Translations under genes and position numbers: made by a program
The notes under the pieces: generated by a model
Databases searched by the model: none
Seen by the model: only the letters and a program-made list of their open reading frames with translations
Told to the model about the DNA's origin: nothing
Shown here: piece after piece, positions 1-64,000 of the stretch
Position numbering within the stretch: the first letter of the stretch is position 1
Layout of the letters: the number at the start of each line of letters is the position of its first letter
Origin: Streptomyces sp. ITFR-21
Lineage (GTDB): Bacteria; Actinomycetota; Actinomycetes; Streptomycetales; Streptomycetaceae
Length of the DNA: 64,000 bases
Reading direction: 5' to 3'
Assembly (NCBI RefSeq): GCF_031844685.1
Contig: NZ_CP134605.1
Location: forward strand, 5,678,001-5,742,000

Positions 1-40
1 GCTGGCCCGGTCCAACCTCCGCAACGTGCCGCGTCCCTGA
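1..40 (+). CDS. C-terminal end of an upstream gene (partial, unrecognised)
   Basis: The first 40 bases read as a short open frame ending ARSNLRNVPRP and a TGA stop at 38-40. Codon third positions are mostly G or C, as expected for coding DNA here. The rest lies outside the window, so no function can be given. The 130 bases between this stop and the next gene are GC-rich and show nothing recognisable. Confidence 0.3.
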   Translation, partial: LARSNLRNVPRP

Positions 41-172
41 GCCGGCGGGCCGGCCGCGCGGGGGCGGGGGCGCGGGGCGGGCGCGGACAAGGACGTGCCG
101 CGCCCGTCCTGTCGCCGACGGGGCGGCACGTTCGCCGTACGGACCGGGGAAGGCCGCGCGGGCGGCCCGGCC

Positions 173-2779
173 TCAGTCGTTGATCAGGTCGGACTCCTCC
201 CACGGCCCGATCGCGGTGCGGTTGGCGATCAGCGGCGAGGCGCCCGCGTTGTCGGCGGTCACGTACTGGCCGTTGGCGTGCGCCCGCGGTGAGATCACGG
301 GGCTGCCGCCGGCCGGCTGGGTGCTGCCGCCGTCGAGCCCGATCTGTACGTTGCCCAGGTGCTTGGCGGCGGTCGCCGGGGTGCCGGTGACCTGCGCGTA
401 GGGCAGCGAGGTGGTCAGGTTCGAGGTCCGTTCCACCAGGTAGGACTGGCCGGATGAGACCGGCACGTTCAGGGTGCGGCGGTGGTCGGCGCGACCACGA
501 CCGCGTTGCTGGGGCCGCCCACCACCTCGACCGACCGGCCGGGCCAGGGGTTGCGGACCCGCATGGTCTGCGAGGAGCCGGCCTGGATGGCCATGGTCAC
601 CGGGGTGCCGCCCTGGACCTGCACGTCGACCTTGGTGTTGCCCTGGACCGACACCGTGCCGCTGGCGTCCCAGCCGGCCGGCCAGGCCGGGGCGATCCGC
701 AGCAGCCCGTCGTAGTCCTGCACCAGCGCCTCGTTCAGCGCGGTGGCGACACCGGACGCCTGCTCGATGTACGCCTCGGTGCCGACCGTGTTCCCGAGGT
801 CCGCCAGGCCGTTGATGTACACCTGGTGTCCCTGCGTGATGGACGGCAGCCTGGCCGCGACCTCGCCGGACAGCCCGAGCCGGGCCGCGTCGATGGCGTC
901 CATGCTCCAGTCGTTGCCGCCGGTCACCGCCCGGTGGTTGTACGTGCGCACCGCCAGGTCGTGCAGCGCGCCCGGGTCGTCGGTGATCAGGTTGTACGGC
1001 CAGACCGGTTCGAGGTCGAGGTTCTCGCTGTTCCGGATCTGCGCGGTGGGCTGGTACGAGTACGCGATGATGTCGTTGTTCGACGCGTCCGCGGACGGCG
1101 CCAGCACCTGGGTGCGGCCGTAGTCGGTCCGCGCCCACGGCGGGATCTGGCCGATCGCGGTGTTCAGCTGGCCGACGAACGCGCTGTCGGTGCCCAGCGG
1201 TTGGGCCGCCTGGATGACGACAGGGAAGAGCGCGGAGTCCGCCGCCAGGTCGGTGGTCGGGTCCTGCACCGCCCACTGCGTCTCGTGCGCGTTGGCGACC
1301 GCGTGCAGCTTCCCGTCCGAGCCGGCCTTCTGGTAGGCGAGCAGGAAGGTCGCCGAGTCCTTCATCAACGGGCAGTACGCCCGCAGGAAGTCGATGTCCC
1401 CGGTGTCCTGTACTGCTGCCAGACGTACAGGCTGATCTCGGCGCCGGAGGTGATGTCCAGGGCGTTCCAGTTGGGGCTGCCCGGCTGGCTGCAGGCGGCG
1501 TTGGCGCCCGCGCCGGGGTCGCCGCCGTTGCCGTTGCCGTTGCCGTTGAAGCGCATCACCTCCGGGACGCAGGCCCCCGGCAAACCGCCCATCTGCTGTC
1601 TGGTCCAGGTCTCGATGGCGGCGAGGTTGTTCTGGTACAGGTTGAAGATCGGGATGTTCAGCGCGAAGTCGCCGCTGCTCATGTTGGCCGAGATCTGGGT
1701 GCGCAGGTTCCACAGCCAGGTCGCCGAGGGTGTCCGGTTCTGGTGGTCCTGGCCGAAGTTGAACATGCCGGCGACGCCGGCCTGGCTGCCCGGGACGGTG
1801 CCGCGCATCGAGGCGGCCTCCATGAACAGGTAGACGGCGCGCAGCGACTCCGTGTACTGCGCCTCGCCGTCGGACGAGGTGGCCTCCAGCGTGCCGGTGT
1901 TGGCCCGGTAGTCGGCCCACCACGACTGCTGCGAGGACAGCAGCGAGGACTCGGCGTCGGTGGGGTCGGAGCCGAGCAGGTTCGACGCGGTGGTGGCCGC
2001 GTTGCCGCCGGTCCAGGTGGGCGCGCCCACGATCACCCGGTACGAGCCGTCGGTGTCTGGTGTGAACGTGGTCCCACCTGGGTGGAGTTGACCACCGCGG
2101 AGGTCACGCTGCGACCGCCGGCGGTGATCGCGGCCAGCGAGCAGAAGGTGCGGCCGGAGTGGCCGGCCTCGGAGTCGTCCACCCAGGTCTCGGCGAGGGT
2201 GCCGGTGGCACCGGAGACGGCGGCCTGCGGACTGCGGCCGGACCACAGGCTGACGGTGGCGGTCTGCTGGGCGCTGGGGTTGGCGCCGGTGACGTCGACG
2301 ATCAGCTCGTCCTTGGTGGCCGACACCCACGCCTTGAGCGTCATGCCGCCGCCGGACTCGTTGAGCACTCCGGTGTAGAGGTCGAGGTAGCCCTTGAAGT
2401 CGGCGGCGCCGGTGAGCGTGGACAGGCCCGGGATCTGCACCTGGCCCGGCGACAGCCGGCCGGGCAGTGTGTCGGCCCGGTTGAGCTGGGCGGTGAACCC
2501 GCCCGCGGCCCAGGCGGCCACGCCCAGCGAGCCGTTGCCCAGCGGCAGCGACTGGGCGGCGGCCGGGTTCGGCCTGCCGAGCACGATGTCGGAGCGGCGG
2601 ATCACATCGGGGGTGTCGACATGGAAACCGCCGCTCTGCCATGCCGTGGTGGGGGTGGCCGCCGAAGCGGACCGGGACACGACGGGCACCAGCAGGCCGG
2701 CCGCGAGCAGTGCGGCGGCGACGATGGCGGGTGGTCGGACCGTTCGGTGGCGTCCGAACGGACGATGCTGTGAGTACAC
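173..2779 (-). pseudogene. Secreted GH95-like glycoside hydrolase, interrupted by three frameshifts
   Basis: A signal peptide (hydrophobic AAALLAAGLLVPVV, then SASA) leads into a protein resembling the GH95/DUF5703 group of alpha-fucosidase-like enzymes: an N-terminal beta-sandwich (RPNPAAAQSLPLGNGSLG), then an alpha/alpha-barrel (TWLWNLRTQISANMSSGDF, LEPVWPYNLITDD). Coding continuity moves between frames near 2070, 1408 and 480. Each junction is explained by loss of one base in a GC-rich run; for example, one extra C at 1408 restores WQQYQDTGD. Rejoined, the product would be about 870 residues. The start is uncertain: GTG at 2779 is preceded by GGGAGG, with ATG alternatives at 2803 and 2824. 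It stands alone. The three lesions may be true decay or sequencing error; the family call is moderate. Confidence 0.6.
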
Positions 2780-3017
2780 GCCCCTCCCGAGGCAACGGGA
2801 CATACGACACAGGCGACGCAACATGTGGGAAACACGTGGGATGAGTGCGCCACACAGGGGTGGCCGGGTGGGGGCATGTCAAGCGTTCCGGCAGTGTTTC
2901 GGTCTCAATACATCGGACGTATCGAGGGATCCGCCAGGGAATTGGTCCGAACCAGCCAGAGAGTCACCAGCCCCATGACTGGACCCCGCGGAGGTGGGGC
3001 ATGCCTAATACCAGGGG

Positions 3018-3482
3018 ATGCGGACCGGATTCGATCGGGGGAAGCACACGGACATCACGGGGCACAGACTGCGGTACGCGGTGGGACGGGCCGACCTTCC
3101 CGCCGTGTCCGAGACCCGCGGACTGCTGCGCGACCACTTGCGGCGCTGGGGCGTACCGGCACTGTCGGACACGGTGGAGCTGCTCGCCACCGAGCTCCTC
3201 ACCAACGCGCTCCAGCACACCGGCGGCGGGGCCGTGCTGACGGCCATCCTGACGCCCGCGCCCGGACACCGGCTGCGGGTGGAGGTACGGGACTCCGTCG
3301 CCAGGCGGCCGCGGACGCCCGCGCCCGGCGCGGTCGAACGGGCCGTCGCCAGCGGCGAACACGGCACCTCCGGGCGCGGGTTGATCCTGGTCGAGGCGCT
3401 CGCCGACTCCTGGGGCGCGCAGGCGCAGGGCAGCGGCAAGGTGGTGTGGTTCGAACTCGACGCCCGCGCGACGGCGGCATGA
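3018..3482 (+). CDS. Anti-sigma-factor-type ATP-binding protein (HATPase_c_2)
   Basis: A 154-residue soluble protein of the single-domain GHKL ATPase group related to RsbW/SpoIIAB, of which streptomycetes have dozens. Visible motifs are the N box (ELLATELLTNALQHT, about residues 55-69), a G1-like segment (VRDSVA, near 93-98) and the G2 loop (GTSGRGLILVEALADSWG, about 117-134). Such proteins bind ATP and usually hold or phosphorylate a sigma factor or anti-anti-sigma factor in the cytoplasm. No partner gene lies beside it: the upstream gene is divergent and the downstream gene convergent. ATG 3018 follows a weak AGGGG. The family is sure, the specific partner unknown. Confidence 0.85.
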   Translation: MRTGFDRGKHTDITGHRLRYAVGRADLPAVSETRGLLRDHLRRWGVPALSDTVELLATELLTNALQHTGGGAVLTAILTPAPGHRLRVEVRDSVARRPRTPAPGAVERAVASGEHGTSGRGLILVEALADSWGAQAQGSGKVVWFELDARATAA

Positions 3483-3508
3483 CCGGCGCCGGGGGAGCGG
3501 ACACGGGA

Positions 3509-3558
3509 ACGGCGTGACCCCCGGGGGAGGCCCTCCCTCCCGCCCGCGGTCACGCCGT
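3509..3558. terminator. Bidirectional hairpin between convergent genes
   Basis: ACGGCGTGACC (3509-3519) pairs perfectly with GGTCACGCCGT (3548-3558), and the enclosed GGGGGAGG/CCCTCC extends the stem. It lies between the stops of the ATPase gene (+) and the DUF2637 gene (-), so it could end transcripts from both sides. There is no U-tract. Confidence 0.6.
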
Positions 3559-3611
3559 CCGTGCTGCATCCGCGCCGGTTCAGGCGCGGCAGCTCGCCGA
3601 CTTCCCCGAAC

Positions 3612-4694
3612 TCAGCCGAACTGACGCTCCAGGTCCTGGAGTTTGCGCTCCAGCGAGTCCAGCCGGGGCAGTGTCAGCGTGTCGTCCTCTGCCGTCAGAT
3701 CGACGGTGTAGGGGGCTTCGGCAGTCGCGGACCCGGTCGCCTCCGCGTCCTCGCGGACCGGCTGGAGGGCGGGCCTGGCGCGTACCGGCAGCTCGCCGGC
3801 CGGGAGTTCGGTGGAAACTCCTATGGCAGGCTCCGATGCGGGCTGGCCGCCGGCGGCGCTGGCCGCGGGCAGCTCCACCTGACGGCCGCCGCGGCCACCG
3901 CGGGGCCAGGGCCGGTGCTGCCGGTTGAACGCCTTGATGCGGGCCCGCTCCAGGCGGTCGTGGTCCCGGCGCCGCATCGCGCTCTGCTCGCGCTGCCGCT
4001 TGTCCTCGCGGACCTCTTCGACCGCCTCGTCCAGCGACCGCACGTTCTCCAGCAGCATCAACGACCAGGCGCCGTACGTCTCACGCGGCGCGCGCAGCCA
4101 GCGGACCATCCGGATCTGCGGCAGCGGACGCGGCACCAGGCCCTGCTCGCGCAGCGCGGCCCGGCGGGTCTGCTTCAGCGCCCGGTCGAAGAGCACCGCG
4201 GCGGACAGCGACATGCCCGCGAAGAACTGCGGGGCACCGGCGTGCTCTATGCCGCGCGGCGCGTGCACCCAGTTGAACCAGGCGGCGGCGCCGGCGAACA
4301 GCCAGACCAGCATGCGCGAGCCGAGCGCCGCGTCGCCGTGGCTGGCCTCGCGGACCGCCAGCACCGAGCAGAACATGGCGGCGCCGTCCAGGCCGAACGG
4401 TACGAGGTACTCCCAGCCGTTGGTCAGTCCCAGGTTCTGCTGGCCGAAGCCCACCAGGCCGTGGAAGGAGAGCGCGGCGGCGACCGCGGCGCAGCAGAAC
4501 AGCAGCACGTAGGAGGCGCTGCCGTAGACGGCCTCCTTGCGCCGCCGCCGTTCCTCGCTGCGCTCCCAGGAGTCCGCCTGTGCATCCGCGCCGGACGCGC
4601 GGCGGTTGCGGACCACGACGACGCAGGCAGCCAGAACGACCAGGCCGACGGCGCCCGAGATCGTCCAGTTCAGCGAAATGTCGGAAAGTCTCAT
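3612..4694 (-). CDS. DUF2637 domain membrane protein
   Basis: A 360-residue membrane protein. The N-terminus has one hydrophobic segment (WTISGAVGLVVLAACVVVV), then a DUF2637-type block with three or four more: SYVLLFCCAAVAAALSF, WEYLVPFGLDGAAMFCSVLA, MLVWLFAGAAAWFNWVHAP and PQFFAGMSLSAAVLFDRAL. A basic, Arg-rich helical region (EVREDKRQREQSAMRRRDHD) and an acidic, proline-rich tail follow. DUF2637 proteins are common on actinobacterial chromosomes and plasmids, some beside spread (spd) genes; the biochemical role is unknown. ATG 4694 (MRLSDISLNW) is preferred over an upstream ATG at 4754 because an AGGA-like site precedes it and similarity starts there. It stands alone, with no plasmid genes around it. 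Confidence 0.8.
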   Translation of the reverse strand: MRLSDISLNWTISGAVGLVVLAACVVVVRNRRASGADAQADSWERSEERRRRKEAVYGSASYVLLFCCAAVAAALSFHGLVGFGQQNLGLTNGWEYLVPFGLDGAAMFCSVLAVREASHGDAALGSRMLVWLFAGAAAWFNWVHAPRGIEHAGAPQFFAGMSLSAAVLFDRALKQTRRAALREQGLVPRPLPQIRMVRWLRAPRETYGAWSLMLLENVRSLDEAVEEVREDKRQREQSAMRRRDHDRLERARIKAFNRQHRPWPRGGRGGRQVELPAASAAGGQPASEPAIGVSTELPAGELPVRARPALQPVREDAEATGSATAEAPYTVDLTAEDDTLTLPRLDSLERKLQDLERQFG

Positions 4695-5256
4695 GTGCGA
4701 ATCCTCGTGTCGCTTCCGTCGCGCTCGGGCCGCGGGACGGCTCACGACCGACATCGTTGCGAAGAGCGCGGATACGTGCAGACGTTATGACGCAAGAGCA
4801 CGCGTACGGTACCGGTACTCGAACTCTCGTGCCACGACGGCTGAGTTGACCGGAATCGTAGCGTGAGCGGTCATGCGGCATGCGCCCGGCGGCCGATCCG
4901 GTCCGAACAACCGGCCGGTGAACAGCCCGGACAGGGGGCGGAGGGGTTGATGGGACGGAAGAAGTGGTGAGTTGGCGGACTTTTGGTCCGACGCTCCTTT
5001 GCGGCGGCGGTACGTGACTGGGTGACGTTATCCGATCGGCGCCGGTGGATGCGCGGCGTGGTGGGATCGGCGGGGTCGGACCGGCCGGACGACGCTGCGG
5101 CCGCGCACGGACGGCGGGTGGCCGCAGGGGGGCCGGCGCCGCCGCGGGGGGTGCGGTACGGCCGCGGCCCCGGGGACGCGGGGGACTAACCTGGCGGCAG
5201 CGCGCCGCCCCGGCCGGGGGCCGGCGCGGTGGACGACGGCGAGGGGACGGGATCCG
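4695..5256. other. Divergent intergenic region, 560 bp, no gene
   Basis: It separates the DUF2637 gene (-) from a GntR gene (+). An inverted repeat CGGAC-TTTTG-GTCCG is at about 4976-4990. A TAACCT element near 5186 resembles a -10 box for the GntR gene. No protein-like open frame or RNA gene was seen. Confidence 0.5.
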
Positions 5257-6030
5257 GTGGAGCCAGCCGCTCGTGCCCGGGTACCGGACGCGCGCGGACC
5301 CGGGGCGGACCCGGCCACCGTGCCGCCGGGGCCTACCCGGCCGTGGCCGGACCCGCGCGAGCGCGGAGCCGGGCCGTCGCCGCGACGGCCGCCCGAGCGG
5401 CTCTCGGTACGCGACCAGGTCCTCGGGGCACTGCGCCAGGAGATCGTCGGCGGCGCGCTGACGCCGGGATCTGTGCACTCCGCGCCCGCGCTCGCCGCCC
5501 GCTTCGGGGTGTCGGCCACACCGGTGCGGGAGGCGATGCAGCTGCTGGCGCGGGAGGGGGCCGTGGAGGTGCTGCCCAACCGGGGGTTCCGGATCGCCGA
5601 GCGCAGCGCGCGGGACCTCGAGGAGCTGGCGGAGGTGCGGGCGCTGCTGGAGGTGCCGGTGGTGCTGGCGCTCGCGCGCAGCGTGCCGCCCGGCCGATGG
5701 GAGGCCCTGAGGCCGCTCGCCGCGGCCACGGTGACGGCGGCGGCGCGCGGCGACAGGGCCGCGTACGCCGAGTCCGACCGGGCCTTCCACCGCGCGCTGC
5801 TGGAGTTCTCCGGCAACCTCCAGCTGGTCGCCGTCGCCGACGAGCTCCACCGCCGCGCCCAGTGGCCGCTGTCCGCCCCCCGCGGCGCATCCCCGCCCCC
5901 CGCCCGCCCCGCCGCCCTCCTCGCCGACGCCACCGAGCACAGCGTCCTGCTCGAAGCCCTGATCGCCGGCGACGTCCGCACGGTCGAGTCCCTGGCCCGC
6001 GAACACTTCTCCGGCTCCACCCGGGGTTAG
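5257..6030 (+). CDS. GntR-family regulator, FadR/FCD subfamily
   Basis: A 257-residue transcription regulator. The first 45 or so residues are Pro/Arg-rich and probably disordered. The winged helix follows (VRDQVLGALRQEIVGG, then FGVSATPVREAMQLLAREG), about residues 50-115. An all-helical FCD ligand domain follows, with E-V-R-A-L-L-E near 130 and FHRALLEFSGN near 185. FCD regulators usually respond to organic acids and commonly repress an adjacent operon, but no metabolic gene adjoins this one: the left gene is divergent and the right one convergent. The GTG at 5257 is poorly supported by a ribosome site; the real start may lie nearer the HTH. Confidence 0.82.
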   Translation: MEPAARARVPDARGPGADPATVPPGPTRPWPDPRERGAGPSPRRPPERLSVRDQVLGALRQEIVGGALTPGSVHSAPALAARFGVSATPVREAMQLLAREGAVEVLPNRGFRIAERSARDLEELAEVRALLEVPVVLALARSVPPGRWEALRPLAAATVTAAARGDRAAYAESDRAFHRALLEFSGNLQLVAVADELHRRAQWPLSAPRGASPPPARPAALLADATEHSVLLEALIAGDVRTVESLAREHFSGSTRG

Positions 6031-6185
6031 GGCCTGCCGTTCGGATCTGCCCGGGTGGCGGGGCGGGGCGGGGTCCGGTGCGGTTGCGGCTGCGCGGCGG
6101 AGGAGAAAGGCGGCGTGGTGCGCCGCCGCCCGGCGGGAAAGCGGTGGGCGCGCGTGCCGGGACCCGGAATGCCGCGCGGATCGCC
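6028..6185 (+). repeat. Dispersed intergenic element, copy A
   Basis: It begins on the TAG stop of the GntR gene (TAGGGCCTGCCGTTCGGATC). Shared blocks with copy B at 50791 are this head, a GGGGTCC segment, TTGCGGCTGCGCGGCGGAGG (exact), and GCCGGGACCCG followed by GCCGCGCGGAT. The last block starts 128 bp from the head here and 127 bp in copy B. It sits in a convergent gap. Confidence 0.7.
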
Positions 6186-6360
6186 ACGACAGGCCCGCAC
6201 CGCCCACGGGACACCCCGTGCCCCGCGCGGGCGGCTCCTCCGGGGGCGCCCCCGAGCGCGTAAACGTCTCCTGTCTCCGTGCGGGTGGGCCCGGGAATGC
6301 CCGGTGGTCCCGGGCCCGCGCGGGGGCCTGCGGACCGCCCCGGGTCTTCCGGAGGGGCCG

Positions 6361-7110
6361 CTACGCGGTGAAGGCCGGGGCGAGCCAGGCGGGGACGCCG
6401 CCCAGGAGTTCGTAGAGGCGGGCGGCTTCGGCGTGGAGGCGGTCGGCGGTGTCCTCCGGCTCGAGGTCGGCGAGGGAGAGGAGGGCGGGGGCGGTGCCGA
6501 CGAGGTGGCCGAGGGCGACGCGGATCCGCAGCGACTCGGCGAAGCCGTGCCGCGCCTCGGCGAGGTCGCCGTCGGCCGCGGCGAGACCCGCCAGGTGGCG
6601 CCACGTGAACGAGGTCAGGAAGGTGTCGCCGTGGGCCACCGCGCCCGCGTGCGCCCGGCGGAAGGCGGCCCGCGCGGCAGCCGGGTTGACGGCGATGTTC
6701 TCGGCGACCAGCCCCCGCCGGAAGTCCAGCAGCGGCCGGCCGGGCGACCCCGGCGAGAGCAGCGCCGCGCTGCGCCCGAAAGCGGACCGCGCCTCGTCCG
6801 CCCGGTCCCGAACCGAAAAGAGCGTCGCCCCGTAGGCGAGATACCCCCGCTCCGAGGCCGCCGCCCCCCGCTCCTCGTCCGTGCCGGCCAGCGCCTCCGC
6901 GAGCCGCAGCGCGTCCTCCGCCTCGGCCCACCCTTCGAGCTGGTAGAAGCACCCCTCGACCAGCAGTTCCGCCCTGCTCAGCGCCGCCCGCGCGTCGTCG
7001 GCGCAGTAGGGGGCGAGCAGCGCCGCCGCCTCCGACCAGCAGCCGCGCGCCCGCAGCCGCCACACGTCCGGTACCCCGACCACAGATTCCGACAGGGCGG
7101 TGTCCGCCAC
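6361..7110 (-). CDS. TPR-like helical repeat protein, function unknown
   Basis: A 249-residue, Ala/Leu-rich, entirely helical protein. Repeating units of about 40 residues resemble tetratricopeptide repeats, e.g. AEAEDALRLAEALAGTDEERG, GYLAYGATLFSVRDRADEARSAF and GDLAEARHGFAESLRIR (spans of roughly 17-21 residues). It has no signal peptide or membrane segment, so it is probably cytoplasmic. GTG 7110 is chosen because GGGGGAGAG lies six bases upstream; the frame stays open further, but upstream codons do not look coding. It is downstream of pucR on the same strand across a 300-bp gap, so probably a separate transcript. No function can be assigned. Confidence 0.6.
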   Translation of the reverse strand: MADTALSESVVGVPDVWRLRARGCWSEAAALLAPYCADDARAALSRAELLVEGCFYQLEGWAEAEDALRLAEALAGTDEERGAAASERGYLAYGATLFSVRDRADEARSAFGRSAALLSPGSPGRPLLDFRRGLVAENIAVNPAAARAAFRRAHAGAVAHGDTFLTSFTWRHLAGLAAADGDLAEARHGFAESLRIRVALGHLVGTAPALLSLADLEPEDTADRLHAEAARLYELLGGVPAWLAPAFTA

Positions 7111-7409
7111 AGCCTCTCCCCCAAGCGCGTCGTCGAGCCAGTGTGAGTGAGCACATACCCCTGTGGGTGTTGCACTTGTGCGTTGGTGCAGGCGGTCGAC
7201 TGTGCAGTTGTCCCGGAGATGTCCGCCAGTTGACAGCCAGTGGCGGAAGTCCAGCACGGGGAGGGGGCCCGCGCCAAGGGGTCGGAGATCACTTCTTGTG
7301 AACGGGATCACTAATGCCCCGTGTCCGGACCCGCCGATCACCGGACCCCGCAGGCGCGCCGCGCCCCCGCCCCGAACGCCCCGCGCCCCCGGCACCCGGC
7401 CCCCTCGCC
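7111..7409. other. Intergenic gap upstream of the TPR-like gene
   Basis: About 300 bp between the end of pucR and the start of the TPR-like gene, both on the minus strand, with locally lower GC. It probably carries the promoter of the TPR-like gene. GATCAC occurs twice (near 7287 and 7307) but forms no clear palindrome, and no gene was seen. Confidence 0.4.
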
Positions 7410-9140
7410 TCAGCTCATCCGCAGCGCCAGGAAGAAATCCAGCTTGTCCTCCAGCCGCGCCAGATCCCGCCCGGTCAACTGCTCGATCCGCCCGATCCGG
7501 TACCGCAGCGTGTTGACGTGCAGATGCAGCCGCGTCGCACACCGCGTCCACGAACCGTCGCAGTCCAAGAACGCCTCCAGTGTCGGGATCAGCTCGGCCC
7601 GGTGCCGCCGGTCGTACGCCCGCAGCGGGTCCAGCAGCCGGGCGGTGAAGGCACGGCGCACGTCGTCCGGTACGAACGGCAGCAGCAGGACGTGCGAGGC
7701 CAGCTCCTCGTGCCCGGCGGCGCACACGCGTCCGGGCCGGGCCGCCGCCACCCGCCGGGCGTGCCGGGCCTCCTCCAGCGCGCCGCGCAGCCCCTCCGGC
7801 GAGTGCACTGCCGCGCTGACGCCGACGGTCAGCCGGCCGTCCTCGCCCAGCCCCCGCGACATCGGCCCGCGCAGCACCTCCAGCAGCCGTTCGGCGGCCA
7901 GCGGCGCCGCCCCGCCGACCTCCCCCGCCGCGTCGGCCACCGTACCCGCCGCGCCACCCGTGCCGGCCGCAGCCGTGCCCGCCGTGCCCGCCGTCTCCCC
8001 GGCCGCCCGCGGCGGCAGCGGTACCAGCGCCATCGCCTCGTCGTCCGCGTAGGCGACCGCGAGCCGGTCGGCGGCGTCCGGGCCCGTCGCGGAGGGATCG
8101 GCCAGCGCCTCCTCCAGCAGGGCCTGCGCCACCGGCCCCGACGGCACCCCGCCGCCCGCCCAGTCCACCCGGGCCACCACGATCTGCCAGGACGGGACCC
8201 CGCCCGCGCCCGGCACCAGCACCGGGGCCGCCGCCCGCAGCCGCGCCCCGACCTCGGCCGGCGGCGCCCCGCCGCGTACCAGCTCGAAGACCTCCGCGGC
8301 CAGCCGCCGCCGTACCGCGCGGGCCGCGTCGCGCCGGTCCCGCTCGACCGCGACCAGCTGCGTCACCCCGCGCAGCAGGTCGAGCCGCTCGGCCGGCCAG
8401 TCGCCCGCGTCCGCGGCCACCGCCAGGAACCAGTCCGACAGCACCCCGGCCCGTACGTCCCCGGTCCCGGCGCCCGCCCGGACCGGGAAGAGCGAGTACG
8501 TACGGCCGCCCGGCGCGGACACCCGGTGCGGCGCCGGGCGGCCGGTCCGGGCCGCGGCCTGCTGGGCGCCGGCCAGCTCCGCGCGCAGCGCGGCCGGCAG
8601 CGGGTGGTCCGAGCCGCCGATCACCCGCCCGGTGGCCGACAGCACCCAGGCCCGCAGGTCCAGATCGCTGCCGAGCAGGTCCAGCACCGCGTCCGGGCCG
8701 CCGCCGGCCGGGCCCGGCGACATCAGCCGCCGGTGCCGGTCGACGACCGCCGCCAGGTCCCCGGCCCGCTCGCCGGAGACCTGCCGCACCACGTACTCGG
8801 TGATGCTGGCGAAGGACACCCGCTCGTCCACCGCGAACAGCGGCAGCCCGCTGCGGGCACAGGCCGCCACCAGGTCCGCGGGAACGCGGTGCAGGCCCGC
8901 CTCGCCGGCCGCGAGGGCGGCCACCCCGGCGGCGGCCAGGATCCGTACGAAGGGCTCGGAGTCGGCAGGTCCGTGCCACCAGGCGAGCCCGGTGAGCACC
9001 AGCTCGCCGCCGGCCAGGTAGCGGCTGGGATCCCGCAGGTCCGTCGTCATGACGCCGCGCACCGCGCGGTCCAGCTCCTCCTCGCCGCCCAGCAGCCGCA
9101 GGCCGAGGCCGTCGATCTCCAGCAGTGTGCGCAGCCGCAT
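7410..9140 (-). CDS. pucR: PucR-family purine-catabolism regulator
   Basis: A 576-residue transcription regulator. The N-terminal PucR domain (about 1-125) starts RLRTLLEIDGLGLRLLGG and contains the conserved segment RGVMTTDLRDPSRYLAGGEL. A long CdaR/GGDEF-like middle region with a low-complexity Ala/Gly linker follows. The C-terminal HTH_30 domain (about 500-575) has CDGSWTRCATRLHLHVNTL and RYRIGRIEQLTGRDL. In Bacillus PucR controls uptake and degradation of purines. Divergent xdhC 430 bp away and a uricase cluster 21 kb away support that role here. The long linker and spread of the genes mean the targets are inferred. Confidence 0.85.
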   Translation of the reverse strand: MRLRTLLEIDGLGLRLLGGEEELDRAVRGVMTTDLRDPSRYLAGGELVLTGLAWWHGPADSEPFVRILAAAGVAALAAGEAGLHRVPADLVAACARSGLPLFAVDERVSFASITEYVVRQVSGERAGDLAAVVDRHRRLMSPGPAGGGPDAVLDLLGSDLDLRAWVLSATGRVIGGSDHPLPAALRAELAGAQQAAARTGRPAPHRVSAPGGRTYSLFPVRAGAGTGDVRAGVLSDWFLAVAADAGDWPAERLDLLRGVTQLVAVERDRRDAARAVRRRLAAEVFELVRGGAPPAEVGARLRAAAPVLVPGAGGVPSWQIVVARVDWAGGGVPSGPVAQALLEEALADPSATGPDAADRLAVAYADDEAMALVPLPPRAAGETAGTAGTAAAGTGGAAGTVADAAGEVGGAAPLAAERLLEVLRGPMSRGLGEDGRLTVGVSAAVHSPEGLRGALEEARHARRVAAARPGRVCAAGHEELASHVLLLPFVPDDVRRAFTARLLDPLRAYDRRHRAELIPTLEAFLDCDGSWTRCATRLHLHVNTLRYRIGRIEQLTGRDLARLEDKLDFFLALRMS

Positions 9141-9497
9141 CGTCGCCGCCTTGTCGTGAGCAGTCCGTGGGCGTGATCACATCGTGAGCATCCCAGCGTG
9201 ACCGGGCAGTCGTTCCATCGGTATTGCCGGTCGGATGCCGCGAGGTTTCCGAACGGGTCCTTTCGGAGGAATCTACAAGACCCGCCCGCCGGCCAGCGGC
9301 GCGCTTCGGGTTTTCGGTGACTGCGGCCGGGGGCGCCGACTGCCGTGTAATGGCCGTACGCCGTGTGCGCCGCCCGGCCGGAAGGCGTCCGCCGGGCCCG
9401 TACCGCGAGCCCGGCGGCCCCCGCGGATCCCGGTCGCGGTCCGCGCCGGCCGCGTCGCGAAGGACCGCCGGGCGACGGGGCGGCCCGGCAGCCCGTC

Positions 9498-9545
9498 GGT
9501 GAGGTGGCCGGGCGGTGAGGTGGCCGGGCGGCGAGGTAGCCGGTC
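9498..9545 (+). repeat. Three tandem 16-bp repeats upstream of xdhC
   Basis: GGTGAGGTGGCCGGGC occurs twice in direct succession (9498-9513 and 9514-9529), then a diverged copy GGCGAGGTAGCCGGTC (9530-9545). The array ends 30 bp before the xdhC start in the pucR-xdhC divergent region. It may be regulatory or simple slippage. Confidence 0.6.
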
Positions 9546-9574
9546 AGCCGGTCAGCAGAGGGAGTTGAGCCACC

Positions 9575-10735
9575 GTGCTGGACATCGCCGACGAGCTGCA
9601 CCGCTGGTGCGCGGACGGCCGGCCGTTCGCGGTCGCGACCGTAGCCGCCACCGGCGGCAGCGCCCCGCGGCAGCCTGGCGCCGCCCTCGCGGTGGACGGC
9701 GAGGGGACCGCGGTCGGCAGCGTGTCCGGCGGCTGCGTCGAGGGCGCCGTCTACGAGCTGTGCCGCGAGGTCCTGGCCGGGGACGCCCCCGGCACGCTGC
9801 TGGAGCGCTTCGGCTACTCCGACGACGACGCCTTCGCGGTCGGCCTGTCCTGCGGCGGCGAGATCGACGTCCTGGTCCAGCGGATCGATCCCGCCGCCCG
9901 CCCCGAACTGGCCGGGGCGCTGGCCGCCGCCGCCTTCCGCGAACCGGCCGCGGTGGCCCGGATCGCGGCGGGCCCGGCGCGGCTGCTCGGCCGGGCCCTG
10001 CTGGTACGGCGGCAGGGCCGTCCCGAGGGCTCGCTCGGCGACCCGCTCCTGGACCGCACCGGTGCCGGCGAGGCACGGGCGATGCTCGCGGCCGGCCGCA
10101 CCGGTCCCGTCCGGATCGGCGCGGACGGCGGCCGCTGCGGGGTACCGGTCACCCTGCTGGTCGAGTCGAGCGTGCCGCCGCCCCGGATGCTGGTGTTCGG
10201 CGCGATCGACTTCGCCGCCGCCCTGGCACGCGTCGGGACGTTTCTCGGCTACCGGGTCACCGTCTGCGACGCGCGGCCGGTGTTCGCCACCGGGCGGCGC
10301 TTCCCCGAGGCCGACGAGGTGGTCGTGGACTGGCCGCACCGCTACCTCGGCGCCGAGGCCCGCGCCGGCCGGATCGACCCGCGCACGGTGGTCTGCGTGC
10401 TCACCCACGACCCCAGGTTCGACGTGCCGCTGCTGGAGCGGGCGCTGCGCCTTCCGGTCGCCTACGTCGGCGCCATGGGCTCGCGCCGCACCCACGTCCA
10501 GCGGCTGGACCGGCTGCGCGAGGCCGGCCTGGCCGCGTCCGACCTGGCCCGGCTGCGGTCCCCGATCGGCCTCGACCTCGGCGCCCGCACCCCCGAGGAG
10601 ACCGCGCTGTCCATCGCCGCCGAGATCGTCGCCGCCCGCGGCGGCGGCACCGGCCTCCCGCTGACCGGCGCGGCCACCCCCATCCACCACGACCCGCCGC
10701 CGGCCTCCCCCCGGGCAGGTGTCCCGGCGGTGTGA
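9575..10735 (+). CDS. xdhC: XdhC/CoxI-family molybdoenzyme maturation protein
   Basis: A 386-residue soluble factor of the XdhC/CoxI family, which binds molybdenum cofactor, promotes its sulfuration and inserts it into xanthine dehydrogenase. The N-terminal CoxI domain (about 1-75) contains FAVATVAATGGSAPRQPG and the conserved SVSGGCVEGAVY. The C-terminal Rossmann-type domain (about 205-345) begins RMLVFGAIDFAAALARVG and contains TVVCVLTHDPRFDVPLL and YVGAMGSRRTHVQRL. GTG 9575 follows GGGAG eleven bases upstream. It is divergent from pucR, which fits purine induction. The xanthine dehydrogenase subunits it would serve are not in this window; a MobA-like gene at 35.8 kb may belong to the same maturation path. 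Confidence 0.88.
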   Translation: MLDIADELHRWCADGRPFAVATVAATGGSAPRQPGAALAVDGEGTAVGSVSGGCVEGAVYELCREVLAGDAPGTLLERFGYSDDDAFAVGLSCGGEIDVLVQRIDPAARPELAGALAAAAFREPAAVARIAAGPARLLGRALLVRRQGRPEGSLGDPLLDRTGAGEARAMLAAGRTGPVRIGADGGRCGVPVTLLVESSVPPPRMLVFGAIDFAAALARVGTFLGYRVTVCDARPVFATGRRFPEADEVVVDWPHRYLGAEARAGRIDPRTVVCVLTHDPRFDVPLLERALRLPVAYVGAMGSRRTHVQRLDRLREAGLAASDLARLRSPIGLDLGARTPEETALSIAAEIVAARGGGTGLPLTGAATPIHHDPPPASPRAGVPAV

Positions 10736-10805
10736 CCGGCGGGCCCGCGGCGGGCCGTCAGGGCCGTCCACGCCGCCGCGGACCGGGACTGTCGGTGGTG
10801 GCCCC

Positions 10806-10817
10806 TACCGTGGGCCC
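10806..10817 (+). promoter_or_regulatory. -10 box of a leaderless transcript
   Basis: TACCGT at 10806-10811 ends six bases before the ATG at 10818, placing transcription start at or next to the start codon. No ribosome-binding site precedes that ATG. Confidence 0.6.
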
Positions 10818-11924
10818 ATGCCCGCCACCGTAAACCGCCGCACCCTCAACCGGACCCTGTTGGACCGCCAACTCCTTTTGGAGCGGGCCGATATGGGGAT
10901 CGAGGAGGCGGTCAGCCACCTGCTGGGGCTCCAGTCGCAGGTGCCCGGCTCGCCGTACCCCGGGCTGTGGGGCCGGCTGCGCGGCTTCACGTTCGAGCGG
11001 CTCGGGCGGCTGCTGACCGAGCGGCGGGTGGTCCGGCTGGGGCTGATGCGGAACACCGTGCACCTGGTGACGGCGGCGGACGCGCTGCGGCTGCGGAGCT
11101 GGCTGCGGCCGAAGTTCGAACGGGATTGGCGCTCCTCGCCGTGGGCGGCGGGGACCACCGGCGTGGACATGTCCGCGCTGGTCGCGCTCGGCCGCCGGGC
11201 GCTGCGCGAACGGCCGCTCGGGCCCGCCGAGCTGAAGGCGGTGCTGGGTGAGCGCTTTCCCGCCGCCGACCCGGAGTCCCTCGTCGGCGCGCTCCGGACG
11301 GTGGCGCCGCTGGTGCAGCTGCCGCCGCGCGGGGTGTGGGGCGCGGCCGGCGGCGGCCTGCGGTACGCGTTCCTCGACGACTGGGTCGGCCGGCCGCTCG
11401 CCGGGGACCCGGGTCCGGCCGGTACGGTCCGCCGCTACCTGGCCGCGTACGGTCCCGCCACCCCCGCCGACATGCAGAAGTGGAGCGGGCTCACCGGCCT
11501 GGGGCCCGTCTTCGCCGGCATGGACCTGCGCACGTACACCGGCGAGGACGGGCGGCGCCTGTACGACCTGCCGGACGCGGCGCTGGCCGACCCGGCGCTG
11601 CCGGCGCCCGCCCGGTTCGTCGCCGACTTCGACAACCTCCTCCTGTCGCACGCCGACCGCACCCGCATCCTCGGCGACGTACCCAAGACCCGGGTGATCA
11701 CCGTCAACGGCCTGGTCCGCGGCACCGTCCTGATCGACGGCTTCGTCGGCGGCACCTGGCGCTTCGAACGCACGAAGGGGGTGGCGGCCGCCGTCGCCGT
11801 CACCCCCTTCACCGCGCTGCGCGCCGCGGACCGCGACACCCTGGCCGAGGAGGGCGCCCGGCTGCTGGCCGCCGCCGACCCGGCCGCGGCGGCCTACGAC
11901 GTCCGCTTCGAGCCCCCGGCCTAG
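10818..11924 (+). CDS. Winged-helix DNA-binding domain protein (HTH_42/YcaQ-like)
   Basis: A 368-residue protein of the actinobacterial AlkZ/YcaQ-like winged-helix family. The start RRTLNRTLLDRQLLLER and LLGLQSQVPGSPYPGLWGRL are its usual N-terminal signature. RNTVHLVTAADALRLR and the C-terminal VLIDGFVGGTWRFER are also typical. YcaQ/AlkX-type relatives unhook alkylated bases and crosslinks; whether this subfamily has glycosylase activity is not established. The start is fixed by a -10 box six bases upstream, so translation is probably leaderless. Its end overlaps a short repeat remnant shared with other convergent gaps. Confidence 0.8.
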   Translation: MPATVNRRTLNRTLLDRQLLLERADMGIEEAVSHLLGLQSQVPGSPYPGLWGRLRGFTFERLGRLLTERRVVRLGLMRNTVHLVTAADALRLRSWLRPKFERDWRSSPWAAGTTGVDMSALVALGRRALRERPLGPAELKAVLGERFPAADPESLVGALRTVAPLVQLPPRGVWGAAGGGLRYAFLDDWVGRPLAGDPGPAGTVRRYLAAYGPATPADMQKWSGLTGLGPVFAGMDLRTYTGEDGRRLYDLPDAALADPALPAPARFVADFDNLLLSHADRTRILGDVPKTRVITVNGLVRGTVLIDGFVGGTWRFERTKGVAAAVAVTPFTALRAADRDTLAEEGARLLAAADPAAAAYDVRFEPPA

Positions 11925-11948
11925 GGCCGGTCGGGGGGCCTCCGCGGA
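11922..11948 (+). repeat. Possible remnant of the dispersed intergenic element
   Basis: Starting on the TAG stop of the preceding gene, TAGGGCCGGTCGGG and then CCTCCGCGG resemble the head of the copy at 63921 (TAGGGTCCGTCGGG, then TCTCCGCGG). It also lies in a convergent gap. It is short, so chance similarity is possible. Confidence 0.35.
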
Positions 11949-11973
11949 GATGCCCCCGGCTGCCCCCGCCCTG

Positions 11974-13959
11974 CTAGCCCGCCGCCTCGAACGCCCGCCC
12001 CGCGGGCGTCTCCGCCGGGCCGCTGCGGAACAGCCCGCTGCTCGGCTCGCCGTCGTCGGCCGGCAGCCCGAACCAGGCGTACCGCTGGAGGTACGACAGT
12101 CCGTCCAGCATCTTCGCGGCCGACGTGACGAACGCGGCCTGCTGCTGGTCGGTCGGGAAGCGGGTGCCGTCGGAGAAGTCGATCAGCGCGAACTCGGTCA
12201 GCCAGATCGGCCTGTGGTACCGGTTGTAGACCGCCTGGAGGTACGACTTGAGCTGGGCCACCGCGTTCGCCGTGGTGAAGTCGCCGCCGTACCAGTGCAG
12301 GGTGATGAAGTCGACCCGGTAGCCCTTGGCCTGCGCGCCGGACATGAAGCGGTCCAGCCAGCCGCCCGCGGTGTCGCCGCCGTACGCCACCGCCGGGCTG
12401 CCCAGCACCTTGCCGGTGTCCATCAGCTTCGGCCACAGCGACAGCGCCTGGTCCACCGTCATGTTCGACTGCTGCGCCATGTCGGGCTCGTTGAAGCCCA
12501 GCAGGTACGGGCCGGCCGCCTTCGCCTGCGCCAGCGAGTTCGCGTCGACGCTGTTCGCGCCCCAGATCATCGGTACGAAGCCGGGGCCGCTGATACCGCT
12601 GTGGGTCGGCGACCAGGTGTAGTACCAGCCCGCGCCGGACCGGGCCAGCGCGGTGTTCACCCCGTTGAAGGACCACACACCGACGCCCTTGCGGACCGAG
12701 CTGACCGGGGGCGCGGGTGGCGGGGCCACCGGGGGTTTCGCCGGGGCGTGGGTGGTGGCCTTCGGGGTGGGCTTCCGGGCGGGCGGCTTCCTCGCCGGTG
12801 CGGGCGACTTCGCGGGCGTCGTCGTCACCGGCGGCGGCGTGGTGGCGGCCCGCAGCGTCGCGGCCGGCCGGGTGGCGGCCGCCTGGTGCGCGGCGGGCGC
12901 CGGGCTGCCGGCCGACAGGTGGACGGCCAGCAGGGCGCCGGCGGCGACCGCCGCGACGGCGCCCATGGCGGCCGCGGGCACCGCGAGCGGGCCGTGCAGC
13001 AACCGCGGCCGGGCCCTTCGCAGGCCGTGGGCCCCTCGTCGCGCACCGCTCCGCACCGGGGGGTGGGAGTGCGGAGCGGTGCGCGGGGCCGCTGGGGGAG
13101 CGGCCTGGGAGGGTGGTACCGGGGAGGCGGGCGAGTGCGCGGGCATCGGGACGAGGCCCGGGTGCGGGGTGGCGAACGGGGTGCCGATCGGCACCGGCAG
13201 CAGCGGCAGACCGCTGAGCAGCCGGTCCACCGGCAGCAGTACCCCGCCGACCCGGCCGCAGGTCCGGCAGTTGCGGACGTGCCGGGCGAACCGCTTGCGC
13301 CACAGCGGGCTGGGCACGCCGTCCCAGCCGCCGGCCAGCTGGTGCAGGTCGGGGCACTCCTCGGCGGCGCCGAGGGCCCGCACCACGGTCCTGGAGGTCT
13401 CCAGCTGCTCCTTCATCCGCTGGACCTTGACCGCCGCGTGCTGCCGGCTCAGGCCGAGCGCGCCGGCCAGCTCCGAGCGGCCGATGTCGCCGGTCTCCTC
13501 CAGCCACCACAGCGCCAGCAGCGTACGGTCGTCCGGGTCGAGCCAGCGGGTGGCCTCGGCGATCTCCCGGCGCTGGTCGGTCAGCCCGAGACGCAGGATC
13601 GTCACCGAGGCGAAGTCGGAGGCCGGGTCGGGTAGCAGCTCGGCGGTGTCCAGCGCGGTCTGCTGGTGCCAGGACGCCTTGCGGGCCTGCTCGCGGTCCC
13701 GGACCTGCCGGACCGCGATCGCCACCAGCCAGGACCGGAACGCGGCCGGGTCGCGCAGCTCGCCGAGCCCGCGCACCACCCGCAGCAGTGTCTCCTGCAC
13801 CACGTCGTCGACGTCGTCGTGGCCGTCCAGCGCACGGCCCACGATGTTGTAGACCAGCGGCAGGCATTCCGCGACGAGCAGATCCAGTGCCCGCTGGTCG
13901 CCCGCCCGTGCCGCGACCACCATGCCGGGGTCGGGCCCGACCCGATCGCCTGCGCGCAT
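11974..13959 (-). CDS. ECF sigma factor fused to a membrane-anchored GH128 glycoside hydrolase domain
   Basis: A 661-residue fusion. Sigma region 2 (about 18-95) has LVYNIVGRALDGHDDVDDVV and DPAAFRSWLVAIAVRQVRDR; region 4 (about 125-190) has LDPDDRTLLALWWLEE and the HTH IGRSELAGALGLSRQHAAVK. A zinc-binding anti-sigma-like HxxxCxxC (H227, C231, C234) follows, then a Pro-rich stretch, one membrane helix (about 326-348), a Thr/Pro/Lys-rich outer linker and an Asl1/GH128-type domain (about 424-658). The latter keeps the expected acid/base GFNEPD (E491) and nucleophile WLTEF (E589). GH128 enzymes cut beta-1,3-glucans. The layout suggests a sigma factor held at the membrane by a wall-exposed sugar sensor. 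No separate anti-sigma gene adjoins it. ATG 13959 is the likely start. The domains are clear; signalling is inferred. Confidence 0.85.
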   Translation of the reverse strand: MRAGDRVGPDPGMVVAARAGDQRALDLLVAECLPLVYNIVGRALDGHDDVDDVVQETLLRVVRGLGELRDPAAFRSWLVAIAVRQVRDREQARKASWHQQTALDTAELLPDPASDFASVTILRLGLTDQRREIAEATRWLDPDDRTLLALWWLEETGDIGRSELAGALGLSRQHAAVKVQRMKEQLETSRTVVRALGAAEECPDLHQLAGGWDGVPSPLWRKRFARHVRNCRTCGRVGGVLLPVDRLLSGLPLLPVPIGTPFATPHPGLVPMPAHSPASPVPPSQAAPPAAPRTAPHSHPPVRSGARRGAHGLRRARPRLLHGPLAVPAAAMGAVAAVAAGALLAVHLSAGSPAPAAHQAAATRPAATLRAATTPPPVTTTPAKSPAPARKPPARKPTPKATTHAPAKPPVAPPPAPPVSSVRKGVGVWSFNGVNTALARSGAGWYYTWSPTHSGISGPGFVPMIWGANSVDANSLAQAKAAGPYLLGFNEPDMAQQSNMTVDQALSLWPKLMDTGKVLGSPAVAYGGDTAGGWLDRFMSGAQAKGYRVDFITLHWYGGDFTTANAVAQLKSYLQAVYNRYHRPIWLTEFALIDFSDGTRFPTDQQQAAFVTSAAKMLDGLSYLQRYAWFGLPADDGEPSSGLFRSGPAETPAGRAFEAAG

Positions 13960-14050
13960 CACAGCCCCATTCTTGTTCGCTTTCTCTGCCCTCGAACAGG
14001 AGACGGTCCCATGACCTGCGGATAACAGAAAAGTCCGGCACCGGAAAAGA

Positions 14051-14089
14051 CCGCCGCCCGCACCCGGGAGCACCGGGTGCGGGCGGCGG
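14051..14089 (-). terminator. Rho-independent-type terminator of the GH20-GH16 operon
   Basis: A perfect 17-bp stem (14051-14067 with 14073-14089; arms CCGCCGCCCGCACCCGG and CCGGGTGCGGGCGGCGG) with a five-base loop. Read on the minus strand it lies just past the GH16 stop and is followed by TCTTTTCC, a T-rich run. Confidence 0.75.
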
Positions 14090-14102
14090 GCGCGGGGCGC
14101 GG

Positions 14103-15566
14103 TCAGCTCGCCGGGACGGTGTCCTTGAAGGCGGTGCCGGCCGCGCGCAGCCCGGACACCGCGGACTGGACCTGCGCCGGGGTCAGCACCTGGTCCTTGA
14201 GGAAGTACACGTAGTCCACCCGCTCGTTGTACGAACGCGCGGTGCCGCCGGTCTGGCCCGCCAGGTCGATCAGCCAGTGGTTGAAGTCGATGAACTGGCC
14301 GACCTCCGGCAGGTACGGCTCACCGTGGGTCGCCACGGTTTGGCCGTCGACGGAGTAGGTGATGGCGGTGCCGTCGACGGTGATCTGGAGGTCGTGCCAG
14401 CCGTCCAGGCTCCCGTACTGCTGGCCGTGGGTGTTGACGGCGTTCCACGGGTCCGGGTTGTACGTCTCCCAGGAGGTCTCGTACATGATGTCCTGGGTCT
14501 CGCCCCAGCCGCCGTTGGGCAGGTACTCGAAGTCCTGCTCGCTGTAGTTCGGGTCCATCGGGGCGTTCAGCGGGGTGAAGTTGAAGAAGGTCTGGACGAC
14601 GTGGTCGCCGTCCGGCCCGCCGGTCGGGGTGTCGTTGAACTTCACCCGGGCCGCGTAGGTGCCGTTCTTGAACTTCTGCGCGGTGGTCTGGATCTCGGTC
14701 TCCCGGGTGCCGGCCGCGGTGCCGTCCGTGGTCAGCTTCAGGTTCATCACCTTGTCCGAGCCGTCGGTGACGAAGGTGACGTCCTGCGGCGACCAGGTGG
14801 CGCCGGCCACCCCCGGGCCGCCCTGGCCGGACTTGACGGTCCAGCCGTGCTGCTGGATCGCCGGGTCGGAGCTCGCGGTGTAGCTGAAGTCGTCGAACAG
14901 CGTCGGCCCGGTGGGTACGGTGCCGCCGCCAGGACCGGTCGGCGGGGTCGTCGGCGGCGTGGTGGGGGGTGTGGTGGGCGGCGTCGGGTCGTTGCCGGCC
15001 GGCGCGGTGCCCCAGATCACCGCGCCGTTGTCCTGCACGGTCACCTTCGACCAGTCGGCGTACGCGGTCTGGGCGCCGTTGAAGGAGTAGTCGTCGGACT
15101 GGGTGAGGGTCTGCCAGTCGGCGCGGTAGAACCGCAGCTGCATGTCGCCGGTGTTCTGCCCCGGCGCCAGCGAGCCGGCGCCCGCGGTGAAGCCGATCTC
15201 CAGGTAGCGGTCCGCGGTCGCGGTGGGGTTGGCGAGCGTGCCGAACGTGCCGGTGACGTTGGCGCAGCCCCTGACCGCCCAGGAGCAGGCGAAGCGGTAG
15301 GTGATCGACGGGCCGTCGGACTTGAAGTAGTACCGCACGGTCACCCGGCTGAGCGGCACCGAGGTGCTGCCGGTGTCGGTGAGCTCCAGCCACGGCTCCG
15401 TCTGGTCGGCGGTGGCCCCGGAGGCGCTCGTACGGTACTGGGCGGTGAGCGAGTCCTGCGCGGCGGACGCGGGCAGCGCGGTGAGCGCGGCGCAGGCGAG
15501 ACCGGCGGCCGTGCACACCGCTACGGCGGTACGGACCCTGGCGGACACCCGGAACTTTCCTGACAC
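14103..15566 (-). CDS. Secreted CBM3-GH16 endoglucanase/carrageenase-type hydrolase
   Basis: A 487-residue secreted enzyme. The signal peptide (1-36: basic start, VAVCTAAGLACAALTALP, ASA-A cleavage) leads into a CBM3-like cellulose-binding module (about 38-187, LTAQYRTSASGATADQTEPW). A PTTPPTTPPTTPP linker (about 194-210) is followed by a GH16 fold (about 223-445) with the catalytic ExDxE motif as EQDFE (343-347; E343 nucleophile, E347 acid/base). GH16 enzymes hydrolyse beta-1,3/1,4-glucans or other plant and algal polymers; the substrate cannot be fixed from sequence. GTG 15566 follows AAAGGG and starts 26 bases after the GH20 stop, so the two form an operon. A strong terminator follows. Confidence 0.88.
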   Translation of the reverse strand: MSGKFRVSARVRTAVAVCTAAGLACAALTALPASAAQDSLTAQYRTSASGATADQTEPWLELTDTGSTSVPLSRVTVRYYFKSDGPSITYRFACSWAVRGCANVTGTFGTLANPTATADRYLEIGFTAGAGSLAPGQNTGDMQLRFYRADWQTLTQSDDYSFNGAQTAYADWSKVTVQDNGAVIWGTAPAGNDPTPPTTPPTTPPTTPPTGPGGGTVPTGPTLFDDFSYTASSDPAIQQHGWTVKSGQGGPGVAGATWSPQDVTFVTDGSDKVMNLKLTTDGTAAGTRETEIQTTAQKFKNGTYAARVKFNDTPTGGPDGDHVVQTFFNFTPLNAPMDPNYSEQDFEYLPNGGWGETQDIMYETSWETYNPDPWNAVNTHGQQYGSLDGWHDLQITVDGTAITYSVDGQTVATHGEPYLPEVGQFIDFNHWLIDLAGQTGGTARSYNERVDYVYFLKDQVLTPAQVQSAVSGLRAAGTAFKDTVPAS

Positions 15567-15592
15567 GGTGATCCCTTTCGACAGTGGGGGTT

Positions 15593-17173
15593 TCACGGGG
15601 ACTTCAGTGAAAGCTGGGACGGGGGAAGGGGGCCGGGGCCCGGGAGCCCGGCGGCCCGGTGGCCGACGCCCAGTGCCACGAGGCGGGCCTCGTGGCGTGC
15701 CAGCGCCGGAAGGAAGTCGGCCGCCCAGTCGCTCGCCGGGTTCCACGCCCGGTCGGCGAGCGCGCACAGCCTGGGGAAGGCCAGGTACTCGATGTCCGCC
15801 GGGGTGCGGACGAACTCGCTCCACAGCTGCGCCTGCGTGCCGAGCACTTGGGCCGCCGCGGCCGGCTCCCAGGACGCGGGCGCGGGCTCCCCGCCGTGCA
15901 CGGTCCGCAGGTCGACCACCGCCCCGGCCTGGCCGAGCGGTTCGCCCGGGGCGTCGGACTGCGGGTAGTCCAGGTACGTGGAGCGGTAGGGCGCCATGAC
16001 CACCTGGTGGCCCCGGCGCGCGGCGGACAGGCCGTGCTCGGTGTCCCGCCACGGCATCACGGCGAACTCCGGCGGCAGCGCGCCGGAGTCCTCCGCCCAG
16101 CACAGCGGGGTGCGCCCGGCGTCCAGCAGGAAGCGGCCGATCCGGCCGAGGAACCAGCCGTGCAGCTCCTTCGGCGCGATCCCCAGCCCGGCCGCCCGGG
16201 ACCGGGCCCGCGCGCTGGACTCCCACTCGGTGACCGGGCACTCGTCCCCGCCGACGTGCACGTACCGCGAGGGGAAGACGTCCAGCACCTCGCCGAGCAC
16301 GGTCCGGCAGAAGTCCAGCACCTCGTCGTGGACGCCGAGGACGTTCTCGCTCACCCCCCACTCGGTCCACACCTCCAGCCGCCGTCCGGGGACGTTGCCC
16401 AGCTCCGGGTACGCCGCCAGCGCGGCCCGCGCGTGCCCCGGCATCTCGATCTCCGGGACGACGGTGACCCCGCGCTCGGCCGCGTAGGCGACCAGCGAGC
16501 GCAGTTCCGCGGCGGTGTACGCGCCGGCGTGCGGCTCGTCGTCGAACCGGCCGCTGCCGGCGCGGCCCAGCATCGACCGGGCCCGTACCCCGCCGACCTC
16601 GGTGAGCCGCGGATACGCCGCCACCGGCATCCGCCACCCCTGGTCGTCGGTGAGGTGCAGATGCAGCACGTTCAGCTTGTGCAGCGCCAGCAGGTCCACG
16701 AACCGGCGCAGGAACGACACCGGCTGGAAGCGCCGGGCGACGTCCAGCAGCACGCCCCGCCAGCCGAACCGCGGCACGTCGGTGATCCGCACGCAGGGCA
16801 CCCGCCACGGCACCCCGGCCGCCGGCCGCGCCGACAGCGCCTCGGGGGGCAGGAGCTGGCGGATGGTCTGCACCCCGCGCAGCAGCCCCGCCGGCCGGGC
16901 GGCCCGCAGCAGCAGCCCGTCCGGCCGGACGGTCAGCTCGTATCCCTCGGCGCCGAGTCCGCCGGGCCCCGGGCCGTCGCCGCACGGGTCGACGGCCAGC
17001 ACCACCTCGCCGGCCGGTGCCGGCCGCAGCGGCAGCCCGGTGGCCGGCGCCAGCAGCGTACGCAGCAGCCGGGCCGCGGCCGAGGCGCTGCCCTCGGCCC
17101 GTACGGCGGTGTGTTCGTCGAAGGTGAACCAGCCGGGCGTCCGGGCGAGTCGGGTGGGGCGCGGAATGATCAC
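15593..17173 (-). CDS. GH20 beta-N-acetylhexosaminidase
   Basis: A 526-residue enzyme releasing terminal N-acetylglucosamine from chitobiose-type substrates. The small N-terminal GH20b domain (about 1-130) precedes the barrel (about 133-490), which shows FGWRGVLLDVARRF, NVLHLHLTDDQGWRMP, VPEIEMPGHARAALAAYPEL and the catalytic Asp-Glu pair in HVGGDECP (D310, E311) used for substrate-assisted catalysis. It has no clear signal peptide, so it probably acts on imported chito-oligosaccharides, or is exported another way. GTG 17173 has GGAG nine bases upstream. It is the first gene of the operon with GH16, divergent from a DasR-like regulator, with a dre-like operator in the shared region. Confidence 0.9.
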   Translation of the reverse strand: MIIPRPTRLARTPGWFTFDEHTAVRAEGSASAAARLLRTLLAPATGLPLRPAPAGEVVLAVDPCGDGPGPGGLGAEGYELTVRPDGLLLRAARPAGLLRGVQTIRQLLPPEALSARPAAGVPWRVPCVRITDVPRFGWRGVLLDVARRFQPVSFLRRFVDLLALHKLNVLHLHLTDDQGWRMPVAAYPRLTEVGGVRARSMLGRAGSGRFDDEPHAGAYTAAELRSLVAYAAERGVTVVPEIEMPGHARAALAAYPELGNVPGRRLEVWTEWGVSENVLGVHDEVLDFCRTVLGEVLDVFPSRYVHVGGDECPVTEWESSARARSRAAGLGIAPKELHGWFLGRIGRFLLDAGRTPLCWAEDSGALPPEFAVMPWRDTEHGLSAARRGHQVVMAPYRSTYLDYPQSDAPGEPLGQAGAVVDLRTVHGGEPAPASWEPAAAAQVLGTQAQLWSEFVRTPADIEYLAFPRLCALADRAWNPASDWAADFLPALARHEARLVALGVGHRAAGLPGPGPLPPSQLSLKSP

Positions 17174-17422
17174 GGCGGTGGTCTCCAGGAGGCCGGGGAG
17201 CGGCGGGCGGGGGAGGGGACGGACGGGGGGCGCGGGTCCTGGGTGGTCGGCCTTCGACGGCACGGGCGGTCGTCGCGGAGGCGACCCGGTTCTGCGGCAG
17301 CGGGTGGACCGCCGGTACCGGCGGCGTGAACGGTGCCGGCGGCGCCGCCGTGGCGCCCCGGCCGGTGCCGACGGCGGTGCCGCACGAGGACGGCCGGGCC
17401 GGTGGAACTTACCACTTCGCTA

Positions 17423-17462
17423 ACTGGTCTGGTACTGGTTGGAGAAGGTGGCATAGACCAGT
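17423..17462. promoter_or_regulatory. DasR-type operator region (dre-like)
   Basis: On the minus strand, ACTGGTCTATGCCACC (17462-17447) matches the known dre consensus ACTGGTCTAGACCACT at 13 of 16 positions. A second half-site ACTGGTCT lies on the plus strand at 17423, followed by another ACTGGT at 17434. The region lies upstream of the GH20 gene and faces the GntR gene, so it could control both. Confidence 0.65.
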
Positions 17463-17636
17463 GAGGGCGTCAAGGGGTTGCGCGATCCGCAGCCCACGGT
17501 CGTATACGTCCAGTCCCGGGGCCCTTCGCGGGTACTGCCCGCCATGGCCGCCGGACCGTACTGGCGTGCTGGTCAACAGTTGGCTAACCTGACTGGACAG
17601 CACTGGGCAGCGGAGCCGCTGGAGGGGGCACACGTC

Positions 17637-18485
17637 ATGGACAGGGCACCGTCGCGCTCGGCACTGAAACGCGAACGGGTCCGCGACCACCTGATGGAGC
17701 TCGTGGAGTCCCGGGAGCCCGGCGACCCGATCCCCTCCGAGCGCGCCCTGTGCGAGCAGCTCGGCGTGTCCCGCCCCACGCTGCGCTCCGCCGTCGACGA
17801 ACTGGTCACCACCGGGCTGCTGGTCCGCGAGCACGGCCGCGGCATGTTCGTCGCCCGCGCCAAGATCACCCAGGAGCTGGTGCCCGACGCCAGCGCGCAC
17901 CGGCTGCCGCAGGCGTCCGGCAGCTGGGCCGGCCGGGTCCTGGAGTTCACCACCGTCCAGGCCGGCGCCCGGGTCGGCCGCAAGCTGCACATCTCGCCGG
18001 CCGCCGGGATCGTCTACATCGCCCGGCTCCGGCTGGTCGACGGCGAGCCGATGGCCATCGAGCACCTGCACGTCCCGGCCGCCCTCGTCCCCGGGCTCGG
18101 CCCCGCCGACATGGAGTCCGGCGACTTCTACGACGTGCTGCGCGACCGGTACGGCGTCCGCGTCCACGAAGCCGTCCAGTCCATCGAACCGACCGTCACC
18201 AACGAGGAGGAGGCCCGGCTGATCGGCGTCCCGGTGCTCTCCCCGGCACTGCTCTTCGAACGCCTCACCAAGGACGCCGCCGGCCGCCCGGTCGAGTACG
18301 TGCACTCCGTCTACCGCGGCGACCGCTACCGGATCGTCTCCCGGCTGTCCCTCAGCGGCGGCGCACCCGGCCCGGCCGCGCCCTTCACCGGCGCCCGCCA
18401 TCACCCGGGCATCCCGCCGGGCGACCTGTCCGGCCGCGACGGCGTACCGGCGCTGACCGTCGGGGACGTGCAGCCGGCCGACTGA
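17637..18485 (+). CDS. DasR-like GntR/UTRA regulator
   Basis: A 282-residue HutC-type regulator. The winged helix (about 10-75) has RDHLMELVESREPGDPIPSE and LCEQLGVSRPTLRSAVDELV; the UTRA effector domain (about 95-235) ends in VEYVHSVYRGDRYRIVSRL, nearly the same as the C-terminal signature of DasR, the N-acetylglucosamine-sensing master regulator of streptomycetes. A tail of some 40 residues extends beyond it. ATG 17637 has GGAGGGGG upstream. Divergence from a hexosaminidase operon and the nearby dre-like site suggest a local aminosugar repressor, probably a paralogue of the global DasR. Ligand and targets are inferred. Confidence 0.85.
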   Translation: MDRAPSRSALKRERVRDHLMELVESREPGDPIPSERALCEQLGVSRPTLRSAVDELVTTGLLVREHGRGMFVARAKITQELVPDASAHRLPQASGSWAGRVLEFTTVQAGARVGRKLHISPAAGIVYIARLRLVDGEPMAIEHLHVPAALVPGLGPADMESGDFYDVLRDRYGVRVHEAVQSIEPTVTNEEEARLIGVPVLSPALLFERLTKDAAGRPVEYVHSVYRGDRYRIVSRLSLSGGAPGPAAPFTGARHHPGIPPGDLSGRDGVPALTVGDVQPAD

Positions 18486-18548
18486 GCCCGAGGGACGCCG
18501 GGCCGGCCCCGCAGCAGGACCGGCCGGTGCCGCGGGGCGGTCCCGGAC

Positions 18549-19040
18549 CTACGGGGCGGTGCCCGCCGGCTGCTGCGTGTGCGGGGCGCGGGTGGACGGT
18601 TCGACCCGGGCGCCGGGCTCTCCGGCCTGCGCCGCGGCGTCCGGCCAGGAGGCCGGCGGACGGGCGGTCAGCACCGGATCCACCGTCAGATGGACCGCGC
18701 CCAGCGGCTCGGCCATCCGGCGCAGCGCGGACTCCGACAGCCGGATCCACGGCTGCGTCGGGCCGAGCACCGACCGCAGCCGCTGGTCGCTGGTGAAGGC
18801 CACGGCGGTCCTGCTGCCGAAGGGGGTGCGCCACAGCCGCACCACCGCGCCGGCCGGGCCGCGCCTGACGGGGACATAAAGAGACCGCCTGGCAGGTGCG
18901 GGCGGTCGGTCGGCGGGGTCCTCGGTCGGCGCTTCCAGATCGGGAAGCGGCGGGCCGGAGCGCGCGTCGGTGGTGCGGGCGACGGGACGTTCGCCGTCGG
19001 TCGGCTCGCCGGGGGGCGGCTGATGCTGGCTCACGTGCAT
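18549..19040 (-). CDS. SAV_915-family protein, function unknown
   Basis: A 163-residue actinobacterial protein. The first 50 or so residues are polar and Pro-rich; the core YVPVRRGPAGAVVRLWRTPF followed by SRTAVAFTSDQRLRSVLG and WIRLSESALRRMAEPLG is the SAV_915/SseB-like alpha-beta block; the tail is again disordered. The role is unknown. ATG 19040 lies six bases after TACGGT (minus strand, 19052-19047), so the transcript is probably leaderless. It is convergent with the DasR-like gene. A 330-base gap follows to the next gene with nothing recognisable. Confidence 0.72.
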   Translation of the reverse strand: MHVSQHQPPPGEPTDGERPVARTTDARSGPPLPDLEAPTEDPADRPPAPARRSLYVPVRRGPAGAVVRLWRTPFGSRTAVAFTSDQRLRSVLGPTQPWIRLSESALRRMAEPLGAVHLTVDPVLTARPPASWPDAAAQAGEPGARVEPSTRAPHTQQPAGTAP

Positions 19041-19373
19041 ACACCAACCGTAACCCGGCCGGGGGGCGCCGCACCGGGTGCGCCCGATCCGTGGACAGCG
19101 GCCGGACCTGTGTCGGGGCCGCCCGGCGCCCTCGCGGCACCGCCCCCGGCGGTGCCCGCGGTGAGGACGTCCGGGCTGCTGGGAGCGGGTGCCGGCACCC
19201 GGTTCTGCGCGGTCGGCGGCGGACCGCGGAGCGTGCTTCCGTCTCCCGATCGGGTGGTATGACAAGGAAGGAAACATTCGGGAAACCCGCCGCGGGAAGC
19301 GCTACCGCCTGCCCGCGCCCCCGCGCTCCCGCGTGCCCGGCGCCGCCCGGCCCCGCCGCGGACGTACGGCCGG

Positions 19374-20378
19374 CTACGGGGCCGGGCGGTCGCTCATGGC
19401 GGCAGGGGAGGGGAAGGCGTAGCGGACCGCGGTGAGGGTCTGCGAGACCTCCCACAGCCGGGTGGCCGTCGGGCGGTGGCGGGCACGCGGCGCGGGCGGC
19501 AGCAGCGCGGGGGCCCCGCGCAGCGAGGCCGGGCCGCGCGGACCGAGGAAGGCCCCGCCAGGCAGGTCCGGCAGCGTGGCGGCGCACAGGATGGGGAGGG
19601 CGCCGGTGAGCGGGCGGACCGCGAGGAGGGCGTTCGGCAGGGCCAGCAGGGCGCGCAGCAGCGCGGGCCGGCCGGTGGTCAGCAGCGAGGTGGCCGCGTA
19701 GCCTGGGTGGGCCGCGTAACCGCGCAGCGCCAGGCCGGCCGCCCGCGCCCTGCGGTCCAGCTCGGCGGTGAACAACAGGTTCGCCAGCTTGGAGTTGGCG
19801 TACGCCCGCAGCAGTCCGTAGTGCCGCTTCGACTGCAGGTCGCGGAAGTCCAGCCGCCCCAGCGCGTGCAGGCCGCTGCTCACCGTCACCACCCGGGCCG
19901 CGCTCGCGACCGACAGCGCCGGCAGCAGCCGCCCGGTCAGCGCGAAGTGCCCGAGGTGGTTCGTGCCGAACTGCAGCTCGAAGCCGTCGGCGGTGGTCCG
20001 GCGGGCCGGTGCCATCACCCCCGCGTTGTTGACCAGCAGGTCCAGCGCCGGGTACTCGTCCAGAAAGCGGTCGGCGAAGTCCCGTACGGACGACAGGTCC
20101 GCGAGGTCCAGCCGGTGCACGTCCACCCGGGCGCGCGGCGCCGCCCGCCGGATCTCGGCCGCAGCCGCGGCGCCCCGCCCGGTGCTGCGCACCGCGAGCA
20201 CCACGTCCGCGCCCGCCCTGGCCAGCTCCCGCGCGGTCGCCAGCCCCAGTCCGGTGTTGGCGCCGGTGACCACCGCCAGCCTGCCGCCGAGGCCGGACAT
20301 CCGGTGCACGCCCCAGTCCTCGGGTATCGGGAAGGCGGTGGTGCCGAAGAGCGCTGCGTCGGTGCTGGCGGGCGACAT
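19374..20378 (-). CDS. Short-chain dehydrogenase/reductase (retinol dehydrogenase-like)
   Basis: A 334-residue NAD(P)-dependent oxidoreductase. The Rossmann glycine motif [10 protein letters not shown] is at about residues 38-47, DLLVNNAGV near 112, the catalytic Ser in [12 protein letters not shown] and the Tyr-Lys pair in [11 protein letters not shown]. This matches the retinol dehydrogenase/WW-oxidoreductase-like subgroup common in streptomycetes. The Ala/Pro-rich C-terminal part is more variable. ATG 20378 follows GAGAGG with a five-base gap. The substrate is unknown and the neighbours give no pathway. Confidence 0.85.
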
Positions 20379-20516
20379 GACGGCCTCTCGTGGACTACCG
20401 GGTCCGTGCCGTGATGCTGCTGGGCAACCGGTTTGTGGCGGTTCGCCGTTGACCGCCGCGCGGTGCGGCGGCCGAGGGCGTCGGCGGTCGTGCACGGGCG
20501 GTGCGGGGTCCTGCGT

Positions 20517-21215
20517 TCAGGGTCGCCGGGCCGCCGGATCGGTGTCAAGGTCCGCCAGGCGTCGGCTGTTTGGGCAACTCCAGCGCGGGGTGGGGCCGTT
20601 CACGGTCGTCGCGCGACCGCCGTCGGTGTGGCCGACCTGCCAGCGGAACGCGGCGGCGTCCTCCCGGACGAGCGGGAACAGCGGCAGCGGTCCGACGCAG
20701 CGGGACATGAAGGCGTGCACCTGCACCGCGGCGCTCTGCCGCGGCGCCAGGTCGCCGAGTTCGCACCACAGGTCCGCGGGGGAGGAGGCGTCCTGCCGGC
20801 TCAGACAGCGGCCGTCGGCCGAGCCGACGCCGTTGCCGTTCCCCTCGTCGTCCAGCAGCACCCGGACGTCGCCCGCGGTGGTGCTGCCGGCGTTCACCAC
20901 GGTGAGGACGAAGTCGCCGTTCCGGTCCGCGGCCACCTCGGTGGCGAACGGGGTCACCGAGCCCGCCAGTACCGCGGTCCCGCCGCTGCCGGGCTCCGCC
21001 GGCACCGCCGGCACCGGCGGCACCGGCGGCACCGGCACGGTGTGCGCGTGCGGCGCCTTGGCGGCGGAGGAGGCCGCGCTGCCCAGCAGCAGCCCGCAGG
21101 CGAGGGCCAGGCAGCCAGGGACGCCGGCCAGCGCGCGCAGCCCGGTACGGGTGCGGGCGGTACGGGTGCGGGCGGGACGGTGGCGGGGGCGCGGGCCGGC
21201 GGGCAGCGGCTTCAT
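20517..21215 (-). CDS. Secreted protein of unknown function
   Basis: A 232-residue predicted exported protein. An Arg-rich N-terminus and a hydrophobic segment (GVPGCLALACGLLLGSAASSA, ending near residue 50) act as signal peptide or anchor. A Pro/Val stretch (TVPVPPVPPVPAVPAEP) is followed by a beta-rich domain (about 80-215) resembling a CARDB/DUF11-like sandwich: FVLTVVNAGSTTAGDVRVLL. Four cysteines (CLSRQD, WCELGD, SRCVGP, WSCPN) could form two disulfides outside the cell. ATG 21215 follows GGAAGG. I do not recognise a family. Confidence 0.6.
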   Translation of the reverse strand: MKPLPAGPRPRHRPARTRTARTRTGLRALAGVPGCLALACGLLLGSAASSAAKAPHAHTVPVPPVPPVPAVPAEPGSGGTAVLAGSVTPFATEVAADRNGDFVLTVVNAGSTTAGDVRVLLDDEGNGNGVGSADGRCLSRQDASSPADLWCELGDLAPRQSAAVQVHAFMSRCVGPLPLFPLVREDAAAFRWQVGHTDGGRATTVNGPTPRWSCPNSRRLADLDTDPAARRP

Positions 21216-21459
21216 GGCGGGCCTTCCATGGGGGTCGGGGTCCCAGCAGCCTGTCGCGCCCGGCCCCCGCTGGCGCGGAACCGGGCGGCGCGGGCCCGCC
21301 AAATGCACCCGCATGCCTCCCGCCGGAGCGGGTTCGGCCGACCGCCGGCCCCGGCTCGGCCGCCCCGGCCCGTGTGGCGCCCGCTCGCCCGTCACCCTCA
21401 ATGCCGCCCGCGCGCCGGGCCGATCATCGGGTCGTCGGTCACGGGTCGTCGGTCACGGT

Positions 21460-21522
21460 CTGCCGCCTGCCGCCTGCCGCCTGCCGCCTGCCGCCTGCCG
21501 CCTGCCGCCTGCCGCCTGCCGC
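21460..21522. repeat. Nine tandem copies of CTGCCGC
   Basis: Nine perfect 7-bp units in direct succession, preceded at about 21429-21458 by two copies of GGGTCGTCGGTCAC. The array lies in the 650-bp gap between the MFS gene and the secreted-protein gene, downstream of the former. It is probably slippage-prone DNA of variable copy number. Confidence 0.9.
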
Positions 21523-21716
21523 CTGCGCCGCGGGCCGCCCTGCCGCCCTCTCCGGTGGCCCGTGCGCCTGCCCCCTCGGCCTGTCGGGACGCCGGCTCGG
21601 GCGCCGCTCCCGGCCTTCCTCCGTCAGGACCTCCGTCAAAACCGCCGCCAGGACCGCCGTGCACGTTCCGCCGGATCCGGGGCAGACGCCAGCCGAGCGG
21701 GGAGCGCAGACGGCCG

Positions 21717-21753
21717 CCCCGCCGGTGCACACGGGGGTCGTGCACCGGCGGGG
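21717..21753. terminator. Perfect 14-bp hairpin downstream of the MFS gene
   Basis: CCCCGCCGGTGCAC (21717-21730) and GTGCACCGGCGGGG (21740-21753) are exact complements with a nine-base loop. It lies about 115 bp past the MFS stop on the minus strand. No T-run is seen. Confidence 0.6.
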
Positions 21754-21866
21754 CGGCGGCGCGGGGGGCGGTGGTCGCCGGGTGTCCCGTCCCCACGATC
21801 TCCCGGCTGTCGCCCCCCTTTCCCCGGCCGTTCCCCGCTCGGAAGCGGCGCGGGGAGCCGGGGAAC

Positions 21867-23417
21867 CTACATGTGGACCGCGGCCGGAGCCCCTTCGGCG
21901 GGCAGCGCGGGGCGGCCCGAGCGGAAGAGCAGCAGCGCCAGCACCGCGCCGACCGCGAACAGGCCGGCCGACCACCAGTACGCCGTCGAGTAGCTGTGCA
22001 GCTGTGCCTGGGCGAGCGCCGAGGCGGTGGGCCTGCGGCTGGCCAGGTAGCTCGTCGCGGCGCTCGCGGCCAGCGTGTTCAGCAGCGCGGTGCCGATCGA
22101 ACCGCCCACCTGCTGCATGGTGTTGACCGCGGCCGAGGCCACGCCCGCGTCCCGGGCGTCGACCCCCGCGGTGGCCACGCTCATCGCGGCCGGCATCACC
22201 ATGCCCAGGCCGAAGCCGATGACCAGCAGCGGCGGCAGTACGTCCCCGGCATAGCCGCTGCCCAGGTCGAGCGCGGTCAGCCAGGCCATGCCGGCGCCCG
22301 CCAGCGCCATGCCCAGCGGCACGATCGGGCGCGGGCCGAGCCGCGGCAGCAGCGTGTTGGTGACCAGCTGCGCGGCGACCATCAGGATGCCGATCATCGG
22401 CAGGAAGGCCAGCCCGGTCTTGACCGGCGTGTAGTGCAGCGAGGACTGGAGGTAGTAGGTCAGGAAGAGGAAGACGCCGAACATGCCCGCGCCGGAGATC
22501 GCCAGCACCGCGAAGGACGCGCCGCGGTCCCGGTCGAGGATCACCCGCAGCGGCAGCAGCGGGTGCTCCGCCCTGGTCTGCCACCAGCTGAAGGCGGCCA
22601 GCAGGATCCCGCCGCCGAGCAGGAAGCCCCAGGTCAGAGGGGAACCCCAGTGGTGGGTCTCGGCGTTGGAGAAGCCGTAGACCAGGCCGAACAGGCCGAT
22701 GGTGACCAGGACCGTGCCGGGCAGGTCCAGCCGGGGCCGCTCGGCGGGCGCGCCCTTGCGCAGGAAGACCAGACCGCCGATGAACGCGATCACCGCGAAG
22801 ACCAGGTTGACGTACAGCGTCCAGCGCCAGCTGAGGTGCTCGGTGAGCACGCCGCCGAGCAGCAGCCCGACGCCGCCGCCGGCGCCCGCGATGGCGCCGT
22901 AGATGCCGAACGCCTTGGCGCGTTCCCTGGCGTCGGTGAAGGTCGTGTTGAGCAGCGACAGGGCGGCCGGGGCGAGCATCGCGCCGAACAGGCCCTGGAG
23001 GGCGCGGCCGGAGACCAGCACCTCGAAGTTCTGCGCCGCGCCGGCCAGCGCGGAGGCGCCGGCGAAGCCGACGACGCCGACCAGGAAGACGGTCCTGCGG
23101 CCTATCAGGTCCGCGAGCCGCCCGCCGAGCAGCAGCAGGCTGCCGAAGGCGAGGGAGTACGCGGTGACGATCCACTGGCGGTTGCCGTCGCTGAAGCCGA
23201 GCGTGTGCTGGGCGGAGGGCAGCGCGATGTTCACCACGGTGGCGTCGAGGACCACCATGAGCTGGGCGAGCGCGATGACGGCCAGGACCCACCAGCGGTG
23301 GTTGGCCCGCTCGGCGGGCGGGTCCGCCGCGGTCCGGTCGGCCGTGGGTTCGCCCTGCGCGGTCTTCGGGGGGACGGGGTCGCCGACCGAGGTGCCGGCG
23401 GTCGAATGAGTCGACAT
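21867..23417 (-). CDS. DHA2-family MFS drug exporter
   Basis: A 516-residue inner-membrane proton antiporter of the EmrB/QacA type with about 14 membrane segments. The N-terminal tail is Asp/Pro/Thr-rich. Signatures are QLMVVLDATVVNIALPSAQ in the first helix, LLLLGGRLADLIGRRTVFL (motif A), RALQGLFGAMLAPAALSL (motif B region) and GIYGAIAGAGGGVGLLLGG (motif C of drug:H+ antiporters). Such pumps export lipophilic drugs or a self-made metabolite; the substrate is unknown. ATG 23417 follows GGGAG. Two palindromic operators in its promoter indicate tight repression, but no TetR gene is next to it. Confidence 0.9.
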   Translation of the reverse strand: MSTHSTAGTSVGDPVPPKTAQGEPTADRTAADPPAERANHRWWVLAVIALAQLMVVLDATVVNIALPSAQHTLGFSDGNRQWIVTAYSLAFGSLLLLGGRLADLIGRRTVFLVGVVGFAGASALAGAAQNFEVLVSGRALQGLFGAMLAPAALSLLNTTFTDARERAKAFGIYGAIAGAGGGVGLLLGGVLTEHLSWRWTLYVNLVFAVIAFIGGLVFLRKGAPAERPRLDLPGTVLVTIGLFGLVYGFSNAETHHWGSPLTWGFLLGGGILLAAFSWWQTRAEHPLLPLRVILDRDRGASFAVLAISGAGMFGVFLFLTYYLQSSLHYTPVKTGLAFLPMIGILMVAAQLVTNTLLPRLGPRPIVPLGMALAGAGMAWLTALDLGSGYAGDVLPPLLVIGFGLGMVMPAAMSVATAGVDARDAGVASAAVNTMQQVGGSIGTALLNTLAASAATSYLASRRPTASALAQAQLHSYSTAYWWSAGLFAVGAVLALLLFRSGRPALPAEGAPAAVHM

Positions 23418-23458
23418 TAGTGTGACTCCCGTGTGGGACGGATGAACCTCAGGAAGAA

Positions 23459-23518
23459 CGAAACGGTTTCGTACCTGCTCGACCGTACGAGCGCTCTTAT
23501 CGAAACGCAAACGTTTCG
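23459..23518. promoter_or_regulatory. Two palindromic operators in the MFS promoter
   Basis: CGAAACGGTTTCG (23459-23471) is a perfect palindrome, and CGAAACGCAAACGTTTCG (23501-23518) repeats the same CGAAAC/GTTTCG arms with a wider spacer. Between them on the minus strand ATAAGA can serve as a -10 box. Arms of this kind are usual for TetR-family repressors. Confidence 0.65.
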
Positions 23519-23747
23519 CAGGGCGTCGGGGTGTGCCTCTCCTCACACCCGTCCCGCTCAACCCTCGCGGGGATCCGCCGCGTCTTCGCCGGGCCGCCGG
23601 GCGGGCGCGGCGCGGCCCGGGACCGTCCCCGGGCGGGCGCGGCGACCACGCCTCCGTCGCCTGCTGTGCCGGGACCGGTGATCGGGCGGCCCCGGGCGCG
23701 GCACCCACCACGGCCGCGGGCGCCGCGACGACGACGCCCGGGGACGG

Positions 23748-24638
23748 TCAGGGCAGCAGGCCCGCGCGCCGGGCCGCGACCACCGCTTCCAGCCGGGTGT
23801 GCGCCCCCAGCTTCCGCATCGCCGACCGCAGGTAGCTCTTCACCGTCTCCGGCCGCAGCCGCAGTCGGGCCGCCGCCGCGGAGTTGGTGGCCCCGGAGGC
23901 GACGGAGGACAGCACGTCCAACTCCCTTGGGGTCAGTTGCGCGGGCGGGCCGGCCGGCGCCGGGGCGGCCTCCCGGCCGGCGGCCGGCCCGCCCGCGGCG
24001 GCCAGCCGGGCGCAGGCGGTCAGCAGCTCCTGCCGCAGCCTGGCGTCGGGGATGCGGACCGCCAGCGCCCGCAGCTCGCTGTGCGCCGCGCGGACCTCCT
24101 CCCAGGCCCGCGGGTCCGCGGCCAGCGGGGCCTGCGCGAAGGACAGCAGCCGCTGCGCCTCGTCGCGTACCGCCAGCGACTGCTCCAGCTCGCGGGCCGC
24201 GTCCAGTGCCACGTTCAGCGCCCGGTCGCCGAGCGCGAACGGCTGCCGCAGCGCCCCGTAGAGCACCCCGCGCACCCGCCGGTGCACCACCACCGGCACC
24301 GCCAGCACCGAGTGCAGGCCCTCGACGGCGACCGCGGCGTCGTACTCGTGGCTGATGGCGCGCGAGGAGCTGTAGTCGGTGACGGCGTACGGCCGCCCGG
24401 TCGCCAGCGTCTTGCCGCCGAGACCGGTCCCGGTGACGATGCCGAGGCCGCGCAGCTCCTCGGTGGCCGTGCCCGTCAGCTCGGTGATCCGGAACCGCCG
24501 GGTGCCCCCGCCGGCCGGCGCGCCCGCCGCGCCCGAGGCGCCCGCCACCAGGCCGCCGAACGCCACCTGAAGCAGCCCCGACCTGCGCATCCGCAGCAGC
24601 GCCGAACGCACCTCGATCGCCTCGCCACGCGCGTCCAT
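23748..24638 (-). CDS. GAF-like sensor with LuxR-type HTH
   Basis: A 296-residue regulator. A GAF-like domain (about 40-165: GIVTGTGLGGKTLATGRPYA, HSVLAVPVVVHRRVRGVLYG) is followed by a helical linker and a C-terminal LuxR/NarL HTH (about 230-295), with LTPRELDVLSSVASGATNSA and RPETVKSYLRSAMRKLG. It lacks a phosphoacceptor receiver. The gene is divergent from two acyl-CoA synthetase genes, so it probably controls them in response to a small ligand, perhaps an acyl-CoA or fatty acid; that is inference from position. ATG 24638 is supported by GAGGG ten bases upstream. Confidence 0.82.
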   Translation of the reverse strand: MDARGEAIEVRSALLRMRRSGLLQVAFGGLVAGASGAAGAPAGGGTRRFRITELTGTATEELRGLGIVTGTGLGGKTLATGRPYAVTDYSSSRAISHEYDAAVAVEGLHSVLAVPVVVHRRVRGVLYGALRQPFALGDRALNVALDAARELEQSLAVRDEAQRLLSFAQAPLAADPRAWEEVRAAHSELRALAVRIPDARLRQELLTACARLAAAGGPAAGREAAPAPAGPPAQLTPRELDVLSSVASGATNSAAAARLRLRPETVKSYLRSAMRKLGAHTRLEAVVAARRAGLLP

Positions 24639-24754
24639 ACCAGAACACCCTCCCTCGGCGTCCCTCACCCTCCCTCACCCCCGTCCGGGGGTAGTGAGAC
24701 CCAGGTCACTCCCCCACGATGCTACGTGGGGGTTCATCGCGATGAGGAGGGCAC

Positions 24755-26437
24755 ATGGCGGCATCGGAGGAGACCGGGGCTTTCCGGGCCGCCCGGGACT
24801 TCCTGATGCGGCACCGTGAGGACTATACGTCCGCGGTGGAGGGCTTCCGCTGGCCCCGGCCCGAACATTTCAACTGGGCCCTCGACTGGTTCGACGTCAT
24901 CGCCGCCGACCCCGCCACCGCCGACCGCCCCGCGCTGTGGATCGTCGAGGAGGACGGCACCGAGACCCGGATCTCCTTCCGCGAGATGGCCGAGCGCTCC
25001 TCCCGGGTCGCCAACTGGCTGCGTGAGCAGGGCGTACGGGCCGGCGACCGGGTGCTGCTGATGCTCGGCAACCAGGCCGAGCAGTGGGAGACCGCGCTCG
25101 CCCTGACGAAGCTGCGCGGCGTGGTCATCCCCGCCACCCCCCTGCTCGGCCCCGCCGACCTGACCGACCGGGTCGAACGCGGCGCGGTCCGGCACGTCGT
25201 GGTCCGGGCCGCGGACGCCGCGAAGTTCGCCGGGGTGCCCGGCGGCTACACCCGGATCGCGGTCGGCGGCGCGCCCCCCGGCTGGCTGTCCTACGAGGCC
25301 GCGTACGACGCCGAACCCGGTTTCACCCCCGACGGAATCACCCGTTCGGATGAAACCCTGATGCTGTACTTCACCTCCGGCACCACCGCCCGGCCCAAGC
25401 TGGTCGAGCACACCCACATCTCGTATCCGATCGGGCACCTGGCCACCATGTACTGGATCGGGCTGCGCCCCGGCGACGTGCACCTCAACATCTCCTCGCC
25501 CGGCTGGGCCAAGCACGCCTGGTCCAGCCTGTTCGCGCCGTGGAACGCCGAGGCGACGGTCTTCGTGCACAACTACGGCCGCTTCGACGCCGGCCGGCTG
25601 CTGGCGGAGATGGCGCGGGCCGGGGTGACCAGCTTCTGCGCCCCGCCGACGGTGTGGCGGATGCTGATCCAGGCCGACCTGAGCGGGCTGCGCACGCCCC
25701 CGCGCGAGGTCGTGGCGGCCGGCGAACCGCTCAACCCCGAGGTCATCGAGCACGTCAAACGGCTCTGGGGGGTCCTGATCCGGGACGGCTTCGGACAGAC
25801 CGAGACCGCCGTACAGGTCGCCAACACCCCCGGCCAGCTGGTCAAGGCCGGCTCCATGGGCCGCCCCACCCCCGGCTACACCGTCACCCTGCTCGACCCG
25901 GTGACCGGTGTGCCCGCCGACGAGGGCGAGATCTGCCTCGACCTCGGCGAGCGGCCGGTCGGCCTGATGACCGGGTACGCCGGCGAGCCCGAGCTCACCG
26001 AGGAGGCGATGGGCGGCGGCTACTACCGCACCGGGGACATCGGCCGCCGCGACGCCGACGGGTACATCACGTACATCGGCCGCTCCGACGACGTCTTCAA
26101 GTCCTCGGACTACAAGATCTCGCCGTTCGAGCTGGAGAGCGCGCTGCTGGAGCACGACGCGGTCGCCGAGGCCGCGGTCGTGCCCGCCCCGGACGAGCTG
26201 CGGCTGTCGGTGCCCAAGGCGTACGTGGTGCTGGCCGCCGGCTGGGCGCCGGACGGCGAGACGGCCAAGGCGATCTTCACGCACTCCGGATCGGTACTGG
26301 CCCCGTACAAGCGGATCCGGCGGCTGGAGTTCGCCGACCTGCCCAAGACGGTGTCCGGCAAGATCCGCCGGATCGAACTGCGCGAGGCGACCGAGCACGA
26401 CGGCAGCAGGGAGTTCCATGAGGAGGACTACCGGTGA
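24755..26437 (+). CDS. AMP-forming acyl-CoA synthetase (acetyl-CoA synthetase-like)
   Basis: A 560-residue ANL-superfamily enzyme that activates a carboxylate with ATP to the acyl-AMP, then to the CoA thioester. Motifs: P-loop [17 protein letters not shown] (about residue 208), [10 protein letters not shown] (A5 region), [20 protein letters not shown] (A7/A8) and the catalytic lysine in [11 protein letters not shown] near the C-terminus. It resembles medium-chain/benzoate-type synthetases rather than true Acs. ATG 24755 follows GAGGAGGG. Its end overlaps the next synthetase by four bases (GTGA), so the two are coupled, and the divergent LuxR-type gene probably controls both. Confidence 0.88.
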
Positions 26438-28101
26438 CGGCACGGGTTCACCCACCGACTTACCGACCCGCCCGGTCGGCGCCCGCCTCCGGGAGCGCGC
26501 CGTCGTACGCGCACGGGACAGGGGGTACCGCCTTGCTCGGTGACACCATCGGCCGCAACCTCGACCGGGCGATCGCCGCCCACCCCGACCGGGAGGCCCT
26601 GGTCGACGTGCCCAGCGGCAGGCGCTGGAGCTACGCGGAGTTCGGCCGCGCGATCGACGAGGTGGCCCTCGGACTGGCCGGCCGCGGTGTGCGCAAGGGC
26701 GACCGGGTCGGCATCTGGGCGCTCAACTCCCCCGAGTGGGTGATGGTGCAGTACGCCACCGCCCGGCTCGGCGCGATCATGGTCACCATCAACCCGGCCT
26801 ACCGCGTCCACGAGGTGGAGTTCGTGCTCAACCAGGCCGGCATCGAGGTGCTGGTCGCCTCCACCGAGTACCGCGGCAGCGACTACCGGGCGATGACCGC
26901 CGAAGCCCGCCCGCACTGCGCGCGGTTACGCGAGGTCGTCCACATAGGCGACTCCTCCTGGGACGACCTGCTCGCGGCCGGAGCCGCTCTGCCGGCGGAC
27001 CACCTCGCCGCCTGCGAGGCCACGTTGAGCTGCGACGAACCGGTCAACATCCAGTACACCTCGGGCACCACCGGCTTCCCCAAGGGCGCCACCCTCTCGC
27101 ACCACAACATCCTCAACAACGGCTACTTCGTGGGCGGTACGGTCGGCTACACCGAACAGGACCGGATCTGCCTGCCGGTGCCCTTCTACCACTGCTTCGG
27201 CATGGTCATGGGCAATCTCGGCGCCACCTCGCACGGCTCCTGCATCGTCATCCCGTCCCCCGGCTTCGACCCGGCGGCGACGCTGCGCGCGGTCCAGCAG
27301 GAGCGCTGCACCTCCCTGTACGGCGTCCCCACCATGTTCATCGCCGAGCTGGGCCTGCCGGACTTCGCCGACTACGACCTGACCTCGCTGCGCACCGGCA
27401 TCATGGCCGGCTCCCCGTGCCCGGTGGAGGTGATGAAGCGGGTGATGGCCGAGATGCACATGGCCGAGGTGTCCATCTGCTACGGGATGACCGAGACCTC
27501 CCCGGTGTCCACCCAGACCCGGATGGACGACGACCTGGAGCACCGGACGGCCACCGTCGGCCGGGCGCTGCCGCACATAGAGGTCAAGGTGATCGACCCG
27601 GTCAGCGGTGTGACGGTGCCGCGCGGCACCACCGGTGAGCTGTGCACCCGCGGCTACTCGGTGATGCTCGGCTACTGGGACGAGCCGGAGCGCACCAGCG
27701 AGGCGGTGGACGCCGGGCGCTGGATGCACACCGGGGACCTGGCGGTGATGCGGGAGGACGGCTACCTCGCCATCGTCGGCCGGATCAAGGACATGATCAT
27801 CCGGGGCGGCGAGAACATCTACCCCCGGGAGATCGAGGAGTTCCTCTACACCCACCCCAAGATCTCCGACGTGCAGGTGGTCGGGGTGCCGGACGGGCGC
27901 TACGGCGAGGAGATCCTCGCCTGTGTGATCCCGCGCGACCCGGCCGACCCGCCCACCCTGAGCGAGGTCGCCGAGTTCTGCGCGGACCGGCTGGCGCACT
28001 TCAAGATCCCGCGCCACCTGCGCGTCCTCGACGCCTTCCCGATGACGGTCAGCGGCAAGATCCGCAAGGTGGAGCTGCGGGACGGCTTCCGCCGCGGATA
28101 G
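26434..28101 (+). CDS. Fatty-acyl-CoA synthetase (FadD-like)
   Basis: A 555-residue ANL-superfamily acyl-CoA synthetase. The first 35 or so residues are Pro/Ser-rich. Motifs: [20 protein letters not shown] (P-loop, about residue 207), [48 protein letters not shown], the hinge [20 protein letters not shown] and the catalytic lysine in [15 protein letters not shown]. This closely fits the medium/long-chain fatty-acid ligase branch. It is translated from GTG 26434 overlapping the preceding stop (GTGA). Two different synthetases in one transcript suggest uptake or degradation of a mixed set of acids, under the divergent GAF-LuxR regulator. Confidence 0.88.
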
Positions 28102-28206
28102 CCGCCGGCGGCCGGTCCCGCGGTCGGGCGGCGTCCGGTCCGGCGGGACGACCCCGGCGCGACGACCCCGGCGGGAGGGCGGCCGTCCCGCAGGCGGTCG
28201 CCGCGG

Positions 28207-28941
28207 TCACCCGGTCGCGGCCGGGCCCGAGCGGATCAGGGTGTCGGCCGCGTCGTTGACCGGCTGCGGAGTGCCGGTGAGGTCCAGGACGAACAGCGGT
28301 ACGCCCAACTGGTCGGCCCGCAACCGCGCCTCCTGCGCGTACCCGGCCAGTGAGAAGAACGCGCCGTCGGCCTCCTCGTTCGCGCAGTTCAGCCACAGGC
28401 ACTCCACCTCGCGCGACGCGGTCGGCAGCGTCGTCGGATCGACCTGTGCCACCAGCCCGTCCGCGCGCAGGTCGACACCGCTCGCGGTGCGGTCGCCGGC
28501 CGGCCGCACCCCGGCGAAGCCCAGCCACGTCAGATACTGCGCGGCGGCCGTCAGCGCGTCCCGCGCGGTACGGATGGTGACCGGCCGGAAGGGCGGCCGT
28601 ACGGCCGGCGGCGGCACCTGACCGTCCGGCCGCGGCACCCGGCCGGGCCCCGGCGGCGCCCCGGACGGCGCGGGAGCCGCCTCGGCCTCCACCGGCAGCC
28701 GGACCAGCGCGCCGCAGGAGCAGTCGAACTCCGGCTGCGGCCAGTGGTCGCGGCGTCCGCAGGACGGGCAGCGCACCCGTACCCAGGAGTCCTCCCACGA
28801 CAGGTGGCGGATCTGCACGGGGTGCCCGCCGCGCCGTACCGGCGGCGTCAGCGGGGCGCCGCACGCGCACGGGAACGTCGGCGCGGTGTAGCGGTGCTCC
28901 CGCCCGCAGGCCGGGCAGCACACCGGCGTGCTCTCTGCCAT
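28207..28941 (-). CDS. Double zinc-ribbon protein with a degenerate Mrr-like domain
   Basis: A 244-residue protein. Two zinc ribbons lie at residues 9-27 (CPACG then CACG) and 58-76 (CPSCG then CSCG), followed by a Pro-rich linker. The C-terminal part (about 122-225: ALTAAAQYLTWLGFAGVRP, SGVDLRADGLVAQVD, GYAQEARLRADQLGVPLFVL) follows the pattern of Mrr/PD-(D/E)xK nuclease domains, with D157 at the acidic position but QVD (166-168) where active enzymes have QxK. It may therefore bind DNA without cutting. The ribbons are clear; the nuclease-like fold is inference. It is convergent with the synthetase operon. Confidence 0.65.
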   Translation of the reverse strand: MAESTPVCCPACGREHRYTAPTFPCACGAPLTPPVRRGGHPVQIRHLSWEDSWVRVRCPSCGRRDHWPQPEFDCSCGALVRLPVEAEAAPAPSGAPPGPGRVPRPDGQVPPPAVRPPFRPVTIRTARDALTAAAQYLTWLGFAGVRPAGDRTASGVDLRADGLVAQVDPTTLPTASREVECLWLNCANEEADGAFFSLAGYAQEARLRADQLGVPLFVLDLTGTPQPVNDAADTLIRSGPAATG

Positions 28942-29261
28942 GGTTCGCCAACTCCCGGTCCGGCCGCGGCGGCTGACGCCGAAGGTGTCCACTCCCATAG
29001 TGCAGGAACTTCGCGGCCCTGTGACCGGTGCCGGACACTGCGTCACCCGCGCCGGCCCCCGTCACCCCGCCGAGGCGGTGCGGCCGCCCGCGCGGGGTGA
29101 CGGCGGCCGGCCGGGCGGACGTCGGCCCCGGCGGCCGCCCGGACCCGGACGGCGGAACCGTGTCCCGCCGTGTCCCGTGAGACCGGTCCCGGCGAGCCGC
29201 CGGTGCCGGCGGTCGGCGCGCCGCGGGCGGGCGCTGCCGGGCCGTTCCGGACCTGGCCGCT

Positions 29262-29820
29262 GTGGAGGCCGCCCTTCGGGCCTTCGAGCCCGCCACCTTG
29301 GAGCGGGCGCCGTCGGCGGCCCGCCGGATCGTCCGCGCCGAGTCGGCCGCCTCCGGCGCCGAGGGTGAGCCGCAGATCCGCGAGCCGTCCCGCTCCGGGC
29401 CGCCCGTCTTCGAGCCCGCAGCCTCGGCCGCCGTCCGGCGGGCGCACGAGGCGCCCTTCGGCATCGAACGGGTGGCGCGCCGACGGTCCTCGGCGGCCAC
29501 CGAGGACTTCCCGCTGCTCGCCCGGCGTCGGCCTGCACGGGGTGCCGGGCATCCGCACCGCCTACCGGATGCTCGGCGCGACCGGCCCCGACCAGTGGGC
29601 GGCGGGCCGCACGGCCGCCGAGCGGCTGGCCGCGGTCCCCGGCAACCACTCGGCCGGCTTCCGGCCGCGCGTCCGGCTCACCCGGGACACGGGCGTACGG
29701 GCGCCGGCGGCCGCCGCGTACGCGCACCTCGCGGCGCCGCCCGCGTCGGTTAAGGTCGCCTCCGAGCAGCCCTCCGCGGGGAGGGCGCGGACCTCGCAGC
29801 CGCCGTGGGAGCCCTGGTGA
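29262..29820 (+). pseudogene. Remnant of an M20-family amidohydrolase
   Basis: Only the C-terminal third of an aminoacylase/hippurate-hydrolase-like M20 enzyme remains, in two frames. Frame one (from 29262) reads LRAFEPATLERAPSAARRIV and ends with the family's SAATEDFPLLA; near 29520 the match moves to frame two, GVPGIRTAYRMLGATGPDQW and GNHSAGFRPRVRLTRDTG, which contains the C-terminal NHS motif. The frame runs on to a TGA at 29818 over the start of the next gene. The N-terminal metal-site half is absent, so this is a decayed gene. Family by motifs; the former substrate is unknown. Confidence 0.65.
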
Positions 29821-30101
29821 GACTGAGGCTGGAATTCACGACCGAGCCGTTCGACCTGGAGGAGCCGCCCGCGCACGCCCTGGTGGCCCGCGAGGTGATC
29901 CAGGACGGCACCTTGTCGGCGGTGGACGTCGGGCCGTTCGGCAACACGGCCGAGGGCCCGGCCGACGCCGTGGTCGCGGCGGTCGCCGAGCTGCTGCGGC
30001 GCACCCTCGCGGCCGGTGCCACCCGGGTGTCGTTGCAGGTCAACGTGCTCGGCGAGGCGGCGGCCGGCGAGGCGGCGGCCGGCGGCGGGGACCCGCGGTG
30101 A
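29817..30101 (+). CDS. Small MTH1187/thiamine-binding-like protein
   Basis: A 94-residue protein beginning VRLRLEFTTEPFDLEEP. The pattern VDVGPFGNTAEGPADAVVAA, then AELLRRTLAAGATRVSLQVN, resembles the MTH1187/YkoF-type ferredoxin-like fold (gT-x-iEG ... aG-x-xRV). That is a pattern-level inference, and ligand binding is unproven. GTG 29817 is chosen because GGGAG lies five bases upstream; a GTG at 29805 is also possible. Its stop overlaps the next start (GTGA), so the two proteins are made together, directly upstream of the uricase operon. The C-terminal tail is an imperfect GEAAA repeat. Confidence 0.65.
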   Translation: MRLRLEFTTEPFDLEEPPAHALVAREVIQDGTLSAVDVGPFGNTAEGPADAVVAAVAELLRRTLAAGATRVSLQVNVLGEAAAGEAAAGGGDPR

Positions 30102-30475
30102 GCGCCCCCGACCCCCACCCGCTCGCGGTCGCCGTCAAGCCGCTGGCGGACGCGATGGGCGCGGAGATCCTCACCCCCGGCGACGCCCGCGGCGACGACG
30201 TGGTGCTCAGCTGGGACGGTGAACCGGTGCTGGCCGTCCGGCTCCCCCGTCTGGCCGACTCGCTGGACCACATCCTGGCCGACCTGGAACGCCGCCACGG
30301 GCCGCTGGCCGACCTCGGCCGCAAGGAGAAGCAGACCGTCGTCCGCATCCTGGAGGAACGCGGCGCCTTCTCGGTCCGCCACGGCGTGGAGACCGTCGCC
30401 TCCGCCCTCGGCGTCAGCCGCTTCACCGTCTACAACTACCTGAACAGGGAGAACGCCGCCCGGCCGGCCGAGTGA
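30098..30475 (+). CDS. Small HTH protein, HTH_22-like, likely purine-catabolism regulator
   Basis: A 125-residue protein. The N-terminal half (about 1-70) has HPLAVAVKPLADAMGAEIL and DDVVLSWDGEPVLAVRLP, a small alpha-beta domain; the C-terminal half (about 72-120) has LGRKEKQTVVRILEERGAF and VETVASALGVSRFTVYNYL, a Fis/YheO-type (HTH_22) helix-turn-helix. It is coupled to the preceding small protein and sits 200 bp upstream of uraD on the same strand. By position it is a candidate regulator of the urate operon, perhaps with the preceding protein as ligand-binding partner. That role is inference. Confidence 0.68.
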   Translation: MSAPDPHPLAVAVKPLADAMGAEILTPGDARGDDVVLSWDGEPVLAVRLPRLADSLDHILADLERRHGPLADLGRKEKQTVVRILEERGAFSVRHGVETVASALGVSRFTVYNYLNRENAARPAE

Positions 30476-30634
30476 GCGCCCCCTCGCCGGCCGGGCCGGC
30501 GCGGCCCGTCCCCGCCCGCCGTCCCGCGGGCCGCGGCCCGTCCGGCCCGGCCGGCGAGGGCCGGCCACCCCGGCCCGGCCGACCGGTGAACCGCCCGCGC
30601 CGACCGTCCCACCGGCAACCGTAACGGAGAGTTT

Positions 30635-30680
30635 TCAACAAACTGTTGACGCCTGCCGCCGGGCCTCCTAGCGTGCGGAT
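30635..30680 (+). promoter_or_regulatory. uraD promoter with overlapping palindrome, leaderless
   Basis: TTGACG (30646-30651) and TAGCGT (30669-30674) are separated by 17 bp, a good HrdB-type promoter. The -10 ends six bases before GTG 30681, so the transcript should be leaderless. The palindrome TCAACAAACTGTTGA (30635-30649) overlaps the -35; TCAACAGAGCGTTGA occurs again before allantoinase. Confidence 0.7.
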
Positions 30681-31196
30681 GTGACTTCCAGCGCCCCGCC
30701 GGACCCGAGCCGGCTGAACGAAGCCCCGCGGCCGGTCCTGGCCGGGCTGCTGCGGGAGGTGTGCACCAGCACGGCGTGGGGGACCGCGGTGGCCGGCGGG
30801 CGGCCGTACGGGCGGCTGGCGGAACTGCTCGCCGCGAGCGACGCGGCCATGGCCGCGCTGACCGCCGCCGACCTGGACGAGGCGATGGCCGGCCACCCGC
30901 CGATCGGCCGCCCCGCGCCGGGCGATCCCACCTCGGCGCGGGAGCAGAGCGGCGTACGCGACCAGGAGCGGGCCGAGCTGCTGCGGCTGAACCTCGCCTA
31001 CCAGGGCGCCCACGGGCATGTCTTCCTGATCTGCGCCACCGGCAGGACCGGCGCCGAGATGCTGGCCGCGCTCAAGGAGCGGATCGGCAACGACGCGGCG
31101 ACCGAACGCGAGATCGTCCGCGCCGAACTGGGGAAGATCAACCGCATCCGGCTCACCGCGCTGGCCGAGCGGCTGGCCCGGGAGGAGGCGCCATGA
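30681..31196 (+). CDS. uraD: OHCU decarboxylase
   Basis: A 171-residue enzyme that decarboxylates 2-oxo-4-hydroxy-4-carboxy-5-ureidoimidazoline to S-allantoin, the last step of uricolysis. Key features are the catalytic-histidine motif AGHPPIGRPAPGD (about residues 72-84), a glutamate-rich helix (NLAYQGAHGHVFLICATGRT) and EIVRAELGKINRIRL near the C-terminus, all diagnostic of the OHCU decarboxylase family. GTG 30681 is fixed by the promoter six bases upstream. It is the first gene of the uraD-uraH-uricase-deaminase operon and overlaps uraH by four bases (ATGA). Confidence 0.93.
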   Translation: MTSSAPPDPSRLNEAPRPVLAGLLREVCTSTAWGTAVAGGRPYGRLAELLAASDAAMAALTAADLDEAMAGHPPIGRPAPGDPTSAREQSGVRDQERAELLRLNLAYQGAHGHVFLICATGRTGAEMLAALKERIGNDAATEREIVRAELGKINRIRLTALAERLAREEAP

Positions 31197-31606
31197 CGTC
31201 CGTGTCCACGCACATCCTCGACACCAGCAGCGGGCGCCCGGCCGCCGGAGTCGCCGTCGAACTCGCGGCGCGCCCGGCCCCCGAGGCCCCCTGGACCCCG
31301 CACGGCGCCTCGGCGACCGACGCGGACGGCCGCTGCAAGGACCTCCCGGCGCTGCCGGCGGACACCGCCCACGTACGGCTCCGCTTCGCGGTCGGACCGT
31401 ACTTCCGGGATCCCCGGGAGCCGTCCGGCGGCGGCCGGGACCCGCTCCCCGCCGCGGCCGCGGACCGGCACGGCGCCCCCGGTCCGGACGCCGACGGCGT
31501 GTTCTTCCCCGAGGTGACGGTCGTCTTCGCCGTCACGCCGGGCGAGCACTACCACGTACCGCTGCTGCTCAACCCGTTCGGCTACTCCGTATACCGAGGG
31601 AGCTAG
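31193..31606 (+). CDS. uraH: 5-hydroxyisourate hydrolase (transthyretin-like)
   Basis: A 137-residue member of the transthyretin-like family that opens the ring of 5-hydroxyisourate to OHCU. Both signatures are present: STHILDTSSGRPAAGV at the start and the C-terminal YSVYRGS; HYHVPLLLNPFGYS supplies another active-site histidine. An insert of about 25 Gly/Pro/Asp-rich residues (about 86-110) lengthens it beyond the usual 110-120; it falls in a loop, so activity is plausible. ATG 31193 overlaps the uraD stop and uricase follows after five bases. Confidence 0.92.
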   Translation: MTSVSTHILDTSSGRPAAGVAVELAARPAPEAPWTPHGASATDADGRCKDLPALPADTAHVRLRFAVGPYFRDPREPSGGGRDPLPAAAADRHGAPGPDADGVFFPEVTVVFAVTPGEHYHVPLLLNPFGYSVYRGS

Positions 31607-31611
31607 CGCCC

Positions 31612-32523
31612 ATGACCGCCGAATCCCGCCCCGCCCGCGTGACCCGCCTCGGCCAGAACCAGTACGGCAAGGCGGAGTGCCGCGTCGTACGGATCGTCCG
31701 CGACGGCGCCACCCACCACATCAAGGACCTCAACGTCTCGGTCGCGCTGTCCGGCGCCATGGACGACGTCCACCTGTCCGGCTCCAACGCCAACGTGCTG
31801 ACCACCGACACCACCAAGAACACCGTCTTCGCGTTCGCCAAGGAACACGGCATAGCGTCCGCCGAGCAGTTCGGCATCCACCTGGCCCGGCACTTCGTCG
31901 GCAGCCGGCCGTCCGTCCACCGGGCCCGGATCCGGATCGAGGAGTACGGCTGGGAGCGCATCCCCACCGCCGAGGAGGGCGAGCACTCCTTCGTCCGCAC
32001 GGGCCAGGAGACCCGCACCACCGAGGTCGACCACGACGGCGGGCAGTGGCAGGTGGTCTCCGGCCTGAAGGACCTGGTGGTGATGAACTCCACCGACTCG
32101 GAGTTCCGGGGCTTCGTCAAGGACCCGTACACCACGCTCAAGGAGACCCGCGACCGCGTGCTGGCCACCGAGGTCACCGCCCGCTGGCGGTTCAACTGGA
32201 CCGGCGACGCGCAGCCCGCCCCAAACTGGGAGGAGTCGTACGGGCAGGCGCGCCACCACCTGCTGACCGCGTTCGCGGACACCTACTCGTACTCGCTCCA
32301 GCAGACCCTGTTCGCGATGGGCACCCGGGTCGTCGAGAACCGCCCCGAGATCGACGAGATACGGCTGTCGCTGCCCAACAAGCACCACTTCCTGGTGGAC
32401 CTGGAGCCGTTCGGCCTGAAGAACGACAACGAGGTCTACCTGGCCGCCGACCGCCCGTACGGCCTCATCGAGGGCACTGTGCTGCGGGACGGCGCCGAGG
32501 CCGGCATACCGGTCACGGACTGA
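31612..32523 (+). CDS. pucL: Cofactor-independent urate oxidase (uricase)
   Basis: A 303-residue T-fold enzyme that oxidises urate with O2 to 5-hydroxyisourate and H2O2 without a cofactor. The lysine-threonine catalytic pair is seen in LGQNQYGKAECRVVRI and VLTTDTTKNTVFAFAKEHG; further conserved stretches are SGLKDLVVMNSTDSEFRGF, DPYTTLKETRDRVLAT and LPNKHHFLVDLEPFGLKN. Length and motifs fit full-length uricases. It follows uraH by five bases and precedes 8-oxoguanine deaminase by ten, all one operon. It acts as a cytoplasmic tetramer in known cases. Confidence 0.95.
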   Translation: MTAESRPARVTRLGQNQYGKAECRVVRIVRDGATHHIKDLNVSVALSGAMDDVHLSGSNANVLTTDTTKNTVFAFAKEHGIASAEQFGIHLARHFVGSRPSVHRARIRIEEYGWERIPTAEEGEHSFVRTGQETRTTEVDHDGGQWQVVSGLKDLVVMNSTDSEFRGFVKDPYTTLKETRDRVLATEVTARWRFNWTGDAQPAPNWEESYGQARHHLLTAFADTYSYSLQQTLFAMGTRVVENRPEIDEIRLSLPNKHHFLVDLEPFGLKNDNEVYLAADRPYGLIEGTVLRDGAEAGIPVTD

Positions 32524-32533
32524 GGGGCCCGCC

Positions 32534-33937
32534 TTGACCACCAGCGCACCCGCCACCAGCGCACCCGCCACCGGGCGGACCGTCATCGAGAACTGCGCCG
32601 TCGCCACCGTGGACGCGGCCGGCACCGAGTACGCCTCCGGGCACGTCGTCGTCGCCGGGAACGTCATCGAGTCGGTCGGCCCGGGACCCGCGCCCGCCGG
32701 CCTGGAGGGCGTCACCCGCCGGATCGACGGCACCGGCCACCTGGCCACCCCCGGCCTGGTCAACACCCACCACCACTTCTACCAGTGGCTGACCCGCGGC
32801 CTCGCCCAGGACAGCAACCTCTTCGACTGGCTGGTCGAGCTGTACCCGACATGGGCGCGGATCGACGAGCCGATGGTGTACGCCGCCGCCTCCGGGTCGC
32901 TGGCGATGATGGTCCGCGGCGGCGTCACCACCGCCATGGACCACCACTACGTCTTCCCACGCGGCGCCGGGGACCTGCTGGGCGCCGAGATCAGGGCCGC
33001 CGCCGAGCTCGGCGTGCGCTTCACCGCCGCCCGCGGCTCGATGGACCGCGGCGAGAGCGACGGCGGGCTGCCGCCGGACTTCGCAGTGGAGACCACCGAG
33101 GGCGCGCTGCTGGCCACCGAGCAGGCCGTCGACACCCATCACGACGCATCCTTCGGCTCGATGCTGCAGATCGCGGTCGCACCCTGCTCGCCGTTCTCCG
33201 TCTCCACCGAACTGATGCGGGAGGGGGCGGCGCTGGCCCGGCGCAAGGGCGTCCGGCTGCACACCCACGGCAGCGAGACGGTGGAGGAGGAGAAGTTCTG
33301 CCACGAGTTGTTCGGGATGGGCCCCACGGACTACTTCGCGTCCACCGGCTGGCTCGGCGGCGACGTGTGGATGGCGCACTGCGTCCACATGAACGACTCC
33401 GACATCGCCGCGTTCGCCCGCACCGGCACCGGGGTCGCGCACTGCCCGTCCTCCAACGCCCGGCTGGCGGCCGGGATCGCCCGGGTGCCGGACATGCTCA
33501 CCGCCGGGGTGCCGGTCGGCCTCGGCGTGGACGGCACCGCGTCCAACGAGTCGGGCGAGCTCCACACCGAGCTGCGCAACGCGCTCCTGGTCAACCGCCT
33601 CGGCGCCGGCGAGAAGGCGCTGACCGCCCGGCAGGCGCTGCGGCTGGGCACCTACGGCGGCGCGCAGGTCCTCGGCCGCGCCGCCGAGATCGGTTCCCTG
33701 GAGCCGGGCAAGCTCGCCGACCTGGTGCTGTGGAAGCTGGACGGGCTCGGGCACGCGTCCATCGCCGACCCGGTCGCGGCCCTGGTGCTGGGCGCCCCCG
33801 CCCCGGTCACGCTGTCGCTGGTCGGCGGCACCCCGGTGGTCGAGCACGGTCGGCTCACCCGGGCCGACGAGGACGCGGTGGCCCGGCTGACCCGCAGCGA
33901 GGCACGGCGGCTCGCGCGGATCGCGGGCCTGGCCTGA
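32534..33937 (+). CDS. 8-oxoguanine deaminase (amidohydrolase family)
   Basis: A 467-residue zinc amidohydrolase of the ATZ/TRZ branch; bacterial enzymes of this type found with uricase genes deaminate 8-oxoguanine to urate. Metal and substrate motifs: PGLVNTHHHFYQWLTRGLA (about residue 76), VRLHTHGSETVEEEKF, WMAHCVHMNDSDIAAFAR and GLGVDGTASNESGELHTEL. The start appears to be TTG at 32534, seven bases after GAGGGG; no ATG or GTG suits. A Thr/Ala-rich lead (TTSAPATSAPATG) precedes the domain. Last gene of the operon, followed by a convergent hairpin. Guanine or another purine as substrate cannot be excluded. Confidence 0.85.
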   Translation: MTTSAPATSAPATGRTVIENCAVATVDAAGTEYASGHVVVAGNVIESVGPGPAPAGLEGVTRRIDGTGHLATPGLVNTHHHFYQWLTRGLAQDSNLFDWLVELYPTWARIDEPMVYAAASGSLAMMVRGGVTTAMDHHYVFPRGAGDLLGAEIRAAAELGVRFTAARGSMDRGESDGGLPPDFAVETTEGALLATEQAVDTHHDASFGSMLQIAVAPCSPFSVSTELMREGAALARRKGVRLHTHGSETVEEEKFCHELFGMGPTDYFASTGWLGGDVWMAHCVHMNDSDIAAFARTGTGVAHCPSSNARLAAGIARVPDMLTAGVPVGLGVDGTASNESGELHTELRNALLVNRLGAGEKALTARQALRLGTYGGAQVLGRAAEIGSLEPGKLADLVLWKLDGLGHASIADPVAALVLGAPAPVTLSLVGGTPVVEHGRLTRADEDAVARLTRSEARRLARIAGLA

Positions 33938-33961
33938 CCGGCTTGGACAGGCGTCCCCGCC

Positions 33962-34008
33962 GCCCCCGGTCCGCCGCGCACCCACGACCGCGTGCGCGGA
34001 CCGGGGGC
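33962..34008. terminator. Hairpin between deaminase and malate synthase genes
   Basis: GCCCCCGGTCCGC (33962-33974) pairs with GCGGACCGGGGGC (33996-34008), with a few more pairs inside after a small bulge. It lies between convergent genes and can serve both strands. There is no T-run. Confidence 0.6.
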
Positions 34009-34040
34009 CACGCGTCGGCGCCCGGTGCCGGCCGGCCGGT

Positions 34041-35666
34041 TCAGCCGGCCAGCTGCTCGTAGGCGGGCAGCGTCAGGAACTCGACGTACTCCGCGTCCAG
34101 GGCGGTGCGCAGCAGCAGTTCGTGCGCCTCGGTCCACTTGCCCGCCGCGAACGCGTCCTCGCCGACCTCGGTCCGGATCGCCACCAGCTCGTCGGCGGCG
34201 ACCTGCCGGACCAGCTCCGGGGTCGCCTTCACCTCGGGCTCGCCCTCGAAGACCACGCCCGCGTTGGTCCACTGCCAGATCTGCGAGCGGGAGATCTCGG
34301 CGGTCGCCGCGTCCTCCATCAGGTTGAAGATCGCCACCGCGCCCGAGCCGCGCAGCCACGCCTCGATGTAGCGGATGCCGACCTGGACGGCGTTGCGCAG
34401 CCCCTCGTAGGTGGGCCTGGCCTTCAGCGAGGCGATGTCGATGAGTTCGGCGGCGGTGACCCGCACGTCCTCGCGCAGCCGGTCCTTCTGGTTCGGCCGC
34501 TCGCCGAGCACCGCGTCGAAGGAGGCACGGGCGATCGGCACCAGGTCCGGGTGCGCCACCCACGAGCCGTCGAAGCCGTCGCCCGCCTCGCGGTCCTTGT
34601 CCGCCTTGACCTTCTGAAACGCCAGCTCGTTGACCGCAGCGTCCCGCCGGGACGGGATGAACGCCGCCATGCCGCCGATGGCGTGCGCGCCGCGCTTGTG
34701 GCAGGTGCGCACCAGCAGTTCGGTGTACGCGCGCATGAAGGGGGCGGTCATCGTCACCGCGTTGCGGTCCGGCAGCACGAAACGCTCGCCGCCGTCACGG
34801 AAGTTCTTCACGATCGAGAACAGGTAGTCCCAGCGGCCCGCGTTGAGTCCCGACGCGTGCTCGCGCAGCTCGTAGAGGATCTCCTCCATCTCGTACGCGG
34901 CGGTGATCGTCTCGATCAGCACGGTGGCGCGCACCGTGCCCTGCGGGATGCCGAGATGGTCCTGGGCGAAGACGAACACCTCGTTCCACAGCCGCGCCTC
35001 CAGGTGCGACTCGGTCTTCGGCAGGTAGAAGTACGGGCCCTTGCCGAGGTCGATCAGCCGTTGCGCGTTGTGGAAGAAGTACAGCCCGAAGTCGACCAGG
35101 CCGCCCGGGACCTGCTCGCCGTCCACGGTCAGGTGCCGCTCGGCCAGGTGCCAGCCGCGCGGGCGGGCGACGACGGTGGCGAGCTCGGCCGCGTCCTTGA
35201 GGGCGTACGCCTTGCCCTCCGGCGAGGTGAAGTCGATCCGCCGCTCGTAGGCGTCGATCAGGTTGACCTGGCCGCCGATGACGTTCTCCCAGGTGGGGGC
35301 CGAGGCGTCCTCGAAGTCGGCGAGCCAGATCCTGGCCCCGGAGTTGAGCGCGTTGATCGTCATCTTGCGGTCGGTGGGGCCGGTGATCTCCACCCGGCGG
35401 TCCTCCAGCGCGGCCGGCGACGGGGCCACCTGCCAGTCGCCGTCGCGGATGTGCGCGGTCTCCGGCAGGAAGTCCAGGGTGGCGGTACGGGCGATCTCCG
35501 CCCGCCGCCGGTGGCGCAGCTCCAGCAGTTCGGCGCGGCGGGGCGCGAAGCGGCGGTGCAGCTCGCCGAGGAAGGCCAGCGCCTGCGGCGTCAGCACCTC
35601 CTGCGCGCGGGCCACGGGCGGGGCGGCCTCGGAGACGACGGCCGGGGACGGTGCGCTTGCGGACAT
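34041..35666 (-). CDS. aceB: Malate synthase A
   Basis: A 541-residue TIM-barrel enzyme that condenses glyoxylate with acetyl-CoA to malate. It has [40 protein letters not shown], the signature [19 protein letters not shown] and, near the C-terminus, [19 protein letters not shown] with the catalytic Asp. Length is normal for the A isoform. ATG 35666 follows GGAGGAG. No isocitrate lyase is nearby; instead it lies between urate and allantoin genes, so it probably disposes of glyoxylate from allantoin breakdown. A tandem IclR-type operator covers its -10 box, and the same 15-bp site occurs at the [16 protein letters not shown] promoter. Confidence 0.93.
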
Positions 35667-35792
35667 GCGGGTCACTCCTCCAGAGCGCGTGGGTGTCTGG
35701 CGTCCGCCGGGTTGCGGCCGGCGGGCGCCCCGCGCGGCGGCGGGGCCGCGGTGAGGGCACCAGGTGTCCGGTCGCGTCGAGACACGGGCGCA

Positions 35793-35828
35793 TTCTGCAC
35801 AGCGGAGTATAGTTTTCGCACTGCGGAA
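35793..35828. promoter_or_regulatory. Tandem IclR-type operators over the aceB promoter
   Basis: Two 15-bp imperfect palindromes, TTCTGCACAGCGGAG (35793-35807) and TTTCGCACTGCGGAA (35814-35828), start 21 bp apart, i.e. two helical turns. The minus-strand -10 box TATACT (35811-35806) falls between them. A related site TTTCGCTGTGTGGAA is at 40021. Confidence 0.75.
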
Positions 35829-35835
35829 GTTCAAC

Positions 35836-36504
35836 CTACGGTGCCGGGTCCGCCCGGTCCAGCAGGCGCAGATCGGCCGGGGTGTCGATGTCCGCCGGAT
35901 CGCCCACGTCCCCGCACTCCACCAGGACCGTCTGCTCCGCGTGCGCCCGCAGATACGTCCGCGCCCCGCGGTCCCCGTCCGCGCTGCCGGCCACCCCCGC
36001 CCAGCGGGCCGCCCCGATCAGCACCGGGTGCCCGCGCCGCCCGCCGTACGTCGCCGCCGCCAGGGCCGCCCCCAGGCCGCCGCCGGCGCGGGCCGCCGCC
36101 AGCACCCTGGCCACCGACGCGGCGCCCACGCCCGGCTGGTCCACCAGGCCGATCAGCGCCGCCAGGGCGGGGGAGTGCGCCGGCTGCCCGCGCCGGGCCG
36201 AGGAGTCCGCCTGCCGCGCCGCCAGGGACGCCAGGCCCGCCCGCAGCGAGGAGCCCATCCCCTCCTCCCAGCGCGGGTTCGCCACCACCACGCAGCCCGT
36301 CAGGTCGGCCCGCTCGCGCACCTCGTCCGCCGCCGCGCCCAGCACCACGTGCACGCGGGCGCAGCCGCCCGCCCGCAGCTCCCGTACCGCGTGCTCCACC
36401 AGCGGCCGGCCCCGGTACGGCAGCAGCGCCTTCGGCCGGCCGCCCAGCCGCCGCCCCCCGCCGGCCGCCAGCAGCAGACCGGCCACCTCGCCTTCGGTGT
36501 CCAT
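35836..36504 (-). CDS. MobA-like nucleotidyltransferase (MocA-type)
   Basis: A 222-residue Rossmann-like NTP transferase. The N-terminal nucleotide loop is [20 protein letters not shown] (about residues 10-29), followed by [14 protein letters not shown] and [19 protein letters not shown], then [13 protein letters not shown] and [11 protein letters not shown]. This is the MocA/MobA-like group; MocA adds CMP to molybdopterin for xanthine-dehydrogenase-type enzymes. Its place among purine genes, with xdhC elsewhere in the window, supports that role but does not prove it. ATG 36504 has no good ribosome site, and a TATGCA six bases upstream suggests a leaderless transcript. Its stop lies just upstream of the aceB operators. 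Confidence 0.75.
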
Positions 36505-36621
36505 AAACCCTGCATACCGTGTGCCGCCCGTTCGGGGAACAGGCCCCTGCCGGCGCCGTGCCGTCCGGTATCGTCGAGCCGTGTCCCGGGCGGGGGCCGT
36601 ACCAGCGGGAAACGGGGGCCG

Positions 36622-38553
36622 ATGGCCGTGTCGCACACCGGCCCGCTCCTGCCCGAACCGGCCTTCCGGCCGCTGTCGGCCGAGGACCCGGCAGCCGTCG
36701 CGGGACACCGGATCAGCGCACTGCTCGGGGACGGCGCGCTCGGGCGGGTCTACCTCGCGCACGCTCCCGGCGGGCGGCCCGTCGCGCTCACCGTGGCCCG
36801 CCGGGACGCCGCCGCGCCGCCCGGCTTCGCCGCCCGCTTCCAGCTCGCCGCGCAGGCCGCACGGCGCGTTCCCGGCGGCCCCCACACGGCCGCGGTGCTC
36901 GGCGCCGGCGTCGACGGCGACCGCTGCTGGCTCACCACCGGCTATGTGCCCGCGCTCTCGCTGCGGGCCGCCGTCGCCGGGGCCGGCCCGCTGCCCACCA
37001 GGGCGGTGCTGCAGCTGGTGGCCGGCATCGCCGAGGGCCTTCGGGCGGTGCACGCCGCCGGCGTCGTGCACGGCGACCTGCGGCCCGCCCAGGTCCTGCT
37101 CACCGCGGCCGGGCCGGTGCTCAAGGGGTACGGTCTCGCGTCGGTCGTGGCGGATCCGGCGGCCGGCGGCGGACCGGTCTTCCTCGGCCCCGAACAGGCC
37201 GGCGGCACGGCGCCCTCGCGCGCCACCGACGTCTTCGCGCTCGGCCAGATCGCCGCCTACGCCTCGATCGGCGCGGCGCCCTTCGGGGAGGGCGCGGCCG
37301 GCGCGGTGCTGTCCCGGGTCCGGCAGGAGGAGCCGGACCTCAACGAACTGCCGGGCGAACTGCGGGAGATCGTCACCCGCTGCCTGATCAAGGACCCGGC
37401 GCTGCGCCCCTCGCTGGCCCAGGTCACGGCGATGTGCGCGCAGGCCGCCCCGGCGGCCTCCCGCCGCTTCCACCGGCACCCCGGGCCGTGGCTGCCGGCG
37501 CCGCTGCTGGCCGCGATGGTGCCGGCCCTGCCGCCGTCCGCCGCCGGGGCGCTGCCGCCGTCCGCCGCCGGGGCGCTGCCGCCGTCCGCCGCCGGGGCGC
37601 TGCCGCCGTCCGCCGCCGGGGCGCTGCCGCCGGCCACCACCGCCGGGGCGCTGCCGCCGGCCACCACCGCCGGGGCGCTGCCGCCGGCCACCACCGCCGG
37701 GGCGCTGCCGCCGGCCACCACCGCCGGAGCGATGCCGCCGCCGCAGGGTCCGTCCCGGCCGGGACCGCCGCCGGCGCCGCCCGCTCCACCGGCGTACCGC
37801 CCCGAGCCGCCGGCCGGGCCCGGCGCCCGGCGCCGGACGGCCGTGGCGGGCGTGCTGATCGCGCTGGTGCTCGCCGTCGGCGCGGCTCTGGCGTTCACCG
37901 GCGCCCTCGGCACCGGCGGTTCGGGGCACCACCGGGGCGCCGGGTCCGCCGCTTCCACCGGCCCGAGCGTGTCCCCGCGCCCGAGCGCGCCCGCCGCCCC
38001 GGGCGCGGCAGGCACCTCCGGCGCGCCCGCCGCCCCGGGGGCCCCGAGCCCGCCCGCCGCCTCCGGCGCGCCGGCCGTTCCGGGTGGCGGGGGAGCCGCG
38101 GGTCCGGTCGCGCCCCCGCCGCGGACCGACTACCAGGGGTTCCGGCTGCCGGCCGGTGACGCCCTGTCCTGGCGGGGCGGCCCGCCGGTGGTGCGGCCGG
38201 GCCCGTACAGCGGCGACTTCGGGTACACCGGGCGGGCCGACGCCTTCGCCACCGACGCCCACCGGGGCACCCTGGCACTGCTCGCCCCGCGGAAGCCCGG
38301 CACCCGCGAGGAGTGCCGGGCGGGCACCGCCGGGGCCGCCGTCATCCCGCGGCGGCTGGTGACCACCGGCGCGCGGGTCTGCGTGCGGTCGGCCGACGGC
38401 ACCACCGCGCTGCTGACGATCCGTCAACTGACCTTACCCGGAGCCCCGTTGCCGTCCGCCACGGTCGACGTGACGATCTGGCGGGCGGACGAAAGTGCCG
38501 AGAGTGGCCAGATGGGCATCGACCGGCCTCCGCCCGCACCGAATTCCGCGTGA
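36622..38553 (+). CDS. Membrane-anchored serine/threonine pseudokinase
   Basis: A 643-residue protein. The N-terminal kinase fold (about 26-275) keeps a glycine loop (LLGDGALGRVYLAH) and the helical lobe, but catalytic residues are replaced: the VAVK lysine is Thr57 (VALTV), HRDLKPxN reads HGDLRPAQ (150-157) and DFG reads GYG (169-171). A repeat linker (about 302-371: four GALPPSAA then four GALPPATTA units) and a Pro-rich stretch lead to one membrane helix (about 406-428). A Ser/Pro/Ala linker and an outer domain of about 140 residues (DYQGFRLPAGDALSWRGG) with a Cys pair (EECRAG, ARVCVRS) follow. It is probably a non-catalytic signalling or scaffold protein. The role is unknown. Confidence 0.8.
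   Translation: MAVSHTGPLLPEPAFRPLSAEDPAAVAGHRISALLGDGALGRVYLAHAPGGRPVALTVARRDAAAPPGFAARFQLAAQAARRVPGGPHTAAVLGAGVDGDRCWLTTGYVPALSLRAAVAGAGPLPTRAVLQLVAGIAEGLRAVHAAGVVHGDLRPAQVLLTAAGPVLKGYGLASVVADPAAGGGPVFLGPEQAGGTAPSRATDVFALGQIAAYASIGAAPFGEGAAGAVLSRVRQEEPDLNELPGELREIVTRCLIKDPALRPSLAQVTAMCAQAAPAASRRFHRHPGPWLPAPLLAAMVPALPPSAAGALPPSAAGALPPSAAGALPPSAAGALPPATTAGALPPATTAGALPPATTAGALPPATTAGAMPPPQGPSRPGPPPAPPAPPAYRPEPPAGPGARRRTAVAGVLIALVLAVGAALAFTGALGTGGSGHHRGAGSAASTGPSVSPRPSAPAAPGAAGTSGAPAAPGAPSPPAASGAPAVPGGGGAAGPVAPPPRTDYQGFRLPAGDALSWRGGPPVVRPGPYSGDFGYTGRADAFATDAHRGTLALLAPRKPGTREECRAGTAGAAVIPRRLVTTGARVCVRSADGTTALLTIRQLTLPGAPLPSATVDVTIWRADESAESGQMGIDRPPPAPNSA
37528..37731 (+). repeat. In-frame tandem repeats in the pseudokinase linker
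   Basis: Four perfect or near-perfect 24-bp units (37528-37623; ctgccgccgtccgccg then ccggggcg) followed by four 27-bp units (37624-37731; ctgccgccggccaccacc then gccggggcg). The second unit looks like a three-base expansion of the first. The last unit has one base change. Confidence 0.92.
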
Positions 38554-38686
38554 TTTTCCACGGCCCTGTAGCGCAATGCCGCCGAGTCGCGTTTACTGAT
38601 CCGCCCCGGGGGGTGAGGGCCGGGGGCCTTCGGGAGCCGGTACAACTCAATGGGGCAGGAAGTACGTGGTGGTGGGGGAGACTCAG

Positions 38687-39034
38687 GTGCTCAACGACGA
38701 CCGCAGCGGCACGGCCGCACGGCCGGGCGGGGGCGGCGCGCCGGGGGGTGCGGTAGCGGGCCTGCACGACGCGGTGGCCTGGCTGCGGCGCGAACTGGCC
38801 GCGTACCGCCCGCTGTTACCGGACCGCGCGGTGGCGGAGGACGAATTGGACGAGCTGGCGGTGCAGGCGGCCGCGGCCGGCCGGGCCGGCATGCTCCCGG
38901 AGACCGAGCGCCTTCGGCACTCCTTGCTCCTGGTGGCTGCCGCGCTGGGCTCGGTCAGCGCGCTGACCGCCCCGCTGGACGCGCTCCGGCAGGCGGTGGA
39001 GATCCTGGCGCCGCCGTACGGGGGCCGCCGCTGA
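38687..39034 (+). CDS. Small DUF5955-like protein, function unknown
   Basis: A 115-residue protein. After a Gly/Ala-rich lead, three amphipathic helices follow: LHDAVAWLRRELAAYRPLL, EDELDELAVQAAAAGRAG and ERLRHSLLLVAAALGSVSAL, then LDALRQAVEILAPPYGGRR. It has no signal peptide or membrane segment. The pattern resembles a small actinobacterial family annotated DUF5955, an assignment from memory only. GTG 38687 is chosen because GGGGGAG lies six bases upstream; GTG codons at 38666-38672 are less well placed. The role is unknown. Confidence 0.6.
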   Translation: MLNDDRSGTAARPGGGGAPGGAVAGLHDAVAWLRRELAAYRPLLPDRAVAEDELDELAVQAAAAGRAGMLPETERLRHSLLLVAAALGSVSALTAPLDALRQAVEILAPPYGGRR

Positions 39035-39171
39035 TCCGCGGCCGGGCCGTCCGACCGGTGGTACGGGCGGTCCGGCGCCGGCCGCGTGCGCACCGGGCCG
39101 CCCGCCGGACCGGGCGGCCCTGCCGCGGCCGGGCCTCGGCCGGCCGGCCCTCCGCGGCGCGCCGCCGCGGG

Positions 39172-39942
39172 TCAGTCGGCGGCCGTCCCGGCGTCGCGCA
39201 GCGCCAGGGCGAGCCGGCGCGCCACCGCGTGCAGGACCGGGACGATCTTGTCCGTCGCGCTGTCCGTGACGCGGCCGGCCGGGCCGGAGATGGAGACGGC
39301 CGCGGCGGTGGGGGAGTCGGGGACGGTGACCGCGAGGCACCGCACGCCCACCTCCTGCTCGTTGTCGTCCACCGCGTACCCGAGGGCGCGGGTGCGCTCC
39401 AGCTCGGTGAGGAAGGCGTCCGGGTCGGTGATGGTGCGGTCGGTCGCGGCCGGCATGCCGGTGCGGGCCAGCAGGGCGCGCACCTCCTCCGGGGGCAGTT
39501 CGGCGAGCAGTGCCTTGCCGACGCCGGTGGAGTGCGGCAGCACCCGCCGCCCCACCTCGGTGAACATCCGCATCGAGTGCCGGGACGGCACCTGCGCCAC
39601 GTACACCACCTCGTCGCCGTCGAGCAGCGCCATGTTCGCGGTCTCGCCGGTCGCCTCCACCAGCTCCGCGAGATAGGGCCGGGCCCAGGTGCCCAGCAGC
39701 CGGGACGCGGTCTCGCCGAGCCGGATCAGCCGGGGCCCGAGCGCGTACCGCCGGTTCGGCTGCTGCCGTACGTATCCGCAGGTCACCAGGGTGCGCATCA
39801 GCCGGTGGATGGTGGGCAGCGGCAACCCGCTGCCGGCCGACAGCTCGCTCAGCCCCACCTCGCCGCCCGCGTCGGCCATCCGCTCCAGCAGGTCGAAGGC
39901 GCGTTCGAGCGATTGGACGCCCCCGGTGCGGTCAGCGGACAC
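39172..39942 (-). CDS. allR: IclR-family repressor, probably AllR of allantoin metabolism
   Basis: A 256-residue regulator. The winged helix (about 5-70) has [16 protein letters not shown] and [19 protein letters not shown]; the effector domain (about 80-250) has [40 protein letters not shown] and [23 protein letters not shown] 39942 is preferred, with GAGGGG upstream, over an ATG at 40008. It is divergent from allantoinase with an IclR-type palindrome in the shared region and is near malate synthase, whose promoter carries the same palindrome twice. The arrangement matches AllR of Streptomyces coelicolor, which represses allantoin genes and malate synthase; ligand identity is not visible. 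Confidence 0.85.
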
Positions 39943-40020
39943 GTGCGTTCCCCTCGGTCTTCTCGGTCTTCGCGACGGCTGCCTTCGGGCTGCTCGACGG
40001 GTCGGCAAGCGGAAGGAGCC

Positions 40021-40035
40021 TTTCGCTGTGTGGAA
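40021..40035. promoter_or_regulatory. IclR-type operator between allR and allantoinase
   Basis: TTTCGCTGTGTGGAA matches the TTTCGCACTGCGGAA site at the aceB promoter in 12 of 15 positions. It lies in the divergent [16 protein letters not shown] region, 80 bp from the allR start. Confidence 0.68.
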
Positions 40036-40080
40036 GAGTACCGCCCTTGACGTCCGCGCGAACGATACCCACCATGGCCG

Positions 40081-40095
40081 TCAACAGAGCGTTGA
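40081..40095. promoter_or_regulatory. TCAAC-N5-GTTGA palindrome upstream of allantoinase
   Basis: TCAACAGAGCGTTGA lies 25 bp before the allantoinase start. The same arms and spacing are found over the uraD -35 box (30635-30649), suggesting a second shared regulator of urate and allantoin genes. Confidence 0.5.
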
Positions 40096-40120
40096 ACATC
40101 AGCGATCGGGAGGTCGTACG

Positions 40121-41509
40121 GTGGCGGAACCGGTGCTCGGCAGGGGCGACGGCGACGACAGGCGGCTGCTGCGCTCGACCCGGGTGGTGACCCCGGACGG
40201 CGAGCGGCCGGCCGCCGTCGAGGTCACCGGCCGCACGATCACCGCGGTGCTGCCCTACGACACCCCGGTCCCGCCCGGCACCCGGCCCACCGACCTCGGG
40301 GACGACGTGCTGCTGCCCGGCCTGGTCGACACCCACGTGCACGTCAACGACCCCGGCCGCAGCGAATGGGAGGGCTTCGCGACCGCCACCGCCGCCGCCG
40401 CGGCCGGCGGTGTCACCACCGTCGTCGACATGCCGCTGAACAGTATCCCGCCCACCACCGGCACCGCCCACCTCGACGTCAAGCGGGAGACCGCCCGCGG
40501 CCGGGTGTACACCGACACCGGCTTCTGGGGCGGCGCCGTCCCCGGCAACGTCGAGGACCTGCGCCCGCTGCACGACGCGGGCGTCTTCGGCTTCAAGTGC
40601 TTCCTGCTGCACTCCGGGGTGGACGAGTTCCCGCCGCTGGACCCGGCCGGACTGGAGGCCGCGCTGGCCGAACTGACCCGCTTCGACGGGCTGCTGATCG
40701 TTCACGCGGAGGACCCCGGGATCATCGACGGCGCCCCGCAGCGGCCCGGTCCCAAGTACGCCGACTTCCTCGCCTCGCGCCCCCGGGCCGCCGAGGACCG
40801 GGCCGTCGAGGGGCTGGTCGCGCTCGCCGGCCGGCTCGGCGGCCGGGTGCACGTCCTGCACCTGTCCTCCGCGGGCGCGCTGCCGCTGCTGGCGGCAGCG
40901 CGCCGCGAAGGGGTCCGGATCACCGTGGAGACCTGCCCGCACTTCCTCACCCTGACCGCTGAGGAAGTGCCCGACGGCGCCACCGAGTTCAAGTGCTGCC
41001 CGCCGATCCGGGAGGCCGCCAACCAGGACGCGCTCTGGCAGGCGCTGGCCGACGGACTGATCGACTGCGTGGTCTCGGACCATTCGCCCTCGACCGTCGA
41101 CCTCAAGCACAAGGACTCCGGTGACTTCGCCGCCGCGTGGGGCGGTATCTCCTCGCTCCAGCTGGGTCTGCCCGCGGTGTGGACCGAGGCCCGCCGCCGT
41201 GGCCACACCCTTGCCGACGTCGCCCGCTGGATGTCCGCCGGACCGGCCCGCCTCGCCGGACTCGGAGCCACCAAGGGCGCCATCGCCGCGGGATACGACG
41301 CGGACTTCGCCGTCCTCGCCCCCGACCTGACCTTCACCGTCGATCCGGCCCGTCTCCAGCACCGCAACCCCGTCACCGCCTACGCCGGCCGCACCCTCAG
41401 CGGGGTGGTGCGCTCCACCTGGCTGGGGGGCCGGGTGGTGGCGCGGGACGGCGAGGTGACCGGGGAGCCCGCCGGCCGGCTCATCGAACGGCCGGCCGGC
41501 GGGAGCTGA
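40121..41509 (+). CDS. allB: Allantoinase
   Basis: A 462-residue binuclear zinc amidohydrolase converting allantoin to allantoate. Metal ligands: [19 protein letters not shown] (about residue 63), the carboxylated-lysine segment [20 protein letters not shown], the histidine motifs [15 protein letters not shown] and [18 protein letters not shown], and the catalytic Asp in [14 protein letters not shown]. These, with [18 protein letters not shown], are characteristic of allantoinase rather than dihydropyrimidinase. GTG 40121 follows GGGAGG. It is divergent from allR. Unusually, no allantoicase follows it; the next gene is a convergent beta-glucosidase with a hairpin between. Confidence 0.92.
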
Positions 41510-41521
41510 CGCGGTACCCCG

Positions 41522-41568
41522 GACGCGGGCCGGCGGGTACGCCCGAGGACGTACCACCGGCCCGCGTC
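41522..41568. terminator. Bidirectional hairpin between allantoinase and beta-glucosidase
   Basis: GACGCGGGCCGG (41522-41533) pairs exactly with CCGGCCCGCGTC (41557-41568), and inner GGTAC/GTACC extend the stem after a mismatch. It lies between convergent stops. Confidence 0.7.
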
Positions 41569-41579
41569 ACCCGGGAAGG

Positions 41580-42935
<1,356 letters not shown>

Positions 42936-42954
42936 AAGTTACCTTTCGGTGGGG

Positions 42955-43824
42955 TTACTTGACGGCGCCGGCGGTCAGTCCGGCGACGAGGTAACGCTGC
43001 AGGGCGAGGAATCCGGCGACCACCGGCACGCTCACCACGAGCGAGGCGGCCATGACCTGGTTCCAGTACACGTCGTTCTGGGTGGCATAGCCGCGCAGAC
43101 CCACGGCCAGCGTGCGGGTGCTGTCGTTGGTCATGATGGAGGCGAAGAGCACTTCGCCCCAGGCCGTCATGAACGCGTAGACGGACACCGCGACGATGCC
43201 GGGGATGGCGGCCGGTACGACGACCCGGAACAGCGCGCCGAACGGGCCGCAGCCGTCCACCTTCGCGGCCTCGTCGAGGTCGCGCGGGATGGAGTCGAAG
43301 TACCCGACGAGCATCCAGATGGAGAAGGGGAGCGAGAAGGTGAGATAGGTGATGATCAGGCCGAGCCGGCTGCCGTAGAGCTGGATGCCGGTGGAGTTCC
43401 CGATGCTGACGAAGATGATGAACAGCGGCAGCAGGAACAGGATGCCGGGGAACATCTGCGTCGAGAGCACCGTCACGGTGAAGAGCCGGCGGCCCGCGAA
43501 GCGGTACCGGCTGACGCCGTAGGCGGCGAAGATCGCCACCGCGACCGACAGCAGGGTCGCGCTCACCGAGACGATCAGCGAGTTCACGAAGTAGTGCGCC
43601 AGCGGGACCGTCGACCAGATGTCGATGTACGGCCGGAAGGTCAGGCTGCTGGGTATCCACTTGAAGGAGCCCTGCACGTCCTGAAGTTTCTTCAGGGACG
43701 AGCTGAGCATGACGTACACCGGGATGAGCACGAACAGCAGCAGCAGGGTCAGCACGACCCGCCGGGTCCAGACGAAGGACTTCGGCGAGGCCATCGGAGA
43801 CGGCTGCGCGGGGATCCTAGGCAT
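42955..43824 (-). CDS. Sugar ABC transporter permease (MalG/CebG-type)
   Basis: A 289-residue inner-membrane protein with about six helices, e.g. VVLTLLLLFVLIPVYVMLS and ILFLLPLFIIFVSIG. The EAA loop that contacts the ATPase is DEAAKVDGCGPFGALFRVVV (about 198-217). It is of the CUT1 family permease pair for di- and oligosaccharides. ATG 43824 overlaps the preceding permease gene by eight bases, so translation is coupled. No ATPase gene is present; such importers in streptomycetes share the MsiK ATPase encoded elsewhere. Confidence 0.92.
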   Translation of the reverse strand: MPRIPAQPSPMASPKSFVWTRRVVLTLLLLFVLIPVYVMLSSSLKKLQDVQGSFKWIPSSLTFRPYIDIWSTVPLAHYFVNSLIVSVSATLLSVAVAIFAAYGVSRYRFAGRRLFTVTVLSTQMFPGILFLLPLFIIFVSIGNSTGIQLYGSRLGLIITYLTFSLPFSIWMLVGYFDSIPRDLDEAAKVDGCGPFGALFRVVVPAAIPGIVAVSVYAFMTAWGEVLFASIMTNDSTRTLAVGLRGYATQNDVYWNQVMAASLVVSVPVVAGFLALQRYLVAGLTAGAVK

Positions 43825-44821
43825 CGGCGTCGCCCCGCTTCCTTGACGTGAGCAGCAGGTAGATCGCTGTCACCAGCAGCAGGAAGAGCAGCAGCAGCAC
43901 GGACATGGCCGAGCCGGAGCCGAAGTTCCAGGTGATGAACGACGACTGGTAGATGTGGATGGAGATCAGGTCGGCCGCGTGCGGCGCCGACTGGCCGAAC
44001 ATCACATAGGGGGTGTTGAAGTCGTTGAACGTCCACAGGAAGAGCACCAGGACCAGCACCTGGTTGACCGGGCGCAGCGACGGCATGGTGATCTTCCTGA
44101 TCTGCTGCCAGACACCGGCCCCGTCCATCGCCGCGGCCTCGTAGAGCTCGCGCGGGATGTTCTGCAGGCCGGCCATCAGACACAGGAAGGCGAACGGCCA
44201 GCCCTTCCACACCGAGACGATGACCAGCGCCCAGAAGCTGTTGGGGCCGATCAGCCAGAACGGCTTGTCGGAGGTGAGGTGGAGCTGGTCGTGCAGGACG
44301 TGGTTCACCAGTCCGGTGTCCTGCTGGAACATGAACGTCCAGGTGATCACCGCGGTGTAGACCGGCAGCGCGTACGGCACCAGGAAGATCGCGCGCAGCA
44401 CGGCCCGGCCGCGGAAGGCGTCCTGGAGCAGGATCGCCGCCACGGTGCCGATCAGCCAGCAGAAGGCGACCGACAGCAGCGTGAAGCCGCAGGTCACCCA
44501 GAACGAGTGCAGAAGCGCCTCGCCGACGGGCTGGTTGAACTTCACCGCAATGCGGTAGTTGTCCAGCCCGGACCAGGGCGCGCTGCCCCAGTCCCGGATG
44601 AAGAACTGGGTCAGCCCTTTGAAGCTGATGACGATGCCGAACACCATCGGGATGAGGTGGATCAGCAGTTCGAGGATCAGCGCGGGGAACAGCAGGAGGT
44701 ACGGCAGGCCGATCTGGCGCAGCCGTACGGGGATGCGCGGCCGGAGCCGGCCCCCGGCAGCGGGCTTGCCGCTGGGGGGACCGGCCTCGGGGGCGCTCCG
44801 GGGAGGGGCGGTGGCAGTCAT
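43817..44821 (-). CDS. Sugar ABC transporter permease (MalF/CebF-type)
   Basis: A 334-residue inner-membrane protein. A polar N-terminal tail of about 35 residues precedes six membrane helices (IGLPYLLLFPALILELLIHL is the first). The EAA motif is YEAAAMDGAGVWQQIRKITM (about 229-248). It forms the heterodimeric channel with the next permease. ATG 44821 starts 13 bases after the lipoprotein stop and the end overlaps the MalG-type gene, consistent with one operon. Confidence 0.92.
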   Translation of the reverse strand: MTATAPPRSAPEAGPPSGKPAAGGRLRPRIPVRLRQIGLPYLLLFPALILELLIHLIPMVFGIVISFKGLTQFFIRDWGSAPWSGLDNYRIAVKFNQPVGEALLHSFWVTCGFTLLSVAFCWLIGTVAAILLQDAFRGRAVLRAIFLVPYALPVYTAVITWTFMFQQDTGLVNHVLHDQLHLTSDKPFWLIGPNSFWALVIVSVWKGWPFAFLCLMAGLQNIPRELYEAAAMDGAGVWQQIRKITMPSLRPVNQVLVLVLFLWTFNDFNTPYVMFGQSAPHAADLISIHIYQSSFITWNFGSGSAMSVLLLLFLLLVTAIYLLLTSRKRGDADA

Positions 44822-44834
44822 CGAAAGCCGATCC

Positions 44835-46190
44835 TTACGAGGCGGGCATCTGCTGCTGCGCCTTCGTCAGCTCGGACTTGACGGAGGCGTCCGTGATGTC
44901 CTTGCCGGCGGCGGCGTCGGCGAACAGGTCCTTGACGGCGGTGCCGACGAGGGTCTCGAACTGGCTCTCGTTGGGCACCTGCGGGAGCGGGGCCGCGGAG
45001 CTGCCCAGCACGCCGGCCAGCACCTTGAGGTCGGGGGTCTGGAAGGCGGGGTCGCTCTGCGCCTCCTTGACCGGCGGCAGCGAGCCGTAGGCACCGTTGA
45101 GGACCTTCTGCTCGGGCGTGCTGGTCAGGAACTTGACGAGCTGCACGGCGGCGTCCTGGTGCTTGCTGTTCTTGAACACCGCCAGGTTGATGCCGGCCAC
45201 CATCGAGGTCACACCGGCGTCGCCGGTGGCACCCTCGGTGATCGTCGGGACGGGCACCACGCCGTACTGGTCGGGCGTCATACCGTGCGCCTTGATGGAG
45301 GTGGCGGCGGACTGCCACATCATCATCGCGGCCTTGCCGGTGGCGAAGTCGGTGATGGTCTGGTTCTGCGCGTACTCGGCGTCGCCCTTGGCCGCGATCT
45401 TGTCCTTGGCGATGAAGTCGACGTACTGCTTGACCGCCGCGACGTTGGCCGGGCTGTCGAAGGTCGCCTTGCCCGAGGCGTCGAACCAGCTGGAGCCCCG
45501 CTGCTTGGCCAGCACGAAGGCGTGGTGGATGTTCTCCGCGCCGTTGCCGCCCTCGACCGCCAGGCCGTAGTGGCCGTCCTTGGTCAGCGCCTTGCCGTCC
45601 GAGATCAGCTGGTCCCAGGTCTTCGGCGGGGTCAGGCCGGCGTCCGCGAACAGCTTCTTGTTGTAGTACAGGCCGTACGCCATCGAGTAGATCGGCACCG
45701 CGGCCGGGTCCTGGCCGGCCGCGCCGGCGGAGGCGATGGCGGCGGCGGCGAAGCGGTCCTTGCCGCCGATCTTGTTGAAGTTGGCGTCGTCCCACGGCAG
45801 CAGCGCGCCGGTCGCCTGGAGCGAGGCGGACCAGGTGTTGCCGATGTTGAGCACGTCCGGGCCCTGGCCGGAGGTGGTCGCCGCCAGGATGCGGTTCAGC
45901 AGGTCCGCCCAGCCCACGACCTCCAGCTTCACCTTGATGCCGGTCTGCTCGGTGAACTTGTTCAGTTCCGGGGTGAGCACCTGCTTGTCGTTGTCCAGGC
46001 TGGTGCCCTGGTTGCTCGCCCAGTACGTGATGGTCTGGCCCTTGAGGCTGTCGGCTCCGCCGGCGCTGCTGCTCGGCTTGTCGCTGCCGCTGTCGTCGGA
46101 GCCGCCGCCACACGCGGACAGGGTCAGACCGAGCGCGGCCACGAGGGCGGTGGCCGCGAGGAGTCTGCTGGAGGTGCTGGAGGTGCGCAT
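44835..46190 (-). CDS. Sugar-binding lipoprotein of the ABC importer
   Basis: A 451-residue cluster-1 extracellular solute-binding protein. The lipoprotein signal peptide ends in the lipobox LSAC (Cys27) and a Gly/Ser/Asp-rich tether. The ligand-binding lobes start ITYWASNQGTSLDNDKQVL and include GPDVLNIGNTWSASLQATGA and PIYSMAYGLYYNKKLFADAG. It delivers sugar to the two permeases downstream. The GH1 gene in the operon points to a beta-glucoside ligand, not proven. ATG 46190 follows GAGAGGGAA. Its promoter region, shared with the ROK gene, holds an AT-rich palindrome. Confidence 0.92.
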   Translation of the reverse strand: MRTSSTSSRLLAATALVAALGLTLSACGGGSDDSGSDKPSSSAGGADSLKGQTITYWASNQGTSLDNDKQVLTPELNKFTEQTGIKVKLEVVGWADLLNRILAATTSGQGPDVLNIGNTWSASLQATGALLPWDDANFNKIGGKDRFAAAAIASAGAAGQDPAAVPIYSMAYGLYYNKKLFADAGLTPPKTWDQLISDGKALTKDGHYGLAVEGGNGAENIHHAFVLAKQRGSSWFDASGKATFDSPANVAAVKQYVDFIAKDKIAAKGDAEYAQNQTITDFATGKAAMMMWQSAATSIKAHGMTPDQYGVVPVPTITEGATGDAGVTSMVAGINLAVFKNSKHQDAAVQLVKFLTSTPEQKVLNGAYGSLPPVKEAQSDPAFQTPDLKVLAGVLGSSAAPLPQVPNESQFETLVGTAVKDLFADAAAGKDITDASVKSELTKAQQQMPAS

Positions 46191-46244
46191 ACCGGTTCCC
46201 TCTCAGGGGTGGGATCGCTTCAGGAAGTGAACAGCTCCTGTGCC

Positions 46245-46265
46245 TTAATTCAGGCCGTGATTTAA
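46245..46265. promoter_or_regulatory. AT-rich palindrome, likely ROK-repressor operator
   Basis: A 21-bp sequence with arms TTAA-T-TCA and TGA-T-TTAA around GGCCG, unusually AT-rich for this genome. It lies in the 148-bp divergent region, 55 bp before the lipoprotein start and 74 bp before the ROK gene. ROK regulators of the NagC/XylR/Mlc type bind such AT-rich sites. Confidence 0.62.
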
Positions 46266-46338
46266 CTTGTGAGAAAAGGTGGCGTCAAGACCCTGTGCAG
46301 CGATAGATTTCCGCCGGACGGCCTGGGAGGGAGACTCG

Positions 46339-47667
46339 ATGGCAGAGCGCGGCAGGCGTACCGTACGTGACCTGCGGCGGGGCAACCGTGCATCGCTTCT
46401 GCGTCATTTGTATTTCGAAGGCCCCCTCAGCCGTCAGGAGTTGGGCCGGGACACCGGCCTCAGCGCCGGCTCGATCAGCAACGTCGTCGGCGAGCTGATC
46501 GCCGACGGCATGGTCGAGGAGGCCGGCGCGGTGGAGTCCGACGGCGGCCGGCCGCGGATCCTGCTCCAGGTGTCCGCCACCTTCGGTTACGTCGTCGGCG
46601 TGGACGTCGGCGAGACGCGGGTCCGGGTCGAGCTGTTCGACCTCGCCCTCACCGAACTGGCCTCCGCGGACCTCCCGCTGTCCGACAGCGGCCACGATGT
46701 GGACCACGTGGTCCGGCTGGCCCTGGCGGGCATCGAGTCGGTGGTCCGCGAGGCCGGCATCGACGACCACGAGGTGCTCGGCGTCGGCATCGGCGTCCCC
46801 GGCATCGTCGAACAGGGCAGCGAGGTGCCCGGCGAGGGCCACGGCATCGTGGTGCACGGCCAGACCATCGGCTGGGACGCGGTCCCGCTCGGCCGGCTGC
46901 TGCGGGCCGGCACCGAGCTGCCGCTGTACATCGACAACGGTGCCAAGACCCTCGGCCAGGCCGAGATGTGGTTCGGCGGGGGGCGCGGCTCCGGCAACGT
47001 CGTCATCGCGCTGATCGGCTCCGGAGTCGGCGCGGCCGTCGTCGCCGACGGCAGCCCGTACCACGGCGCCAGCAGCAGCGCCGGCGAGTGGGGCCACACG
47101 ACCCTGCAGGTCGGCGGACGCGTCTGCCGCTGCGGCTCGCGCGGCTGCCTGGAGGCGTACGTCGGCGCCGAGGCGCTGCTGGGCCGCTGGGCCGGGGTGC
47201 CCGAGGGCGCCAGCGAGGAGAACGCGCTCGCCGCCCTGCTGGCCGCCGCCGACCACGACCCCGAGGCGGCGGCGCTGCTGGCCGAGGCCGCCGAGTACCT
47301 CGGCGCCGGTATCGCCGACCTGATCAACCTCTTCAACCCGCAGCGCATCGTGATCGGCGGCTGGGCCGGACTGCTGCTCGGCCCCCGGCTGCTGCCCGCG
47401 GTCCGCGAGGTCGCCGCCGCCTACGCGCTGCGCCACCCCTGCGCGCAGACCTCCATCGAGCTGGGCCGGCTCGGCGCCGACGCGGTCACCGTCGGCGCCG
47501 CCACCCTGCCGCTGGCCCACTTCCTGGACACCGGCGGCGAACGCGTGGTCCGCGTCCCCGCCGCCCGGGACGGCGGGGCCGACAGAGCCGGCGGGAGCGG
47601 CGCCGCGGGCGACCGGGCCGAGCGCCCCGGACCGCTGCGGAACCGCGTCGCGCGGGCGGTACGTTGA
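46339..47667 (+). CDS. ROK-family transcriptional repressor (kinase-dead)
   Basis: A 442-residue regulator. The N-terminal winged helix (about 10-75) has LLRHLYFEGPLSRQELGRDT and SAGSISNVVGELIADGMV; the ROK sugar-kinase fold follows. The phosphate motif is changed to VDVGETRVR (DIGGTK in kinases), and the catalytic-base motif, ENDAN in kinases, reads IDNGAK, so the Asp is missing and phosphorylation is unlikely. The zinc site CRCGSRGCLEAY is intact. It therefore acts as a sugar-sensing repressor, most likely of the divergent importer and GH1 operon. ATG 46339 follows GGGAGGGAG. The C-terminal 50 or so residues are a disordered Arg/Gly tail. Confidence 0.88.
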   Translation: MAERGRRTVRDLRRGNRASLLRHLYFEGPLSRQELGRDTGLSAGSISNVVGELIADGMVEEAGAVESDGGRPRILLQVSATFGYVVGVDVGETRVRVELFDLALTELASADLPLSDSGHDVDHVVRLALAGIESVVREAGIDDHEVLGVGIGVPGIVEQGSEVPGEGHGIVVHGQTIGWDAVPLGRLLRAGTELPLYIDNGAKTLGQAEMWFGGGRGSGNVVIALIGSGVGAAVVADGSPYHGASSSAGEWGHTTLQVGGRVCRCGSRGCLEAYVGAEALLGRWAGVPEGASEENALAALLAAADHDPEAAALLAEAAEYLGAGIADLINLFNPQRIVIGGWAGLLLGPRLLPAVREVAAAYALRHPCAQTSIELGRLGADAVTVGAATLPLAHFLDTGGERVVRVPAARDGGADRAGGSGAAGDRAERPGPLRNRVARAVR

Positions 47668-47738
47668 TCCGGCGGTGCACCGGGCGCACCGGCCCGCCGC
47701 ACCCCACCCGTACCCCGAGCACGACCTAGGAGCCCGCT

Positions 47739-48560
47739 GTGACCCTGCAGCTGCAGATCGAGGGCAACGCCATGCAGATGGCCGTCTGCACCCTGTACCC
47801 GGGGCAGACGGTGTACTGCGAGGCCGGCAAGTTCCTGTTCAAGACCTCCAACGTCTCGATGGAGACCCGGCTCGGCGGCCCCGGCAACCGCCAGGGCGGC
47901 GGGGCCGGCGGCCAGCAGGGCGCCGGCGGCATGGGCGGCCTGCTGCGGCAGGCCATGGGCACCGCCATGCAGGTCGGCCAGCGCGCGCTGGCCGGCGAGT
48001 CGCTCGCCTTCCAGTACTTCACCGCCTCCGGCGGCGAGGGCACCGTCGGCTTCGCCGGGGTGCTGCCCGGCGAGATGCGGGCGCTGGAGCTCACCGGGTC
48101 CAGGGCCTGGTTCGCCGAGAAGGACGCCTTCGTCGCGGCCGAGTCCAGCGTGCAGTTCGGTATCGCCTTCGCCGGCGCCCGGCAGGGCATGAGCGGCGGC
48201 GAGGGCTTCATCCTGGAGAAGTTCACCGGCCAGGGCACCGTGATCATCGCCGGCGCCGGCAACTTCATCGACCTCAACCCCGCTGACTTCGGCGGCCGGA
48301 TCGAGGTCGACACCGGCTGCATCGTGGCCTTCGAGGAGGGCATCCAGTACGGTGTGCAGCGCATCGGCGGCCTCAACCGCCAGGGCATCATGAACGCCGT
48401 CTTCGGCGGCGAGGGCCTGTCGCTGGCCACCCTGGAGGGCAACGGCCGGGTGATCCTGCAGTCCATGACGATCGAAGGGCTCGCCAACGCGCTGAAGAAG
48501 TCGCAGGGCGGGGACAAACAGGGGCCGACCGGCGGCCTGTTTTCCTCCCACGCGGGCTGA
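47739..48560 (+). CDS. AIM24-family protein
   Basis: A 273-residue protein of the AIM24/TIGR00266 family, made of a double beta-solenoid like the tryptophan RNA-binding attenuator fold. Features: LQLQIEGNAMQMAVCTLYPG, a Gly-rich loop (about 47-70), GFAGVLPGEMRALELTGSRA, GEGFILEKFTGQGTVIIAGA and IEVDTGCIVAFEEGIQYGVQ. Streptomycete genomes carry several copies; the role is unknown, with suggested links to membrane or protein quality control. GTG 47739 follows AGGAG. The genes around it give no functional clue. Confidence 0.85.
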   Translation: MTLQLQIEGNAMQMAVCTLYPGQTVYCEAGKFLFKTSNVSMETRLGGPGNRQGGGAGGQQGAGGMGGLLRQAMGTAMQVGQRALAGESLAFQYFTASGGEGTVGFAGVLPGEMRALELTGSRAWFAEKDAFVAAESSVQFGIAFAGARQGMSGGEGFILEKFTGQGTVIIAGAGNFIDLNPADFGGRIEVDTGCIVAFEEGIQYGVQRIGGLNRQGIMNAVFGGEGLSLATLEGNGRVILQSMTIEGLANALKKSQGGDKQGPTGGLFSSHAG

Positions 48561-48857
48561 GCGGCGCCCGCGGGCTCCCGGCCCACGGGGCCCGGTCCGC
48601 CCCCGGCACCGGCGCGTGCGGCCCGCACCGGACCCGGCCAACCGTCCGGTCGGCCCCTGCCGGGCGTCAAACCCTTGTCTACGCGCGTGAACCGACGGCC
48701 CCAAAGGTCTCATGCTCCTCTCATGTCACGGTGCGGTGACGCTGCGGCTTCCGCGCCGTTCAGGGCCCTCGTCTGCCGGTAGCGTGCTGATCCCGTGCCG
48801 CGCGCCGCAGCGTTGCACCCCCCGCCGTGCAGAACCGAGGAAGGTGGGCGATCCGCC

Positions 48858-49481
48858 GTGTACCGCTGGGAGATCACCCGGGCCGCACTGGCCCAGCGGG
48901 TATTCGCCACCATCCGCAGCGCGAGTTACGACCAGGCCGCCGCGACCGCCGACACGCTGCTGTCGGCCGGGCTCACCACCCTGGAGATCTCCCTCACCAC
49001 ACCGTTCGCCCTGGAGGCGATCTCCACTCTGGTCCGCGAGGTCGGCGACGACGCGGTGATCGGCGCCGGCACCGTGCTGGACGAGGTGTCCGCCCGGATG
49101 GCGATCGAGGCCGGCGCCCGCTTCCTGCTCTCGCCCAACCTCGACGAGAAGGTGCTGCGGGCCGGCCACCGCTACGGGATCCCCGTCTTCCCCGGCGTCG
49201 CCAGCCCCACCGAGGCCGTCCGGGCGATGGAGATGGGCGCCGACGCGCTCACCCTCTACCCCGCCACCGCCTACACCCCGGACTGGGTGGCCGACGTCCG
49301 CGCGATCATCCCGCAGGCCGCGCTGCTGCCCATCGGCGGCATCACCGTCGCCGCCGCCCCGCACTGGGTCGCCGCCGGCGCAGTGGCGGTCGGCATGGGC
49401 TCCGCCCTCACCAACGGCGACCGGGAGACGGTCGCCCATCGGCTCACCGAACTGCTGGAGCGCCTCGCCGACGTGCGGTGA
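48858..49481 (+). CDS. KDPG-aldolase-like protein lacking the Schiff-base lysine
   Basis: A 207-residue TIM-barrel protein of the Eda/DgoA aldolase family. Conserved parts: the general-base region TLEISLTTPFALEAI (Glu43 present, but the usual Arg of LRTP is Thr), VIGAGTVLDE, FLLSPNLDEKVL, GIPVFPGVASPTEAVRAME and LLPIGGITVAAAPHWVAAGA. The usual FPA...P-x-x-(L/V)-K-A-L motif reads YPATAYTPDWVADVRAIIP, with Ala145 aligned to the Schiff-base lysine. Class-I aldolase activity is therefore doubtful. GTG 48858 has GGAAGGTGGG upstream; GTG 48795, ten bases past a TAGCGT box, is an alternative. EPSP synthase follows after 76 bases. Confidence 0.78.
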   Translation: MYRWEITRAALAQRVFATIRSASYDQAAATADTLLSAGLTTLEISLTTPFALEAISTLVREVGDDAVIGAGTVLDEVSARMAIEAGARFLLSPNLDEKVLRAGHRYGIPVFPGVASPTEAVRAMEMGADALTLYPATAYTPDWVADVRAIIPQAALLPIGGITVAAAPHWVAAGAVAVGMGSALTNGDRETVAHRLTELLERLADVR

Positions 49482-49557
49482 ACCGGCCGCCGGAGGCGTC
49501 CTAGACTCACCGCGGGGCCGAGACGGGCCCCTCCCCGAGCCGCCAGGAGGCACTCCC

Positions 49558-50793
49558 GTGACCGTCGTCGCCGTACCCGGCTCCAAGTCGGTGACCGCCC
49601 GCGCGCTGTTCCTGGCGGCGGCAGCAGAAGGGACGACCGTACTGCGCCGCCCGCTGCTCTCCGACGACACCGACGGCTTCGCGGCCGGCCTGACCGCGCT
49701 CGGCTACCGCGTCGAGCGCGGCACGGACTCCTGGCACGTCACCGGCCGCCCCGCGGGCCCCGCCGCCGACCGGGCCGAGGTCTACTGCCGGGACGCCGCC
49801 ACCGCCGCCCGCTTCCTGCCCGCCCTGGCCGCCACCGGCACCGGCACCTTCCGGTTCGACGCCTCCGCCCAGATGCGGCGCAGGCCCGTCGCCCCCCTCA
49901 CCGGGGCGCTGCGCGCCCTCGGGGTGGACCTCGTCCACGAGGAGGCCGAGGGCCACCTGCCGCTCACCGTGGTCGCGGCCGGCATCAAGGGCGGCGCGAT
50001 CGACCTCGACGCGAGCCTGTCCTCGCAGTTCCTGACCGCGCTGCTGCTCACCGGCCCGCTGACCGGGCAGGGGCTGCGGATCAACGTCACCGGCATCGTC
50101 TCGGTGCCCTACGTCGAGATCACGCTGGCGATGATGCGGCGCTTCGGCGTGGAGGTGACCCGCGAGGGCGACACGTTCGTGGTGCCGCCCGGCGGCTACC
50201 GGGCCGTCGACTACCCGGTCGAGCCGGACGCCTCCACCGCGAGCTACTTCTTCGCCGCCGCCGCGCTGTCCGGCCGCAGCGCGACCGTACCGGGCCTGGG
50301 CGCCGACGCCCTCCAGGGTGACCTCCGGTTCGTCGACGTGCTGCGGCGGATGGGCGCCCGCGTCGAGACCGGCCCGGACGCCACCACGGTGACCGGCACC
50401 GGGCGGCTCACCGGGGTCACCGTCAACATGCGGGACATCTCCGACACGATGCCCACCCTCGCCGCCATCGCCCCCTTCGCGGACGGCCCGGTCCGGATCG
50501 AGGACGTCTACAACACCCGGGTGAAGGAGTGCGACCGGCTGGAGGCGTGCGCGGAGAACCTGCGCCGCCAGGGTGTCCGGGTCGGGACCGGCCGCGACTG
50601 GATCGAGATCCACCCCGGCACCCCCGCCCCGGTGGAGATCGCCTGCCACGCCGACCACCGCATCGCCATGAGCTTCGCGGTGGCGGCCCTGCGCACCCCC
50701 GGGACCACCCTGGACGACCCGGGCTGCGTGAAGAAGACCTTCCCGGGTTTCCACGAGTTCTTCGCGGGCGTCCGCTCGGAGTGGGGCGTCTAG
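49558..50793 (+). CDS. aroA: EPSP synthase paralogue (3-phosphoshikimate 1-carboxyvinyltransferase)
   Basis: A 411-residue, slightly short member of the EPSP synthase family, which transfers enolpyruvate from PEP to shikimate 3-phosphate. Motifs: VPGSKSVTARALFLAA (Lys10), LSSQFLTALLL, SDTMPTLAAIAPFADG with the catalytic Asp, NTRVKECDRLEACAENLRRQ, CHADHRIAMSFAV and CVKKTFPGFHEFF. The usual NAGTAxR loop reads DAATAARF (79-86), so Ala81 replaces the conserved Gly (E. coli Gly96), as in glyphosate-insensitive class II enzymes. GTG 49558 follows GGAGG. The divergent sequence suggests a second aroA; whether it serves chorismate synthesis is not known. Confidence 0.85.
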   Translation: MTVVAVPGSKSVTARALFLAAAAEGTTVLRRPLLSDDTDGFAAGLTALGYRVERGTDSWHVTGRPAGPAADRAEVYCRDAATAARFLPALAATGTGTFRFDASAQMRRRPVAPLTGALRALGVDLVHEEAEGHLPLTVVAAGIKGGAIDLDASLSSQFLTALLLTGPLTGQGLRINVTGIVSVPYVEITLAMMRRFGVEVTREGDTFVVPPGGYRAVDYPVEPDASTASYFFAAAALSGRSATVPGLGADALQGDLRFVDVLRRMGARVETGPDATTVTGTGRLTGVTVNMRDISDTMPTLAAIAPFADGPVRIEDVYNTRVKECDRLEACAENLRRQGVRVGTGRDWIEIHPGTPAPVEIACHADHRIAMSFAVAALRTPGTTLDDPGCVKKTFPGFHEFFAGVRSEWGV

Positions 50794-50945
50794 GGCCCTG
50801 CCGTGCGGATCTGCGCGGCTCAGGGAAACGGGGTCCTCCGGCGCGTTGCGGCTGCGCGGCGGAGGGGGGAGGCGGTCTGCCGTGTCGCCGGTTGGCGGGG
50901 ACGCGGCGGACGCGCGGGCCGGGACCCGCGGCGCCGCGCGGATGC
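50791..50945 (+). repeat. Dispersed intergenic element, copy B
   Basis: It begins on the TAG stop of the EPSP synthase gene (TAGGGCCCTGCCGTGCGGATC). It shares with copy A at 6028 the head, GGGGTCC, the exact 20-mer TTGCGGCTGCGCGGCGGAGG, and GCCGGGACCCG plus GCCGCGCGGAT at the same spacing. It too lies in a convergent gap. Confidence 0.7.
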
Positions 50946-51457
50946 GCGCGGCAGGTCCCGGCGGCGCCCGCCGCCGGGACGGGCCCGGGGTGTGTGTACG
51001 CACCGGTCCGGCGTGCGCTCGGGCCCGGGTCGCGCGCGCACAACCGGTTAAGCCGCACGGTCGGGGCGACGGGGCGGGGCGCGCCGGGGGGAAACGTTCC
51101 CGCTCGGGGCGGCGGGCGAGCGGTCCCCGCGTGGTGCCGTTCGCTCACCCCGTCCCCCGTCCCCCGTCCCCCGTCCCCCGTGCTCCGGGGGCCGCCGGCC
51201 GCGCCCGGCGGGCCTGCCGACCCCGCCGGGCGGCCTGCCGGGCGCAAGGTCCGCTGGCCGCCCCCCCGCCCTGACCCGGGCGGCCGCCGGCTGCGGCCCT
51301 TCGACGGCACTACTGCGCCCGGCTGCGTACAACTCCTGTACGCAGCGGGGCGGTTCGGTCACCGCGCGGAGTACCCGGGGCCCGGCCGCCGGTTCACCGT
51401 TCCGGCGCCCGCGGACCCGGTCCGGGCTCCCCGTCAAACCCGGGCCCGGACCCCCGG
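50946..51457. other. Gene-free convergent gap with simple repeats
   Basis: About 510 bp between copy B and the iolD stop. Five tandem CCCCGTC-type 7-bp units are at 51148-51182, and several GC-rich short inverted repeats follow. No protein-like frame or RNA gene is convincing. Confidence 0.5.
51148..51182. repeat. Tandem CCCCGTC repeats
   Basis: Four exact CCCCGTC units and a final CCCCGTG, in direct succession. The array is downstream of the inositol operon and probably slippage-prone. Confidence 0.85.
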
Positions 51458-53299
51458 TCACAGGCGCGGGCGGGGGCCGGCCGGCCGGGACGCCTCGTAG
51501 GCGTGGCGGGCGGCCCGCGCGGCGGGGCGGGCGGCGATTTCGGCGACCGGCACGTCCCACCACGCCCCGGCCGGCGGGCCCGGCCGGGAGGGGTCGGTCT
51601 CCACGTACGTGGCCGTCGGGCGCGGGGAGTCGCGGGCGGCGGTGAGGACCGCCCTGAGCTCCTTGGCGGTACGGGCGGTGAAGACCTCAAGGCCGAGGCT
51701 GGCCGCGTTCGCGGCGAGGTCGACCGGCAGCGGCGCACCGGTGTAGGAGCCGTCCGGGGCCGGCCGGCGGTAGGCGGTCGCGAAGGACTCCGCGCCGACC
51801 TGCGCCGACAGGCTCCCGATAGAGGCGTAGCCGTGGTTCTGGACGATGACGAGGTTGACCGGGATGCCCTCCTGGACGGCGGTGACGATCTCCGTCGGCA
51901 GCATCAGGTACGTCCCGTCGCCGACCAGCGCGAACACCTCGCGGTCGGGGGCGGCCAGCTTCACGCCGATCGCGGCCGGGATCTCGTAGCCCATGCAGGA
52001 GTAGCCGTACTCCACGTGGTACTGCTCCGGGTCGCGGGCCCGCCACAGCCTGTGCAGGTCGCCGGGGAGCGAACCGGCCGCGTTGACCAGCACGTCCCGG
52101 TCGGCGAGGACCGCGTCCAGCGCGCCGATCACCTCGCCCTGCGAGGGCGGCCCGTCGCCGTCACCGGCGAACACCGCGTCGGTACGGGCCCGCCACCGGG
52201 CCACCGGGTAGCCGTGCGGCGGCAGCCGGTGCCCCGCCAACTCCCGCGTGAGCGCCTCGATCCCGGCCCGCGCGTCACCGAGCAGCGCCAGACCGGCCAG
52301 CTTGTGGGCGTCGAAGGAGCCGATGTTGAGGTTGACCAGCCGCGCGCCGGGCGCGAAGAGCGAGCCGGAGGCGGTGGTGAAGTCCGTCCACCGGGTGCCG
52401 ACGCCGAGCACCACGTCCGCCTCCCGGGCCGCCGCGTCGGCCGGAGCGGTGCCGGTGTGCCCGATGCCGCCGAGGGCCTGCGGGTGGTCCCAGCGCAGCG
52501 ACCCCTTGCCGGCCTGGGTCTCGCCCACCGGGATGCCGGTCGCGGCCGCCAACCCGGCCAGGGCGGGCCCGGCCTCGGAGTGCCGTACGCCGCCGCCGGC
52601 CACGATCAGCGGCCTGCGGGCGGCCCGGATCAGCGCGGCGGCCTCCGCCAGCGCGACGGCGTCCGGTACCGGCCGCCGCACCGGCCACACCCGCTCGCGG
52701 AACAGCTCCTGCGGCCAGTCGTACGCCTCCACCTGCACGTCCTGCGGGAGCGCCAGGGTCACCGCGCCGGTGTCGACCGGGTCGGTCAGCACCCGCATCG
52801 CCTGGAGCAGCGAGGCCGGCAGCATCTCCGGGCGCCAGATGCGGTCGAAGAAGCGGGAGACCGGCCGCAGCGTGTCGTTGACCGACACGTCGTACGCCCA
52901 GGGCACTTCGAGCTGCTGCAGCACCGGGTCGGCCGGGCGGGTGGCGAAGACGTCACCGGGCAGTAGCAGTACCGGCACCCGGTTGACGGTGGCCAGCGCG
53001 GCGCCGGTGACCAGGTTGGTGGCGCCGGGGCCGATCGAGGTGGTGCAGGCCATGGCGGACAGCCGGTGGTTCATCCGGGCGAAGCCGACCGCCGCGTGCA
53101 CCATCGCCTGTTCGTTGCGGCCCTGGTGGAACGGCATCGCGTCCCGGCCCGCCTCCAGCAGCGCCTGGCCGACCCCGGCGACGTTGCCGTGGCCGAAAAT
53201 GCCCCACATGCCGGCCACCGCCCGGTGCCGTACGCCGTCCCGCTCGGTGTACTGCGCGGCCAGGAACCGGACCAGGGCCTGGGCTACGGTCAGTCTCAT
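51458..53299 (-). CDS. iolD: 3D-(3,5/4)-trihydroxycyclohexane-1,2-dione hydrolase
   Basis: A 613-residue thiamine-diphosphate enzyme that opens the cyclic diketone of inositol breakdown to 5-deoxy-glucuronate. The N-terminal PYR domain has AGMWGIFGHGNVAGVGQAL and the TPP-activating Glu in HQGRNEQAMVHAAVGFA; the middle domain has LGVGTRWTDFTTASGSLFAP; the C-terminal PP domain has the metal motif GDGTYLMLPTEI ending at QNHGYASIG. Length fits the family. ATG 53299 overlaps the iolB stop (ATGA); it is the last gene of iolG-E-C-B-D. Confidence 0.93.
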   Translation of the reverse strand: MRLTVAQALVRFLAAQYTERDGVRHRAVAGMWGIFGHGNVAGVGQALLEAGRDAMPFHQGRNEQAMVHAAVGFARMNHRLSAMACTTSIGPGATNLVTGAALATVNRVPVLLLPGDVFATRPADPVLQQLEVPWAYDVSVNDTLRPVSRFFDRIWRPEMLPASLLQAMRVLTDPVDTGAVTLALPQDVQVEAYDWPQELFRERVWPVRRPVPDAVALAEAAALIRAARRPLIVAGGGVRHSEAGPALAGLAAATGIPVGETQAGKGSLRWDHPQALGGIGHTGTAPADAAAREADVVLGVGTRWTDFTTASGSLFAPGARLVNLNIGSFDAHKLAGLALLGDARAGIEALTRELAGHRLPPHGYPVARWRARTDAVFAGDGDGPPSQGEVIGALDAVLADRDVLVNAAGSLPGDLHRLWRARDPEQYHVEYGYSCMGYEIPAAIGVKLAAPDREVFALVGDGTYLMLPTEIVTAVQEGIPVNLVIVQNHGYASIGSLSAQVGAESFATAYRRPAPDGSYTGAPLPVDLAANAASLGLEVFTARTAKELRAVLTAARDSPRPTATYVETDPSRPGPPAGAWWDVPVAEIAARPAARAARHAYEASRPAGPRPRL

Positions 53300-54174
53300 G
53301 AGGGCGCTCCTTCGCGGCCGGGCGCCCGGTACAACGGCAGCCGGGGGTCGGTGGGCCGGGCCGCCCAGCCGGCCCGGACCCCGGCGTGCGCGGGGTCGTC
53401 GCTGGTCCGCCAGGCGCGCACCGCGTCGGGGCCGGCCATCACGTTGAGGTAGTACATGTCGTAGCCGGGCACCGCCATGCTCGGGCCGTGCCAGCCGTCC
53501 GGGATCAGCACGGCGTCGCCGGACCGGACTTCGGCCAGCAGGTCGCCGCCGCCGGCCCGCGAGGGGTAGACCCGCTGGTAGCCCAGCGCGGCCGGGCCGC
53601 CGCCGAACTCGTAGTAGTACACCTCCTCCAGGCGCGACTCGCCCGGCCCGCACTCGTCGTGCTTGTGCGGCGGGAAGGACGACCAGTTGCCGCCCGGGGT
53701 CAGCACCTCCACCGCGATCAGCCGGTCGCAGTCGAAGACGTCGGCGGCGGCGAAGTTGTTGACCTGCCGGCTCGCCGCGCCCGCGCCCCGCAGCTCCACC
53801 GGCACGTCCGCGGCCGGACCGTAGCGCGCGGGCAGCCGCCGGCCGCACCGCGCCCCGGCCAGCGCGAACCGGCCGCCCGCCGACGACTCCAGCCGCGCAA
53901 GGCAGTCGCGGGGCAGATAGGCGAAGTCGCTGACGCCGGAGAAGACGTCGGGCCGGCCGCGCAGCTCGAACAGGCCGCCGTCGCCGGTGCGGACCGCGCA
54001 GGCGCCGGCCAGCGGCAGCACGATCCACTCGCTGTCGCCGGTGGCCAGGGCGTGCGTGCCGCCGGGCGGCAGGGTCAGGACCCGCAGGGCGCAGTGCCCC
54101 CACCCGGCGGAGGCCGGGTCGATCCACAGGTCGTAGCCGTCCTTGGCGGCGCTGCCCGCCGGCAGGTGCGTCAT
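53296..54174 (-). CDS. iolB: 5-deoxy-glucuronate isomerase
   Basis: A 292-residue bicupin that converts 5-deoxy-glucuronate to 2-deoxy-5-keto-gluconate. The second cupin carries the metal histidines in FPPHKHDECGPGESRLEEVY (near 180-200) and the family signatures YYYEFGGGPAALGYQRVY and IPDGWHGPSMAVPGYDMYYL. ATG 54174 overlaps the iolC stop and its own stop overlaps iolD, so translation is coupled at both ends. Confidence 0.93.
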   Translation of the reverse strand: MTHLPAGSAAKDGYDLWIDPASAGWGHCALRVLTLPPGGTHALATGDSEWIVLPLAGACAVRTGDGGLFELRGRPDVFSGVSDFAYLPRDCLARLESSAGGRFALAGARCGRRLPARYGPAADVPVELRGAGAASRQVNNFAAADVFDCDRLIAVEVLTPGGNWSSFPPHKHDECGPGESRLEEVYYYEFGGGPAALGYQRVYPSRAGGGDLLAEVRSGDAVLIPDGWHGPSMAVPGYDMYYLNVMAGPDAVRAWRTSDDPAHAGVRAGWAARPTDPRLPLYRAPGREGAPS

Positions 54175-55130
54175 GCGCGCTCGGCCTCCCGGTCCAGTAC
54201 CGTGTCGATCTCCGCCCGGGTCGGCATCGCGTCCGCGCAGGCCAGCCGGGAGGCCACCAGCGCGCCCGCCGCGTTGGCGGCCCGCAGTACGTCCGGCAGC
54301 GGGTCCCCGGCCAGCAGGCCCGCGCACAGCGCGCCGCCGAACGCGTCGCCCGCGCCGAGGCCGTTGACCGCCTCGACCGGCACCGGCGGCACCGCGTACG
54401 ACTCCCGGGCGGTGCGGCCCAGTACCCCCGCCGGGCCCCGCTTGACCACCGCCGTGCGCACCCCGTGGCGCAGCAGCAGCCCGGCCGCCTCCTCCGGGTC
54501 CCGGCTGCCCACCGCCACCTCCGTCTCCGCGGCGTTGCCCACGGCCAGCGTGGCGTACGACAGCGCGCGGGCGTACAGCTCGGGGGCCCGTGCCGGGTCC
54601 GCCCAGAAGCCGGGGCGCCAGTCGAGGTCGAACCACACCTCGCCGCCCGCCCGCTCCGCCAGCGCGGCGAACACCGTCGAACGGGTGGGCTCGACCGCCA
54701 GCGCCGAACCGGTGATCCACAGCACCCGGGCCGACCGCAGCGCTGCCCGGTCCAGCCGGTCCGGGGTCAGGCACTGGTCGGGCGCGACCGGGCGGCGGTA
54801 GAAGTAGAGCGGGAAGTCGTCCGGCGGGAACAACTCGCAGAATGTGACGGGGGTCTGCACGCCGGGCACGGTCGTGACGAGCGCGTCGTCCACCTGGAAG
54901 CCGCGCAGCGCCGACCGGACGTAGCCGCCGAACGGGTCGTCGCCGACGCCGCTCAGCAGCGCCGTCCGCAGCCCCAGCCGGGCCCCGGCCACCGCGACGT
55001 TCCCCGCGGTCCCGCCCAGCGACTTCGCGAACGACCGCACCTCGGCCAGGCCCACCCCGCTCTGCTCCGGGTAGAGGTCGACACCCACCCGGCCCAGGGT
55101 GATCACGTCGTACCCCGGCTCCGGGCTCAA
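54171..55130 (-). CDS. iolC: 5-dehydro-2-deoxygluconokinase
   Basis: A 319-residue PfkB/ribokinase-family enzyme that phosphorylates 2-deoxy-5-keto-gluconate. The N-terminal PfkB signature is GGTAGNVAVAGARLGLRTAL, and the C-terminal motif with the catalytic Asp is VEAVNGLGAGDAFGGALCAG. FFPPDDFPLYFYRRP-like residues (LFPPDDFPLYFYRRPVAPDQ) are typical of IolC. The start seems to be TTG at 55130, overlapping the iolE stop (TTGA); MSPEPGYDVITLGRVGVDLY matches IolC N-termini. The shared overlap with both neighbours supports this start. Confidence 0.9.
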   Translation of the reverse strand: MSPEPGYDVITLGRVGVDLYPEQSGVGLAEVRSFAKSLGGTAGNVAVAGARLGLRTALLSGVGDDPFGGYVRSALRGFQVDDALVTTVPGVQTPVTFCELFPPDDFPLYFYRRPVAPDQCLTPDRLDRAALRSARVLWITGSALAVEPTRSTVFAALAERAGGEVWFDLDWRPGFWADPARAPELYARALSYATLAVGNAAETEVAVGSRDPEEAAGLLLRHGVRTAVVKRGPAGVLGRTARESYAVPPVPVEAVNGLGAGDAFGGALCAGLLAGDPLPDVLRAANAAGALVASRLACADAMPTRAEIDTVLDREAERA

Positions 55131-55975
55131 CGCGCCGCCAGCCAGTCCAGGCAGGCCCGCACATCGGCCGACGGGCCCTGGCCGGGCGGGGGTTCCGCGC
55201 TGAGCACGGTGTCCTGCTCCATGACGTACCAGCCGTCGTATCCCGCGGCCTCCAGCGCGCCGACCAGCCCGCCGAGGTCCACGTCCCCCTCACCGAACCG
55301 GCGGTAGAGGCCGGCGCCGACCGCGGCGGTGTACGAGGTGCGGCCGGCGCGGACGTCGGCGGCCACGGACGCCGACACGTCCTTGAGGTGGACATGGGCG
55401 ACCCGGTCGGCGGCGCGGCCGGCCAGCGCCACCGGGTCCGTACCGCCGACGAGCAGATGGCCGGTGTCGAGGCAGAGGCCGACGGAGCTGCCCTCCAGCA
55501 CCCGGTCCACCTCGGCGGGACCCTCCACGACCGTGCCGACATGGGGGTGGAGGGCCGCGGTGACGCCCAGCGAGGCGGCCAGCGAGGCGACGGCGTCCAG
55601 CCGGGCCAGCAGGGTCCGCCAGCCGGCCGGGGAGACCTCGGGGCGGGCGTCGTAGCCGTCCTGCCCGGTGGCGGCGGCGAGCACCAGGGTGCGGGCGCCG
55701 GCCGCGGTGAAGCGGTCGAGCGCGGCCCGCACGCCCGGCAGCGGATCGTGGCCCGGTTCGTGCAGCACGGCGGGGACGAAACCGCCGACCGCGGTCACCC
55801 CGCGGGCCGCCAGCAGCGGGCCCGGCAGGAAGCCGTCGGGGCCGAACTCACTCGCCGTCAGGCTCAGCCCGGCCATCTCCTCCAGTACCCGCTCAGGCGT
55901 CAACTGGTGGCCCCAGCCCGGGACTTCGCACACGCCCCAGGAGATGGGGGCGCCCGCGATCCGGTTCCGCCTCAC
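55127..55975 (-). CDS. iolE: Inosose dehydratase
   Basis: A 282-residue xylose-isomerase-like TIM barrel that dehydrates 2-keto-myo-inositol. It starts IAGAPISWGVCEVPGWGHQL, the usual IolE opening; metal-site residues are in ALHPHVGTVVEGPAEVDRVL and GLCLDTGHLLVGGTDPVAL, with AHVHLKDVSASVAADVRAG and GWYVMEQDTVL at the end of the barrel. GTG 55975 overlaps the iolG stop (GTGA), so it is preferred over an ATG at 56065. Confidence 0.9.
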   Translation of the reverse strand: MRRNRIAGAPISWGVCEVPGWGHQLTPERVLEEMAGLSLTASEFGPDGFLPGPLLAARGVTAVGGFVPAVLHEPGHDPLPGVRAALDRFTAAGARTLVLAAATGQDGYDARPEVSPAGWRTLLARLDAVASLAASLGVTAALHPHVGTVVEGPAEVDRVLEGSSVGLCLDTGHLLVGGTDPVALAGRAADRVAHVHLKDVSASVAADVRAGRTSYTAAVGAGLYRRFGEGDVDLGGLVGALEAAGYDGWYVMEQDTVLSAEPPPGQGPSADVRACLDWLAAR

Positions 55976-57012
55976 GTCACCACCCCGATCCGCTCGCCCG
56001 GCCGCACCGCCGACTCCATCTCGGCCACCCGCACCGGGCGCCGTTCGCGGCGCGACACCTCGCACGCCTCGGCCACCAGCAGCGCCCGCAGCGCGTCCCG
56101 ACCATCGCAGGGATTGGCGGCCTCGCCGCGCGCGACGCGCACGAACGCGTCGATCTCGGCCCGGTAGGCGGACCCGAAACGCTCCAGGAAGCCGGTCCAG
56201 CCGTCCGGCCGCCCACCCGGCGCGCCCGGTTCGACCGAGGTCAGCGGCGCCCGCGGCCCGCCGCCCACCGTCAGCTGGTCCTCGGTCCCGGCCAGCTCCA
56301 TCCGCACGTCATACCCGGCGGCGTGGTAGCGGGCCGCGGTCGCCGTCGCCAGCACCCCGCCCTCCAGGGTGAGCAGCGCGGTGGCGGTGTCCACGTCGCC
56401 CGCGGCCCGGAAGTAGTCCGCGCCCACGTTCGCCCCGGTCGCGTACACCTCGGTGATCTCGCGGCCGGTGACCCAGCGCAGGACGTCGAAGTCGTGGATC
56501 AGGCAGTCCCGGTACAGGCCGCCGGACAGCGGCACATACGCCTCGGGCGGCGGCTGCCCGTCGGAGCTGACGGTCCGTACGGTGTGCAGCCGGCCCACCC
56601 GCCCGGCCCGCAGCGCCGCGCGGGCGGCCAGGTAACCGGGGTCGAAACGCCGCTGGAAGCCGACCTGGAGCACACCGCCGGCCCGGTCGACCGCCCGCAG
56701 CGCGGCGAGGGTGCCCGGCAGGTCCACGGCGACGGGCTTCTCGCAGAACACCGGGACACCGGCGCGGGCCGCCGCCGCGATCTGCCCGGCGTGCGCGGCG
56801 GTCGCGCTGGCGATCACCACCGCGTCGGGGCGGCCGGCCCACAGCGCCTCCACCGGACAGGCGGTGCCGCCGTGCGCCGCCGCGAGCCGCCGGGCCCGCG
56901 CCGGATCGGCGTCCGCCACCAGCAGCCCGCCGACCTCCGGGTGCGCCGCCAGCGTCGCGGCGTGGAAGGCGCCGATCCGCCCGGCGCCGAGAAGTCCGAT
57001 CCGCATCCCCAT
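55972..57012 (-). CDS. iolG: Inositol 2-dehydrogenase (Gfo/Idh/MocA family)
   Basis: A 346-residue NAD-dependent dehydrogenase that oxidises myo-inositol to 2-keto-myo-inositol, the first step. The Rossmann motif is IGLLGAGRIGAFHAATLA, the substrate-binding EKP motif is VFCEKPVAVDLPG (about 91-103), and the catalytic Asp-His are in GGLYRDCLIHDFDVLRW (about 165-181). ATG 57012 is used, with ATG 57006 possible. It heads the operon and faces a divergent GntR regulator across a region with a TGTCCGGACA palindrome. Related scyllo- or chiro-inositol dehydrogenases look alike, but the operon supports myo-inositol use. Confidence 0.88.
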   Translation of the reverse strand: MGMRIGLLGAGRIGAFHAATLAAHPEVGGLLVADADPARARRLAAAHGGTACPVEALWAGRPDAVVIASATAAHAGQIAAAARAGVPVFCEKPVAVDLPGTLAALRAVDRAGGVLQVGFQRRFDPGYLAARAALRAGRVGRLHTVRTVSSDGQPPPEAYVPLSGGLYRDCLIHDFDVLRWVTGREITEVYATGANVGADYFRAAGDVDTATALLTLEGGVLATATAARYHAAGYDVRMELAGTEDQLTVGGGPRAPLTSVEPGAPGGRPDGWTGFLERFGSAYRAEIDAFVRVARGEAANPCDGRDALRALLVAEACEVSRRERRPVRVAEMESAVRPGERIGVVT

Positions 57013-57148
57013 GTCTGCCCCCTGCCCTTTCGGAACCCCTTCGGAACACCGGCCATGGACCACCGGCATCGGACCACCGGAGCGACGGGGGCGCGTCGGC
57101 TGCGCTCGCTCCCCACCTTCCGCGCCGCCCCGCGCCCTGTCAACGTAT

Positions 57149-57158
57149 TGTCCGGACA
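57149..57158. promoter_or_regulatory. Perfect palindrome between iolG and its GntR regulator
   Basis: TGTCCGGACA lies in the divergent region, 16 bp before the GntR start and 137 bp before iolG. TATTGT overlapping its left edge can be a -10 box for the GntR gene, so binding would repress it. HutC-type GntR proteins bind similar GTnnnnAC palindromes. Confidence 0.55.
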
Positions 57159-57173
57159 TAAGGACTTCCGGTC

Positions 57174-57968
57174 ATGATGCCCTCCCGATACCCTCCCCTC
57201 GTGCCCAAGCACGAGCCGACGCACGATTCCGCCCTGTCGCGCCTGGCGGTCGACCGGGCGAGCCCGGTACCGCTCTACTTCCAGGTCGCCCGGCAGCTGG
57301 AAGCCGCGATCGAGGACGGCGCGCTCACCCCCGGCAGTCTGCTCGGCAACGAGGTCGAGCTGGCCGCCCGGCTCGGCCTGTCCCGCCCCACCGTGCGCCA
57401 GGCCATCCAGTCGCTGGTCGACAAGGGCCTGCTGGTACGCCGCCGCGGTGTCGGCACCCAGGTGGTGCACAGCCGGGTCGCCCGCCGGCTGGAGCTGAGC
57501 AGCCTGTACGACGACCTGCTCGCCGCCGGACTGGACCCGACCACCCGGGTGCTGCGCAACACCCGGGCGCGCGCCCCCGCCGACGTGGCCGCCGCGCTCG
57601 GCCTGCCGGAGTCCGGGCAGGTGGCGGTGGTGCACCGGGTGCGGCTGACGCAAGGCGAACCGATGGCGTACCTGTGCAACTACCTGCCCTGCGACCTGCT
57701 GGAACTGGCCGACGGCCAGCTGGAGGCCACCGGGCTCTACGCGCTGATGCGGCACCGCGGCATCACCCTGCACAGCGCCCAGCAGACGGTCGGCGCCCGC
57801 ACCGCCACCGACGAGGAGTGCCGGCTGCTCGCCGAACCGCCCGGCGCCGCGCTGCTGACCATGCAGCGCACCACGTACGACGACCGGGGCCGCCCGGTGG
57901 AGTACGGCAGCCACCTCTACCGGGCCTCCCGTTACGCCTTTGAGTTCCGGCTGCTGGTCCGCGGGTGA
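57174..57968 (+). CDS. GntR/UTRA regulator of inositol catabolism (probable)
   Basis: A 264-residue HutC-type repressor. The winged helix (about 25-95) has VPLYFQVARQLEAAIEDGAL and LAARLGLSRPTVRQAIQSLV; the UTRA domain (about 105-260) has GQVAVVHRVRLTQGEPMAYL and RPVEYGSHLYRASRYAFEFR. ATG 57174 is preceded by AAGGA nine bases upstream; GTG 57201 has no ribosome site. Divergent placement next to iolG and a palindrome between them make it the likely repressor of the iol operon. Ligand (an inositol intermediate) is inferred from context. Confidence 0.83.
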   Translation: MMPSRYPPLVPKHEPTHDSALSRLAVDRASPVPLYFQVARQLEAAIEDGALTPGSLLGNEVELAARLGLSRPTVRQAIQSLVDKGLLVRRRGVGTQVVHSRVARRLELSSLYDDLLAAGLDPTTRVLRNTRARAPADVAAALGLPESGQVAVVHRVRLTQGEPMAYLCNYLPCDLLELADGQLEATGLYALMRHRGITLHSAQQTVGARTATDEECRLLAEPPGAALLTMQRTTYDDRGRPVEYGSHLYRASRYAFEFRLLVRG

Positions 57969-58375
57969 CCGCCCGCCTCTCCCGCGCCCCACGGTCGCCC
58001 CACCTCTTGACGGATACCCGGCCCGCCGGAAAGGTCCCTCGGAACACTTCCTGAACACTTGCCCCGGACCCCGTGCGGCGCTCCGTCCCCGGCCGCGACG
58101 GGAACGGCACGGCGAACGGCACGGCGAACGACGAGGAGGGCACAGAAGGCACGGAAGGGCGGAAGCGGGCGGTGCCGGCGGGGTTGACCGCTTCGTGCCG
58201 GCCGGGCACGGCATGCTGACCGGTGGCCCCACCGAGGAGGACATTACGCTGGACCCCGCCGACCCGGGAGATGGCCGGCGCCGACGAGCCCGACCAGCCG
58301 ATCCACGAACTGAGCCGTACACCGTCCGACGCCGCGTCGTACGGTACCGGACCGCACCGACCCGGAGAGCAGCGC
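57969..58375. other. Intergenic region upstream of the ROK kinase
   Basis: About 400 bp. GAACACTT occurs twice near 58040-58060, and GGCACGGCGAAC repeats near 58108-58130. A TTGACG at about 58014 could be a -35 box. Open frames here look non-coding; the ROK start may lie upstream of 58376, at GTG 58223 or ATG 58271. Confidence 0.4.
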
Positions 58376-59524
58376 TTGAGTGCCAACCGTGAACGCGTCT
58401 ACCGCGGCGGTGCCGCCCGTGCCACGGTGTGGCAGAGCGTCGGCATGCGCGACCGCAGGGAGCGCCGCTCGCACCTGACCGCGCCGCGCGTCCCCACCGT
58501 CGGCATCGACATCGGCGGCACCAAGGTGATGGCCGGGGTGGTGGACGCCGACGGCGTCATCCTGGAGACGATCCGCACCGAGACCCCGGACAAGTCCAAG
58601 AGCCCCAAGGTCGTCGAGGACACCATCGTCGAGCTGGTGCTCGACCTGTCCGAGCGGCACGACGTGCACGCGGTCGGCATCGGCGCCGCCGGCTGGGTGG
58701 ACGCCGACCGCTCCCGGGTGCTGTTCGCCCCGCACCTGGCCTGGCGCGACGAGCCGCTGCGCGAACGCCTCGCCGACCGGCTGCTGGTGCCGGTGATGGT
58801 CGACAACGACGCCAACACCGCCGCCTGGGCCGAATGGCGCTTCGGCGCCGGCCGCGGTGAGAGCGACCTGGTGATGATCACCCTCGGCACCGGCATCGGC
58901 GGCGCCATCCTGGAGGACGGCCGGGTCAAGCGCGGCCGGTACGGGGTGGCCGGCGAGTTCGGCCACATGCAGGTGGTGCAGGGCGGCCACCGCTGCGCCT
59001 GCGGCAACCGCGGCTGCTGGGAGCAGTACAGCTCCGGCAACGCCCTGGTCAGGGAGGCCCGCGAGATGGCCGCGGCGGACTCCCCGGTCGCCTACGGGAT
59101 CATCGACCGGGTCGGCGGCAGCATCCGGGAGATCACCGGGCCGCTGATCACCGAACTGGCCCGCGAGGGCGACCCGATGTGCGTCGAGCTGTTCCAGGAC
59201 ATCGGGCAGTGGCTCGGCATCGGCATCGCCAACCTCGCCGCCGCGCTCGACCCGTCCTGCTTCGTCATCGGCGGCGGTGTCAGCGCCGCCGATGACCTGC
59301 TGATCAACCCGGCCAGGGACGCCTTCCGGCGCAACCTCACCGGCCGCGGCTACCGGCCCGAGGCGCGTATCGTCAAGGCCGAACTGGGCCCGGAGGCCGG
59401 TATGGTCGGGGCCGCCGACCTGGCGCGGCTGGTCGCCCGCCGCTTCCGCCGCGCCAACCGGCGGCGCGTCGAGCGGTACGAGCGCCACGGCCGGGTCTAC
59501 GGAGGGCAGGAGGCCGACTCGTGA
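58376..59524 (+). CDS. ROK-family sugar kinase (glucokinase-like)
   Basis: A 382-residue kinase of the ROK family, distinct from the repressor at 46.3 kb because catalytic residues are intact: phosphate motif GIDIGGTKVMAGVVDADG (near residue 40), the base in MVDNDANTAAWAEWRFGAG, LVMITLGTGIGGAIL, the zinc motif CACGNRGCWEQYSSGNALV and CFVIGGGVSAADDLL. It probably phosphorylates glucose or a related hexose with ATP in the cytoplasm. The TTG at 58376 is chosen for the GGAGAG six bases upstream; the N-terminal 40 residues are variable. It overlaps the next gene by four bases (GTGA). Confidence 0.85.
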   Translation: MSANRERVYRGGAARATVWQSVGMRDRRERRSHLTAPRVPTVGIDIGGTKVMAGVVDADGVILETIRTETPDKSKSPKVVEDTIVELVLDLSERHDVHAVGIGAAGWVDADRSRVLFAPHLAWRDEPLRERLADRLLVPVMVDNDANTAAWAEWRFGAGRGESDLVMITLGTGIGGAILEDGRVKRGRYGVAGEFGHMQVVQGGHRCACGNRGCWEQYSSGNALVREAREMAAADSPVAYGIIDRVGGSIREITGPLITELAREGDPMCVELFQDIGQWLGIGIANLAAALDPSCFVIGGGVSAADDLLINPARDAFRRNLTGRGYRPEARIVKAELGPEAGMVGAADLARLVARRFRRANRRRVERYERHGRVYGGQEADS

Positions 59525-60510
59525 CGACGACCCCCGACCGGCGTACCGCGCCCGCCCCCGGGGCGGAAGCGGACGACCGGGCGGCGGGCGCGCCGGCCGA
59601 CCCGGCCGACCCGGCCGACCCACCGGACGCCGCCCACCCACCAAATCCGGCCGGCCCGGCGGACGCGGCGGATCCGCCCGCCGCGACCGGTGAGCCGGTC
59701 CTGCCGCGCGGGCGGCCCGGATCCACCGGGCTGCCCGAACCGCGCGACCCGTTCGACGCGTCCCATGCGACGCAGGCACCGGCGCCGCCCGTCCAGTCCG
59801 ACGATCCGACCGCCACCGCCACCGGCGGCACCGCGGCGCCCGCCGCCGCTCCTTTCGCCGCTCCTGTCACCACCGACCCCCCACCCGACGACCAGCCCGA
59901 GCAGATGAGCACACCACAGACGTTCCCCTCACAGCACCCCGCCGGCGTCCAGCGCGCCCGGCGGGGCCCCCGTCCGCCGCGCGACGCCCCCCGCTGGGTC
60001 CGCTGGACCGTGCTCCCGCTGCTGGTCCTGGTGCCCATCGGCTACGTCGCCGTCTCCGCCGAGCAGAGCCGCGACAGCGGTGAGGACAAGCAGCAGGAAG
60101 CCGCCGTCCGGCACCTGACCCGGGCCAAGCCCAGCTCGCTCCAGCAGCGCATCTACCAGGTGCCCTTCCCGGCCGGCGCCCGCAACCAGGGCTACCTGGA
60201 AACCAACTCCTGGGACGTCAGCGTGCTGTTCGCCCAGTTCACCACCACCGCCGGCGGCCTCGACACCTTCCTGGCCAAGACCGGCACCAGCCGCACCGCC
60301 CTGCGGCCGGGCCACGACACGATCACACCGGTCCGGGCGGCACGGGCCGGCTGGGACTTCACCGTCCACCGCAGCTACGCGGGGATCGCCCTGCACCAGG
60401 TCGGCGACAAGCCCGACCACGACATCATGGTGGATCTGACGGACCCCGACGCCCCGAGCGTGTACGTCGTGTCGACCGTCAACTTCCAGCACGGCTTCGG
60501 GGGCGGGTGA
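59521..60510 (+). CDS. Membrane-anchored protein with a long disordered N-terminus, unknown
   Basis: A 329-residue protein coupled to the ROK kinase (GTGA overlap). The first 150 or so residues are Pro/Ala/Asp-rich with short repeats (ADPADPADPPDAAHPPNPAG). One membrane helix (WTVLPLLVLVPIGYVAVSAE, about 161-180) is followed by an outer domain of about 145 residues: RIYQVPFPAGARNQGYLETN, WDVSVLFAQFTTTAGGLDTF and AGWDFTVHRSYAGIALHQVG. The cytoplasmic disorder and exported domain may connect kinase and membrane, but no family or function is recognised. Confidence 0.68.
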   Translation: MTTTPDRRTAPAPGAEADDRAAGAPADPADPADPPDAAHPPNPAGPADAADPPAATGEPVLPRGRPGSTGLPEPRDPFDASHATQAPAPPVQSDDPTATATGGTAAPAAAPFAAPVTTDPPPDDQPEQMSTPQTFPSQHPAGVQRARRGPRPPRDAPRWVRWTVLPLLVLVPIGYVAVSAEQSRDSGEDKQQEAAVRHLTRAKPSSLQQRIYQVPFPAGARNQGYLETNSWDVSVLFAQFTTTAGGLDTFLAKTGTSRTALRPGHDTITPVRAARAGWDFTVHRSYAGIALHQVGDKPDHDIMVDLTDPDAPSVYVVSTVNFQHGFGGG

Positions 60511-60532
60511 CCCCACCCCCGCCTTCACTCGA

Positions 60533-60544
60533 TAGCGTGAGGCG
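60533..60544 (+). promoter_or_regulatory. -10 box of a leaderless transcript
   Basis: TAGCGT at 60533-60538 ends six bases before ATG 60545, and no ribosome site intervenes. Confidence 0.6.
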
Positions 60545-61858
60545 ATGAGCGAGACGACCGACCAGGCCGCCACCACGTACGACGCGTTCAACGACGGGTT
60601 CGACGAACGTGACGACCTGCTGCAGCCCCCGCTGCAGTACCGCTTCGACGGGCCCGACGACGCCCCGGTGCTCGTGCTGGGCCCCGCGCTGGGCGCGACC
60701 TGGCACATGTGGGACCGCCAGCTGCCGCAGCTCAGCGACGAGTGGCGGGTCCTGCGGTACGAGCTGCCCGGCCACGGCGGCGCGCCCGCCGACCCCGCCT
60801 ACTCCGTCGACGACCTGGCCCGGCGGCTGCTGGCGGTCCTCGACGACGAGGGCATCGACAGCTTCGGCTACGCCGGCTGCGGCCTCGGCGCGGCCATCGG
60901 CGCCCGCCTCGCGCTGCTGCGGCCGGACCGGGTGGCCGCGCTCGCCCTGGTCTCGGCCGCCGCCCGCTACGGCACCGCCGACACCTGGCGGCAGCGCGGT
61001 GTCGGGGTCCGGGCCAACGGCCTGGACCGCACCGCCCACTCCACGCCCGAGCGGTGGTTCACCGAGGCGTTCCTGGCCACCCAGCCCGCGATCACCGCGT
61101 GGGCGGTGCAGATGGTCAGGAGCACCGACGCCGCCTGCTACGTCGCCGCCTGCGAGGCGCTGGCCGCCTTCGACATCCGCGACACCGTCGGCAGCATCTC
61201 CGTGCCGACCCTGGTGGTGGCCGGCGCCGACGACACCGAGACGCCGCCCGCCGACGCCCGGCTGCTGGTCGCGGGCATACCCGACGCCCGGCTCGCGGTC
61301 GTCCCCGCGACCGGGCACCTGGCGCCCGTCGAGGAGCCGACCGCCGTCGGCGACCTGCTCGCCCACCACTTCCGGACCGCCTGGTCCGACCACGCCCCCG
61401 CGGCCCTGCCCTTCGCCCCCGCCCCGCCGCCGGTGGCGCCGCGCGCCGCCGCGCCCGCGGCGCCGCCCGCCGGGCCGGACCACTACGCCGAGGGCGTCCG
61501 GCTGCGCCGCGAGCTCACCGGGGACGCCGAGGTCGCGGCGGCGCTGGCCCGCGCGGAGGACTTCGGCGCCGACTTCGAGGCGCTGGCCACCCGCTACGCC
61601 TGGGGCGAGGTCTGGGGCCGGCCGGGGCTGGACCGCCGCACCCGCAGCTTCGTCACCCTCGCCGCGCTGACCGCGCTCGGCCAGCTCACCGAGGTCGCCG
61701 AGCACACCCGCGCGGCCCTGCGCAACGGCCTGACGCCCGCCGAGATCGAGGAGACGCTGCTGCACACCGCCGTCTACTGCGGGCTGCCTGCCGCACGGGC
61801 CGCGATCGACGCCGCCAGGACCGTGATCCGGCAGGAGACCGGCGGCGGCACCCCGTGA
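60545..61858 (+). CDS. Enol-lactonase/carboxymuconolactone decarboxylase fusion, nucleophile missing
   Basis: A 437-residue PcaL-type fusion. The N-terminal alpha/beta-hydrolase (about 25-275) resembles 3-oxoadipate enol-lactone hydrolase: oxyanion region LVLGPALGATWHMWDRQLPQ, YELPGHGGAP, acid VAGADDTETPP and His in ATGHLAPVEEP. The nucleophile elbow, YCGLSLGGAIG in PcaD, reads YAGCGLGAAIG, placing Gly113 (codon 60881-60883, GGC) where Ser is expected. A Pro/Ala linker (about 285-315) precedes an intact carboxymuconolactone decarboxylase domain (about 320-430: FVTLAALTALGQLTEVAEH, GLTPAEIEETLLHTAVYCG). No other protocatechuate genes are nearby, so its part in that pathway is doubtful. Confidence 0.83.
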   Translation: MSETTDQAATTYDAFNDGFDERDDLLQPPLQYRFDGPDDAPVLVLGPALGATWHMWDRQLPQLSDEWRVLRYELPGHGGAPADPAYSVDDLARRLLAVLDDEGIDSFGYAGCGLGAAIGARLALLRPDRVAALALVSAAARYGTADTWRQRGVGVRANGLDRTAHSTPERWFTEAFLATQPAITAWAVQMVRSTDAACYVAACEALAAFDIRDTVGSISVPTLVVAGADDTETPPADARLLVAGIPDARLAVVPATGHLAPVEEPTAVGDLLAHHFRTAWSDHAPAALPFAPAPPPVAPRAAAPAAPPAGPDHYAEGVRLRRELTGDAEVAAALARAEDFGADFEALATRYAWGEVWGRPGLDRRTRSFVTLAALTALGQLTEVAEHTRAALRNGLTPAEIEETLLHTAVYCGLPAARAAIDAARTVIRQETGGGTP

Positions 61859-61987
61859 GCGGCCGGCACCGCGGTCCGGGGCGGCCGGGCCGGTCCGGGC
61901 CGCCCGGTCCTGACGGGCGGGCCCGCGGCGGGCCCGCGGCGGGCCCCGGACGGGCGGGGGCGGGGGCGCGCGTAGCAAGATAAAGGC

Positions 61988-62620
61988 ATGAAGCTGACCA
62001 AGAAGCGGCATGCCTGCGTTCGTCTGGAAAAGGACGGCCGCACCCTCGTCATCGACCCGGGCGCCTTCAGCGAGGAGGACGCCGCGGCCGGCGCCGACGT
62101 CATCCTCGTCACCCACGAGCACCTCGACCACTTCGACGAGGACCGGCTGCGTACCGCCCTGGAGGCCAACCCGGCGGCCGAACTGTGGACGCTCGCCAGC
62201 GTCGCCGACCAGGTCTCGGCGGCGTTCCCCGGCCGGGTGCACACCGTCGGCCACGGCGACACCTTCACCATCGCCGGGTTCGACGTCCAGGTGCACGGCG
62301 AACTGCACGCGGTGATCCACCCCGACATCCCGCGGATCACCAACGTCGGCTACCTGGTGGACGGCTCGGTCTTCCACCCCGGCGACGCGCTGACCGTGCC
62401 GGGCCACCCCGTCGACACCCTGCTGCTGCCCGTGCACGCGCCCTGGAACAAGATCTCCGAGGTCATCGACTACGTGCGCGAGGTCAAGCCGCGGCGCGCC
62501 GTCGACGTGCACGACGCCCTGCTCGCCGACCTGGCCCGGCCGGCCTACGACAGCCAGATCGGCGCCCTCGGCGGCGCCGAGCACCTGCGGCTCACCCCGG
62601 GCGACACCGCGCGGGCCTGA
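61988..62620 (+). CDS. Metallo-beta-lactamase-fold hydrolase
   Basis: A 210-residue compact MBL-fold protein. It has the metal motif VTHEHLDHFDEDRL (HxHxDH, about residues 42-55), further ligands in VHGELHAVIHPDIPRITNVG and the Asp in SVFHPGDALTVPG, and LLLPVHAPWNKISEVIDYV near the end. It resembles the UlaG/YtnP-like group of small cytoplasmic MBL proteins; the substrate is unknown. Upstream AAGATA five bases before ATG 61988 suggests a leaderless transcript. The exonuclease gene follows after 50 bases. Confidence 0.85.
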   Translation: MKLTKKRHACVRLEKDGRTLVIDPGAFSEEDAAAGADVILVTHEHLDHFDEDRLRTALEANPAAELWTLASVADQVSAAFPGRVHTVGHGDTFTIAGFDVQVHGELHAVIHPDIPRITNVGYLVDGSVFHPGDALTVPGHPVDTLLLPVHAPWNKISEVIDYVREVKPRRAVDVHDALLADLARPAYDSQIGALGGAEHLRLTPGDTARA

Positions 62621-62657
62621 CACCGGACCGCCACGGCCGGCTGTCGGACCCAGCCGC

Positions 62658-62670
62658 TAGGTTGGCAGGC
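62658..62670 (+). promoter_or_regulatory. -10 box of the leaderless exonuclease III transcript
   Basis: TAGGTT at 62658-62663 is seven bases before ATG 62671. No ribosome-binding site fits that start. Confidence 0.55.
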
Positions 62671-63450
62671 ATGCGCATCGCGACCTGGAACGTCAACTCG
62701 ATCACCGCCCGCCTGCCGCGGCTGCTGGCCTGGCTGGAGAGCAGCGGCACGGACGTGCTGTGCGTCCAGGAGACCAAGTGCACCGACGAGCAGTTCCCGT
62801 ACGCCGCGCTGCGCGAGCTGGGCTACGAGGCCGCGGTGCAGGCCACCGGCCGGTGGAACGGCGTGGCGGTGATCTCCCGGGCCGGCCTGGCGGACGTCGT
62901 GCGCGGCCTGCCCGGCGGCCCGCGGTACGAGGAGGTGGCCGAGCCCCGGGCGGTCGCCGCGACCTGCGGGCCGGTCCGGGTCTGGTCGGTCTACGTGCCC
63001 AACGGCCGCGAGGTGGACCACCCGCACTTCGCGTACAAGCTGGCCTGGCTGGAGGCGCTGCGAGCCGCCGTCGCCGGGGACGCGGCGGGGGAGCGGCCCT
63101 TCGCGGTCCTCGGCGACTACAACGTGGCACCCACCGACGACGACGTCTTCGACCCCGCGTTCTTCGAGGGCCTCACCCACGTCACCCCCGCCGAGCGGGC
63201 CGCGCTCGCGACACTGCGCGGCGCCGGCCTGACCGACGTGGTGCCGCGCCCGCTCAAGTACGACCACCCGTACACGTACTGGGACTACCGGCAGCTGGCC
63301 TTCCCCAAGAACCGGGGCATGCGCATCGACCTGGTCTACGGCAACGCGCCGTTCGCCACGGCCGCCACCGACGCGTACGTCGACCGCGAGGAGCGCAAGG
63401 GCAAGGGCTCCTCCGACCACGCGCCGGTGGTGGTCGACCTGGACCTCTGA
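62671..63450 (+). CDS. xth: Exodeoxyribonuclease III
   Basis: A 259-residue EEP-superfamily nuclease of base-excision repair with AP-endonuclease and 3'-exonuclease activity. Conserved active-site segments: MRIATWNVNSITARLPRLL (Asn7), VLCVQETKCTDEQFP (metal Glu), VWSVYVPNGREVDHPHFAYK (Tyr), AVLGDYNVAPTDDDVFD (Asp-Asn), RGMRIDLVYG and the terminal GKGSSDHAPVVVDL (Asp-His). Full length for the family. The transcript is probably leaderless, and it stands as its own unit. Confidence 0.93.
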   Translation: MRIATWNVNSITARLPRLLAWLESSGTDVLCVQETKCTDEQFPYAALRELGYEAAVQATGRWNGVAVISRAGLADVVRGLPGGPRYEEVAEPRAVAATCGPVRVWSVYVPNGREVDHPHFAYKLAWLEALRAAVAGDAAGERPFAVLGDYNVAPTDDDVFDPAFFEGLTHVTPAERAALATLRGAGLTDVVPRPLKYDHPYTYWDYRQLAFPKNRGMRIDLVYGNAPFATAATDAYVDREERKGKGSSDHAPVVVDLDL

Positions 63451-63548
63451 TCGCCGCCCCGCGCCGCAGGTCATATACCGGCCTCGGTCGGGCACACATC
63501 GGGTGCTTCCTGTGGTCGGCCGGGGCCGGGAGTGCCAGGCTGGAGCGC

Positions 63549-63923
63549 ATGGACATCTCCCCGGACGGCACCGGCATCGCCGAACTCCTCGCCGAATGCG
63601 AGCTGCTGCGAGCCCGCGCCGCCGACGACGGGGTCGAACTCGACAACTTGGAAGGCTCGCTGGCCGCCCTGGACCAGCTGGTGCCCAGCTGGCGCGACGA
63701 CCCCGAGGCGCTGGCCGAACTCGGCAACGACGCCGGCCTCTACCTCGGCACGGTCGTCGTGCACACCGTCCCCGGCGCCGCCTGGCAGATCTGGCCCGAC
63801 GGCCGCCCGACGGTCCGCCTCGCCTCCGGCCGCGAGATCGACACGGTGGAGATCGGCCACAGCTGGGCCGACAGCGGCAGCCCGGAACTCTCCCAGATCC
63901 TCGCCGAGGCCGCGGAGGACTAG
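63549..63923 (+). CDS. Small DUF6278-like protein, function unknown
   Basis: A 124-residue acidic protein. It has a helical N-terminal half (GIAELLAECELLRARAADDG, SLAALDQLVPSWRDDPEALA) and a short alpha-beta half (GLYLGTVVVHTVPGAAWQIW, DGRPTVRLASGREIDTVEIG). It is soluble with no catalytic signature. It resembles a small streptomycete family annotated DUF6278, an assignment from memory. ATG 63549 has GGAG close upstream. Its TAG stop begins a copy of the dispersed element. Confidence 0.62.
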   Translation: MDISPDGTGIAELLAECELLRARAADDGVELDNLEGSLAALDQLVPSWRDDPEALAELGNDAGLYLGTVVVHTVPGAAWQIWPDGRPTVRLASGREIDTVEIGHSWADSGSPELSQILAEAAED

Positions 63924-64000
63924 GGTCCGTCGGGTGGATCTCCGCGGGTGGATCTCCGCGGGCCGGGGAGCGGGGTCCGGTGCGTGCGAGGCCGGGGAGG
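63921..64000 (+). repeat. Dispersed intergenic element, copy C (cut by window end)
   Basis: It begins on the TAG stop of the preceding gene (TAGGGTCCGTCGGGTGGATC) and contains GGGGTCCGGTGCG as in copy A. GGTGGATCTCCGCGG is duplicated in tandem within it. The distal blocks lie beyond the window. Confidence 0.5.

Follow-up and report, generated by a model that had tools for sequence, protein, structure and literature searches.

The window, by which we mean the whole 64-kb stretch of Streptomyces sp. ITFR-21 DNA that was analysed, encodes a 661-aa protein combining in one chain an ECF sigma factor, a segment of the zinc anti-sigma type, a membrane helix, a linker and a GH128 domain (Table 1). 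The ORF starts with the ATG at 13959 and contains no internal stops. Although its frame stays open upstream as far as 14073, this ATG is the likely start, because the predicted promoter sits between the two positions.

Table 1. Features of the sigma-GH128 gene and its upstream neighbours (residue numbers refer to the 661-aa protein)
Feature	Coordinates in the window	Strand	Evidence
ECF sigma / zinc anti-sigma segment / membrane helix / linker / GH128 CDS, 661 aa	11974..13959 (incl. stop codon)	minus	ORF, Pfam, NCBIfam
Sigma regions 2 and 4, residues 24-187	13399..13890	minus	TIGR02937, PF04542
Zinc anti-sigma type motif C202-x24-H227-x3-C231-x2-C234	13258..13356	minus	conservation 86/86
Membrane helix, residues 330-348	12916..12972	minus	Kyte-Doolittle mean 2.01
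Pro/Thr/Ala/Lys linker, residues 349-423	12691..12915	minus	sequence; pLDDT mostly <50
GH128 subgroup I domain, residues 424-660; Glu491 codon 12487-12489, Glu589 codon 12193-12195	11980..12690	minus	
Predicted promoter TTTCTGTTATC-N15-CGTCTCCT, 35.9 bits, 38 bp to ATG	13998..14031	minus	weight matrix
CBM_3 plus C-terminal domain gene, without motif, outside regulon	14106..15596	minus	Pfam, motif scan
GH20 hexosaminidase-type gene, without motif, outside regulon	15596..17263	minus	Pfam, motif scan

The sigma part matches the NCBIfam profile TIGR02937 (sigma70-ECF) with 63.2 bits, above the curated cut-off of 42.9, over a span that covers regions 2 and 4, which qualifies it as an ECF sigma factor. 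Pfam reports Sigma70_r2 (PF04542) at residues 28-89 (E-value 2.6e-12); its region 4 models gave no match, and only helix-turn-helix models below their cut-offs were found at residues 140-185. Fold comparison of the sigma part gave weak matches to the SigmaE-RseA (1or7) and AlgU-MucA (8z6g) structures. Zinc anti-sigma (ZAS) domains are defined by an HxxxCxxC motif with a further Cys or His ligand upstream. The segment that follows the sigma part exhibits exactly this arrangement, and all four ligands are present in 86/86 complete family members examined; no Pfam zinc-finger model matched in the 661-aa protein. A hydrophobicity of 1.6 on the Kyte-Doolittle scale is reached by the predicted helix in 77/86 complete members. 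The AlphaFold model (mean pLDDT 75.7, pTM 0.47) is mostly confident at both globular ends and of low confidence at ~250-420, membrane helix included. The first-pass annotation, made from the sequence alone, had described sigma regions 2 and 4, the HxxxCxxC motif, one membrane helix with a Pro/Thr linker and a GH128-like domain with both catalytic Glu residues, and each of these parts was confirmed.

The outer domain belongs to GH128 subgroup I. Pfam identifies Glyco_hydro_cc (PF11790) at residues 439-655 (E-value 2e-48), and the closest PDB relatives by sequence (E-value 3.6e-82) are 6uaq and its mutants, i.e. the subgroup I enzyme AmGH128_I, which shares about 58% identity with the outer domain and is also its best match by predicted fold (TM-score 0.94-0.95 over the target). 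In the alignment, Glu491 and Glu589 fall on the Glu residues at AmGH128_I chain positions 96 and 193; the numbering differs by a constant 6, and these therefore correspond to the mutated residues of the PDB entries titled E102A and E199A/Q. Both positions are Glu in 51/51 fused homologues, in which the Asn preceding the first catalytic Glu and His555 are invariant as well. Judging by these residues, we regard the domain as an intact-looking, putatively active beta-1,3-glucanase.

A scan of genome contigs confirmed at least 446 relatives of the sigma part, not all of which necessarily carry outer domains. Of these 446, the 80 most similar to the window protein were kept, which biases the share of GH128 upwards, and ten more usable sigma loci came from plasmid records (33 with a match, 12 fetched). 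This gave 91 loci, window included, of which 86 encode complete proteins; the window's own copy (L001), a broken sigma gene (L012) and a locus without a sigma gene (L013) are excluded from all locus counts, and the contig-cut loci L037, L039, L044, L057 and L058 from the counts of complete proteins. The genes in the loci were called by a codon-usage script, so their start positions are approximate. A search of viral contigs found no relatives. The broken gene (L012:3001-3714), from a Streptomyces plasmid, is of the same family, with the likeness ending after about residue 188.

Among the 86 complete members, 51 carry GH128, 24 CAP and four AbfB as the outer domain (CAP identity was checked by Pfam in three members and AbfB in one); five more have outer domains unmatched by the local profiles, one (L091) has another long domain, with no Pfam match beyond the sigma part, and one (L089) an apparent frameshift. 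The five (L065, L071, L074, L085 and L060) share ~200 C-terminal residues (VMPxWTxLxGxLFHVASGG...); L074, the sole one of them scanned by Pfam, gave no match for its outer domain. This shared region is probably a further sensor domain.

The claim that sigma factor and hydrolase form one polypeptide was offered together with its own refutation, namely homologues that always occur as two genes. Such a pattern was not seen: wherever both parts adjoin on an uncut contig, they form one ORF, and the same fusion as in the window recurs in 50 further loci from Streptomycetaceae, Streptosporangiaceae, Micromonosporaceae and three further families of actinobacteria. These homologues refute the idea that errors of assembly or annotation created the fused ORF out of two genes, which we regard as practically untenable. 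On a tree of the sigma part made by a quick method, the GH128 label needs three changes versus 26.7 in shuffles, and the fusion thus looks old and stable; the same tree is compatible with a single origin of the fusion. On this tree the nearest named relatives are from Actinacidiphila.

Upstream of the sigma genes we identified the consensus TTTCTGTTATC-N15/16-CGTCTCC. The weight matrix was trained on the sigma-gene promoters alone, thaumatin promoters not being among them. The site before the sigma-GH128 gene is the sole one of 10 bits or more within the window, and we predict it to be the target of the sigma factor encoded there. The motif precedes the sigma gene in 81/91 loci (GH128 48/51, CAP 22/24, other or cut 11/12, AbfB 0/4), with a clear gap in score, the 81 positive loci having at least 18.6 bits and the other ten at most -2.6. 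Three of the sigma genes that lack a motif of their own follow another gene with a site upstream: a thaumatin gene with a strong site in L077, a CAP gene with a strong site in L088 and a CAP gene with a weak site (16.6 bits) in L004. In L080 and L090, where sigma-AbfB genes lack their own motif, it is found on the divergent strand, directed towards AbfB genes.

The two genes next to the sigma gene had been taken in the first-pass annotation for GH16 and GH20 members of a polysaccharide regulon. For the supposed GH16 protein, Pfam gives a CBM_3 match plus a 3-keto-disaccharide hydrolase model below threshold. Such a regulon is rejected, because neither gene is preceded by the motif and both are situated upstream of the promoter of the sigma gene; moreover, homologues of the pair precede the sigma gene in 6/91 loci only (Actinacidiphila and Streptomyces sp. 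DvalAA-14). A shared -35/-10 motif, proposed as a check of that idea, does exist before the sigma gene itself and before stand-alone GH128 genes in two relatives, but not before the adjacent genes. The wider proposal of a one-protein sensor is accordingly supported in part, as a membrane sensor with an intact-looking outer glucanase, but without the GH16/GH20 regulon.

Within the 1.07 Mb of loci we found 24 sites of at least 20 bits other than those of the sigma genes themselves, versus 0.33 expected at 18 bits or more (averaged over 3 Markov sequences). They are directed towards genes for thaumatin-like (8), CAP (5), DUF305 (3), GH128 (2), AbfB (2; one with a small ORF between the site and the AbfB gene) and F5/8C-DUF1996 (2) proteins and two unclear targets; Pfam was run on 15 of these targets, and the AbfB targets also show a GH43 match below cut-off. 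A thaumatin-like gene, or a gene that mirrors the outer domain of the sigma factor, lies behind 17 of the 24. Stand-alone neighbours of the sigma factor's own outer-domain type occur in 2/51 GH128, 6/24 CAP and 2/4 AbfB loci, while a neighbour of another of these three types was found in 0/158 chances; the corresponding Fisher p-values (GH128 0.54, CAP 0.0005, AbfB 0.002) are too small, because the loci are related and their counts overstate independence, and the enrichment for GH128 alone is not significant. The 12 "other or cut" loci, which stand outside these counts, contain no CAP, AbfB or GH128 neighbour. All 6/6 CAP neighbours are preceded by the motif (with 31 bits or more in five cases and 16.6 in the sixth), as are 2/2 GH128 neighbours; in L026 the site lies ~350 bp ahead of the start chosen by the script. 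Thaumatin-like neighbours were found in 10/51 GH128 loci versus 0/28 CAP or AbfB loci. The Pfam scan of neighbour proteins covered sets of 100 and 102, the 94 listed CAP-locus neighbours lying outside it. DUF305 proteins are encoded divergently to the sigma gene in Herbidospora (L052, L054 and L055; motif ~28 bits) and were also seen among the GH128-locus neighbours scanned by Pfam (7/100 and 5/102 proteins).

The 7.36-Mb source genome was covered by strict and relaxed pattern searches whose matches were then scored, rather than by a full-matrix scan. Besides the sigma gene's own site, the searches returned sites of 31.3 bits (C1:5785764-5785797) and 23.8 bits (C1:991328-991361), each within ~50 bp of the start of a thaumatin protein. 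The genome contains exactly two PF00314 genes, and these are the two with the motif; both encoded proteins combine the thaumatin domain with a Pro/Ala-rich linker and a hydrophobic helix at the N-terminus. Three of the four strongest sites found by pattern search thus belong to the sigma gene and the two thaumatin genes. The fourth (L098/L094, 21.1 bits) is inside coding sequence and was rejected as a target, as was L103 (19.9 bits), inside an ABC-transporter-like ORF; the pair L099/L100 has 19.2 bits (L099 scored).

PF00314 was found in 10/20 sigma-GH128 genomes versus 0/10 sigma-CAP/other genomes, all hand-picked, with five of the 20 already known to have a thaumatin neighbour. These genomes contain 17 strong thaumatin loci. 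In 11 of them the motif scores at least 23.6 bits (four of these had turned up in the earlier locus or genome scans); five are divergent to the sigma gene and have at best weak sites of their own (15.3, 15.3, at most 10.8, 8.0 and 1.1 bits), and one is the second gene of a tandem pair. Before four weaker thaumatin matches in the same genomes the motif is absent. In nine genomes, a strict pattern search returned 17 sites, in 8/9 genomes, versus one for the reversed control. Judged by score and position, 14 of them belong to five sigma genes from these loci (L106, L108, L114, L117 and L119), a paralogous sigma gene (L111), two thaumatin genes (L107 and L109), two CAP genes in the sigma-CAP genome (L116 and L122, one lying far from the sigma gene), a reprolysin-like protein (L110), alginate-lyase-family proteins (L120, 34.8 bits, and L118, 26.9 bits) and a protein with a PATR repeat below threshold (L121, 33.4 bits), with Pfam as the source of the identities of L110, L118 and L120-L122. 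L118, L120 and L121 belong to two Streptomyces genomes and are perhaps targets of paralogues such as L111. The remaining three of the 17 sites, the low-scoring L112, L113 and L115 (16.2, 10.9 and 5.7 bits), were rejected as targets.

Plant thaumatin-like proteins of the PR-5 type bind or cut beta-1,3-glucan. A joint role of thaumatin and GH128 domains is supported by a plasmid protein (L013:2146-3717) in which Pfam finds both in one chain, without a sigma part. The sequence evidence supports an autoregulated membrane receptor, in which the outer GH128 domain and the anchored thaumatin-like targets may act on the same polymer. More generally, the whole family of these actinobacterial one-protein sigma receptors could follow a mirror rule, by which each receptor displays on its outside either a copy or a partner of the surface protein under its control. 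Its GH128 branch would recognise beta-1,3-glucan walls and equip the cell with anchored thaumatin-like proteins, in parallel with the PR-5 response of plants to fungi; we would give this rule, in its full form, perhaps slightly less than an even chance.

The protein is most likely a one-protein counterpart of clostridial SigI/RsgI that would sense beta-1,3-glucan and drive surface thaumatin-like proteins. We consider the following account probable as a whole. At rest, the zinc segment, as a built-in anti-sigma domain, would restrain the sigma part at the membrane in an inactive state, with the GH128 domain exposed outside the cell on the wall-spanning linker. Upon contact with beta-1,3-glucan of fungal or similar walls, the anti-sigma and membrane part would be lost or cleaved and the sigma part freed. 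We infer such proteolytic release from the models for ECF52 and ECF53 (in the passages compared from PMC8999054 and PMC5826349) and from the part of PMC12203970 that deals with SigI/RsgI. The freed sigma factor would then read the motif, amplify its own gene and, in the source genome, switch on the two membrane-anchored thaumatin-like proteins, putative surface proteins with a target of that kind, and in two relatives the stand-alone GH128 protein. Several observations count against this account: 10/20 of the sigma-GH128 genomes tested have no thaumatin gene, the five thaumatin genes divergent to the sigma gene have at best weak sites, three motif sites precede DUF305 genes and two unclear targets, the sigma-AbfB genes have the motif before themselves in 0/4 cases, and one of the strongest source-genome sites is the one within coding sequence.

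How the outer domain would act can be read in more than one way. It could mainly be a working surface glucanase that is cut off and shed, the sigma part only reporting its loss; the catalytic Glu pair in all 51 fused homologues, the match in fold to the endo-beta-1,3-glucanase AmGH128_I and the fact that a search of the source genome with the GH128 domain returned only the sigma protein's own match would fit this, but relatives bear CAP or the non-catalytic AbfB on the same chassis and two encode GH128 as a protein of its own behind this motif, so that we find it unlikely. Somewhat doubtful, yet worth serious consideration, is a lectin-like sensor that only binds, with catalysis irrelevant to signalling. 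The GH10 domain of RsgI6 is a precedent, since it binds polysaccharide with very low activity according to the passages compared from PMC4711584, for which reason catalysis by the GH128 sensor should not be assumed, and the CAP and AbfB siblings suggest that recognition is the common need; on the other hand, the invariance of both catalytic Glu residues, the preceding Asn and His555 is more than binding seems to require.

The motif by itself does not prove its reader either. Most of the family shares it, and cross-talk between paralogues could therefore occur. It might even be read by another sigma factor or regulator, the sigma-GH128 gene being merely one target among others with the same motif. 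This appears improbable to us, given that the motif precedes sigma genes with GH128, CAP and unmatched outer domains alike and that the target types follow the outer domain. We accordingly prefer the tethered, self-regulating receptor described above. The sequence now points to a promoter, to a small group of targets within one genome and to a probable ligand for a sigma factor of the ECF52/53 type; if beta-1,3-glucan is the signal, actinobacteria would have a direct sensor of fungal walls; and if the mirror rule is true, the outer domain would reveal both signal and regulon for many receptors of this type.

The architecture is known in outline: the part of PMC10766802 compared here mentions predicted glycosyl hydrolase catalytic domains, without experimental validation, in some ECF52 and ECF53 proteins. 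These groups, as defined in the compared part of PMC8999054, have a C-terminal extension with a zinc motif, one or two membrane helices and an outer domain, all present in the window protein, which resembles them in uniting ECF sigma factor, zinc finger, membrane helix, proline-rich stretch and outer carbohydrate-related domain in one chain; proteolytic release has been proposed for them as well (passages of PMC8999054 and PMC5826349). SCO4117 of Streptomyces coelicolor, described in the passages of PMC5826349 as the first ECF52 member studied, differs in carrying a carbohydrate-binding module where the window protein has GH128, in controlling development and in its putative motif, CSGYN-17-SRHA, unlike the one reported here. 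The ECF52/ECF53 passages compared do not mention GH128, CAP or thaumatin targets, and, among the papers listed on GH128, glycosyl hydrolases, glucanase or thaumatin with sigma factors, titles and opening lines of abstracts contain nothing on this system beyond the cited reviews; the promoter, the target set and the mirror rule, not seen in these passages and listings, appear to be new. AmGH128_I is alike in fold, sequence and catalytic Glu residues, whereas the domain described here serves a sigma factor as its outer part.

The closest functional parallel is found in Clostridium thermocellum, in which, according to the passages of PMC4711584, outer CBM3, CBM42, PA14 and GH10 domains of the autoregulated SigI/RsgI systems sense polysaccharide, RsgI6-GH10 and Xyn10D share 57% identity, and the promoters of both sigI6 and xyn10D are activated by SigI6 in Bacillus subtilis; steps carried out by RseP and ClpP are described in the part of PMC12203970 compared. 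SigI lacks region 4 (PMC4711584, same passages), in contrast to the TIGR02937 span of the window protein. SigI and RsgI are two proteins, while here the sensor is fused to the sigma factor. To our knowledge, the inhibitor segment of RsgI is not a zinc anti-sigma domain. The sigma-GH128 protein is thus not a member of the SigI/RsgI family, having the span of region 4 and a fused sensor, but it would work in much the same way.
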